Assembly: GCA_001915065.1 (NCBI GenBank)
Contig: MNDT01000005.1
Coordinates: forward strand, 1-37,067
Direction of reading: 5' to 3'
DNA: 37,067 nt
Origin: an archaeon 13_2_20CM_2_53_6
GTDB taxonomy: Archaea; Thermoproteota; Bathyarchaeia; 40CM-2-53-6
Positions 1 to 37,067 of this stretch are shown here, one piece after another (the stretch's first letter is position 1; each line of letters opens with the position of its first letter). The position numbers and the translations under genes were made by a program. Below the pieces are notes generated by a model. It saw only the letters and a program-made list of their open reading frames with translations, made no database searches and was not told where the DNA came from.

Positions 1-452
1 GTGGTAACTGGGTCCACAACAATTCTTTTGGCACCAATTTCCTTGACGCTTGTCTTTATCATCTCTATCAGAGTGGCCATCGAGAACTCTTTCCGGCCCA
101 CTGTGAGCTTTCCAACCTTTATCTCGGCAGGAAGATATCGTATTGGAGAAGCCTCTAGAAAAATCAGTTTCTTGTTACTCTCAAGTTCTCGGAAGTCCCA
201 TCCGAAGTCGAGCATTTCTTCGAACACGTGCTGCTTGTTCTCGTCGAGGCTGACGTAGATTCCTGGCTCCTCGTAGTCTAAGATCCCGTTCACGAGGAAT
301 TGTAAAGACAAGATTGTCTTTCCTGTGCCGGGGCCGCCAGAAAGGAGAATGGTCCTGTTCTTCGGCAGTCCCCCTGTAAGAAGCTTGTCCAGTCCAGGAA
401 TGCCTGTAGGTATCCTAGCGTTTGCTGACGAGTCAGCAGGGGCAGCGGCCAT
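1..452 (-). CDS. KaiC-like RecA-superfamily ATPase, N-terminal part (runs off left edge)
   Basis: The reverse strand encodes the first 150 residues of a KaiC-like P-loop ATPase; the rest lies outside the window. Visible are the family's entry motif TGIPGLDKLLTGGLP, a Walker A GGPGTGKT about 40 residues in, the following LSLQFLVNG helix, EEPGIYVSLDE, and a hydrophobic strand ending in RIVVDP that is the Walker B position. Archaeal KaiC-like proteins of this type are regarded as ATP-driven signalling hubs rather than clock proteins; the specific input and output here are unknown. The start is taken as the ATG at 452; an in-frame ATG at 512 would add 20 residues without homology. The gene is divergent from the TackOD1 gene at 606, so the roughly 150 bases between them should hold both promoters. 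The intact P-loop contrasts with the broken paralog at 27.7-28.4 kb. Confidence 0.85.
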   Translation of the reverse strand, partial: MAAAPADSSANARIPTGIPGLDKLLTGGLPKNRTILLSGGPGTGKTILSLQFLVNGILDYEEPGIYVSLDENKQHVFEEMLDFGWDFRELESNKKLIFLEASPIRYLPAEIKVGKLTVGRKEFSMATLIEMIKTSVKEIGAKRIVVDPVT

Positions 453-605
453 GAACCTTCGCAATGGGCCAGCGATGGCCCGATACCATATTCGTTCTGA
501 TACGCTGACCATCCTGAAGTGGATACATCGCACGAATATCCGTGAAGGAGCTCGATTCGTCCAACTCCGCGGAGTAGCCAAGGCCGGGGCCAGGCGTCTT
601 GAAGA

Positions 606-1616
606 GTGACATCGAAGGATAGAATGGCTCTGTATCAGGACCCTTCAGTTCAGCTACTGATAAGTAAGTTCGTGAGGGGAGAAATAGTCGAACTCACTCC
701 GGGCTTTGATCTCGACCACACGGTGAGATACCCAGAGGTCGAAGAGGTTGTCGACCAAGATCCAAATGCTGCTAAACAACTCGTCCAGAAGCTGTGGGAC
801 GCCGGAATCTTTAAGAGAAAATTTCACGAGAAGGTGCTCGTCTGTCCCTCCTGCCTATCCCCCAACGTCAGCAATGATTATGTCTGTCCAAACTGCAATT
901 CAATAGACATAGAGCGCAAGACTCTCCTTGAGCACACGGCTTGCGGAAACATTGACAGCGTCGACAACTTTCTTGTCGAAGGCAGTCTTCTCTGCCCAAA
1001 GTGCAACAAAGAGCTCGTCGAAGCAGGTGTTGACTATCAGAAACTTGGTGCCTGGTTTCAGTGCGCGCAGTGTGGAAAACGATCCGACATGCCCAGCCCC
1101 ATACATCGCTGCAGAAACTGTGGTCACATATTCACAATTAGAGACACCGGATTCGTCAATGTCTACGCGTACAGAGTGAGTTCTGAAGCGGAAGAAGAGT
1201 TCAAGCGGAGCTACCTTGTCATGAAGCCCATAGGCGTGGTCCTCGAAGACTTTCAGTTCAAAGTCGATATGCCCGGTCAAATAGCAGGCCGCTCGGGCGC
1301 TCTCCACCGGTTCGATGCAGTGGCGACAAAAGGCTCCTCGGAGGTCGTCGTGCTGGACGTTATCGCTAGTGACAAGGAGATTGACGAGGTCCCTGTCGCC
1401 TCGATGTACGCGAAGATCTTCGACGTGAGTCCCTCACAGTCGATTTTAGTCGCAATTCCCGGACTCAAAGACAAAGCGAAAAGGCTAGCCGCCCTCTACA
1501 GAATATCAATTGTCGAAGCCGAAAACTCCCAGCGAGCAGCCGACCAGATCAAAGACAAGTTCGGCTGGGCTGGATTGTCTGGTACCGACGAGTCTTTCGG
1601 CGATTTGCAGCTGTAA
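606..1616 (+). CDS. TackOD1-type multi-zinc-ribbon protein with a C-terminal restriction-endonuclease-like domain
   Basis: 336 residues from GTG at 606; an ATG at 624 is equally possible. Residues about 80-97 form a C4 zinc ribbon (C80, C83, C94, C97). Residues about 105-175 match the thaumarchaeal output domain TackOD1: LLEHxxCG with H110 and C113, CPKC at 130-133, GVDY, then CAQC at 153-156 and CRNC at 169-172. Residues about 215-308 look like a PD-(D/E)XK/Mrr-like fold (RFDAVA, then VVVLDVIAS, then a strand LVAIPG and helix KRLAALY). The usual catalytic (D/E)XK lysine is not evident, so this part is probably non-catalytic. TackOD1 is known as a predicted output domain in archaeal signalling proteins, which fits the neighbouring KaiC-like ATPase and 7TM sensor. 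The target (DNA, RNA or protein) is unknown. Confidence is high for TackOD1 and moderate for the nuclease-like fold. Confidence 0.75.
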   Translation: MTSKDRMALYQDPSVQLLISKFVRGEIVELTPGFDLDHTVRYPEVEEVVDQDPNAAKQLVQKLWDAGIFKRKFHEKVLVCPSCLSPNVSNDYVCPNCNSIDIERKTLLEHTACGNIDSVDNFLVEGSLLCPKCNKELVEAGVDYQKLGAWFQCAQCGKRSDMPSPIHRCRNCGHIFTIRDTGFVNVYAYRVSSEAEEEFKRSYLVMKPIGVVLEDFQFKVDMPGQIAGRSGALHRFDAVATKGSSEVVVLDVIASDKEIDEVPVASMYAKIFDVSPSQSILVAIPGLKDKAKRLAALYRISIVEAENSQRAADQIKDKFGWAGLSGTDESFGDLQL

Positions 1617-1690
1617 CCAGAGAAAGCATCTCAGAGTTCCATCATTCCCATCCCAGCGGTCAACTTTGCGCATACAAAGTTGAATCTTAC

Positions 1691-1885
1691 GTGCCACTAA
1701 GAGTCCGTCCTGTCAAACTGAGAGACAGTCTCTATCTGCTAATTCCAGTCGACATTGCACGACTTCTAGGAGTCGCCTCCTCATCGGATTTTCAGTTGAG
1801 CCTCAACGAGAACCAAGAGTCCGTCAGACTGGTCTACGAGCTCAAGAAGGAAGAAGCCCAGCGAAGCGACGACAAGAAAGGCTGA
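1691..1885 (+). CDS. Small AbrB/SpoVT-like protein
   Basis: 64 residues, GTG start. The pattern RPVKLRDSLYLLIPVDIARLLG, then a hydrophilic turn and a strand SVRLVYEL, resembles a single swapped-hairpin AbrB/MazE-type DNA-binding domain (strand with R/K, 'L-x-I-P', then a short helix with L-G). Such domains bind DNA as dimers in transcriptional regulators and antitoxins. No toxin gene is adjacent, so a regulator role is more likely. The stop codon lies 2 bases before the TTG start of the 7TM protein at 1888, so the two are probably translated from one message. The last 15 residues are charged (KKEEAQRSDDKKG) and probably disordered. Assignment is by pattern only, since very short domains match easily. 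Confidence 0.55.
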   Translation: MPLRVRPVKLRDSLYLLIPVDIARLLGVASSSDFQLSLNENQESVRLVYELKKEEAQRSDDKKG

Positions 1886-1887
1886 CT

Positions 1888-3777
1888 TTGGTCGAGGCGA
1901 CTTTCTTGAGCTACATTCCCGACCTTCTCGCGCTGATGGCTTCCTGTCTCGCGCTCTACTTCATCGTCCGCACGAAGAAAACATACTTTTTGGATTCTGG
2001 ATTCTTCATGGGAGTCGCGACGGTCGGATTCACCGTCTATCTGGCAGAGACGACTGTCTCGGACATCATCGGCAGACCGGTCTCAGCTCTCGCGGATACA
2101 TTACTGACTTCAATTATGGCTGTCTCAATAGGCATAGCCTCGTACCTCTTGAAGAACAGTGACCAGAAAACTCCTGGCGGAATCTCGGAACTGAAGAGAT
2201 TCATCTCCCGACCTCCTCTGCAATTTCTCGCCTATGCGATCGCAGTTTGTGCCTGGACCGCTGCAGCGCTGATCTCGCAACCCTGGACTCTGAATCAGAC
2301 AACCGCAGGAGGAACGATCTTCTATTACACATATCAGCTCTGGTTCGTAGCAGCTAGTGCTCTCCTCCTAGTCTCGTACATCGGACTCCCAGTAGTCTCA
2401 TTCTACCGCCAATCACGAATGGTGCGCGAGAAGACCGCATCTCTGTCCATCAAGATCATCAGCATTTGTTGGGCGACCTTCGGAGTGTCTCTATTCTTCC
2501 AGATTGCTGCAGGCGGATTCCTACTTCCAGAGTCTCAGAGCATCGGCTTTGTTGCAGATAGTCTTCTCTTCGTCCTTATTGCCTTCGCGCTTCGAGAACC
2601 AACTATTCTGGCAAGGATCATCACCTCCGGCGAAATAGTAAGCCAGGTCGTCAGTTCACATTCCGAAGTAGATGCCATAGTCCTGTACAACACGGAATCG
2701 GACCGAAGGAAGCTCGTTGAGACCTTCGTAATGGATGGACTATCGACGGGACAGGATGTTGTATGCCGTGTAACAAAGTCGGAGGTACCGTTCTACCGTG
2801 CAGTCCTGAAGAGTTCGGACTTGCCGGACGCGTCTGCCAGCAGGCGGCGCGTGACTATCCTACCCATCGAATTCGCACCGGCGCTTTCGTCGAACGTCTA
2901 TGACCAGAGCGATCTGTCGAGAAATCGTAGAGAACTGGTCGACCTCGACGATCTAAGCCTGGAACGAACTCAAGAGATCATTGGAAGCGTTACCGCTTCA
3001 GACGATGCATTTGGGAGAGAAAGAATTGGTCGGATATGGGCAATGAACGTGGAAGGTGCCCAAGCAGGAATACTCGACTTGCTAACTGCTCGGAACCCCA
3101 GATCCAGAGTCATAGACCTGGCTCGTCAACAGGATACCTTCTCGAATCTTCTCGGCCTAAAACATCATGGCATCTTGGGGACTAGACTGTTACTAGAGTA
3201 CGAGCCAACGAGCAACTATGAGGAGGTTGTTCAAAAGTTCGTTAAGGAGTTTCAGGCAAATGTCGAATCTGTGGCGATATTCACAAACGCGGGAAGCCCA
3301 GTATATCGCGAGTTCAGTGAGCAGAGGAACATCAGGCTCTTCAGCTTCAGTACAAAAACATCTACTCCCTCAAGAATCTCAAACGAACAAGTGCTCCTTC
3401 CAGAAAGGGACACGTCGCTACTACTGGACGCGGTTGACAAGCTGCTGCAAGCGCATACGGGACGGCGAATCGGGATAGTCTTTGAAGTATTCACTTCTCT
3501 CATAATCTCACTCGGATTTGAGAAAGCCTACGGGGTAATCTCATCAGTTGTGGAAATGGCCGAGTCTGAGCTGGCAACAATTCTGGTGCTTGTCAACTCT
3601 GAAGCGTTAGAGACGAGGACTCTCAGCGGAATCCGAGGCCTCTTTCAGTCGCAGCTATTCTTCAATTCCAGCGGACTCAAAGCTGTCAGACTCGCAGGGG
3701 AAGAATACGGGAAAGGAACACGCGCAACTGAATCGTTTTCAGGAGTTCAGGAGCCACCAAGGGGAATTGAGACTTGA
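1888..3777 (+). CDS. 7TM sensor-like protein with two degenerate MEDS/DUF835-like (KaiC-fold) modules
   Basis: 629 residues from TTG. The first 240 residues contain seven predicted membrane segments (about 6-26, 34-54, 66-87, 108-130, 144-172, 184-213, 217-239), like the 7TM input modules of archaeal and bacterial sensors. Two soluble segments follow, about 245-410 and 425-590. Each has a hydrophobic strand, a DR/helix segment and a late strand-helix pair (IGRIWAMNVEG; RRIGIVFEVFTSLIISLG) resembling the MEDS/DUF835 group of KaiC-like folds. I find no Walker A motif, so they are probably ligand- or partner-binding rather than ATPases. No histidine-kinase domain is present, so output must go through partners. 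The gene sits between the AbrB-like gene and the family X gene, whose TTG start at 3774 overlaps its stop. The role is inferred: a membrane receptor for the neighbouring KaiC-like system. Confidence 0.6.
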   Translation: MVEATFLSYIPDLLALMASCLALYFIVRTKKTYFLDSGFFMGVATVGFTVYLAETTVSDIIGRPVSALADTLLTSIMAVSIGIASYLLKNSDQKTPGGISELKRFISRPPLQFLAYAIAVCAWTAAALISQPWTLNQTTAGGTIFYYTYQLWFVAASALLLVSYIGLPVVSFYRQSRMVREKTASLSIKIISICWATFGVSLFFQIAAGGFLLPESQSIGFVADSLLFVLIAFALREPTILARIITSGEIVSQVVSSHSEVDAIVLYNTESDRRKLVETFVMDGLSTGQDVVCRVTKSEVPFYRAVLKSSDLPDASASRRRVTILPIEFAPALSSNVYDQSDLSRNRRELVDLDDLSLERTQEIIGSVTASDDAFGRERIGRIWAMNVEGAQAGILDLLTARNPRSRVIDLARQQDTFSNLLGLKHHGILGTRLLLEYEPTSNYEEVVQKFVKEFQANVESVAIFTNAGSPVYREFSEQRNIRLFSFSTKTSTPSRISNEQVLLPERDTSLLLDAVDKLLQAHTGRRIGIVFEVFTSLIISLGFEKAYGVISSVVEMAESELATILVLVNSEALETRTLSGIRGLFQSQLFFNSSGLKAVRLAGEEYGKGTRATESFSGVQEPPRGIET

Positions 3778-4154
3778 GCGGGCGATCCCTATCCTTCCCT
3801 CAGCTTCTCTTGGAGTCGATCGACGAGGGACTCTCAGTACTGGGCAACGAGCCCCGAGAAGCAGTGTACCAGTTCCTAAGGACAATATGCTCTCTCCATC
3901 GCGAGGATATTCCAGATCATGTTCCAGAATTTGCGGCTGGGCTCAAGAGAGCATTGGGAGGAGCCTCCAAGGTGATCGAACGTCTGATCCTGAGAAGACT
4001 CTTCGAAAAGACCGGTTCAAGCTTCAGAGATGTGCCCGATACGGACTTCAACGAATATGTACTAGATGCGAAGCGGAGATTCGAGATAGTCTCGCACCGA
4101 CACGAGGACCCAGCTGAAGGTGCTCGGTCAAAGAAGGGGCAGGTCTCCAGTTAG
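3774..4154 (+). CDS. Small helical protein, family X copy 1 (function unknown)
   Basis: 126 residues, TTG start overlapping the stop of the 7TM gene by 4 bases, so translationally coupled. I do not recognise a named domain. The protein is helical, with the core LLLESIDEGLSVLG, then an F...L helix, LGGASKVIERLILRRLFEK and an aromatic FNEYV segment. The same order (short helix, 'LG', a second helix ending in an F/L stretch, 'xGxAxxxxxxxIxxxLYxK', then a charged tail) is seen in the proteins at 26428-26838 and 27014-27430, so the three look like paralogs. Two of those are in the region of a KaiC-like gene and this one ends the KaiC/TackOD1/7TM region. It could be a small adaptor or DNA-binding partner; nothing in the sequence decides. 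Its 3' end overlaps the convergent pth2 gene by 27 bases. Confidence 0.6.
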   Translation: MSGRSLSFPQLLLESIDEGLSVLGNEPREAVYQFLRTICSLHREDIPDHVPEFAAGLKRALGGASKVIERLILRRLFEKTGSSFRDVPDTDFNEYVLDAKRRFEIVSHRHEDPAEGARSKKGQVSS

Positions 4155-4493
4155 ACCATCCAGCACGTGAGATGGCGCTGGACCCACGCCCAGGCAGGTA
4201 ATTGTACCGGGTTGCACCTGAGTTAGTCCCCTATCCTTAACTATGCAAAAGGGAAGGTGTTTCGACTTCGCATCGAACTCAAGTCTCAAGATTGAGTCCA
4301 GGTCGGACACCTTGAGCGCGATCTTGGCTTGACCTTCTTCTATCCAATGCTTCCACCACTCTGGAAACCTCAAACGCGCTTCTTCGGCCGCACTCACAGC
4401 TGCGTGAGCGCACTGGACAGCGATCTTGCCTCGTCCCATTTTCAGGTCCAACCTGACTATCAGCCCCTGTTTGTATTCGAATCCGTCAGACAT
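4128..4493 (-). CDS. pth2: Peptidyl-tRNA hydrolase, Pth2 type
   Basis: Archaeal/eukaryotic-type peptidyl-tRNA hydrolase, which cleaves the ester bond of peptidyl-tRNA dropped from ribosomes. The frame carries the family's N-terminal signature KQGLIVRLDLKMGRGKIAVQ followed by CAHAAVSA, and the C-terminal segment FCIVKDRGLTQVQPGT with GVGPAP. About 121 residues from the ATG at 4493, the usual length of Pth2 (around 115-120). The frame stays open upstream to 4565, but those residues match nothing in the family and there is little room for a promoter, so the internal ATG is preferred. It is convergent with the family X gene (27-base overlap) and divergent from the RNA-binding gene at 4557; the 60-odd bases between hold both starts. 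Confidence 0.92.
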   Translation of the reverse strand: MSDGFEYKQGLIVRLDLKMGRGKIAVQCAHAAVSAAEEARLRFPEWWKHWIEEGQAKIALKVSDLDSILRLEFDAKSKHLPFCIVKDRGLTQVQPGTITCLGVGPAPSHVLDGLTGDLPLL

Positions 4494-4556
4494 GTTATCG
4501 ATGCCCGGACGTGTCAGGGTATTTAACGAGCCTGCGATAGATCGATTCACAGAGCC

Positions 4557-5036
4557 TTGGTGCAAGTCGTCTCAGCGCGGATATCGGCTATCGTGCACGC
4601 CACGGAGAATCCCGAGAAAGTCATCTACGCTATGAGACAAGCTTGCCCCCAGGAGCTGTTCCAGTCTAAACCAGAGAGAAGGGGGCTCAGAGGCCATTAT
4701 GGGAACGAAATCTCAACTGTGACGTTGAGCTTACGAGGTCGTCCAGCAGGATTGTTCTTTAGCCATCTCGCGAGGATACTCCCCAGCGGTGATCGCGAAA
4801 CGCTGCTAAATGATTTGGACACTCGCCTAGACGAAGAGGGTCGCCTACACCTTCGTCTAGGCAAAGAGCAGTGTTTTCGTGGAGCTCTGAGATTAAAGGA
4901 CCAGGATCCGATAAAGATCCTAGTCTCGTTTCGAAAGTCGTCTGACCCTGGATTGCGACTTGCTGAGGACATCAGACAATTCTTGGACATCCCACTGGAT
5001 CATAACGGATCGCCCTCGGACGCCAAGGTCCGCTAG
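4557..5036 (+). CDS. Predicted exosome-associated RNA-binding protein (COG1325 / former DUF54 family)
   Basis: 159 residues, start TTG 4557 or GTG 4560. The layout fits the archaeal RNA-binding family once called DUF54: an N-terminal strand-helix (SARISAIVHATENPEKVIYA), a GHYGNEI motif, a central helix-rich region ending RLDEEGRLHLRLGKEQC, and a final strand IKILVSFR. Proteins of this family are found next to exosome genes and proteasome subunits in many archaea and are predicted to bind RNA; no catalytic activity is established. The position just upstream of psmA-sbds-rrp4-rrp41-rrp42 agrees with that. A 183-base gap separates it from psmA, so it probably has its own transcript or is read through. 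Confidence 0.7.
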   Translation: MVQVVSARISAIVHATENPEKVIYAMRQACPQELFQSKPERRGLRGHYGNEISTVTLSLRGRPAGLFFSHLARILPSGDRETLLNDLDTRLDEEGRLHLRLGKEQCFRGALRLKDQDPIKILVSFRKSSDPGLRLAEDIRQFLDIPLDHNGSPSDAKVR

Positions 5037-5170
5037 GAGTAGATGATATTAGAGTCCAGCTGGAATCCTGATCGGGGGATGAGGAAGCCAGTCCCAGCAT
5101 GACCGGATAGGGATGATATTCTCTGCGACGGGCCGACCCCAGGTACTGAGATTTCAAAGAAAGAGCACGG

Positions 5171-5184
5171 GAAAGGTTTTAGTA
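5171..5184 (+). promoter_or_regulatory. Possible TATA/BRE element upstream of psmA
   Basis: Purine-rich GAAAGG followed by TTTTAGTA lies 36-49 bases before the GTG at 5220, within the 183-base gap preceding the psmA operon. This resembles an archaeal BRE plus TATA box and would place a transcript start roughly 10-15 bases before the GTG. The match to the consensus is imperfect and no experiment supports it. Confidence 0.3.
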
Positions 5185-5219
5185 CGCACCGCAGGCTCGC
5201 TTCTCAGAAATCTGTCTAG

Positions 5220-5978
5220 GTGCAAGAATTGTCAATGTTTGCGGTCCCCGGTGCTTATGACCGGGCCATCACGGTTTTCTCCCCCGACGGGAGACTCTTT
5301 CAAGTAGAATACGCAAGTGAGACTGTAAAACGCGGGGCTACAGTTCTCGGAATCGCCTCTCCAGAGGGCGTCGTTCTCGCGGCCGAAGAGAGGGCTGGAT
5401 CCAAGCTACAAGATCTATCATTCATGTGGAAGATATTCCAGATCGACGAACATGTAGGGACAGCTGTCGCAGGACTGAGCTGCGATGCCCACATTCTCGT
5501 AGACCAGGCCAGAATCTACGCTCAGAGTAACAAATTGATGTACGACGAGCCCATCGACATAGAGATACTGACACGCCGAATCGGCGAGATCAAACAGCTC
5601 TACACACAACACGCGGGGGTGAGACCTTTCGGAATATCAATGCTCTTTGGCGGCGTAGACAAAAAGGGTAGCAGGCTGTTCTGGACCGACCCCAGCGGTG
5701 CTTTCTTCGCCTACAGGGCGTGGGCCATAGGCGCTGGGGGAGACGCTGCCAACGAGATTCTAGAAGCGGAATACCGAGACAATCTAACCATGGACGAAGC
5801 ATTACTGCTGGGAATGAAGTGTATGACGAAGGTCTTAGAGGGTAAAGCGGAGCCACAGAAGATTAGAGTGGCCATAATTCCACGTGAGACCGGAAAATTC
5901 CAGAAGCTTCCCGTGGAAGAAGTAGACAAGTACCTCAGAAGGATGGACGCAGGGAAAAAGGCCCCGGCTGCCAAATGA
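5220..5978 (+). CDS. psmA: Proteasome alpha subunit
   Basis: 252 residues, typical for archaeal 20S proteasome alpha subunits, which form the outer rings gating the chamber. The alpha-type N-terminal signature is present: YDRAITVFSPDGRLFQVEYA followed by ETVKRGATVLG. The N-terminal gating segment before it is short (MFAVPGA from the ATG at 5235, or five residues longer from the GTG at 5220). The body has GVVLAAEER, GLSCDAHILVDQARI and the C-terminal alpha/beta layers. The C-terminal tail is lysine/proline-rich (AGKKAPAAK) and lacks an obvious HbYX, as expected for an alpha subunit rather than an activator. The stop overlaps the ATG of the SBDS gene by 4 bases. No beta subunit is in the window. 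Confidence 0.96.
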   Translation: MQELSMFAVPGAYDRAITVFSPDGRLFQVEYASETVKRGATVLGIASPEGVVLAAEERAGSKLQDLSFMWKIFQIDEHVGTAVAGLSCDAHILVDQARIYAQSNKLMYDEPIDIEILTRRIGEIKQLYTQHAGVRPFGISMLFGGVDKKGSRLFWTDPSGAFFAYRAWAIGAGGDAANEILEAEYRDNLTMDEALLLGMKCMTKVLEGKAEPQKIRVAIIPRETGKFQKLPVEEVDKYLRRMDAGKKAPAAK

Positions 5979-6664
5979 GTGACAAGTACACAACCGCCAG
6001 GTTAGCCAAAGGACAAGATCATTTCGAGATACTCGTCAAGCCTCAAGAAGCTTTAGACTACAAGCTGGGAAAGCAGGTGCCGATAAGCCAAGTCCTACTC
6101 ATCGAAGAAGTCTACTCGGACTCTAGCAAGGGAACACGCGCCTCAGAGGAGAAGCTTCAGAAATACTTCGGCACGACAGACCCGGCGAGAGTTGCGGAAG
6201 AGGTTATGAAGAGTGGCGAGCTTCAGCTCACTACAGAGCAGCGCCGTCAGCTCGTCGAGGATAAAAGGCGACAGATTATCTCGATCATCTCCCGGAACGC
6301 AATCGATCCTCGGACTGGGACTCCGCACCCTCCGCTCAGAATTGAACAGGCAATGGGGCAGATTCGTCTCTCGCTTGATCCCTACAAGAGCGCCGAGGAG
6401 CAGTCTAAGATGGTCATAGAAGAACTTAGACCGATTCTGCCCTTGAAGATCGAGCAGATGCGGATCGCTGTAAAGGTCTTTCCAGAACACGCCGCCAGAG
6501 CGTATAACGCTTTCAAAAGCTTCGGAAACGTGAGCCGGGAGGAATGGCAGTCCGACGGATCACTGGTGGCTGTGGTAGAGATGCCGGCGGGCATGTACGG
6601 CTCATTCATCGAGAAGGTTGGAAAATTGACACAGGGAACCATACAGTCGAAGGTATTGACGTAG
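5975..6664 (+). CDS. SBDS / Sdo1 ribosome maturation factor
   Basis: 229 residues, the normal archaeal SBDS length. Domain I (about 1-90) has the typical start TTARLAKGQDHFEILVKP and the LIEEVYSDSSKG segment. Domain II (about 100-165) contains RRQLVEDKRRQIISIISRNA and IDPRTGTPHPPLRIEQAM, the most conserved SBDS stretch. Domain III is a ferredoxin-like fold ending in EEWQSDGSLVAVVEMPAG. In eukaryotes SBDS works with EFL1 to release eIF6 from 60S; in archaea it is believed to aid large-subunit maturation. Placement between psmA and the exosome genes is a classic archaeal arrangement, which led to the prediction that SBDS links ribosome and RNA metabolism. Confidence 0.96.
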   Translation: MSDKYTTARLAKGQDHFEILVKPQEALDYKLGKQVPISQVLLIEEVYSDSSKGTRASEEKLQKYFGTTDPARVAEEVMKSGELQLTTEQRRQLVEDKRRQIISIISRNAIDPRTGTPHPPLRIEQAMGQIRLSLDPYKSAEEQSKMVIEELRPILPLKIEQMRIAVKVFPEHAARAYNAFKSFGNVSREEWQSDGSLVAVVEMPAGMYGSFIEKVGKLTQGTIQSKVLT

Positions 6665-6670
6665 AAGGAT

Positions 6671-7390
6671 ATGGACATGGTACTAGTCGCTGAACCGAAA
6701 CAGGTAGTGGCTCCGGGCGAGGTTCTCGCTGAAGGCGACCACCTGCTCGGGGACAACGCGTACCGCATCGGGACAAAGATATTCTCTGCGTGCGTGGGTA
6801 TTCTAGAGGTAGATGGGAACAGGGTCTTTGTTGTGCCTTTGAAGGGTGGATACTTCCCCAGAGTAGGCGATCTGGTTGCTGGGAGAATCGTTGATATTGG
6901 ATTGTCTGGATGGTTGGTTGACATCCGAGCTCCATACGAGGCTATGCTGCCTGCCTCAGAGACGCCAGGCCCTAGAGGTCCAAGGAGACGAGACCTCTCC
7001 ACGAGTTACGAGGTGGGAGACATGGTGTTAGCTGAGATACTGGCGTTCGATCGGACGAGGGACCCCTTGCTTACAGTAAAGGGCCCGGGACTCGGGAAGG
7101 TTGCTTCTGGAAGGGTTGTAGAGATAAGTGCCGCGAAGATTCCGCGTCTAATTGGGAGAAAAGGGTCAATGATCAGCATGCTGAAGAAGGAGACGGATTG
7201 CCAGATAACCGTGGGCCAGAATGGCGTCGTTATGGTCTGGGGCAAGTCTCCGGAGAGCGAGAGGGTCGCGGTAGAAGCCATATACATGGTCGAACGTGAA
7301 GCTCACACGAGAGGACTGACAGATCGTATCCGGGAAATGATATCAAGATCGAGAGTAGTTGAACAAGTTGCCGGAACCCAAACAGCCTGA
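6671..7390 (+). CDS. rrp4: Exosome RNA-binding cap protein Rrp4
   Basis: 239 residues, ATG start. Three modules are visible: an N-terminal domain (PGEVLAEGDHLLGDN, GTKIFSACVGIL), an S1 domain (VGDLVAGRIVDIGLSGWLVDI and YEVGDMVLAEILAFD), and a KH domain with the GxxG loop GRKGSMI and QITVGQNGVVMVWG. Rrp4 forms the trimeric cap that recruits substrate RNA to the Rrp41/Rrp42 hexamer ring. No Csl4 or DnaG gene is in this window. The 3' end overlaps the proposed TTG start of rrp41 by 32 bases, so coupling is likely. Confidence 0.95.
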   Translation: MDMVLVAEPKQVVAPGEVLAEGDHLLGDNAYRIGTKIFSACVGILEVDGNRVFVVPLKGGYFPRVGDLVAGRIVDIGLSGWLVDIRAPYEAMLPASETPGPRGPRRRDLSTSYEVGDMVLAEILAFDRTRDPLLTVKGPGLGKVASGRVVEISAAKIPRLIGRKGSMISMLKKETDCQITVGQNGVVMVWGKSPESERVAVEAIYMVEREAHTRGLTDRIREMISRSRVVEQVAGTQTA

Positions 7391-8135
7391 AAAACTGATA
7401 GACGATAAGGGACTGCGGATAGACGGCCGCCGCCTGGACGAACTGCGACCAATCAAACTAGAAGTAGGACTGCTCGATAAGGCAGACGGATCCGCCTACA
7501 TCGAACAGGGAAAAAACAAGATCCTCGTAGCAGTCTACGGTCCGAGAGAAGCTCATCCAAAACACATAGCCATGCCTGAGAGGGCCGTGATCCGGTGCAG
7601 ATACCATATGGCCCCCTTCTCAGTTGACGAGCGAAAGAATCCCGCACCGTCCCGTCGCGAGATGGAGCTGTCAAAGGTGATTAGGGAGTCGCTCGAACCT
7701 GTCGTGCTCACCGACCTCTATCCGAGGACCACGATAGACCTCTTCATTGAAGTGTTGCAGTCCGACGGTGGGTCTCGTTGCGCGGGTATTACGGCCGCCT
7801 CGCTGGCACTGGCTGATGCGGGGATACCGATGAAGGAGATGGTTGCCGCCTGCGCGGTTGGGAAGATCGAGGGCAAGCTGGCACTGGACCTTTCCGATGC
7901 GGAGGACAAGTATGGAGAGGCGGACATACCCGTCGCCCTCGTCCCCAACGCTGGTCTCGTCACCCTCCTCCAGATGGACGGGCATCTGACGCTGTCAGAG
8001 TTTGAACAAGGCTTTACGATGGCCCTGGAGGCGTGCAAGACACTCAACGCCATGCAGCGAGAAGTGCTCAAGAAAAAGTACGCGACGATAAAAGAGGCTG
8101 CCGAGGAGAGAGAGGAAGCGGAGGTAGTAGCATAG
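7359..8135 (+). CDS. rrp41: Exosome catalytic subunit Rrp41 (RNase PH fold)
   Basis: 258 residues from TTG 7359; TTG 7368 is an alternative. The RNase PH fold is clear: GLRIDGRRLDELRPI, GSAYIEQGKNKILVAVYGPR, and the phosphate/active-site segment LQSDGGSRCAGITAAS. The catalytic acidic residues are in the segment LDLSDAEDKYGEADIPVA, which identifies this as the active partner. It degrades RNA 3'-to-5' using phosphate and can run backwards as a polymerase adding tails. Rrp41 pairs with Rrp42, encoded directly downstream with no gap. The C-terminus has a charged extension (EEREEAEVVA) seen in several archaeal homologs. Confidence 0.95.
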   Translation: MNKLPEPKQPEKLIDDKGLRIDGRRLDELRPIKLEVGLLDKADGSAYIEQGKNKILVAVYGPREAHPKHIAMPERAVIRCRYHMAPFSVDERKNPAPSRREMELSKVIRESLEPVVLTDLYPRTTIDLFIEVLQSDGGSRCAGITAASLALADAGIPMKEMVAACAVGKIEGKLALDLSDAEDKYGEADIPVALVPNAGLVTLLQMDGHLTLSEFEQGFTMALEACKTLNAMQREVLKKKYATIKEAAEEREEAEVVA

Positions 8136-8954
8136 TTGTCCGCAACCCCACAACTCCCTCCTGTAGCAAAGCTCGAACAGAAAACGGTCATTGACCTGGT
8201 TGCCAAAGGGAAGAGAATCGACGAGCGGGGGCCTGAGAGTTACCGACCGATCCAAATACAAGTAGGTCTCATAGAGAAGGCTAACGGTTCCGCACAGGTC
8301 CATCTCGGCAAGTCAAAGGTCCTGGCCGGGATCAAGGTCCAGATAGGCACACCGTTTCCGGACACTCCGGACGAAGGAGTTCTTACGGTCAACGCCGAAC
8401 TCGTCCCCCTAGCATCCCCATCCTTCGAAGCAGGCCCTCCAAGCGAAGCCGCCATCGAACTCTCTAGAGTCGTGGACAGAGGCATCAGAGAATCCAAGGC
8501 TCTCGACATGAAATCACTCGTACTTCAAAAGGGTAAGACAGTTCAGGTCGTCTATGTTGACATCTACGTTCTCGACCATGATGGCAACCTCATAGACGCA
8601 GCTTCTATGGCAGCGCTCGCGGCACTCGTAAACTCGAAGGTTTCCAAGATGGAGGTCAAAGGCGACGAGGTAATCAATAAAGGCGGGCATCACCAACTAC
8701 CGCTTAACAACTACCCAGTCGCCGTCACATTCGCCAAGGTCGACCGGACAATAATAGTCGATCCAAGTCTGGAAGAAGAACAAGTGATGAACGCAAGACT
8801 AACGGTGACAATAGACAAGAACGGGGATATCTGCGCCATGCAGAAGGGCGGACTCTACGGATTTACCCCAGACGAAGTACGGAAGGCTGTCCATATGGCC
8901 GTTGGCAAAGCGGCCGAGAACCGGGCCAGGATAATGGCCGCGGCGAAGGGCTGA
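8136..8954 (+). CDS. rrp42: Exosome non-catalytic subunit Rrp42
   Basis: 272 residues; the TTG start follows the rrp41 stop with no gap. RNase PH fold with KRIDERGPESYRPIQIQVG, GSAQVHLGKSKVLAGIKVQ and a central YVLDHDGNLIDAASMAALAAL. It lacks the acidic catalytic cluster of Rrp41, as is normal for Rrp42, which contributes RNA and phosphate contacts in the heterodimer. The hexamer of three Rrp41-Rrp42 pairs is the exosome core. The stop overlaps the ATG of rpl37ae by one base. Confidence 0.95.
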   Translation: MSATPQLPPVAKLEQKTVIDLVAKGKRIDERGPESYRPIQIQVGLIEKANGSAQVHLGKSKVLAGIKVQIGTPFPDTPDEGVLTVNAELVPLASPSFEAGPPSEAAIELSRVVDRGIRESKALDMKSLVLQKGKTVQVVYVDIYVLDHDGNLIDAASMAALAALVNSKVSKMEVKGDEVINKGGHHQLPLNNYPVAVTFAKVDRTIIVDPSLEEEQVMNARLTVTIDKNGDICAMQKGGLYGFTPDEVRKAVHMAVGKAAENRARIMAAAKG

Positions 8955-9391
8955 TGCCCCGAAAGATAGGACTCGCCGGAGGATTCGGTGCACGATACGG
9001 CACCGTTGCCCGACGCCAGTACGTGGAGATCGTAACCGGCCTCAGATCCAAACATGAGTGCCCAAGATGCAAGTTTCAGACGGTCAAACGATGGAGCGTT
9101 GGAGTCTGGCACTGCAAAAAGTGCGGCTTCAAGTTCGCCGGAGGCGCCTACTCTCCCACAACGAAGCTCGGTGAGATAGCAGCGCGAGCAACGAGAGGAC
9201 TGATGAGCCCGTCCACACTCTCGACAGAGCTTGACAGTCTGAGGGCTGGCGCAAGAGTCGCGCCCCAGATGATCGCACCGGCCAGGAAACCAAGAGCTCG
9301 AAGAAAGAAACCTGTAGCCGAGGCTGCGGAAAAGGTTGAAGAAAAGGTCGAGGAAGAGACACCTGGAGAAGAAGCTCCAGCCGACAACTAG
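8954..9391 (+). CDS. rpl37ae: Ribosomal protein L37Ae (eL43) with a long charged C-terminal tail
   Basis: Large-subunit zinc-ribbon ribosomal protein. Residues 1-75 give the family: start PRKIGLAGGFGARYG, then CPRCKFQTVKRWSVGVWHC and CKKCGFKFAGGAY with a C2-C2 zinc site. Family members are normally about 70-95 residues, but this one is 145. The extra part (about 85-145) is low in complexity: a basic patch ARKPRARRKK, then alternating A/E/K/V up to the end (EEKVEEETPGEEAPADN). It is in frame with the gene and unlike a separate domain, so a species-specific tail is likelier than a fusion. Codons for its last 18 residues overlap the proposed pcc1 start. Confidence 0.9.
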   Translation: MPRKIGLAGGFGARYGTVARRQYVEIVTGLRSKHECPRCKFQTVKRWSVGVWHCKKCGFKFAGGAYSPTTKLGEIAARATRGLMSPSTLSTELDSLRAGARVAPQMIAPARKPRARRKKPVAEAAEKVEEKVEEETPGEEAPADN

Positions 9392-9698
9392 TAGGGACAA
9401 CCCCGAAGCCGAAATCACAATAGAGATCGATTTACCCTCCTCCAGAATCGCGAATACGATCTATGCTTCTCTACTTCCGGAGACACGACAACCACCAGGG
9501 TTTAGGTCCCAAACGACTGTGAGACGAGAAGGTAGAGTCCTGCGCTTGAATATCGAAGCAGAGGATATCGTGGCTTTGAGAGCCGCCTCCAACACGTTTC
9601 TAAGATTCGTCTTGGTTGCGATCAAGACTCTCAACGTCGTCGCACCCTTTTATAGGGCAGGCGAGTCGGACCCGCTCCTAGGACAACTGGGAAAATAG
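9336..9698 (+). CDS. pcc1: KEOPS complex subunit Pcc1
   Basis: The body (from about residue 24) is Pcc1: AEITIEIDLPSSRIANTIYA, then SLLPE, RLNIEAEDIVALRAASNTFLRF and a C-terminal helix. Pcc1 dimerizes and supports KEOPS in making the t6A modification of tRNA. The start is a problem. The only in-frame ATG/GTG/TTG before the conserved region is the TTG at 9336, which adds a basic non-conserved leader and overlaps rpl37ae by 56 bases. A start near 9390 with an unusual codon cannot be ruled out. rpoP (Rpo12), which often sits between rpl37ae and this gene in archaea, is absent here. Confident on family, unsure of start. Confidence 0.85.
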   Translation: MKKRSRKRHLEKKLQPTTSRDNPEAEITIEIDLPSSRIANTIYASLLPETRQPPGFRSQTTVRREGRVLRLNIEAEDIVALRAASNTFLRFVLVAIKTLNVVAPFYRAGESDPLLGQLGK

Positions 9699-9699
9699 T

Positions 9700-10065
9700 T
9701 TGACTGAAGAAGTTGAGCTTCCGCCACAATTACAGGAGCAGCTGGCAAGACTCCAACAGCTTCAGCAGACGCTCCAAGCGGTCATGACGCAGAAGCAACA
9801 GCTTGAGATCGAGGCATCAGAGACCGATAAGGCGGTCGCTGAACTCGACAAGGTGACAGATCAGACCCCAGTCTACAAGAGCGTGGGAAGCCTCCTCGTA
9901 AAATCTGATCGGCAGACGTTACTCGCGGAGCTGAAGGAGAGGAAGGAACTCTTGGGGACTAGGGTAACTGTGCTAGGAAGACAAGAGGAGCGGACGAAGG
10001 AGAGGATCAAGGAGCTTCAGGGGAAGTTGCAGGAGAAGCTGAGACCGACTAGCTCAGCAAATTAA
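9700..10065 (+). CDS. pfdB: Prefoldin beta subunit
   Basis: 121 residues from TTG, one base after the pcc1 stop. Long coiled-coil helices flank a short hairpin region: the N-terminal helix PPQLQEQLARLQQLQQTLQ, the hairpin VYKSVGSLLVKSDRQTLLAELKE, and the C-terminal helix RQEERTKERIKELQGKLQEK. The signature 'VYKxVGxLLVK' is typical of archaeal prefoldin beta. Two alpha and four beta subunits form a jellyfish-shaped chaperone delivering unfolded proteins to the thermosome. No alpha subunit is in the window. Confidence 0.93.
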   Translation: MTEEVELPPQLQEQLARLQQLQQTLQAVMTQKQQLEIEASETDKAVAELDKVTDQTPVYKSVGSLLVKSDRQTLLAELKERKELLGTRVTVLGRQEERTKERIKELQGKLQEKLRPTSSAN

Positions 10066-10076
10066 GAGAGTCTCAT

Positions 10077-11102
10077 GTGACCATAGCAAGCGAGCAAGTC
10101 AACTGGAACGCTCAGCTCCGGTCTCTATTGTCTCGCGTAAAAGAGTCTGAATCAGCAGCCCTCTTTTGCCATCAGAACGCTGATCCGGACGCGACATGCT
10201 CAGCCTTCGCGCTCCAGAGCCTCATACAGAAGCTCGCGCCCGCAACTTCGACGAAGATAGTCTGTCCCGAAGGAGTGAGCTCCTCAACCAAACAGCTCCT
10301 TGAGAATCTTGGAATCACGGTTCCCGACGGGAGACTCCCTGCAAAGGTTGACCTCGCAATCTTGGTCGACACTAACACTCTGGACCAGCTCGGACAGACA
10401 GCAGAGAAGCTGACGCGGGCCGAGACTCCGATCATCGTCGTGGACCACCACCATCCGCATCCCGATACTGTGAAGATTGCATCACAGTTGGTCGTTGACG
10501 AATCGGCCGCGGCTGCAGCCGAGGTGGTCTACAGGCTCTGGCAGGCTTCGAACATTGAGGTTGGTGCGCAGGAAGCAAGATCTCTGCTAGCGGCGATTTT
10601 TATCGAGACCAAACATTTTCTCCTCGCAACGGAATCGACCTTCGAGATCGCTGCGGGGCTTGTAAAGGCCGGAGCAGACCCCAGGCATCTCTCGGAGCTT
10701 ATGTCAAATCCTGTAAGCAGGTCTGAGAGGATAGCACGGCTGAAGGCTGCTGGAAGATCCCAGGTCGCTTTGCTAGGGGAATGGATTGTGGCTACCTCCG
10801 AACTTGGCTCTTACCAGTCGTCCGCCGCGAGAGCCCTACTTACGCTTGGAGCGCATGTTGCCTTCGTGGCGGGAGAATCGAAAGAGAAGATTCGTGTGAA
10901 TATGAGGGCTACTGAGGGCTTCTATAGTAAAACGGGCATTCATCTAGCGAGGGACGTGTCGATTCCTATCGGAAAGAAATTGGCCGGGGTTGGAGGCGGG
11001 CACGCAACCGCGGCAGGCTTGTCCGTGCCAGGCCAGCTCCAGGACGTGTTGAAGATCTGTGTTGATGTACTGAAGGAGTCGCTCGGCCCCCTCCAGACCT
11101 AA
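10077..11102 (+). CDS. DHH-DHHA1 family phosphoesterase
   Basis: 341 residues, GTG start. The DHH domain shows motif I CHQNADPDAT (metal-binding D36 and D38), LVDTN around D98 and the name-giving VVDHHHPHP at D123-H125. The DHHA1 domain at the C-terminus carries the GVGGGHATAAG substrate loop. The family includes oligoribonucleases, pAp phosphatases, c-di-AMP phosphodiesterases and archaeal RecJ-like nucleases. Following pfdB in an exosome operon, an RNA or oligonucleotide target is attractive, but the substrate cannot be told from sequence. The last gene of the superoperon before the ECF transporter (58-base gap). Confidence 0.88.
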   Translation: MTIASEQVNWNAQLRSLLSRVKESESAALFCHQNADPDATCSAFALQSLIQKLAPATSTKIVCPEGVSSSTKQLLENLGITVPDGRLPAKVDLAILVDTNTLDQLGQTAEKLTRAETPIIVVDHHHPHPDTVKIASQLVVDESAAAAAEVVYRLWQASNIEVGAQEARSLLAAIFIETKHFLLATESTFEIAAGLVKAGADPRHLSELMSNPVSRSERIARLKAAGRSQVALLGEWIVATSELGSYQSSAARALLTLGAHVAFVAGESKEKIRVNMRATEGFYSKTGIHLARDVSIPIGKKLAGVGGGHATAAGLSVPGQLQDVLKICVDVLKESLGPLQT

Positions 11103-11160
11103 TATAACGGGCGAACCCAGCTCTATCAAGAAAGAGTAGCAACCCAAGAGTGAGTAGGTC

Positions 11161-12024
11161 GTGTCGCGAGCTCGAGAGATCATAGTAGCGAAGAATCTCG
11201 GATTCAATTACGCTGGTGCGAAGAAACCCGCCATCCAGGGAGTAAACCTCTCGATAAGCGAAGACGAATTTATCCTCCTCACTGGCCCGAGCGGCTGCGG
11301 CAAGACTAGCCTGTGCCGTTGCCTCAATGGGCTCATTCCAAACTTCTACCAGGGGGAATGGACAGGAGAACTGATGGTGGACGGACTTGACGTTACGACA
11401 CAGCCTACGAGCGAATTGTCTCGAAGAGTCGGCTACGTTTTCCAGAATCCGGAGAATCAGCTGTTTGCTCTGACGGTCGAGAAGGATATCGCGTTTGGTC
11501 CTGAGAATCTTGGATTCAGCCGGGACGAGATTCGGGAGAGGGTTGATGTGGCGATGAAGATCACGGGCACTTCCGCGCTGAAGGAACTGGCTCCGTACGA
11601 GCTCTCGGGTGGCCAGCAGCAGCGAGTGGCCTTGGCCGGGGTTTTGGCGATGAAGCCGAGCGTTATCGTTCTTGATGAGCCGACGTCTTTTCTCGATCCT
11701 CATACTGCTGAGGAGGTTATGCGTGCTGCGGACGACTTGCGGAGAGAACTGGGGCTGACGATTGTTGTGGTGGAGCATCGGCTGGATCTTGTTGCGAGGT
11801 ATGCGGAGAGGATTGTGGTTATGGACGGGGGGAAGATTGTGGCGGATGGTAATTTGGGACAGGTGCTCGACGAACAGTTCGATATGCTGGAGGGGCTTGG
11901 CGTCGGAGTGCCACGGGTCAGCCTTCTATGGTCAATGCTGAGACGTGACGGACTCGTCAGCGGGAAGGTTCCCACGCATGTGGAGGACGCGGCTTCTGCT
12001 CTGTCAGGCATGATGAGCGATTGA
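11161..12024 (+). CDS. ecfA1: ECF transporter ATP-binding subunit A1
   Basis: 287 residues, GTG start. ABC ATPase of the energy-coupling factor type (CbiO/EcfA). Walker A GPSGCGKTS, Q-loop in VFQNPENQLFALTV (the FQNPE-Q form is typical of EcfA), signature LSGGQQQRVALA and Walker B VIVLDEPTSFLDP followed by the H-loop VVVEHRLD. It is coupled with the next ATPase gene (4-base overlap). Two such ATPases and EcfT drive uptake of vitamins or metals when paired with an S component. No S component is in the window, so the substrate cannot be called. Confidence 0.92.
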   Translation: MSRAREIIVAKNLGFNYAGAKKPAIQGVNLSISEDEFILLTGPSGCGKTSLCRCLNGLIPNFYQGEWTGELMVDGLDVTTQPTSELSRRVGYVFQNPENQLFALTVEKDIAFGPENLGFSRDEIRERVDVAMKITGTSALKELAPYELSGGQQQRVALAGVLAMKPSVIVLDEPTSFLDPHTAEEVMRAADDLRRELGLTIVVVEHRLDLVARYAERIVVMDGGKIVADGNLGQVLDEQFDMLEGLGVGVPRVSLLWSMLRRDGLVSGKVPTHVEDAASALSGMMSD

Positions 12025-12863
12025 TCACGCTGGAGCATGTTTCGTTCAGATACTCTTCAGGCTATCTCGCCCTTCATGAGATTGACTTGAGTATTCAGGG
12101 AGGGGATTTCGTTGCGATAATGGGTGAGAACGGAGCAGGCAAGACCACGCTTGCTAAGCATCTGAATGGTCTGTTGAAACCATCCCAAGGCCGTGTCCTG
12201 GTGGATGGGGAGGATACGAGGAAGGTTAGCGTCGCTCATTTGGCGCGTAAGGTTGGTCTGGTCTTCCAGAACCCTGATCATCTCCTCTTCTCGGAGACTG
12301 TCAAGGATGAGGTTGCGTTTGGCTTGAAGAATTTCGGTTTTTCGCCGGAGGTTGTTGAGAAGCAGGTGGGGCGGACTTTGGAGGCTCTCGGCTTGGCCGA
12401 ATATGCTGACAAGTCGCCTTTCCTACTCAGTGGTGGAGAGCGGAAGAGGGTTGCGCTGGCTTCAATCCTCGCCTCGGAGCCGGATTATCTGATACTTGAC
12501 GAGCCTACGATCGGGCAGGACTATCAGCAGAAGGAGCGGTTGAGGAACTTCATCCTCCAACTCTATTCGCAGGGGAAGGCCGTGGTGATGATCACTCACG
12601 ATGTCGAGTTTGTGGCTGAGTCAAACCCGAAGGTCATTCTCTTGTCAAAGGGGCAGATAGTGGGTAAAGGCTCTGCCGACTCTGTCTTGTCGAGGGACGA
12701 GATGGTTAACCGGGCGTCATTAGTAAAGCCTCAGATGAGCCGGCTTTTCGGGGAGTTGACAAAATATGGGCTGCCGCGGGATGTTGTCGATGTTCATCGG
12801 GCCCGGATACTGCTGGAGGACAAACTTGGTGAGGTGAAGGCGCCTGTCGCTCAGAACCCTTGA
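12021..12863 (+). CDS. ecfA2: ECF transporter ATP-binding subunit A2
   Basis: 280 residues, TTG start overlapping the ecfA1 stop. Walker [31 protein letters not shown], signature [12 protein letters not shown], Walker [13 protein letters not shown] and the switch [11 protein letters not shown]. The FQNP-x-x-LLFS form again marks the EcfA group. The pair of distinct ATPases makes a heterodimer likely. The 3' end overlaps the proposed CTG start of ecfT by 20 bases. Confidence 0.92.
12831..12846 (+). promoter_or_regulatory. Shine-Dalgarno sequence deciding the CTG start of ecfT
   Basis: GAGGTGA at 12831-12837 is a near-perfect complement to the 16S rRNA 3' end and sits 6 bases before CTG at 12844. 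It lies inside the end of ecfA2, consistent with coupled translation. Confidence 0.6.
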
Positions 12864-13620
12864 AGGATTCAAGTTCTCGAGTCTGAAGACTCCGGTCCAC
12901 CTTCTGGACCCGCGCGCCAAGTTCCTCCTCGTCATAGCTGTGCTGATTCCCGCGCTGCTCTTTGCCAGCGTGTGGGTCATGGTAATTCTGCTCCTGTCTC
13001 AGTTGCCGCTTCTCTTCATTGGGCGCGTGGCTCGGAGGTGGGCTCTCTCGCTCAGGGCCGGGGTCTTCCTCTCCAGTCTCATCTTTGTCGTCAACTTCTT
13101 CACGGGGTCAGTGTTCTCTGCGATCGCTCTGACCCTCCGGTTTCTAGTCCTGCTCACGGCGTTCAGTCTATTCTTCATGACGACCTCGCCCGATGATCTT
13201 GGGCTGGCATTGGACCGGATCGGGGCTGTGAGATGGCTCTCCCGCAAATGGCTTGGATATCCCAATGCGCTGTCGTTCACCTTCACAACTGCTGTGCGGC
13301 TTGTTCCAACTCTCGCCGTGGATGCTCAGACTGTGGTGGATGCTCAACGGTCTCGTGGGCTCGAACTGGACAGGGGGAATTTGCTGCGGAGGATACGGAA
13401 CTATATTCCGATCCTGATTCCGCTCTTATTGATCGCGATCCGTCGGAGTCTGGAGCTTGCGGAGGCATTAGAGTCGCGTGGTTTCCCGGGAAAGGAGGGG
13501 CGGACCTCGTTGTTCCAGTTGAAGCTGAAGCGGGGCGACTATGCGATTATCGGAATATCGGTTGGGGCGATTGCTGTTTCGATATGGATCTTCCTCCACT
13601 ACAGGGTACCTGTGTTCTAA
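12844..13620 (+). CDS. ecfT: ECF transporter transmembrane subunit T; probable CTG start
   Basis: Membrane component that couples the two ATPases to an S component. The family's N-terminal segment [11 protein letters not shown] is encoded at 12898-12930 and is preceded by coding-quality sequence, but there is no ATG, GTG or TTG between the upstream in-frame stop (12835) and that segment. A CTG at 12844 lies 6 bases after GAGGTGA (12831-12837), a strong Shine-Dalgarno match, giving a 258-residue protein of normal length. Starting instead at the GTG at 12940 would delete the conserved LDPR region. Several membrane helices follow, then two EcfT coupling motifs in the cytoplasmic helices (AQRSRGLE and ALESRGFPG). 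Confidence 0.85.
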
Positions 13621-13651
13621 AAGTGTGAAGGGTTTCTGGAGTTTTGGGATG

Positions 13652-13663
13652 CCCCCCGGGGGG
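13652..13663. repeat. Perfect palindrome CCCCCCGGGGGG
   Basis: Six C followed by six G, 32 bases after the ecfT stop and followed by an A-rich tract. As RNA it cannot fold tightly on itself because there is no loop; as DNA it is a perfect two-fold site. It may be a protein-binding site or part of a terminator. Confidence 0.5.
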
Positions 13664-13693
13664 ATCGAGAAAAAGATAACAGAAAAAGAATAG

Positions 13694-13924
13694 TTAACAA
13701 AAGAGAGGAGATAACCAGCAAGCGCAAGATTTTCTCGGATCGCAGGGCTTCGCGGGTTCTATGTCCCGGGGGTCGATAGCGATCAATTTTTTCCTCGGTT
13801 CCACAATTGCCAGGACCTTATCATGAAAATCGGTGCCTATGATTGATATCGTGTCTAGGTTATCATTTTCAAGAAACTGCCTATCCGTTTCCAAGCCGTC
13901 TTCCAAGGGACTATGCCAACTCAA
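13694..13924 (-). CDS. Doubtful small protein, unknown
   Basis: 76 residues. Not recognised. The middle (NLDTISIIGTDFHDKVLAIV, EPRKKLIAIDPRDIEPAKP) has the alternating hydrophobic and charged pattern of a real fold and could be a remnant of a longer protein, but the ends (WHSPLEDG; SCACWLSPLFC) look random. No ribosome-binding site or TATA element is evident. It stands alone on the minus strand between plus-strand genes. Confidence 0.25.
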   Translation of the reverse strand: MSWHSPLEDGLETDRQFLENDNLDTISIIGTDFHDKVLAIVEPRKKLIAIDPRDIEPAKPCDPRKSCACWLSPLFC

Positions 13925-13963
13925 CTATCGGCTAATGCAGTCCCCCAAATCCGCCTAGGCTCA

Positions 13964-13979
13964 ATCCTCCTAGGAGGAT
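13964..13979. promoter_or_regulatory. Perfect 16-base palindrome upstream of the SWIB-like gene
   Basis: ATCCTCCTAGGAGGAT is its own reverse complement and ends 28 bases before the ATG at 14008. That position relative to the start is where an operator or promoter-overlapping repressor site would sit. Function inferred. Confidence 0.4.
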
Positions 13980-14007
13980 CCGGCCGAAACGCAACCGCCT
14001 GTAGCTA

Positions 14008-14406
14008 ATGAACGCTTACGACTCGGGCCCTCGAAGAATCCCGAGCCTCTCCGAGAGAGGGAGCGCCCTGATAGGCACAAGAGCAACATCGACCCTCCAC
14101 TATTCCGGAGATCGGATTCGGATAGCAAGCTCGGTTTGTAACGACGAGGAGTGGAACGCGAGTTACAATGCGGATTTCAGAACAGTCTACGCCTTGCTCG
14201 AAGTGATACGCTGTGTATGCCGGTTCGTGGAGGTGAACCTGACGCCAAACAAGAAAGGATCCTTCGGAGGATACGGGATAGAACTGGACTCCGCCCTAGC
14301 TACCGTACTGGGTGGCCGGGAGGGCCAGAAGATTTCCCCCTCTGAGATGACCAAGAGAATCTGGGCTTACGTAAAGCACCACAACCTGGGCAAGAAGAGT
14401 AACTAG
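14008..14406 (+). CDS. Protein with a C-terminally shortened SWIB domain
   Basis: 132 residues, ATG start. The last 45 residues match the first part of a SWIB/MDM2 domain: ALATVLGG, then KISPSEMTKRIWAYVKHHNL, which fits the family pattern 'LAxVLG...iSR.Ev.kklWeYIk.nnL'. The second half of the domain (the 'cD..L..lF' segment) is missing because the frame stops 6 residues after NNL-equivalent. None of the other frames downstream restores it. SWIB domains occur in chromatin and topoisomerase-linked proteins of eukaryotes, chlamydiae and some archaea. The first 80 residues are unrecognised and contain a hydrophobic helix with several cysteines (VYALLEVIRCVCRFVEVNL). Either a naturally short SWIB protein or a decaying gene. 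Confidence 0.5.
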   Translation: MNAYDSGPRRIPSLSERGSALIGTRATSTLHYSGDRIRIASSVCNDEEWNASYNADFRTVYALLEVIRCVCRFVEVNLTPNKKGSFGGYGIELDSALATVLGGREGQKISPSEMTKRIWAYVKHHNLGKKSN

Positions 14407-14439
14407 CACCGCCCAGGCTGTTTCGGATCATAATCCCAG

Positions 14440-14446
14440 TTTTTTT
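14440..14446 (+). terminator. T-run terminator after the SWIB-like gene
   Basis: Seven T in a row 34 bases after the stop, flanked by CCCAG and GGG. Archaeal RNA polymerase terminates at such U-runs with little need for a hairpin. Confidence 0.45.
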
Positions 14447-14637
14447 GGGTTCCCTACCTGAAAATCCTGCTGGAACAGGTCGCTTTTGTTGGTGGACGCT
14501 GTTGCAGATGATCATAGAGTCTAATGGTTAGCAGTTCTTGCATAGATTCGTTGCCCGTATGTTCTGTCGTCCTTGTTCTGATGGCGCGAGTCAATAGTTA
14601 CATCAGATTTACACTATCCCGGTCCGATGCAAAGGCT

Positions 14638-15021
14638 ATGCCAATGGAACCTAACCGGACAAGGCAAGTATTACAGGACTTGGCACGCACGTTCAACAAG
14701 CTGGCGTCAGAACTGACCGCTGATCTGAGCTACGCGGCGAGAGAGATAGAGAGCCTTCGCCGAGAAGTGCAGAAGTTGCGAGCCTCTCTAGGCAAGAGCA
14801 ATCGGACTAACGGAAGTTCAAAGAAATCATCGTCCCATGGAACAAAGACGAGCGGCGGCACCTCCCATAAGGGCCACACTTCCCATACGGAAACATCACA
14901 TGGCCCCGGGACGAGCCACGAATCGCCCAAACCAGCTCACGAGCCCGGATCGTTCGTCTTTCCGCAAGAGCCTTTCAGCCCCAGCCCTCCATCCGAATCG
15001 AGCGCTGCAGGAAACAACTAA
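14638..15021 (+). CDS. Coiled-coil protein with a Ser/Thr/His/Gly-rich tail, unknown
   Basis: 127 residues from the ATG at 14638 (or 14644). The frame is open further upstream to 14524, but those residues look non-coding, while TTTACA-like sequence about 25-30 bases before 14638 could be a TATA box giving a leaderless message. Residues 1-55 form a helix with heptad-like spacing (QVLQDLARTFNKLASELTAD, AAREIESLRREVQKLRASLG). The rest is low-complexity: repeats of S/T-H-G with K (SSHGTKTSGGTSHKGHTSH) and a proline-rich end. It could be a dimerizing scaffold with a disordered or metal-binding tail; no family recognised. Followed by a strong hairpin. Confidence 0.55.
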   Translation: MPMEPNRTRQVLQDLARTFNKLASELTADLSYAAREIESLRREVQKLRASLGKSNRTNGSSKKSSSHGTKTSGGTSHKGHTSHTETSHGPGTSHESPKPAHEPGSFVFPQEPFSPSPPSESSAAGNN

Positions 15022-15030
15022 GCCGCGTTA

Positions 15031-15046
15031 CCGGCCAAAAGGCCGG
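15031..15046 (+). terminator. GC-rich hairpin after the coiled-coil gene
   Basis: CCGGCC-AAAA-GGCCGG: a perfect 6-base stem with a 4-base loop, 9 bases after the stop codon. No T-run follows, so it may stabilise the message end or impede the polymerase rather than act as a classic terminator. Confidence 0.45.
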
Positions 15047-15203
15047 ATTCGGCCAACGAGTAGCCAGACCTATCTCCACTTCGCTCACTCTTCCGGTCCT
15101 CAAGGTTTGCTCGAGTGTCGGGGCGTTACGCAGCCCTGATTTTGCTTAGCTTAAGAGAGTCGGAATCCATCTTGTGAAATGGAGTTCGCCCAGGATACGC
15201 GTA

Positions 15204-16229
15204 TTGGGAGTCTTACTGACCCCTATTTTGAAGAGGGAGCAGACATCCTTCAAGGCGCTCTACGGCAAGTCCTTCGCGGTCGATGCCAGCATCGAGCTCC
15301 ACCAGTTCTTGGCGCTGATCCGGAAGCCAGATGGCAGCCTCTTCACCGACCCTAGGGGAAGGGTGACTTCCCACCTCATTGGGTTGCTGACTCGGACCAG
15401 CCGGCTGGTTACTGATTACAAGCTCCACCCGATCTTCGTCTTCGACGGGCGACCAAATCCTCTCAAGAAAGCCACGATAGAAGCAAGGAGAAAGGTTCAG
15501 CAGAAAGCGCAGACTGAGTATGCTCAAGCTATCGCCGCCAAGGACTATTCGCGGGCATGGTCCAAGGTTGTGATGACCGGAAGAGTGACGGGGGATGTTT
15601 TGGCCGACGCGAAGAGATTATTGTCGCTCATGGGCATTCCTTGGCTTGAGGCTTTGGAGGATGGGGAAGCACAGGCAAGCTTCATGGCTGCAAAGGGTGA
15701 TGTCTGGGCTGTTGGTAGCAAAGACTACGACTGTCTCCTGTTCGGCGCACCGATCCTTGCGAGGTATCTGACACTAACTGGAAGAGAGTATCTTCCGTCC
15801 AAGAAAACATCGAGGCCCCTCATCCCAGAACTCGTCAAGCTCGCGGATAATCTGGAGGCTCTGGGAATTAGTCGAGAGCAGCTGGTCGATCTTGCATTGC
15901 TTGTCGGGACAGATTTCAACGAGGGTGTGATGGGCATCGGACCCAAGAAAGGCCTGGCCCTGGTCCGGAAATATGGGGCGGCTGAGAAATTCCCCGAAGA
16001 GATCCGGGGCGGATTGCCCAGCGATCTCGACAGGGTCCGAAGTATCTTCCTGCATCCTCGCGTGTTAGAGAATTATTCGTTGAAGAGGGGTCGTCCTGAT
16101 CCCGATGGGGTCATCGAATTTCTGTGCGAAGAGAGAGCGTTCGCTAGAGATCGAATTCAGAAGGTAGTGGACCGGCTTGTGGAGTCTCAGGCCGAATCCG
16201 ACTCCCAGCTCGGAAAGTGGTTAGCTTGA
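15204..16229 (+). CDS. fen1: Flap endonuclease 1 (FEN1/XPG family)
   Basis: 341 residues. The start is taken at the TTG at 15204 because it yields the conserved N-terminus MGVLLTPIL, in which the glycine after the initiator methionine is important in FEN1; a GTG at 15174 would add ten unconserved residues. The metal-binding acids are present in order: FAVDAS, FVFDGRPNP, the paired glutamates in LEDGEAQAS, SKDYDCLLFG, and the helix-two-turn-helix LLVGTDFNEGVMGIGPKKG. It removes 5' flaps during Okazaki maturation and repair. The end, QLGKWLA, resembles a weak PCNA-interacting PIP box (QxxLxxWL). The 3' end overlaps the ligase gene by 13 bases, putting the two enzymes of flap removal and nick sealing in one operon. 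Confidence 0.93.
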   Translation: MGVLLTPILKREQTSFKALYGKSFAVDASIELHQFLALIRKPDGSLFTDPRGRVTSHLIGLLTRTSRLVTDYKLHPIFVFDGRPNPLKKATIEARRKVQQKAQTEYAQAIAAKDYSRAWSKVVMTGRVTGDVLADAKRLLSLMGIPWLEALEDGEAQASFMAAKGDVWAVGSKDYDCLLFGAPILARYLTLTGREYLPSKKTSRPLIPELVKLADNLEALGISREQLVDLALLVGTDFNEGVMGIGPKKGLALVRKYGAAEKFPEEIRGGLPSDLDRVRSIFLHPRVLENYSLKRGRPDPDGVIEFLCEERAFARDRIQKVVDRLVESQAESDSQLGKWLA

Positions 16230-17827
16230 CAGAGGCCACACTATTCCTAGAACTTGCTCAACTTTGTCGAAGGGTCGAGGCTACTACCAAGCGGAACGAG
16301 AAGATTGCTCTGATCAGCACCTTTCTAAAGTCGGTTAGTAGCGAGGAGGTTCCGCTGGCTACACTGTTTCTTGCGGGAAAGGCATTTCCCGAGTCTGACC
16401 CTCGTGTCTTGGAAATCAGCTACGCTACAGTGTCGGACGCGAGCAAGAATCTCGGACAGAAGAGGCTCGCCGAGCATCCGTTGACGATAGGCGACGTCTA
16501 CAATACGCTTGAGAGAATCGCCAAAACGTCCGGGTCTAAGTCGCGAGACAGGAAGATGAGCCTCCTCCAAACCATTCTCACCCAAGCCTCCCCAGTCGAG
16601 GCGGAATTTCTTACTCGAATGATCCTGGGAGAGATGCGGATCGGAGTGGTCGAGGGCGTCCTCCTGGACGCTATTGCAGAGGCTTCCGGAGTGCCGAGAG
16701 ACTTGGTTCGCAAAGCGCACATGCTGCACGGCGATATCGGAGATGTAGCCAGCCTTGCGATGTCCAAAGGTGCCACGGCATTAGAGCGCATCAGTCTGCG
16801 ATTGTTCGTCCCAGTCAAACCTATGCTGGCCGAAATGGCGGATGATGCTGAACAGGTTCTCGCAGAACACAAGAATGGAACAGCTTTCGAATACAAATTC
16901 GACGGAGCGAGAATCCAGATTCACAGAAAAGATGACAAGGTCCGGATTTTCAGCCGAAGACTTACAGATGTGACTGACAGTATTCCAGAGATTATTGATT
17001 TTGTCAAGACGCAGGTGAAGGCGTCAGAGTTTCTCATCGAAGGAGAGGTGGTCGCCACCGGAGAGGCCGGTAAACCTGTACCTTTTCAGGACTTGATGAG
17101 GAGATTTCGACGGGTCCATGAGATCGAGGATATGGCCGGCAAGATTCCGCTCAAACTCTACCTCTTCGACGCGCTACAAGTTGACGGGAAGACGCTAATC
17201 GATCAGCCTTACACCGAGCGTTGGAAGATTCTGTCCCAGATCGTTCCGGAAGACCGGCTTGCTCCAAGGATCATAACATCGGATGTTGTCAAGGTCGAGG
17301 GCTTCATGCAATCCGCGTTGAAACAGGGTCACGAGGGTCTCATGGCGAAATCTCTGTCCAGCAACTATTCCATTGGTGCCCGCGGAAAGAAATGGTTCAA
17401 GATCAAACCAGCAGACAGGCTCGATGTCGTGATCGTCGCAGCTGACTGGGGCAGCGGCCGAAGGGTGGGCTGGCTGAGCAACTACCACCTAGCGGTCAGG
17501 GACAAGGACTCAGGGGAATTTTTGGTCGTGGGGAAGACGTTCAAGGGCTTGACGGATGCAGAGTTTGAGGGTATCACGAAGCGGTTACAGGAGTTGAAGA
17601 CTAGGGATGGCGGCTACACCGTCTACGTCAAGCCGGCTATCGTGGCGGAGGTTGCCTACAACGAGATCCAGAAGAGTCCCCGCTACAAGTCAGGATTCGC
17701 TCTGAGGTTTGCTCGAATATCGCGCTTTAGGGATGATAAGGGACCCGATGATGCTGACACGCTTCAAAGGCTACAGCAGTTGTACGACAAACAGTTCGAG
17801 AACAAGGCCAGGGTCGATATGGAGTAG
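16217..17827 (+). CDS. lig: ATP-dependent DNA ligase
   Basis: 536 residues from GTG 16217 (TTG 16226 is an alternative), slightly under the usual 550-610 for archaeal ligases. Order: alpha-helical DNA-binding domain (about 1-200, with VEAEFLTRMILGEMRIGVVE), adenylation domain with motif I EYKFDGARIQ (lysine at residue 227), motif III-like EFLIEGEVVA, motif IV and V (GLMAKSL, GKKWFKIKP), then the OB fold. It seals nicks after FEN1 action. The upstream FEN1 overlap and the 5-base gap to dph6 indicate one operon. Confidence 0.95.
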   Translation: MVSLTEATLFLELAQLCRRVEATTKRNEKIALISTFLKSVSSEEVPLATLFLAGKAFPESDPRVLEISYATVSDASKNLGQKRLAEHPLTIGDVYNTLERIAKTSGSKSRDRKMSLLQTILTQASPVEAEFLTRMILGEMRIGVVEGVLLDAIAEASGVPRDLVRKAHMLHGDIGDVASLAMSKGATALERISLRLFVPVKPMLAEMADDAEQVLAEHKNGTAFEYKFDGARIQIHRKDDKVRIFSRRLTDVTDSIPEIIDFVKTQVKASEFLIEGEVVATGEAGKPVPFQDLMRRFRRVHEIEDMAGKIPLKLYLFDALQVDGKTLIDQPYTERWKILSQIVPEDRLAPRIITSDVVKVEGFMQSALKQGHEGLMAKSLSSNYSIGARGKKWFKIKPADRLDVVIVAADWGSGRRVGWLSNYHLAVRDKDSGEFLVVGKTFKGLTDAEFEGITKRLQELKTRDGGYTVYVKPAIVAEVAYNEIQKSPRYKSGFALRFARISRFRDDKGPDDADTLQRLQQLYDKQFENKARVDME

Positions 17828-17832
17828 CTTGG

Positions 17833-18522
17833 ATGACGCTTCGGGTCGCTGTCTTGTTCAGCGGCGGAAAGGATAGCTTGTATTCAGCATGGGTTGTTCT
17901 GCATCAAGGCTGGAACGTCAGCCTCGTGACAGTAAAGCCGAGCTCTGCTGACTCTCGCATGTTTCACCACCCGAACATAGAATGGACGCGTCTCCAAGCC
18001 CAGGCGATGGGCTTGTCGCACGAATTTGTTGAGTCGACAGGTAAGAACGAGATGGCTGACCTACAGTACGCTTTGGTCGCGATGAAGTCTAGGCAACGGA
18101 TTTCTGGAATTGTTACTGGTGCTGTCGCAAGCGATTATCAGAAGACAAGGTTCGATAACATGTGCGACAGTATCGCGCTGAAAACCTATGCCCCCCTGTG
18201 GCACAAGAATCCGAAACTGCTGGTCGAAGAACTGAAGAGATCCGGTCTGCGAATCATCCTGACCGCTGTCGCTGCCAATGGCCTAGACGAATCGTGGCTG
18301 GGTCGAGAGCTCACGGAGCTAGAGTGGTCTAGGCTTGAGGGTGTGTCAAGGATTCACGGCCTACACTTGACGGGTGAGGGCGGAGAGTACGAGAGCTTTG
18401 TCTTGGATGCCCCTTACTTCTCGAAGACTATAGAGATTGAAACGAGCCGGAAAGAGTGGCACGGAGATAGTGGCAGGATGGTTATCGAAGAGGCTTCACT
18501 GAGGGACAAGCCGGGCAATTGA
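17833..18522 (+). CDS. dph6: Diphthine--ammonia ligase (diphthamide synthetase)
   Basis: 229 residues, ATG start. An ATP-PPase (adenine nucleotide alpha-hydrolase) fold with the PP-loop FSGGKDSLYSAW at the N-terminus, GIVTGAVASDYQKTR, and the later family hallmark LTGEGGEYESFVLDAP. It adds the final amide to diphthine on elongation factor 2 using ammonia and ATP. The Amt-family transporter elsewhere in the window is not evidently connected. The 3' end overlaps the convergent deaminase gene by 27 bases. Confidence 0.92.
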   Translation: MTLRVAVLFSGGKDSLYSAWVVLHQGWNVSLVTVKPSSADSRMFHHPNIEWTRLQAQAMGLSHEFVESTGKNEMADLQYALVAMKSRQRISGIVTGAVASDYQKTRFDNMCDSIALKTYAPLWHKNPKLLVEELKRSGLRIILTAVAANGLDESWLGRELTELEWSRLEGVSRIHGLHLTGEGGEYESFVLDAPYFSKTIEIETSRKEWHGDSGRMVIEEASLRDKPGN

Positions 18523-19791
18523 GGATCCTACTTCCTCTGCGATCTTTTCTTGGTCCAGTTTCTGGAATTTTCGGTTGATCATCAAGAGTTTTCCGTCTAC
18601 TATCGTGGTGTCGACGTTTTGGCCGTTTGCCGAGTAGACTAGGTCGGAGACGACTGTCTCCTTTCGATGGATTGGGATCAGGTTCGGGTCTCGCAGGTCA
18701 AGGAGGACGAGATCTGCCCGCTTTCCGATTTCGACGCTTCCCAGCTCCTTCTCACGTCCGATACAGCGGGCGCCGTCCAGGGTTGCCATGTCTAAGACTC
18801 GCTGGGCATTCATGATGGTAGGGTCCCATCTGGAATTCTTGTGGACGAGAGCGGTCATCTTCATCGTATCAAACATGTCCAACCCGTTGTTGCTGGCGGG
18901 TCCATCGGTGCCAAGGCCAACCGGGACGCCCGCCTCCCACATCTCAGGAACAGGTGCCGTGCCTCCACTCGCCAGTTTCATGTTCGACACGGGACAGTGA
19001 GCGACCCTCACGCCCTTCTTGCCGAACAGCTTCACCTCACTCTTCGTCAGCCACACAGAATGGGCGGCCAGGACCCGGTTGTTGAGGAAGCCGATCTTGT
19101 CTAGATAATCCGCAACGCGACCTTTCCCGTCTTTCTCGAACTGGGCTTGCTCCCGCCGCGTCTCGGCGATGTGAATGTTGACCAACGCATCCTCTTTCTC
19201 TGCCACGTCTCTTGCCCAGAGAAGGGTCTCCTCGCCACAAGTGTAGGGCGCATGTGGGCCCACTGCGAAGCTGAGAAGAGGATTCCTGAGTCTACGGATG
19301 TGTTCTAGGAATTTGAGTGTGTTCTTCCTCTCTAGGTCTGTCCCAGATTTGTCAGGCTTGTCTATCATGCCGGGGGATAGGGTGGCTCGGAGTCCCGCTT
19401 CTCCGACCGCTCTCGCAACGTCCTCCATGTGAAAGTACATGTCGACGAAGCATGTCGTCCCTGTCCGGGTCATTTCCAGACTCCCCAACAGCGCGCCGTG
19501 GTAACACATTTCCCCGTCGAGCCGAGCCTCCAGGGGCCAGATCTTCTTCTCTAGCCATTCCCGAAGCTCTAGGTCGTCCGCGTAGCCCCGGAAGAGACTC
19601 ATTGAGAGATGCGTGTGGGTGTTGATGAGTCCTGGGATCAGGGCCTTTCTCTTGCAATCAAAAACGTTGTCTTTTGCGTTAGGTTGTAGTTTTCCAATCT
19701 CGTCGATCCTTCCTTCGGTTATCCGGACGGATGAGTCTCTCAGGACTTGCCGCTGGGGATCCTGTGTGACTATCCAATCACAATCCTTCAA
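18496..19791 (-). CDS. Amidohydrolase of the SAH / 5'-deoxyadenosine / methylthioadenosine deaminase group
   Basis: 431 residues, TTG start (a CTG just upstream is possible; an in-frame stop lies four codons before the CTG). The metal site is intact: HTH in NTHTHLSMS, GPHAPYTCG, HIAETRREQ with the conserved glutamate, HCPVSNMKLASG, and the aspartate in GTDGPASNN. This is the ATZ/TRZ-like branch that in archaea deaminates S-adenosylhomocysteine, 5'-deoxyadenosine or methylthioadenosine to the inosine forms. Exact preference cannot be read from sequence. It is the last gene of the minus-strand set xpf, hxlB, deaminase; a 23-base gap separates it from hxlB. A link to methyl-cycle metabolism with the sulfur amino acid enzyme at 32.5 kb is possible but not shown. 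Confidence 0.88.
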   Translation of the reverse strand: MKDCDWIVTQDPQRQVLRDSSVRITEGRIDEIGKLQPNAKDNVFDCKRKALIPGLINTHTHLSMSLFRGYADDLELREWLEKKIWPLEARLDGEMCYHGALLGSLEMTRTGTTCFVDMYFHMEDVARAVGEAGLRATLSPGMIDKPDKSGTDLERKNTLKFLEHIRRLRNPLLSFAVGPHAPYTCGEETLLWARDVAEKEDALVNIHIAETRREQAQFEKDGKGRVADYLDKIGFLNNRVLAAHSVWLTKSEVKLFGKKGVRVAHCPVSNMKLASGGTAPVPEMWEAGVPVGLGTDGPASNNGLDMFDTMKMTALVHKNSRWDPTIMNAQRVLDMATLDGARCIGREKELGSVEIGKRADLVLLDLRDPNLIPIHRKETVVSDLVYSANGQNVDTTIVDGKLLMINRKFQKLDQEKIAEEVGSSIARLVPQ

Positions 19792-19814
19792 GAGCAGTCC
19801 GATGAATCATCACC

Positions 19815-20429
19815 CTATTCGATAGTCGCGTGACGTCGCTTGAGCTGGTCCTCAGTTATTCCCAGCCTATGCATAAGCTCGGGGACCAGGCTGTCGAGGA
19901 AGACTTGGCATGCGATCTCAAAGATTGTTCCGAGGGGAGCGAGGGGCTCATGGATTCCAGCTATCTGGCGGGTGAAATAGTCGCGTTCTTCCGCGATCGC
20001 TGTCCGCCCTCGAACCTTGACGACATAGTCGGCCATCTGGCCCAGCTGGTTCTCGGGAAATGAGGTTATCGCGACGACCTTCGCGCCTACCTCTTCGCTA
20101 ATCTCTGCCGCAGTGATGGCAAGCTTGGTCTTTCCTGAACCTGAGATGGCTATGACTAGGTCGCCTTTGCCGATGGCGGGCGTTATTGTCTCGCCCATGA
20201 CGTAGACGCTGAAGCCAAGGTGCATCAGTCGCATGGCGAATGCTCGTCCGATTAGGCCGCTTCTGCCGACGCCGAGCACTAGGATTCTTCGGGACTTTTC
20301 CTTGACAAGGAGCTCAACGAAGCCTGAGACTTCTCTCTCACTTACATGGTCGATTGAGTCTTTGACGCGGTCCATGATCTCTTCATACGCTTCGCGGAAG
20401 TGTCGGAGGGAGGTGCGTTGCGCCGGCAT
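19815..20429 (-). CDS. hxlB: 6-phospho-3-hexuloisomerase (SIS domain)
   Basis: 204 residues, ATG start at 20429. A single SIS sugar-isomerase domain: [43 protein letters not shown] and the C-terminal [18 protein letters not shown] typical of PHI. It interconverts 3-hexulose 6-phosphate and fructose 6-phosphate. In archaea lacking the oxidative pentose phosphate route, it works in reverse with hexulose-6-phosphate synthase to make ribulose 5-phosphate for nucleotides. The synthase is not in the window. It is 6 bases downstream of the XPF gene, so they are co-transcribed. Confidence 0.9.
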
Positions 20430-20435
20430 GGTTTG

Positions 20436-21122
20436 TCACTCTTGGCTGAGGCTGGCTTGGGATGGTACTGTTTTTGAACCCTTGTAGCCGGCGTCCAAGA
20501 GCCTGACGAGGCTCAAGGCTCGGGCTTTGCCTAGGCCTGCGCCTACCGAGATTTCTGTTAGCGAGGCGGCGAAGACCCTTCTCAATGACCCAAAATGGCC
20601 CAGGAGCTCTTCTGCCATCCTGGGACCTACGCCCGGGAGAGAACTGAGGACTGATAGTTGGACTCGCTTGAGATCATTTGTTCTCGGCTTCCGCACTATC
20701 AGAGGAGGGCCGCTGGATCCTCGTCTATGACGTCCACCTCGACCTAATGTGACCAAGAACTGTGCTGTCTGCTTTTCATCCGGGGCGAAGAACGTGTTGA
20801 GGCCAAAGTCGAGGACCGAGGATATGAGAGCACCCCAGAGGGAGCGGGGATTCCGTGATCCTCGAATCTCTTCCCAGAGGTCGCCTTCGACGATGAGAAA
20901 GATTGTCTCGTATGCTTCGCCGAGTCTGTGAGCCTGGTCGAAGAGTCGGCCGCTGTAGAGTGAAGAGACAAAATCTCTGACGGACTTCCGTTCAATCGCG
21001 TATGCGCCTACCAGATAGTCGGCGACGTCAAGGAGGCGGTATTCTACTGACACGCCTAGGGACCGAAGTGCTTCTGGCACTCCCGAGGGCTTCTCTCTCT
21101 CATCGGCGATTATCCGCAGCAT
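20436..21122 (-). CDS. xpf: XPF/ERCC4-type structure-specific endonuclease (short, helicase-less form)
   Basis: 228 residues, ATG start at 21122. The nuclease domain (about 1-130) has DEREKPSG, then the metal motif around ADYLVG and the diagnostic ERKSVRD. A tandem helix-hairpin-helix domain (about 165-220) has SSLPGVGPRMAEELL and VGAGLGKARALSLV. Lacking the N-terminal helicase, it is the short form typical of TACK archaea; euryarchaea have the helicase fusion Hef. It dimerizes and, with PCNA, cuts flaps and branched DNA 3' of junctions. The tail (KTVPSQASLSQE) has no clear PIP box. The first gene of the minus-strand operon, with a 137-base divergent promoter region shared with the VOC gene. 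Confidence 0.92.
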   Translation of the reverse strand: MLRIIADEREKPSGVPEALRSLGVSVEYRLLDVADYLVGAYAIERKSVRDFVSSLYSGRLFDQAHRLGEAYETIFLIVEGDLWEEIRGSRNPRSLWGALISSVLDFGLNTFFAPDEKQTAQFLVTLGRGGRHRRGSSGPPLIVRKPRTNDLKRVQLSVLSSLPGVGPRMAEELLGHFGSLRRVFAASLTEISVGAGLGKARALSLVRLLDAGYKGSKTVPSQASLSQE

Positions 21123-21259
21123 GGTTTCACCCGGCTACTTGAGAAGAATATGAGTTCGACGAAAACTGTTCCAGATAGGAAGCGGAACTGTGTGACTACG
21201 TGCCGGCTCCTAGCACCTGATCCTAAAGGCAACAAATCCCGTGCAAAAGGAGGAGAGTT

Positions 21260-21658
21260 ATGAGCCGCAGAACACCAAAGTTTCGTCGTCCTGGCTCAAT
21301 GGCCAACTCGGGGATTCGCCATGTCGGTCTAATGGTGCGTGACCTCGGAAAGTCTGTAGAGTTCTACCAAGAAGTTCTTGGCCTCGATAGCAGCGAGCGC
21401 AAGAAGGGAGTAGCACTCATTCGCTCAGGCAGGGACACGCTCGTATTGCACGAGATGCGCCGTGGGAGGTCTGGCTTCCACTTCGGTTTCCGCGTGGATT
21501 CAGCCTCGAAGGTCGACGAGTGGCAAGCATGGCTTAGAGCCAGAAAGATGATTATTTACGATGACGTGACAGAGGAGAAGTATCGGAGCATCAAGATTAG
21601 AGATCCGGACGGTTACTTGATAGAAATAGTCTGCGATGAAAGAACTATCGCAGAATGA
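21260..21658 (+). CDS. VOC (glyoxalase/bleomycin-resistance) superfamily protein
   Basis: 132 residues. The ATG at 21260 is set by AGGAGG at 21248-21253, six bases upstream, one of the few strong ribosome-binding sites in the window; an internal ATG at 21299 is less likely. The fold is clear: IRHVGLMVRDLGKSVEFYQE, VLGL, FHFGFRVDSA, and the C-terminal RSIKIRDPDGYLIEIVCDE. The metal ligands of glyoxalase I (H, E, H, E) appear as H21 near the start, an H in FHFGFR and the E in IEIVC. The substrate is unknown: lyase, dioxygenase or resistance protein are all possible. Confidence 0.85.
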   Translation: MSRRTPKFRRPGSMANSGIRHVGLMVRDLGKSVEFYQEVLGLDSSERKKGVALIRSGRDTLVLHEMRRGRSGFHFGFRVDSASKVDEWQAWLRARKMIIYDDVTEEKYRSIKIRDPDGYLIEIVCDERTIAE

Positions 21659-21737
21659 TGTGGTCATCTATACGTTTCGCTCCCGTTGATGAGCCCGAAA
21701 CGGGAACTGATTGGACGATATAGCCTATGGTTAGAAT

Positions 21738-21746
21738 GTAAATAGG
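21738..21746 (+). promoter_or_regulatory. TATA-like element for the ABC exporter genes
   Basis: TGTAAATAG centred about 34 bases before the ATG at 21776. With archaeal spacing (TATA about 25 bases before the transcript start) the message would be nearly leaderless. No Shine-Dalgarno sequence precedes the ATG, which agrees. Confidence 0.4.
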
Positions 21747-21775
21747 TACGAAACCGTCGGCTAAAACTGCCCGGA

Positions 21776-22738
21776 ATGTCCGCCATAGAAGTCTCAACCC
21801 TCGAAAAATCTTATGGCCAACTTAAGGCTGTTGACGGGATCTCGTTCTCCGTACTCAAGGGTGAGGTCTTCTCGCTGCTCGGCCCGAACGGTGCGGGCAA
21901 GACCACTACGATAGAGATTCTCGAGGGGCTCCGGCAGCGAGACGGCGGCCAGATCAGCGTATTGGGAGCGGACCCGTGGAAGAAGGGATACCAGCTTCAC
22001 AGGAAACTCGGGATCATACCTCAAGGGTTCACGTTCTTCCCAAAGGCAACCCCTCGAGAAGCGGTAACGTACTACTCGACTCTCTTTGGAGTGAAGAATG
22101 ATCCTGACGCTATTCTCCGGAAGGTGATATTGGACGATGCTTCAAGTATCTATTTCGAGAACCTGTCCGGGGGTCAGAAGCAGAAACTCGGGCTCGCACT
22201 CGCCTTGGTTAACAACCCAGAACTACTATTCCTGGATGAGCCTACGACTGGCCTCGATCCCCAGGCGCGTCGCAACATGTGGGACGTGATAAGGGGATTG
22301 GAGAAGGAGGGGCATACTATCATGTTGACAACCCACTACTTGGAGGAGGCTGAAGTGTTGTCTGATAGAGTTGCGATTATGAATCATGGGAGGATAATCA
22401 CTGATGGGACACCGGCCGAGATTATCGAGAAGCACGGATCTGGAGAGAGATTAGAGGTCAGGGGCGACGAGAAACTGGCTGATTATGTGAGAGAGAAGAC
22501 GGGCTTTGACGTCACGTACCACAATGGGTTTGTCAGCGTCCGGCTGAGGGATAAGCGTGACGCGGTCATCGCTCTCTCCAGCATCGACCAGTCGGGTCTG
22601 CCCTGGAAAGATCTCAAGACACGGCACGATAGCCTCGAAGACATTTTCGTCAAACTGGTCGGAGGATCGATAGAGGAGGGCGGAACCATCAAGAAACCGT
22701 CAGACAAAAGCGAACCTATCGCGAGAGCCAACAACTAG
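21776..22738 (+). CDS. ABC-type exporter ATP-binding protein (DrrA/ABC-2 type)
   Basis: 320 residues. Walker A GPNGAGKTT, Q-loop IPQGFTF, signature LSGGQKQKLGLAL, Walker B LLFLDEPTTGLDP and H-loop MLTTHYLEEAE. The C-terminal 100 residues are the regulatory part seen in DrrA-like ATPases (SGERLEVRGDEKLADYV; HDSLEDIFVKLVG). It powers the permease encoded 11 bases downstream. The substrate (drug, lipid or polysaccharide) cannot be decided. The last 20 residues are charged and probably disordered. Confidence 0.92.
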   Translation: MSAIEVSTLEKSYGQLKAVDGISFSVLKGEVFSLLGPNGAGKTTTIEILEGLRQRDGGQISVLGADPWKKGYQLHRKLGIIPQGFTFFPKATPREAVTYYSTLFGVKNDPDAILRKVILDDASSIYFENLSGGQKQKLGLALALVNNPELLFLDEPTTGLDPQARRNMWDVIRGLEKEGHTIMLTTHYLEEAEVLSDRVAIMNHGRIITDGTPAEIIEKHGSGERLEVRGDEKLADYVREKTGFDVTYHNGFVSVRLRDKRDAVIALSSIDQSGLPWKDLKTRHDSLEDIFVKLVGGSIEEGGTIKKPSDKSEPIARANN

Positions 22739-22749
22739 AGAGTCCAATC

Positions 22750-23844
22750 ATGGCAAGTCTCCGTCGCGTCTTGGCTGATCTCAAAGTCTTCGTTAGAGGC
22801 TATACTCGCAGCAAGATCGGACTATTCTTCAGCCTCGTTTTCCCCATTATACTGATTCTATTATTTGGCGCCATCTTCTCAGGAGGAAACGGTGGACCCA
22901 TTAAGGTCTACGTTCAAAATCAGGATGGTGGAACCGCCAGCATACAGTTCGTCAAGCTGCTGAACAACAACAGCACGACCACCGTGACACTCGTTGATAA
23001 GGCTCAAGACTTGAGCCAATATCTCCTCGCTCACTCTGCAGATCAAGGCGTGCTAATTCCGCAGAATTTCACGCAAGACTTCCGCAATGGTCAGCTCGTA
23101 AACGTAACCGTTTTCTCAAACCCTGCCGACACATCTAGTCCAATAGTCTTTGAGACTGTCAGCGCTGTCGTTAGCCAGATGAACCTGCAGGGAGCCACTG
23201 TGCTGTACCATGCAGGCGTTCTGGAACAGAACATCAAGTCTCAATCGTACAAGTACATCGACTTTCTCATCCCTGGACTGATTGGGTTCTCAGTACTAAC
23301 GAGCCCTATGTTCAGCCTAGTCAACATCAGTAGCGAATACAAGAAGACCAAACTGTTCAAGCAACTGTCCTTGACCCCGCTTACCAAGACTGAATGGTTA
23401 ACCTCGAAGATAATCTGGTACGTCGTCCTCGGGATAATCTCGTTCTTCCTGATGACGCAGATTGGAGTTGCACTCTTTGGAGCACATCTTGACTATGCGT
23501 TTATGATAATTCCCTTCTTAGTAATTGGTCCGCTGTTTTTCGTGTCCCTTGGGATGCTGGTCGGAATGGTCAGCAAGAGCGTGGAGTCGGCGGCAGTGGT
23601 CGGGAACCTAATCACCTTTCCAATGATGTTCCTTTCCGGAACCTTCTTCCCTGTTACTCAAATGCCGATGTACCTGCAGAACGTTGCTCACGTGTTGCCA
23701 TTGTTTTACTTGATTGATGGGCTGAACCAGGTAATGATCTTCAGTAATCTCGGACAAGCCTTGTTCGATCTTGAACTGATGATAGTACTGTCCGCTATTG
23801 CCTTTGTCTTCGCAGTCGCCCTCTTCAAATGGCGAGAAGACTAG
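22750..23844 (+). CDS. ABC-2 type permease
   Basis: 364 residues, ATG start. One membrane helix near the N-terminus (GLFFSLVFPIILILLFGAIF), a large extracytoplasmic domain (about 45-175, rich in N, T, Q and S), then five helices at the C-terminus including the family region FLIPGLIGFSVLTSPMFSL, and a MFLSGTFFPVTQMP loop typical of ABC-2 membrane proteins. It pairs with the ATPase gene just upstream. No accessory protein is visible. Confidence 0.9.
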   Translation: MASLRRVLADLKVFVRGYTRSKIGLFFSLVFPIILILLFGAIFSGGNGGPIKVYVQNQDGGTASIQFVKLLNNNSTTTVTLVDKAQDLSQYLLAHSADQGVLIPQNFTQDFRNGQLVNVTVFSNPADTSSPIVFETVSAVVSQMNLQGATVLYHAGVLEQNIKSQSYKYIDFLIPGLIGFSVLTSPMFSLVNISSEYKKTKLFKQLSLTPLTKTEWLTSKIIWYVVLGIISFFLMTQIGVALFGAHLDYAFMIIPFLVIGPLFFVSLGMLVGMVSKSVESAAVVGNLITFPMMFLSGTFFPVTQMPMYLQNVAHVLPLFYLIDGLNQVMIFSNLGQALFDLELMIVLSAIAFVFAVALFKWRED

Positions 23845-23935
23845 ACGTTGGAGCGAATAGTGTTAGAGAGGTCCACTAGGTCCTTCTTCCTTACATCTTA
23901 AATCCGGACGTTCTGAGCGTGGGCTCGATCATGCT

Positions 23936-25228
23936 TTGGCTGACCCCGTACTGCTGGTGAATAATCTCTGGGTCATCATCTGCGGCCTGCTCGTCTTCAC
24001 CATGACAATCTCCGTAGGATTCTTGGAGATTGGAGAGCTGGGTTCAGACTTTGAGGTCAGTCTTCTCAAGACGATGCTGATAACCGGCTCAGCCTTCTTC
24101 TTCATGGCCTTCCTCGGCTTCAACACTGCGTTCGCCCCCACCATGGGAGGAATCATCGGCAATCCGCTCTACCATGGTCTCTTCCTCGGCGGCTCTTCCA
24201 CCAACACTCAAGGTCTACTTACGGGCATGTGGTGGTCCCAGCAGAGCACAGGCCTCACCATCGGGACCTACTTTCTCTTCGAGACCGCCTTCGCATCAGT
24301 CACACTCGCCCTCGTAGGCGTGATAGTGTTGAGGAAGGTCAAGATGCAAGCTTTCTTTCTTTACTCGATCGTCTATTTCATCATCATCTGGAACCTGCCC
24401 GCGGCGTGGATCTGGAATCCCACAGGCTGGTTGGCACAGATGGGCATGGCCGACTTCGCCGGAGGGCTAGTTGTCCACGGAGCTGCTGGTGCGGCTGGTC
24501 TCGGAATCGTCCTCCAGGTCTGGAGGGAAGAGAAGAAGAGGGGAAATTCTACTAGTCCTCAAGTGGCTGTGAAGCTCAACCTTCCTTGGATGACGCTATC
24601 GATACTCCTCCTCTGGGTCGGATGGTTTGGCTTCAATCCTGGCAGCGTCCTAGCGTTTAACGACGAGGCAATGGTTGTCGTGCTGACGACCTTCCTAGCC
24701 GCGGCCTCAGCGTTCCTCTCCATCATGTTCTTCAGATATCAGATGACCAAACAGATGCCGAGCCTCATCTACGGGGCGAATGGTGTCTTGATGGGGCTGA
24801 TCATCATCACGCCTCTAGCTGGATTCGTCAGCCCGCTGAGCGCGGTCATGCTAGGACTCCTCGGCGGACCCCTCTTCCTCGTAGGCGAGAGGTGGTTTGG
24901 AAAATTCAAGTGGTTCACAGACCCGGTCGGACTGTTCCCGGGACACCTTCTGGGAGGAGTGTTCGGGGTCCTGATGATCGCCTTCTTTGCTCAGAAGGGC
25001 TTCGTCACTTCACTTGCCAGTTTGACCTTGGAGAATGGTGCCTTGGTGCCTCCGTCGTTGCCTGACGGATTGTTTTACGGTGGAGGGCTCTCAGCGCTCA
25101 ACCAGCTCGGCATAGAAGCTTACGGTGTCGCTGTTGTCATGCTTACTGTCTTCATACTGTCCTTTGTGACAGCTAGGTTGATCTCTGCTGCCATGAAGGG
25201 AATCACGACCAACTTAGCGAAGAACTAG
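23936..25228 (+). CDS. amt: Ammonium transporter, Amt family (divergent)
   Basis: 430 residues from TTG 23936 (the nearby ATG at 23931 is in another frame and ends at once). About 11 helices. Twin-histidine pore: H181 in ADFAGGLVVHGAAGAAGL and H337 in DPVGLFPGHLLGG; the aspartate of the recruitment site (D173) precedes the first histidine by eight residues as in AmtB. The hallmark WFGFNPGS and NGVLMGLIIITPLAGFVSPL are present. Length and arrangement fit Amt, but the N-terminal third is unlike well-studied members. TCTTAAAT about 40 bases upstream may be the TATA box. No GlnK (P-II) gene is adjacent. Confidence 0.9.
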   Translation: MADPVLLVNNLWVIICGLLVFTMTISVGFLEIGELGSDFEVSLLKTMLITGSAFFFMAFLGFNTAFAPTMGGIIGNPLYHGLFLGGSSTNTQGLLTGMWWSQQSTGLTIGTYFLFETAFASVTLALVGVIVLRKVKMQAFFLYSIVYFIIIWNLPAAWIWNPTGWLAQMGMADFAGGLVVHGAAGAAGLGIVLQVWREEKKRGNSTSPQVAVKLNLPWMTLSILLLWVGWFGFNPGSVLAFNDEAMVVVLTTFLAAASAFLSIMFFRYQMTKQMPSLIYGANGVLMGLIIITPLAGFVSPLSAVMLGLLGGPLFLVGERWFGKFKWFTDPVGLFPGHLLGGVFGVLMIAFFAQKGFVTSLASLTLENGALVPPSLPDGLFYGGGLSALNQLGIEAYGVAVVMLTVFILSFVTARLISAAMKGITTNLAKN

Positions 25229-25324
25229 TCTCGACGTCCCAAGTGTCCCCGTTGTTTCAGGGAACTCAACAATCATAAGGCCGATTCGGAGCTCGGGTTC
25301 TAGGCTTCGCAAGGCTGTATCTCA

Positions 25325-25588
25325 TTGAGCATGAACCTTTGTCCAAAGTGTCACAAACCCATTAGGATTCCACAGGACGAAGTCATCGTCATCAGGACAA
25401 AGGTTGGACGGAATAAGTTTGTGGACCATATGGCTCACAAGGTCTGCCCGACTGACCAGGCGGTTGCGAGCCGGGTGGGAGGCCAAGAATACTGCACCAA
25501 CTGCGGGCACAACAGGACTCTGCACAATCCCAAGTGCGGATACTCCAGCTTTGGCTACCAGTGCGACTGCAGAGACTTCCGCAAATGA
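25325..25588 (+). CDS. Small zinc-ribbon protein, unknown
   Basis: 85-87 residues (TTG 25325 or ATG 25331; the ATG is preferred). Two cysteine pairs make a first site, CPKCHKP near the start with further ligands beyond, and a second, CTNCGHNRTLHNPKCGYSSF followed by CDC. Between them is a basic segment RTKVGRNKFVDHMAHKVCP. The layout suggests a two-site zinc protein acting on nucleic acid or as a small regulator. It is not RpoP. No named family is recognised. Confidence 0.6.
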   Translation: MSMNLCPKCHKPIRIPQDEVIVIRTKVGRNKFVDHMAHKVCPTDQAVASRVGGQEYCTNCGHNRTLHNPKCGYSSFGYQCDCRDFRK

Positions 25589-25782
25589 GTTCAGAACGAC
25601 AAAGGATTCACGCGGAAGTCCTGGAGTTGCGACAGCCGAGCTGAAGGCTCGTCGAAACTGGGGACCTTCGAGAAGGTTCTTTCCGAACTTTCTCCATGGT
25701 CGGAGAGACTGTTACCGTTATCTCCTGGCACTGGTAGCAAGTGGGAATCACCAGTCGATGCGCCTTATCCCTCATAGTAGTC

Positions 25783-26361
25783 ATGGGGGCTAGTGGAACG
25801 AAGGCGCTGATTTTCGGATTCCTGCAAGGAGTCGCCGGAGCCATCTCGGGACTATTGCCTGTGAGGCTTAGTGGAAAGAAGACTGCCTCGCATAAGACGG
25901 TCAGTTCTAGAAGGCGTCTAGCTAGCAGGCCTAGAGTCAGCAGGAAGCAGAACAAAACCCGAAGAGTCAGATCTAGAACGAGGCACGGACCACGCTTGAG
26001 GACAGAACCGGAACCGATTGAGACGGTCACTGACAATTCGAGTGTAGCCTCGGTCTCTCAAACAGCTGTATACTCTTGTCCGGCATGCGGGCTGCAAGCT
26101 CCGAAAAGTTTGATGATTGAGCATCTCCTCGGAAGCCCCAGTCACAAGCATGGCCCCGCTAAGCCGGAGCCGACAGCCGATCGGACGGTCGAGAAGGACC
26201 CAGCCTCCGTCGAAAGCGATGAGGATTCAAGACAGTCGTTAAGAAACCTGTTGCAGATTCTTGTTCCACCGCGGGCATTCGGCCGAAGGCACGAACAGAA
26301 GACTGTCAACCCTATCTCCTATCTGGTCCAGACACCAGACTCCAAGGATACATCCAGCTAA
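25783..26361 (+). CDS. Basic single-zinc-finger protein, unknown
   Basis: 192 residues from the ATG at 25783; the frame runs 14 codons further back to a GTG at 25741. N-terminal hydrophobic stretch (ALIFGFLQGVAGAISGLLP), perhaps a membrane anchor. Next is a strongly basic, serine-rich linker (about 30-75, including RRRLASRPRVSRKQ), a C2H2-like finger YSCPACGLQAPKSLMIEHLL with GSPSHKHG, an acidic linker, and a C-terminal block LLQILVPPRAFGRRHEQKTV then NPISYLVQ that looks conserved. Role unknown; nucleic acid binding is inferred from charge and finger. Confidence 0.55.
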   Translation: MGASGTKALIFGFLQGVAGAISGLLPVRLSGKKTASHKTVSSRRRLASRPRVSRKQNKTRRVRSRTRHGPRLRTEPEPIETVTDNSSVASVSQTAVYSCPACGLQAPKSLMIEHLLGSPSHKHGPAKPEPTADRTVEKDPASVESDEDSRQSLRNLLQILVPPRAFGRRHEQKTVNPISYLVQTPDSKDTSS

Positions 26362-26427
26362 GTGCCGCGTCAATGCCCTCTATCGTTGAATATCGTCACT
26401 AAGTCCTAGTCTTTGGGAGAGGGCTGG

Positions 26428-26838
26428 TCATCGTGTCGCAACGTAGATCGAGTCGTCGACACTGGGAGAATGTCTCGGCTTCAAAAGATCACTGATCACC
26501 TTTTCCTTCAATAGAGAGACTTTGTCTCTTAGAGAATCGTAGAAGCCGAAGCCCGGTCTGAGAGAATACTCCTCGTATAGTGATGCTACTGTCTTGTAGA
26601 CTAGAACTCTCGCTGAGCTCCCAAAGCTGTGCGTGAGGATCTCCACGACTTCATCGAACCTTAGCGCAATCTCTCGCGGTGGGATCCCGTTCCTTTCCAG
26701 TAGCCGGCATACCTCGCTGGTGACAGCAGAGCCCAGCATGTCTCGGACGGTCCTGATGAAGCACTCGCTCATCGTGGACTGAAACGTCTCTACTAACGAC
26801 GTGCGCACTGAAAAGTCCCCATTGGGAAAGACTTGCAT
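26428..26838 (-). CDS. Small helical protein, family X copy 2
   Basis: 136 residues, ATG start at 26838. Not a named family. It shares the architecture of the proteins at 3774 and 27014: a first helix region (CFIRTVRDMLGSAVTSEVC), then FDEVVEILTHSFGSSARVLVYKTVASLYEEY, then an aromatic and charged end. It is divergent from copy 3 at 27014; a palindrome lies between their starts. The charged tail is longer here (SDLLKPRHSPSVDDSIY). Being paired head-to-head with another member suggests the two products act together. Confidence 0.6.
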   Translation of the reverse strand: MQVFPNGDFSVRTSLVETFQSTMSECFIRTVRDMLGSAVTSEVCRLLERNGIPPREIALRFDEVVEILTHSFGSSARVLVYKTVASLYEEYSLRPGFGFYDSLRDKVSLLKEKVISDLLKPRHSPSVDDSIYVATR

Positions 26839-26909
26839 TTCCTCGCCCGATTAGGCATGGTGTAACAATGTCCTGCCGAAAACGGGAACCACTACGAGCC
26901 CGAGTCTCC

Positions 26910-26926
26910 CCTGGTTAATAACTAGG
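26910..26926. promoter_or_regulatory. Near-perfect palindrome between divergent family X genes
   Basis: CCTGGTTA-A-TAACTAGG: two 8-base arms around a central A with a single mismatch. Its core GTTAATAAC also reads as a TATA-like box on either strand. It sits in the 175-base divergent gap between starts at 26838 and 27014, so it is a natural site for a dimeric regulator such as the winged-helix protein encoded at 27427. Confidence 0.4.
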
Positions 26927-27013
26927 CATCAGGGCTCGCACAGCCTACAAGAAATGAGACAATGCTCCTAGTCCTCGAGTTACAGTCAGCTAATCCGGAG
27001 GCACGCACGTCGG

Positions 27014-27430
27014 ATGGCCATAAGGGTCTCTTTGGTGGTTGAGACGAGCTCCCCGAGCATAGCGCGGTCCCCCACTTACGAAATGCGAGCTCAAAGCCTA
27101 ATTAGAGAAAGCGCGAAGCTCGCTGACGAGAAGGCGTTCGCTTCCCTACTGACTGACAGCATCCGAGAGTCGATTGAAGACACCCTAGGCAAGAACGTCC
27201 TCGCGCTCCTAGTATCAAAGGGACTGCTGGACGACGCGCAGAATCCGAGAGAGCTGGAGAGACAACTCAACTCCACATTCGGGAACGCGTCCGCAGTTCT
27301 AGAAAGGATCATCGTGAAAGGGCTCTACCAGAAACTACGGATACCCTTCGATTCAAACCTCAGTTTCGATTACGCTAAAGCCTTGGAAGTGGCAAGAAAC
27401 GTCCAGCTCGTGGAGAGTAGGCGCAAATGA
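27014..27430 (+). CDS. Small helical protein, family X copy 3
   Basis: 138 residues, ATG start (an internal ATG at 27083 is possible). Core order: FASLLTDSIRESIEDTLG, then LERQLNSTFGNASAVLERII, then VKGLYQKL and an FDYAKALEVARN tail. The segment FGNASAVLERIIVKGLYQKL is very like GGASKVIERLILRRLFEK of copy 1, the best evidence of common descent. The stop overlaps the ATG of the wHTH gene by 4 bases, which starts a tight four-gene run: family X, wHTH, KaiC-like remnant, membrane protein. Confidence 0.62.
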   Translation: MAIRVSLVVETSSPSIARSPTYEMRAQSLIRESAKLADEKAFASLLTDSIRESIEDTLGKNVLALLVSKGLLDDAQNPRELERQLNSTFGNASAVLERIIVKGLYQKLRIPFDSNLSFDYAKALEVARNVQLVESRRK

Positions 27431-27726
27431 GCGAAGCCCAACAGGTTATTGCCACGCTATTATCATCGCAAGTCAGAGGAGAACTCTTGGTTCTGTTCCA
27501 TAGAAATTCGGGGTTAGTAGATACCGTCGACGGCGTCGCTCGTCGAATAGGCAGAACGGGGTTCGCAATCGAGAATGACGTTCGGGACCTGGTGAAACTC
27601 GGCGTCCTAAAGACGAAGAAGATTGGCAGTTCGGAGGTCATACTCCTCGACCGAGCTAGAGATCGAGAAGTTCTCGAAACCGTTGCGAACCATATCAAGA
27701 GCGTCAACAGGAGCGAGCAAAATTGA
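27427..27726 (+). CDS. Winged-helix transcription regulator (ArsR-like)
   Basis: 99 residues, ATG overlapping the previous stop. A single wHTH: helix QQVIATLLSSQVRGELLVLF, HTH region VDGVARRIGRTGFAIENDVR, then DLVKLGVLKTKKIGSSEVI forming the wing with two strands, and a C-terminal helix for dimerization. The archaeal ArsR/MarR-like short regulators have this size. The gene overlaps both neighbours, so it is part of the KaiC-associated operon; self-regulation through the palindrome at 26910 is a reasonable guess. Confidence 0.7.
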   Translation: MSEAQQVIATLLSSQVRGELLVLFHRNSGLVDTVDGVARRIGRTGFAIENDVRDLVKLGVLKTKKIGSSEVILLDRARDREVLETVANHIKSVNRSEQN

Positions 27727-28416
27727 CATCACCAGCTTCAAGGACACGAGCCTCTGAGTTCGAACACCAATTCATCGGCAGGACAAGAGAGGGCGCACGG
27801 GTCAAGACCGGAATAGCAGAGCTTGACGAGATGCTACGGGGTGGCTTCATGGAAGGAGACGCGGTTCTCGTGGCCGGTAGCGCGGGCTCGGGTAAGACAA
27901 CCCTCGCACTCCAATACCTTGTTAACGGGATCGTCAAATTCGGCGAACCCGGAATCTACTTGACATTCGAACAGATGCCGGACCAGACGAATAGTGATTG
28001 ACTCGCTGAGTCATCTGGAAATGTTCGTGGCTAAGGGAGACTTGAGGAAGGAGGCCTACCGGCTGGTCAGCTTCCTCAAGACGAAAGGCATGAGCTCTCT
28101 ACTGATCTGGGAAGCGGGCCAGATGAGTGGAAACTCGTTCAGCGTAACAGAAGTAGGGCTGAGCTTCCTCGTCGACTGCATCGTCGCGCTCAAACCAGTC
28201 GAGATCGAGTCCGCAGTGCGCAAAGCCTTGGTGATATTGAAAATGCGAGGGAGCGACCACGACAAGCAGCTCAGACAGTTCGAGATAACCCCCGCAGGCA
28301 TCAAGATAGAATCGGCCTTCTCAAACTATGAGGGCGTGATGACAGGCTCTCCCAGAAGGGTTGGGTCAGAGAAGTTCATGGAAATGTTCCGCGGAGCCTC
28401 GGAGAAGCACAAGTGA
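27723..28416 (+). pseudogene. KaiC-like ATPase with internal deletion and frameshift
   Basis: Two frames joined by a break make one KaiC-like gene. The first (27723-28001, 92 residues) has TGIAELDEMLRGGFMEGDAV, Walker A GSAGSGKTT, and PGIYLTFEQMPDQ. It then ends TNSD-stop. The second frame resumes at RRIVIDSLSHLEMFV (Walker B) around 27985 and runs to 28416 with KTKGMSSLLIWEAG, FLVDCIVAL, VILKMRGSDHDKQLRQFEI. In the intact paralog at the left edge about 70 residues separate these two points; here they are fused directly and out of frame. So about 70 codons are missing plus a frame change, and no whole ATPase can be made. A sequencing or assembly error, or a recent deletion, are the options. 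Confidence 0.75.
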
Positions 28417-28428
28417 GGAGATGAGAAG

Positions 28429-28773
28429 ATGCTCGACCCTATCGTAATTCCAACCCTCTACTTCATCACAATCTTCCAGCTGATACTACAGGCAGCCGTC
28501 TTCTACTACGCTTACCGGGTGACAAAAATGACCGGGTCTTTTCGCGCCTGGACCCTCATCATTCTCGCCTTTGCTCTCCTAACTGTCAGAAATGTGGTGT
28601 CCCTCATCCTCACGCTCTCCCTCCCAGCCAATCAAGTGTCCTCTCTGATAGAGTCGGTCGGAGCTACCACCACAATTCTCAGCTCTGCCATCAACGTTGC
28701 AGCTTCTATCGCACTGTTCCTCGGAATGTTTGGTCTTGTCAGGAGATTCCAAAGCCAACCCAAAGCTCCCTAA
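28429..28773 (+). CDS. Small three-helix membrane protein, unknown
   Basis: 114 residues, ATG with GAGGAGATGAGAAG just upstream acting as ribosome-binding site. Three predicted membrane segments (about 5-27, 40-62, 79-104) and a short basic cytoplasmic end (RRFQSQPK). No family recognised. It is 12 bases after the KaiC-like remnant and so belongs to the same transcription unit; it could be the membrane anchor or sensor of that module. Confidence 0.6.
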   Translation: MLDPIVIPTLYFITIFQLILQAAVFYYAYRVTKMTGSFRAWTLIILAFALLTVRNVVSLILTLSLPANQVSSLIESVGATTTILSSAINVAASIALFLGMFGLVRRFQSQPKAP

Positions 28774-28864
28774 GACGGAGACCCAATCGTCTCCGGACAA
28801 AGGAGGAGTCGACCGGTTCATTGAGCTATTCATGAAAAGCGTCAAGACTCGGAAAGGTAAGTAG
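28736..28864 (+). CDS. Possible very small protein overlapping the membrane protein end
   Basis: 42 codons from TTG 28736 (an earlier TTG at 28730 is also in frame), stopping right before the ATG at 28865. The composition is protein-like towards the end (VDRFIELFMKSVKTRKGK), and AAAGGAGGA inside could serve a start further on. It overlaps the membrane protein gene in another frame and contains a hairpin, so it may equally be non-coding leader. Confidence 0.25.
   Translation: MSGDSKANPKLPKTETQSSPDKGGVDRFIELFMKSVKTRKGK
28776..28795 (+). repeat. Perfect 7-base hairpin just after the membrane protein stop
   Basis: CGGAGAC-CCAATC-GTCTCCG, stem of 7 and loop of 6, starting 2 bases after the stop codon. 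No T-run follows. Possibly a processing or stability element between the membrane protein and the downstream helical protein. Confidence 0.5.
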
Positions 28865-29164
28865 ATGGGGAAGAAACCTGAACAGCCCCAGCTTGAGAGA
28901 GCGGAAAAGACTCTGCTGGCTATCAAGGAGTTCAAGCGGTACCTGGACGGAATGGAGAAGGACCTCAGCCGTACGTCAAAGAAACTCTCGAACAGAGAGG
29001 TCGCTCAGAGCGTCGGATTCGTAGCCACCGGAATCCACGAAGCGCTCAACTACCTGGCGATAGTTAAGAAAGTAATTGAGAAGACCGAGCGTATCGTTTC
29101 CAAAAGAAATATTTCCTCTCCCGGTGGAACTGACGCGTCTCCCGAGCCGCGGACTAATCTATAG
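28865..29164 (+). CDS. Small helical charged protein, unknown
   Basis: 99 residues, ATG start. Mostly helix, with coiled-coil-like spacing (RAEKTLLAIKEFKRYLDGME, KDLSRTSKKL) and a second helix SVGFVATGIHEALNYLAIVK. Strongly basic overall, disordered end. Not recognised. As the last gene of the KaiC-associated run it may be a partner protein. Followed by overlapping inverted repeats. Confidence 0.5.
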   Translation: MGKKPEQPQLERAEKTLLAIKEFKRYLDGMEKDLSRTSKKLSNREVAQSVGFVATGIHEALNYLAIVKKVIEKTERIVSKRNISSPGGTDASPEPRTNL

Positions 29165-29190
29165 GTTAGTCTGAGAGAGCTTGTCGCGTG

Positions 29191-29236
29191 ACTCATCGGT
29201 CGATGAGTTACCAATACTATGGGAAGTAACTCTTTT
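29191..29236 (+). promoter_or_regulatory. Overlapping inverted repeats before the aminopeptidase gene
   Basis: ACTCATCG (29191-29198) pairs perfectly with CGATGAGT (29201-29208). GAGTTAC (29205-29211), which shares four bases with that arm, also pairs perfectly with GTAACTC (29226-29232), which is followed by TTTT. The two stems cannot form together, as in an attenuator. The TTTTACAT directly after could equally be a TATA element for the leaderless TTG at 29264. Both readings are inference. Confidence 0.4.
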
Positions 29237-29263
29237 ACATGACTGTTCGAAAGTCGGCGCACT

Positions 29264-31663
29264 TTGAAAGTTGAATCTTACGATATCTTCCTCGACGTTG
29301 ACCTCTCAAAGCTCCGTTTTGACGGTAAGGTGAAGATCAGGCTCGAATCTGAGACAGATGTGAAACTTGACGCCGTCGATCTGGAGGTCAGCCAGATCCG
29401 GGCCAATGGGAGCCCTGTGAAATACCAGATGAGCGGAGAGGATCTCAGCGTCAAGACTGGAAAGTTCTCGGGAACCCTCGACATAGATTATCGAGGAACG
29501 ATCTCGGAGAAGCTCGTGGGCTTCTACAAGGCAGCCTATGATGGTGGATACATCGCGTCGACCCAGTTTGAAGCGGCTTCCGCGAGGAGGATGCTACCCT
29601 CGATCGACCACCCGGCGCACAAGGCAGAATTCAAGCTGACAGTCAAAACCGACAAGGATCTTGATGTAATCTCGAACACGCCTTCGGTTTCTTCGAAGAT
29701 TGAAGGGTCGAAGAAGGTTGTAGAGTTTCAGAAGACGCCTCGCATGTCCACCTACCTCCTATACCTAGGAGTAGGCAAGTTTGAGGAGGTGAAAGAGAAA
29801 CACGACGGTGTCGAGTACGCGGTTGCGACGGTCCCTGGGAAATCGTCCGGCGCGAAATTCCCGCTTGATGTGGCGAAAGAGTCTGTCCAGTTCTTCGAGA
29901 AATATTTCGGTATAAAGTATGTTCTTCCGAAACTTCACCTGGTCGCGGTGCCAGAGTTTGCGGCTGGTGCGATGGAGAACTGGGGAGCAATCACGTTCAG
30001 AGAGATCGCGCTGCTCATAGACAAGGACAGCAGTGTTCGGATCAAGAAGCTAGTGTCCGAGGTCATCGCCCACGAGGTGAGCCATCAGTGGTTCGGAAAC
30101 TTGGTGACCATGAAGTGGTGGGATGACCTCTGGCTTAACGAGAGCTTCGCAACATTCATGGCGGCGAAGGCTGAGGACGCGATGTTTCCCAAGTGGAAGA
30201 CTTGGGAAGAATTTGTCAGATTGGATACTGCGGGTGCGCTGAGCCGTGATTCTCTGTTGAACACTCATCCGATAGAGGTGAAGGTCAACTCTCCGACAGA
30301 GATTGAGGAGGTGTTCGACGACATCAGCTACGGGAAGGGAGCAAGTGTGATCCGGATGCTGGAGGCGTATACGGGCGAGGAGAATTTCATGAGGGGGGTT
30401 CGGTCGTATCTTCAGAAGTACAAGTACTCGAACGCTGCTGGCATCGACCTCTGGACCCAGATCGAGGAGGCTTCGAAGGCCGAGGTGAAGAGAGTAATGA
30501 GCGAATGGATCAAGAAACCAGGCTATCCAGTGCTCAGCGTGAGCCTCAAGAGTGGGAAGATGGCGATCAGGCAGGAACGGTTTCTCTTCTCGGGAACGGC
30601 GGAGAAGACGACTTGGCCGGTTCCTATTACGATGAGATTGAACGGGGCGACCAAGAGGCTGCTCATGGACAAGGAGGAGGAGCTTGTCGATGTTCCTGGC
30701 AAGGTCGAATCAGTCAAGCTGAATGTTGATCAGACCGGCTTCTACAGGGTCCACTATGATGGGATATACGACAAGGTCTGGAAGGGGGAATTGTCCGCCT
30801 TGGACCGTTACGGAATCATCTCAGACGCCTATGCTTTTGCTTTCCAGGGCAGGACAAGCTTCGACGAGTATCTAGCCCTCGTTGATCGCTATACGAACGA
30901 GCAGGAGTATCTTCCCGCCTACGAAGTCTCGGACCAGCTAGCCTCACTCTACGCTCTTGCGCCAAGGGCCATTGCAGAGGCGTCCAAGAAGTTCCATAGA
31001 GCGCAGTTGAAGATCTTGGGGAACAAGACCGACGAGAACAGCATCCTTCTGCGGGGAGTGATGTCAGGAAGGCTCGCGCTGGTCGACGAGGATTACGCGA
31101 GAGAGACAGCGACGAAGTTCAAGGACTACGAGAAGGCCGAGCCGGACATGAAAGCAGCGATCGTCGCGGCCTACGCCCGCTCCAAGGGAGACTTCGACAC
31201 AGTCATCAAGAACTACAAGAGCAGATCATCTGAGGAGGAGAAGACTAGATTCCTCGGCGGTCTCGTCAGCTACAAAGACCCATCACTGGTTTCGCGAGCA
31301 CTCGGCCTTGCCACTTCTGAGGAGATTAGGAAGCAGCATGTGCAGAGTCTTCTCTTCGGTGCTTCGAGAAATCCGGATGCGAGAGATGCGACGTGGAACT
31401 GGGTCTCGAAGAACGTTGACTGGATGAGGAAGATATACGAGGGAGTCGGAACTCTTTCGCGTCTTCTAACCGCAACCATTCCACTCTTTGGAATAGGCCG
31501 GGCTGAGGAGTTGAAGCGATTCTTTGTGACAAACAAGATTCCAGAGGCTGGGATGGGAATTGAAGCGGGGATGGAGAGGCTCAAGATCAACGAGGACTTT
31601 CTCCGACGTATAGGAGAGACTAAGCGGCAGGTCATTCGGGTCCCAGAGCGGCAAGACAGTTAG
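29264..31663 (+). CDS. M1-family zinc aminopeptidase (tricorn-interacting factor F2/F3-like)
   Basis: 799 residues, TTG start, normal length for the archaeal M1 family. The N-terminal beta domain (about 1-180) begins ESYDIFLDVDLSKLRFDGKV. The substrate-anchoring GAMEN is at about 235-239, and the zinc site HEVSHQWFGNLVT begins at about 270, with the third ligand in WLNESFAT (E293). The catalytic tyrosine region and the long C-terminal helical domain follow. It trims peptides from the N-terminus, in archaea downstream of proteasome or tricorn products. The lack of a signal peptide indicates the cytoplasm. With the secreted S53 protease it suggests protein use as nutrient. Confidence 0.94.
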   Translation: MKVESYDIFLDVDLSKLRFDGKVKIRLESETDVKLDAVDLEVSQIRANGSPVKYQMSGEDLSVKTGKFSGTLDIDYRGTISEKLVGFYKAAYDGGYIASTQFEAASARRMLPSIDHPAHKAEFKLTVKTDKDLDVISNTPSVSSKIEGSKKVVEFQKTPRMSTYLLYLGVGKFEEVKEKHDGVEYAVATVPGKSSGAKFPLDVAKESVQFFEKYFGIKYVLPKLHLVAVPEFAAGAMENWGAITFREIALLIDKDSSVRIKKLVSEVIAHEVSHQWFGNLVTMKWWDDLWLNESFATFMAAKAEDAMFPKWKTWEEFVRLDTAGALSRDSLLNTHPIEVKVNSPTEIEEVFDDISYGKGASVIRMLEAYTGEENFMRGVRSYLQKYKYSNAAGIDLWTQIEEASKAEVKRVMSEWIKKPGYPVLSVSLKSGKMAIRQERFLFSGTAEKTTWPVPITMRLNGATKRLLMDKEEELVDVPGKVESVKLNVDQTGFYRVHYDGIYDKVWKGELSALDRYGIISDAYAFAFQGRTSFDEYLALVDRYTNEQEYLPAYEVSDQLASLYALAPRAIAEASKKFHRAQLKILGNKTDENSILLRGVMSGRLALVDEDYARETATKFKDYEKAEPDMKAAIVAAYARSKGDFDTVIKNYKSRSSEEEKTRFLGGLVSYKDPSLVSRALGLATSEEIRKQHVQSLLFGASRNPDARDATWNWVSKNVDWMRKIYEGVGTLSRLLTATIPLFGIGRAEELKRFFVTNKIPEAGMGIEAGMERLKINEDFLRRIGETKRQVIRVPERQDS

Positions 31664-31700
31664 AGCAACTAGATCTCTCTCCACCCTTAGGCGCTACTAG

Positions 31701-32111
31701 TTGGAACCTGTCCATGCTCGGCTCAGGCAGACAAGGACAATAGCCAACTGGCTGATCTACGCGTCAATCATACTCGGCGTCGCCCTCGTAGCACAGCTCT
31801 ACTCACTTGTCCCATCCTGGCTCTTCTACTCAGTCCTAGCAGGCTGGATAGCCTATTTGACTGTTGGATTAGCGGTCGCCATGCACAAACGCGTGGCCTA
31901 TCCCATGTCCCTCGTGCTCGCGGTTCTGACGCTCGCCGTCTCCCTCCCTCAACCGGAGCATTACATGTTCGGGCTGAGCGTCGCCTCTCTGACTTTTATC
32001 GCGGGTTCAATCATCCAAGTCGGAGTAATAGTCTCGGTTACGAGATATCTGCTACTGAGAAGGAGAGAATTGCGGAAGCCCGAGCGCCAGCTTCTCGACG
32101 GGCGCAGCTAG
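31701..32111 (+). CDS. Four-helix membrane protein, unknown
   Basis: 136 residues, TTG start. Four predicted membrane segments (about 14-34, 38-60, 66-82, 90-115) with a short charged tail ending RRRELRKPERQLLDG. No family recognised. It follows the aminopeptidase by 37 bases and converges on the damaged ACT-domain gene. Confidence 0.55.
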   Translation: MEPVHARLRQTRTIANWLIYASIILGVALVAQLYSLVPSWLFYSVLAGWIAYLTVGLAVAMHKRVAYPMSLVLAVLTLAVSLPQPEHYMFGLSVASLTFIAGSIIQVGVIVSVTRYLLLRRRELRKPERQLLDGRS

Positions 32112-32129
32112 TCTCTGCTCGTCCCTCTT

Positions 32130-32500
32130 TCAGCGGCTCGAAACTGAGCTGGATTGAGCACCCTGGCCGAAGTGGAAGGTTGGGTGGGCTGGTCTGGCCG
32201 GTCTTGGCTTGTGAACCGCGCGGGTATGAAAGGTAACCTTGGTCGTCTTTATCAGTCCAACCTGTTTGAGAGCGTTGTCTAGAATTTCGAGCTGCTCAAC
32301 GGTCAAGTCTCTATTCACTTCGATAACGATCCGCCTAACCCCGATGCGAGTGGTCGAGCTTCCAGTCACGTTGACCATGAGTGCTTCGCTTTCGAAGATT
32401 CTTGAGAAGAGAGCGATATGTTGGTGTTGTTACCGGGGCTCTTGGCCAGCTCAAGGTACAGAAGATTGGCAGTGCCATTGGTGCCAATGACCAGGCCAAT
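32130..32500 (-). pseudogene. ACT-domain protein, apparently frameshifted
   Basis: The intact lower part (82 residues from ATG 32378) reads as the second half of an ACT domain: GVRRIVIEVNRDLTVEQLEI, LDNALKQVGLIKTTKV. The same frame continues upstream as ALFSRIFESEAL. A second frame upstream reads GTNGTANLLYLELAKSPGNN and TNI, the first strand of the domain. The two join exactly if two bases (AT at about 32416-32419) are removed, giving an unbroken ACT-like beta-alpha-beta. Codon third positions favour this strand. The 5' end cannot be fixed because it runs towards the cystathionine synthase promoter. ACT domains sense amino acids, so a regulatory link to the neighbouring sulfur-amino-acid enzyme is attractive. 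If the shift is a read error, the gene would be intact. Confidence 0.45.
32466..32489. repeat. Inverted repeat near the cystathionine synthase start
   Basis: ATTGGCA and TGCCAAT form a 7-base perfect inverted repeat around about 10 bases, which also include a GTGCCA repeat. It lies 53-76 bases before the ATG at 32542, inside the presumed ACT-gene 5' part. It may be an operator or only coding sequence. Confidence 0.3.
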
Positions 32501-32541
32501 ATTAGAATAGCGGGGCCTCCTCAGCCATTCGTGAGATACAC

Positions 32542-33705
32542 ATGAAGAAGTATCCAGGAGATATTGAGACTAGGGCGATTCATGCAGGAGAGCCCAATCC
32601 GCGAATAGGCGGGGCAGTCGTAATGCCGATATTCCAGTCGGCTATGTACGAGACCGCAGGCGAGAAGTCCTACGACGATATCACATACATTCGTCTGAAC
32701 AACACGCCTCACGCCCAGGCGCTAGCGGAGAAACTGGCCGCGCTAGAAAACGCGCAGGCCGCTCTCGTGACAGCTAGCGGGATGGCTGCGATCTCGACCT
32801 CGCTGCTAACCGTTCTATCCACAGGCGACCATCTCCTTGCTCAGGACTGTCTCTACGGTGGGACCCACGATTTCGTTACGAGAGACTTGGAAAAGTTCGG
32901 AATCTCATACACTTTCATCGACGGAAACGATCCAGAGTCATGGGAGAAGAAAATCCGGCCGAACACGAAGGCGATGTATGTCGAGACGATCTCGAATCCC
33001 CTCATGCAGGTGCCGGATCTTAAGGCTGTCGTGGATTTCGCGAAGCATCACAGACTGGTCTCTATAATCGACAACACGTTTGCGAGTCCCATAAACTTCC
33101 GCCCTCCTGAACATCGCTTCGATCTATCAGTCCACAGCGCAACCAAGTATCTCAACGGCCATTCGGACATTGTAGCCGGTGCAGTCATTGGAGGAACAGG
33201 GCTGGTCGAGAAGATTACTCACCGGCTCAACCATCTTGGCGGGAGTCTTGATCCGCACGCGGCGTTTCTTCTTCACAGAGGCGTGAAGACACTCGCGGTC
33301 CGGGTCAAGTGTCAGAACGATAGTGCATTGCAGATAGCGCGCTTTCTCGAGAAGCACCCAAAGATATCGAAGGTGAACTATCCAGGCTTAGAGAGTCATC
33401 CGGACCACGGGAGGGCGAGAAGACTCTTCGACGGTTTTGGCGGGATGATGAGCTTCGAGCTTCGAGGTGGGGTTGAGGCTGCTGAGTCGTTCATACGGAG
33501 GGCGAGGTTGCCGATTGTAGCTCCTAGCTTGGGCGGGGTCGAAACGTTGATGACTAGACCGTCACGGACCTCCCACTCAGGCATGCTGGTCGATGAGCGT
33601 AGACGGCTGGGCATCTCCGATGAGCTGATCCGATTCTCTGTCGGAATCGAAGCACCCAGTGACATCATAACTGACCTAGATCAGGCCCTAAAGTCCGTTG
33701 AGTAA
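32542..33705 (+). CDS. Cystathionine gamma-synthase / gamma-lyase family PLP enzyme
   Basis: 387 residues, ATG start. Type I PLP transsulfuration enzyme: MPIFQSAMYE, the PLP-phosphate segment ALVTASGMAAISTSLL, CLYGGTHDF, YVETISNPLMQVPDL, DNTFASP and the Schiff-base lysine K202 in SATKYLNGHSD. The C-terminus has PSLGGVETLMTRPSRTSHSG and IRFSVGIE, which mark this family. It acts in making or breaking cystathionine or related O-acyl-homoserine sulfur chemistry; gamma-synthase, gamma-lyase and methionine gamma-lyase cannot be told apart here. The YxRxxNPT loop is YIRLNNTP, slightly altered. Divergent from the ACT-like gene. Confidence 0.9.
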   Translation: MKKYPGDIETRAIHAGEPNPRIGGAVVMPIFQSAMYETAGEKSYDDITYIRLNNTPHAQALAEKLAALENAQAALVTASGMAAISTSLLTVLSTGDHLLAQDCLYGGTHDFVTRDLEKFGISYTFIDGNDPESWEKKIRPNTKAMYVETISNPLMQVPDLKAVVDFAKHHRLVSIIDNTFASPINFRPPEHRFDLSVHSATKYLNGHSDIVAGAVIGGTGLVEKITHRLNHLGGSLDPHAAFLLHRGVKTLAVRVKCQNDSALQIARFLEKHPKISKVNYPGLESHPDHGRARRLFDGFGGMMSFELRGGVEAAESFIRRARLPIVAPSLGGVETLMTRPSRTSHSGMLVDERRRLGISDELIRFSVGIEAPSDIITDLDQALKSVE

Positions 33706-33762
33706 AATCATCCCCAGACAAGCGGTCAAGCCCACGTCGCATCATGAAATCGGGAGATCAGG

Positions 33763-33781
33763 TGAGGCGAGGAACGCCTCA
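33763..33781. terminator. Hairpin between converging genes
   Basis: TGAGGCG-AGGAA-CGCCTCA: perfect 7-base stem with a 5-base loop in the 205-base gap between the cystathionine synthase (plus) and the S53 protease (minus). A symmetric structure suits a bidirectional terminator. The rest of the gap shows no convincing gene. Confidence 0.45.
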
Positions 33782-33910
33782 GCTTCAGCCTGATCCGGAA
33801 GAGCCCACCAGAACACAAACCGGAGAGGATTTCTTGAAAAATGTGCTGCCGCCGAGGTCTTGTTATGGCGGGCACGTCGTTGACGTGAGGTGCCAGATTG
33901 GCTCCTCACA

Positions 33911-35842
33911 TCACTTGAGTGCGCTCAAAAAAGAGCTTGTGGGGGTTCCTAGTCCTGTGACGTCGTCGTAGCCAGGGGTAGCGTTGAGGCTGAGCGTCTG
34001 ATCCATTGTCCGAAGCCGGTAGACTACTCCCGCGCTGGCGTCTACGCTGTTGACATAGTTTGCCCGTACTACCGCTACTGTGGAGGATGGGTGCGTGATG
34101 TCTGTGAAGGCAGCGGAGCCTGCGAGGCTGTAGAATAGTGGGTTGGCGAAGCCGTGTGGGTGGCCGGCTGCCTGGTCGGCGAGTGCCATGATCCCTGCGA
34201 TGAGTGGAGATGATAGGCTAGTTCCACCGATCCGGTATTCGGAGTATGCTATGGTACCGTTCGGGAATGTCTGGGTCTCGCCTATGAGGTAGCCCGTGTT
34301 GGGATCGCCGACCGCTGATATGTCGGGAACCGCTCTGCCTGTGCGGCCCTGTGCTGTGAAGACGGATTTCAGCACTACTCCCACCTGGTAGGAGGGCTCA
34401 GAGAAGATGCGGCTGACGCCGCCTCCCGACCCGTAAAGCCAACTGCCGGGGGGTGTGGGTGACCATGTTGTGCCCGTCCACGAGGATGTTTTCGTTCCCC
34501 AAGCGGTCTCGAAGAGGTAGTTGTTTGATGCGCCGACCGCGAGGCTTGTTCCTCCCACGGCTGTCACGTATGGGCTTGAGGCTGGCCAGTCAGTGGTCGT
34601 GTAGCCTACTACGAGCGACTCATCGTTGTTGTCGCCGGACGAGAAGTAGATTCCGATGCCGGTGACCACTCCCTGGAGGATGATACTCTCGTAGGGTTTG
34701 ATGTAGCCTTGTGGGAGAATCTCTGTCCGGAAGCCGTACGAGTTGGTGACGATCGAAGCTACGTGCCTGTCCACTACATAGTTCAGTGCCGCGTCAAGGT
34801 CTTGGAAGTTGTTGGGAGCGCCTACGTAGACGATCTTTGCTGCGGGTGCCATGCCATGAACTGCTTCAATGTCCAGCGTTTCTTCGCCGTACCAGCCCTG
34901 CGGGTCCTGTGCGATACCCTTCTCAGGATGGTTGTAAGTCCCTGGTGCGACTACCTGAACCAGCTGGTTGGCCGTCAAGGTTGGAAGCCCACGGTTGATC
35001 GACCACTGGTTCACATCCTGGACGATGGTCGGTGCTGCGTAGGCGTCGATGATTGCTACCGTCTGGCCTGACCCATCGTAGCCGGAGATGCCATAGGCGC
35101 CCTTGATCTGCTGAGGAGTGTATCCGCACGGCGCGTAGGGAAGCGTGCCCGTTCCGTACGGGTTGGTGAATCCAACCGCTTGATTCTGTCCCCAATAGGT
35201 TGAGCATGGCTGAGCGCTGACGAAGGCTGGGGGTGGGGGTGCGTCCCCGACAGAGTGATTCGTGAAGACGAACTGCGCGCTATCGTCTAATCCTAAGACG
35301 CCCGTGACGATGCCTGCCAATGAGCTAGGTATGGACACGTCTGAGGAGGGAGACCTCACGACGAGGCCCGAGACAGCGTAGAGTCCAAAGCTGGTTCCGA
35401 ACGCCGACTGAGCCTGAGCTACGGTTCCTTCAGCCGAGACGTAGAGATTGTTTGATGGAGTGTATTCCACAGAGAATCCTTGGCTGCGCAGCCAGGACTG
35501 GACGGCTCCGACCTGCGACTGGGACGGGGCAAACTGTTGATGGAATTGTGATGGTGTGAGGTATTGTCCATAGGAGGGGCTCTTGGGGTTGGATACTGCT
35601 TGTGCGAGTGACTCTACTTTTGACGGGTTGTTCCAGCCTAGGTAGAGTCGGAAGCCGACGTAGCTTGCCGGGTCAGCGGGGCTCTTGTAGTTGTTGTTGT
35701 TCGCCCAGGTGGGGGCGCTTCCATTGAGCGTTGAGCGACCGTTACTAGAAGTCGTTGGAAGGGTGTTGGCGGCGACTGAAAGGTTGATTGAGATAGCTAG
35801 TACCAGTACTACTGTTGCGATGGCTATTCTAGGAAACGTCAA
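33911..35842 (-). CDS. Secreted sedolisin-type serine-carboxyl peptidase (S53, pro-kumamolisin)
   Basis: 643 residues, ATG start at 35842. N-terminal signal-like segment (IAIATVVLVLAISINLSVAA), then an inhibitory pro-domain (about 55-200, with YVGFRLYLGWNNPSKVESLA) and the mature subtilisin-fold peptidase. The catalytic set is complete: E320 and D324 in GEETLDIEAVHG, oxyanion D404 in SSGDNND, S542 in GGTSLSSP. The C-terminal calcium site has D581-I582 and GYDDVTGLGTP. S53 enzymes work at low pH and self-activate, so an acidic outside environment is suggested. Numbering is from the first Met. Exported, probably released or surface-held; no C-terminal anchor is seen. Confidence 0.94.
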   Translation of the reverse strand: MTFPRIAIATVVLVLAISINLSVAANTLPTTSSNGRSTLNGSAPTWANNNNYKSPADPASYVGFRLYLGWNNPSKVESLAQAVSNPKSPSYGQYLTPSQFHQQFAPSQSQVGAVQSWLRSQGFSVEYTPSNNLYVSAEGTVAQAQSAFGTSFGLYAVSGLVVRSPSSDVSIPSSLAGIVTGVLGLDDSAQFVFTNHSVGDAPPPPAFVSAQPCSTYWGQNQAVGFTNPYGTGTLPYAPCGYTPQQIKGAYGISGYDGSGQTVAIIDAYAAPTIVQDVNQWSINRGLPTLTANQLVQVVAPGTYNHPEKGIAQDPQGWYGEETLDIEAVHGMAPAAKIVYVGAPNNFQDLDAALNYVVDRHVASIVTNSYGFRTEILPQGYIKPYESIILQGVVTGIGIYFSSGDNNDESLVVGYTTTDWPASSPYVTAVGGTSLAVGASNNYLFETAWGTKTSSWTGTTWSPTPPGSWLYGSGGGVSRIFSEPSYQVGVVLKSVFTAQGRTGRAVPDISAVGDPNTGYLIGETQTFPNGTIAYSEYRIGGTSLSSPLIAGIMALADQAAGHPHGFANPLFYSLAGSAAFTDITHPSSTVAVVRANYVNSVDASAGVVYRLRTMDQTLSLNATPGYDDVTGLGTPTSSFLSALK

Positions 35843-35876
35843 TTCAAAAACCGAGCTTGTGGTTTTCCTCTGTAGA

Positions 35877-35884
35877 TATTTAAC
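35877..35884 (-). promoter_or_regulatory. TATA box of the S53 protease gene
   Basis: On the minus strand GTTAAATA, the best match to an archaeal TATA box in this stretch, ends 34 bases before the ATG at 35842. With usual spacing the leader would be about 10 bases long, consistent with the lack of a ribosome-binding site. Confidence 0.5.
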
Positions 35885-36042
35885 GGTTGGCGATCTTCAG
35901 CAGACTCTGGGAAGCCGGAGACTTACAGCTTGATACCGGGAGGATCTATTCCCAACGGAATTATTACCTACCAAGGCATAGAATATCTCAGCTGCGCCAG
36001 AGCGGAGTCGACTTCTAGAAAAAATGAAGAATGCAGATCTCT

Positions 36043-36555
36043 CTAGACTGCTTCGACGAAGACTTGAAGGGTTGCGGGATGATACTCATCGCTAGCGTTT
36101 GATAGTTCGATCCTATAGCTTCCGTCTGTCTTTACAACGCCGCTCCATGTGCTCGTTGGGTCTGTGGGTGTGAGCCGTGCCGAGAATGGCACGGGAGTTA
36201 CAAGGTCGCCATACGGCGGACCGTTCATGCCGAAGGCTACGTTCGCGCCGACTCCGTCCTTGAATGCCAGTATTATGGTTACGTTCTTGCCTGCTCTGAG
36301 GAGGAAGTTCCATTCGTTGTCGAACATGATCGTCGTTGTCTGGTTGACCAATATGCCTTCTTGGTAGTCGGTCGGTTTTGGACCGATGTAAGGCTGCCTT
36401 TGATGACTCGCGTTGTACCAGTTTCCTACCGCTACGACTCCTATGAAGGCAGCGAGGACGAGGAGGACTAGTCCGACTTTTTTCCAACGGCCCCTCTTCC
36501 TGACCGCCTGCCTCCGTAGCTTCTCGTCTCTCTTGCTGCGGGACTGCGAGGTCAT
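36043..36555 (-). CDS. Membrane-anchored exported protein, unknown
   Basis: 170 residues, ATG start at 36555. A basic N-terminus (SKRDEKLRRQAVRKRGRWKK) precedes one membrane helix (about 27-46, VGLVLLVLAAFIGVVAVG), with the rest outside by the positive-inside rule. The external domain (about 60-170) alternates strands and has N-glycosylation-type sites (NQTT, NVTI, NASD), suggesting a beta-sandwich. The last segment EYHPATLQVFVEAV is strand-like. No family recognised. It is encoded upstream of the S53 gene on the same strand with 200 bases between them, so a shared regulon is possible. Confidence 0.6.
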   Translation of the reverse strand: MTSQSRSKRDEKLRRQAVRKRGRWKKVGLVLLVLAAFIGVVAVGNWYNASHQRQPYIGPKPTDYQEGILVNQTTTIMFDNEWNFLLRAGKNVTIILAFKDGVGANVAFGMNGPPYGDLVTPVPFSARLTPTDPTSTWSGVVKTDGSYRIELSNASDEYHPATLQVFVEAV

Positions 36556-36692
36556 CTCCTATTCGCCCATTCTGTTATTGTTTCCAGAAGGAGAATTGTC
36601 GGCGGGCAAGAGGGCCTTGCGCGGAAGAGGGCATAATCCATTACAGCCTTAGCTACAGTTGCCCTCAACAAATCTTCTCACCCCGTGCAACC

Positions 36693-36833
36693 TCAACGAC
36701 CCCTCTCACGGATCCCCGCCATTATCTTCTCATTCCTCAAATTAAGCATCCCGGTCAAGAATTTGCAAGGGCTCTCGCATGTGCCTTGATTCGATAAGAG
36801 GTCATCCAGCAACGCTTTGAGTTTTTCGCTCAA
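36693..36833 (-). CDS. Possible 46-residue protein, unknown
   Basis: TTG start at 36833; the frame is open about 11 codons further upstream. Composition is protein-like: MSEKLKALLDDLLSNQ, two cysteines in TCESPCKFLTG, then a basic helix LRNEKIMAGIRERGR. No family recognised. It could be a real small helical protein or the remnant of a longer gene. Confidence 0.35.
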   Translation of the reverse strand: MSEKLKALLDDLLSNQGTCESPCKFLTGMLNLRNEKIMAGIRERGR

Positions 36834-36912
36834 TTCGGACCGAAGGCTCTGAGAGCGAAATGATCACAGGGGAATACGTGGATACTTCGTGATATCGTTC
36901 TGTTCCGTAAGA

Positions 36913-36925
36913 TTAATTAGATTAA
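36913..36925 (+). promoter_or_regulatory. TATA-like element before the last gene
   Basis: TTAATTAGATTAA lies 28-40 bases before the ATG at 36953, the spacing expected for a short-leader or leaderless archaeal promoter. Confidence 0.4.
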
Positions 36926-36952
36926 GGCGGGAGTTGCGCGAGTGATGGATGC

Positions 36953-37067
36953 ATGATCGAGGCTGTTTCCGGGCCGCGGGGAGACGCATCCGAGACTTCA
37001 CTGGGAGTTGCTTCCGCGAGCACTGTCAGGTTTTACGATGCGCTGAGCATTGTATTTTTTGTGGCGG
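36953..37067 (+). CDS. Start of a gene cut off by the right edge (unknown)
   Basis: ATG at 36953 opens a frame of 38 codons that continues past the window. The end (VRFYDALSIVFFVA) looks like the beginning of a membrane helix after a polar N-terminus. A TATA-like element 28-40 bases upstream supports a start here. Too short to identify. Confidence 0.4.
   Translation, partial: MIEAVSGPRGDASETSLGVASASTVRFYDALSIVFFVA

Follow-up and report, generated by a model that had tools for sequence, protein, structure and literature searches.

Family X, a set of small helical proteins encoded beside KaiC-type ATPases, constitutes, as far as profiles and a structural model indicate, a divergent Bathyarchaeal branch of NitrOD5 (PF11537), and its members are probably five-helix, plug-in protein-protein adaptors of about 90-110 residues that are used with KaiC in two separate modules of the DNA described here. 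KaiC-type ATPases are proposed to be the main signalling hubs of archaea; to our knowledge, however, their wiring to inputs and outputs has hardly been tested. The window, that is, the whole stretch of DNA analysed, corresponds to the first 37,067 bases of a contig of 68,202 bp (C63) in an assembly of 1.79 Mb that is 80% complete, and the nearest named records with the same X1 locus are Candidatus Bathyarchaeota MAGs. The genome, that of a soil archaeon, contains 27 KaiC-domain matches and nine family X matches. Two family X modules lie in the window, at 1-4.2 kb and 26.4-28.8 kb, both with KaiC-type ATPases (Table 1). The first-pass annotation, made by reading the window, had reported that the same family recurs at both KaiC loci, and this holds: the genes that it named are present as open reading frames, X1 in the first module and X2 and X3 in the second.

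Table 1. Genes of the two family X modules of the window, and histidine kinase loci in other genomes.
Feature	Position	Strand	Basis or remark
KaiC-like ATPase, truncated at the contig edge, transcribed divergently from the TackOD1 run	3..581	-	PF06745, E=1.3e-42
TackOD1 protein	606..1616	+	PF18551, E=6.4e-37
AbrB-like small protein, position conserved	1691..1885	+	label from reading the sequence only
Membrane sensor, MEDS/DUF835-like (inactivated-KaiC-type) cytoplasmic region	1888..3777	+	sub-threshold matches
X1, stand-alone NitrOD5-type, 126 aa	3774..4154	+	profile iteration, AF2, Foldseek
X2, divergent stand-alone NitrOD5-type, 136 aa	26428..26838	-	profile iteration; orthologues of the genus at the same position
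X3, stand-alone NitrOD5-type, 138 aa, heading the operon	27014..27430	+	profile iteration, synteny
Winged-helix regulator (wHTH)	27427..27726	+	weak HVO_A0114 match (PF25212), below cut-off
KaiC-like ATPase, N-terminal fragment, Walker A	27723..28001	+	PF06745, E=2.9e-22
KaiC-like ATPase, C-terminal fragment, Walker B, other frame	27994..28416	+	PF06745, E=2.8e-17
TM4, small membrane protein, conserved last gene of the module	28429..28773	+	orthologues across the genus
Small helical protein	28865..29164	+	adjoins the module in the closest relative, G007 (L062), only
Domain-histidine kinase fusions or direct neighbours	L276:6028-9627, L277:2321-5434, L278:4805-7579; L279-L288

The arrangement of the first module, KaiC<-->TackOD1-AbrB-7TM-X1, is conserved in more than a dozen genomes of the genus. 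From the gene set proposed earlier for positions 1-4154, KaiC and TackOD1 are confirmed, the former as a gene truncated by the contig edge and divergent to the others (its orthologue in the sister genome G007 is intact, with 258 aa), while the AbrB-like label stands on a protein whose orthologue has no Pfam match. The protein that had been read as a 7TM sensor yields only sub-threshold matches, to MEDS (E=0.005) and DUF835 (E=9e-4), both in its cytoplasmic half. Type IV pili were considered as a possible connection of the X1 locus and rejected: in a relative the flanking genes encode a malic enzyme, a polyprenyl synthase and a GTPase, and in the window a proteasome subunit is encoded on the opposite side of the locus.

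The second module, X2<-->X3-wHTH-KaiC-TM4, is common to about a dozen genomes of the genus. X2 is oriented head-to-head with X3, whose gene overlaps that of the wHTH protein by 4 bases. The KaiC-like neighbour that had been described at 26428-29164 is identified by PF06745 on each of two fragments, and the wHTH neighbour is confirmed just weakly, by a match to PF25212 that stays below the cut-off. The window's wHTH is also homologous to the N-terminal domain of a KaiC fusion of 345 aa encoded at the X1 locus of another genome (G017, L269:8627-9661).

Profile searches, which had been recommended as the means of probing common descent, detect homology of the three proteins. The family has many members in relatives, and iteration seeded with X1, X2 or X3 retrieves an identical set of 81 among 3098 open reading frames of relatives (E<=1e-5), and the clade profiles of X2 and X3 match X1 with E=1.6e-10 and E=6.8e-12, respectively. 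Pairwise alignment agrees for X1 and X3, with a score of 69 against 27.5 +/- 4.8 for shuffled sequences, none of 1000 shuffles reaching it, and similarity is fair between X2 and X3 (4 of 1000 shuffles). Judged by these comparisons, X1, X2 and X3 are homologous and form one family. Were they instead unrelated short helical proteins, alike by composition, one would expect results such as the alignment of X1 with X2, which is not significant (84 of 1000 shuffles reach its score), and the direct comparison of the X2 and X3 clade profiles, which attains only E=0.002; however, three independent profile searches reach one set, and the matches of X2 and of X3 to X1 both attain an E-value of about 1e-10 or better, which refutes this reading and leaves it hardly any credence. 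The G-x-A...L-Y/F-x-K block previously described as shared by the family is found in X1 and X3 but is not strict in X2 (GSSA...LYEE). In X3, the stretch of core that separates the first conserved LG from the FG motif is incomplete, and most of one core helix is absent. Purifying selection is seen, with dN/dS values of 0.04-0.37.

The label "unknown", under which the family was first filed, can be replaced, since family X corresponds to a divergent form of NitrOD5, a named but little-studied domain. Searches of the window proteins and the window's own genome against Pfam and NCBIfam, and direct single-sequence searches with PF11537, return no identity for family X, so that profiles are needed. 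PF11537 matches 7 of 55 family members, all sub-threshold (best E=9e-5), and its curated cut-off of 27 bits, a conservative annotation threshold, is not reached by family X; two REC proteins (L127, L131) encoded in other families of this phylum themselves score just 20-21 bits against PF11537. Both are confirmed to carry REC-NitrOD5 domains and are found by the family X profile with E-values of 2e-8 and 4e-7, and hhalign gives 82-88% for family X against REC-NitrOD5. Among solved structures, the family X profile has one clear match, PDB 2p9x/PH0832 from Pyrococcus horikoshii (E=1.4e-6), the sequence of which matches PF11537 with E=1.3e-35. The AlphaFold2 model of X1 consists of five helices (pLDDT 89.7, pTM 0.78), and its best Foldseek match is also 2p9x (probability 1.00, TM 0.63/0.79 and 0.64/0.82, rmsd 2.2-2.8). 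With the X3 model (pLDDT 82.7) Foldseek gives no such match, the likely reason being that a portion of the X3 core is missing. The profile matches to NitrOD5 members, together with the fold match of X1, argue that family X is a divergent NitrOD5 branch; as homology is detected below the Pfam cut-off, the assignment is limited to a divergent branch of the NitrOD5 superfamily.

Like NitrOD5 proper (PH0832/2p9x and the REC-NitrOD5 proteins of Nitrosopumilus), family X has a five-helix fold, reciprocal profile matches, a stand-alone, multi-copy habit and a signalling context. It differs in scoring below the Pfam cut-off and in being partnered by KaiC operons here and by PAS histidine kinases elsewhere in Bathyarchaeia. 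According to Galperin et al. (2018, PMC5847659), NitrOD5 occurs stand-alone or fused to REC, in several copies per genome, and these are the only two architectures given in the table of that paper. The same authors place NitrOD2/4/5 in a "Death domain-like" family of archaea, with reference to Makarova et al. (2017, mBio 8:e01959-17). The X1 model, with five helices, is unlike the six-helix DEATH fold, and there is no DEATH-fold entry in the best 50 of the 144 and 225 PDB matches of the two models, for which reason family X is not filed as a DEATH domain. Makarova, Galperin and Koonin reportedly proposed in 2017 that "Death domain-like" domains serve as adaptors in KaiC networks. Family X resembles those adaptors in that NitrOD2/4/5 belong to the group and in that KaiC ATPases are the proposed hubs; because KaiC-linked adaptors had already been put forward, family X is to be seen as a new branch of something known.

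Tabulating the neighbours of homologues, another step recommended at the outset, reveals enrichment next to KaiC in other genomes. Across 14 genomes, a KaiC domain is listed no more than 1.5 kb away for at least 29 of the 88 copies of family X, compared with at least about 2.3 expected from KaiC density, and for strong family X matches the figure is at least 28 of 55 against at least 1.4 expected, counts that are not independent because the genomes are related. The other 59 copies have no KaiC within 1.5 kb among the matches listed, and the same is true, among the matches listed, of the weaker paralogues in the window's own genome (contigs C22, C29 and C13). Other families of the class have an X1-like gene placed 0-77 bp after, and co-oriented with, a gene for a KaiC of ~475 aa with a GvpD_bR2-like second half. 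This partner recalls the GvpD-type KaiC regulators, which the window's own single-domain KaiCs do not. Family X and KaiC are joined in one protein of 592 aa from a distantly related genome within the phylum (G076), which has the architecture NitrOD5-KaiC-GvpD_bR2-like, with the family X domain at the N-terminus (L237:5097-6872). The domain is also seen in large open reading frames of 550-756 aa (L219:2559-4208, L220:913-3180, L221:3056-4768), which have no Pfam matches at E<=0.01 and no PADLOC matches. An NLR/STAND defence function for large genes that adjoin family X elsewhere was considered and rejected, as these encode PAS/GAF histidine kinases and have no PADLOC match.

KaiC is not the only partner. 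Other Bathyarchaeal families have a NitrOD5-type domain fused to, or encoded directly upstream of, PAS/GAF histidine kinases (Table 1): NitrOD5-PAS-histidine kinase fusions occur in three genomes, and the domain is located directly upstream of PAS histidine kinases in about ten, often as a tandem pair. When the partner of the best family X copy, defined as a co-oriented gene less than 500 bp away, was scored in a sample of 30 genomes across the phylum, it was KaiC in 8 and a histidine kinase or PAS protein in 10; the remaining 12 had neither, and two of those have an X1 type of locus with KaiC 3 kb off. Histidine kinase partners are as common as KaiC outside the window's genus. The domain could on this basis be mainly a dimerisation or coupling module of two-component histidine kinases, with its KaiC links a lineage-specific side branch, as suggested by the kinase arrangement in 10 of the 30 genomes and about 10 named Bathyarchaeota records and by the presence of REC-NitrOD5 in Thaumarchaea. 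This seems unlikely, since copies linked to KaiC occur in many families (f1-f6, f9, f12, f40), lie equally near their partner (0-77 bp, co-oriented) and include one fusion, and in a tree of 66 sequences, the root of which is not fixed, the kinase-linked copies form a single group among them. This group is one side of a branch with an SH-aLRT of 97, and the KaiC/histidine kinase label requires one change on the tree, the shuffled mean for the kinase label being 19.7. It follows that the type of partner is inherited and stable. The preferred reading, that of a plug-in adaptor, might be widened, as a tentative proposal somewhat short of an even chance, to one family that plugs into both KaiC hubs and PAS histidine kinases, with paralogue clades for each partner, so physically joining the KaiC network to two-component signalling.

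The idea of a KaiC-linked adaptor with which the analysis began is supported by the enrichment and by the fusions to KaiC, histidine kinases and REC, and the family now has a name and a fold. Neither of the two outcomes named beforehand as refuting it was observed, since the three proteins prove homologous and their homologues elsewhere are enriched next to KaiC genes. It has to accommodate the existence of other partners and a KaiC copy that is broken in the window. The sequence at 27723-28416, initially taken as one whole gene, is in two fragments: compared with G007 (L062), where the homologue is intact (282 aa), it has a 149-bp deletion at a 5-bp CCAGA direct repeat and a frameshift. Walker A and Walker B are both present but in two frames, and the assembled sequence encodes no intact RecA-type ATPase. 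Non-synonymous differences in the fragments are few (dN 0.016 and 0.053), as expected of either a very recent break or an artefact. That the deletion arose in assembly and the module is in fact whole, which would be compatible with the adaptor reading, is rather unlikely, although it deserves some weight: the genome is metagenome-assembled and 80% complete, and the deletion flanks are closely similar to the intact sister copy, but a join of 5 bp is too short to have caused a k-mer collapse and is what a genuine deletion by microhomology typically shows. Relative to G007, synonymous divergence varies along the window, amounting to 0.08-0.14 for X1 (3774-4151), X2 and X3 (26431-27427) and TackOD1 and to 0.36-0.54 for wHTH, the C-terminal part of KaiC and the small helical protein (27427-29161); recombination may be the cause.

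Two relatives have decayed second modules (L226:4301-5859, L227:4221-5332), in which X2 and KaiC are reduced to fragments and X3 and wHTH remain open. As KaiC is lost and X3 and wHTH are kept, this pair may be able to act without KaiC. Taken further, X2/X3 and wHTH would make up a transcriptional switch independent of KaiC, with the X proteins as co-regulators of wHTH and KaiC dispensable; the broken gene of the window, the intact X3 and wHTH of the decayed copies and the 4-base overlap of the two genes are all in keeping with this. Yet most of the genus has a full-length KaiC, and the two fragments have few non-synonymous differences, as a recent break would leave, making such a switch distinctly improbable.

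The adaptor reading leads to a possible scheme for both modules. The X proteins would dock on KaiC, or on the sensory part of a kinase, at a face that depends on nucleotide or signal, and pass the state of KaiC or of the kinase onward. At 26.4-28.8 kb, TM4 (as input) and the X adaptors would most likely set the ATP-dependent state of KaiC, which in turn would hand this state to the wHTH transcription regulator (as output). At 1-4.2 kb, X1 may link the membrane sensor with its inactivated KaiC-like domains (as input) and TackOD1 to the neighbouring KaiC. Homology, the fold match to 2p9x, synteny, enrichment and fusions are observed; physical contact between X and KaiC, the direction of signal flow and control of wHTH are inferred.

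The core of this idea is anticipated in the literature, and the histidine kinase and KaiC fusions are newer relative to the 2018 table (PMC5847659). The combination of a small soluble adaptor family, a relative of solved structure (2p9x), fusions with KaiC and histidine kinases and a conserved module that includes a transcription regulator makes it possible to test the wiring of KaiC on recombinant proteins, which would have about 130, 100 and 280 residues.
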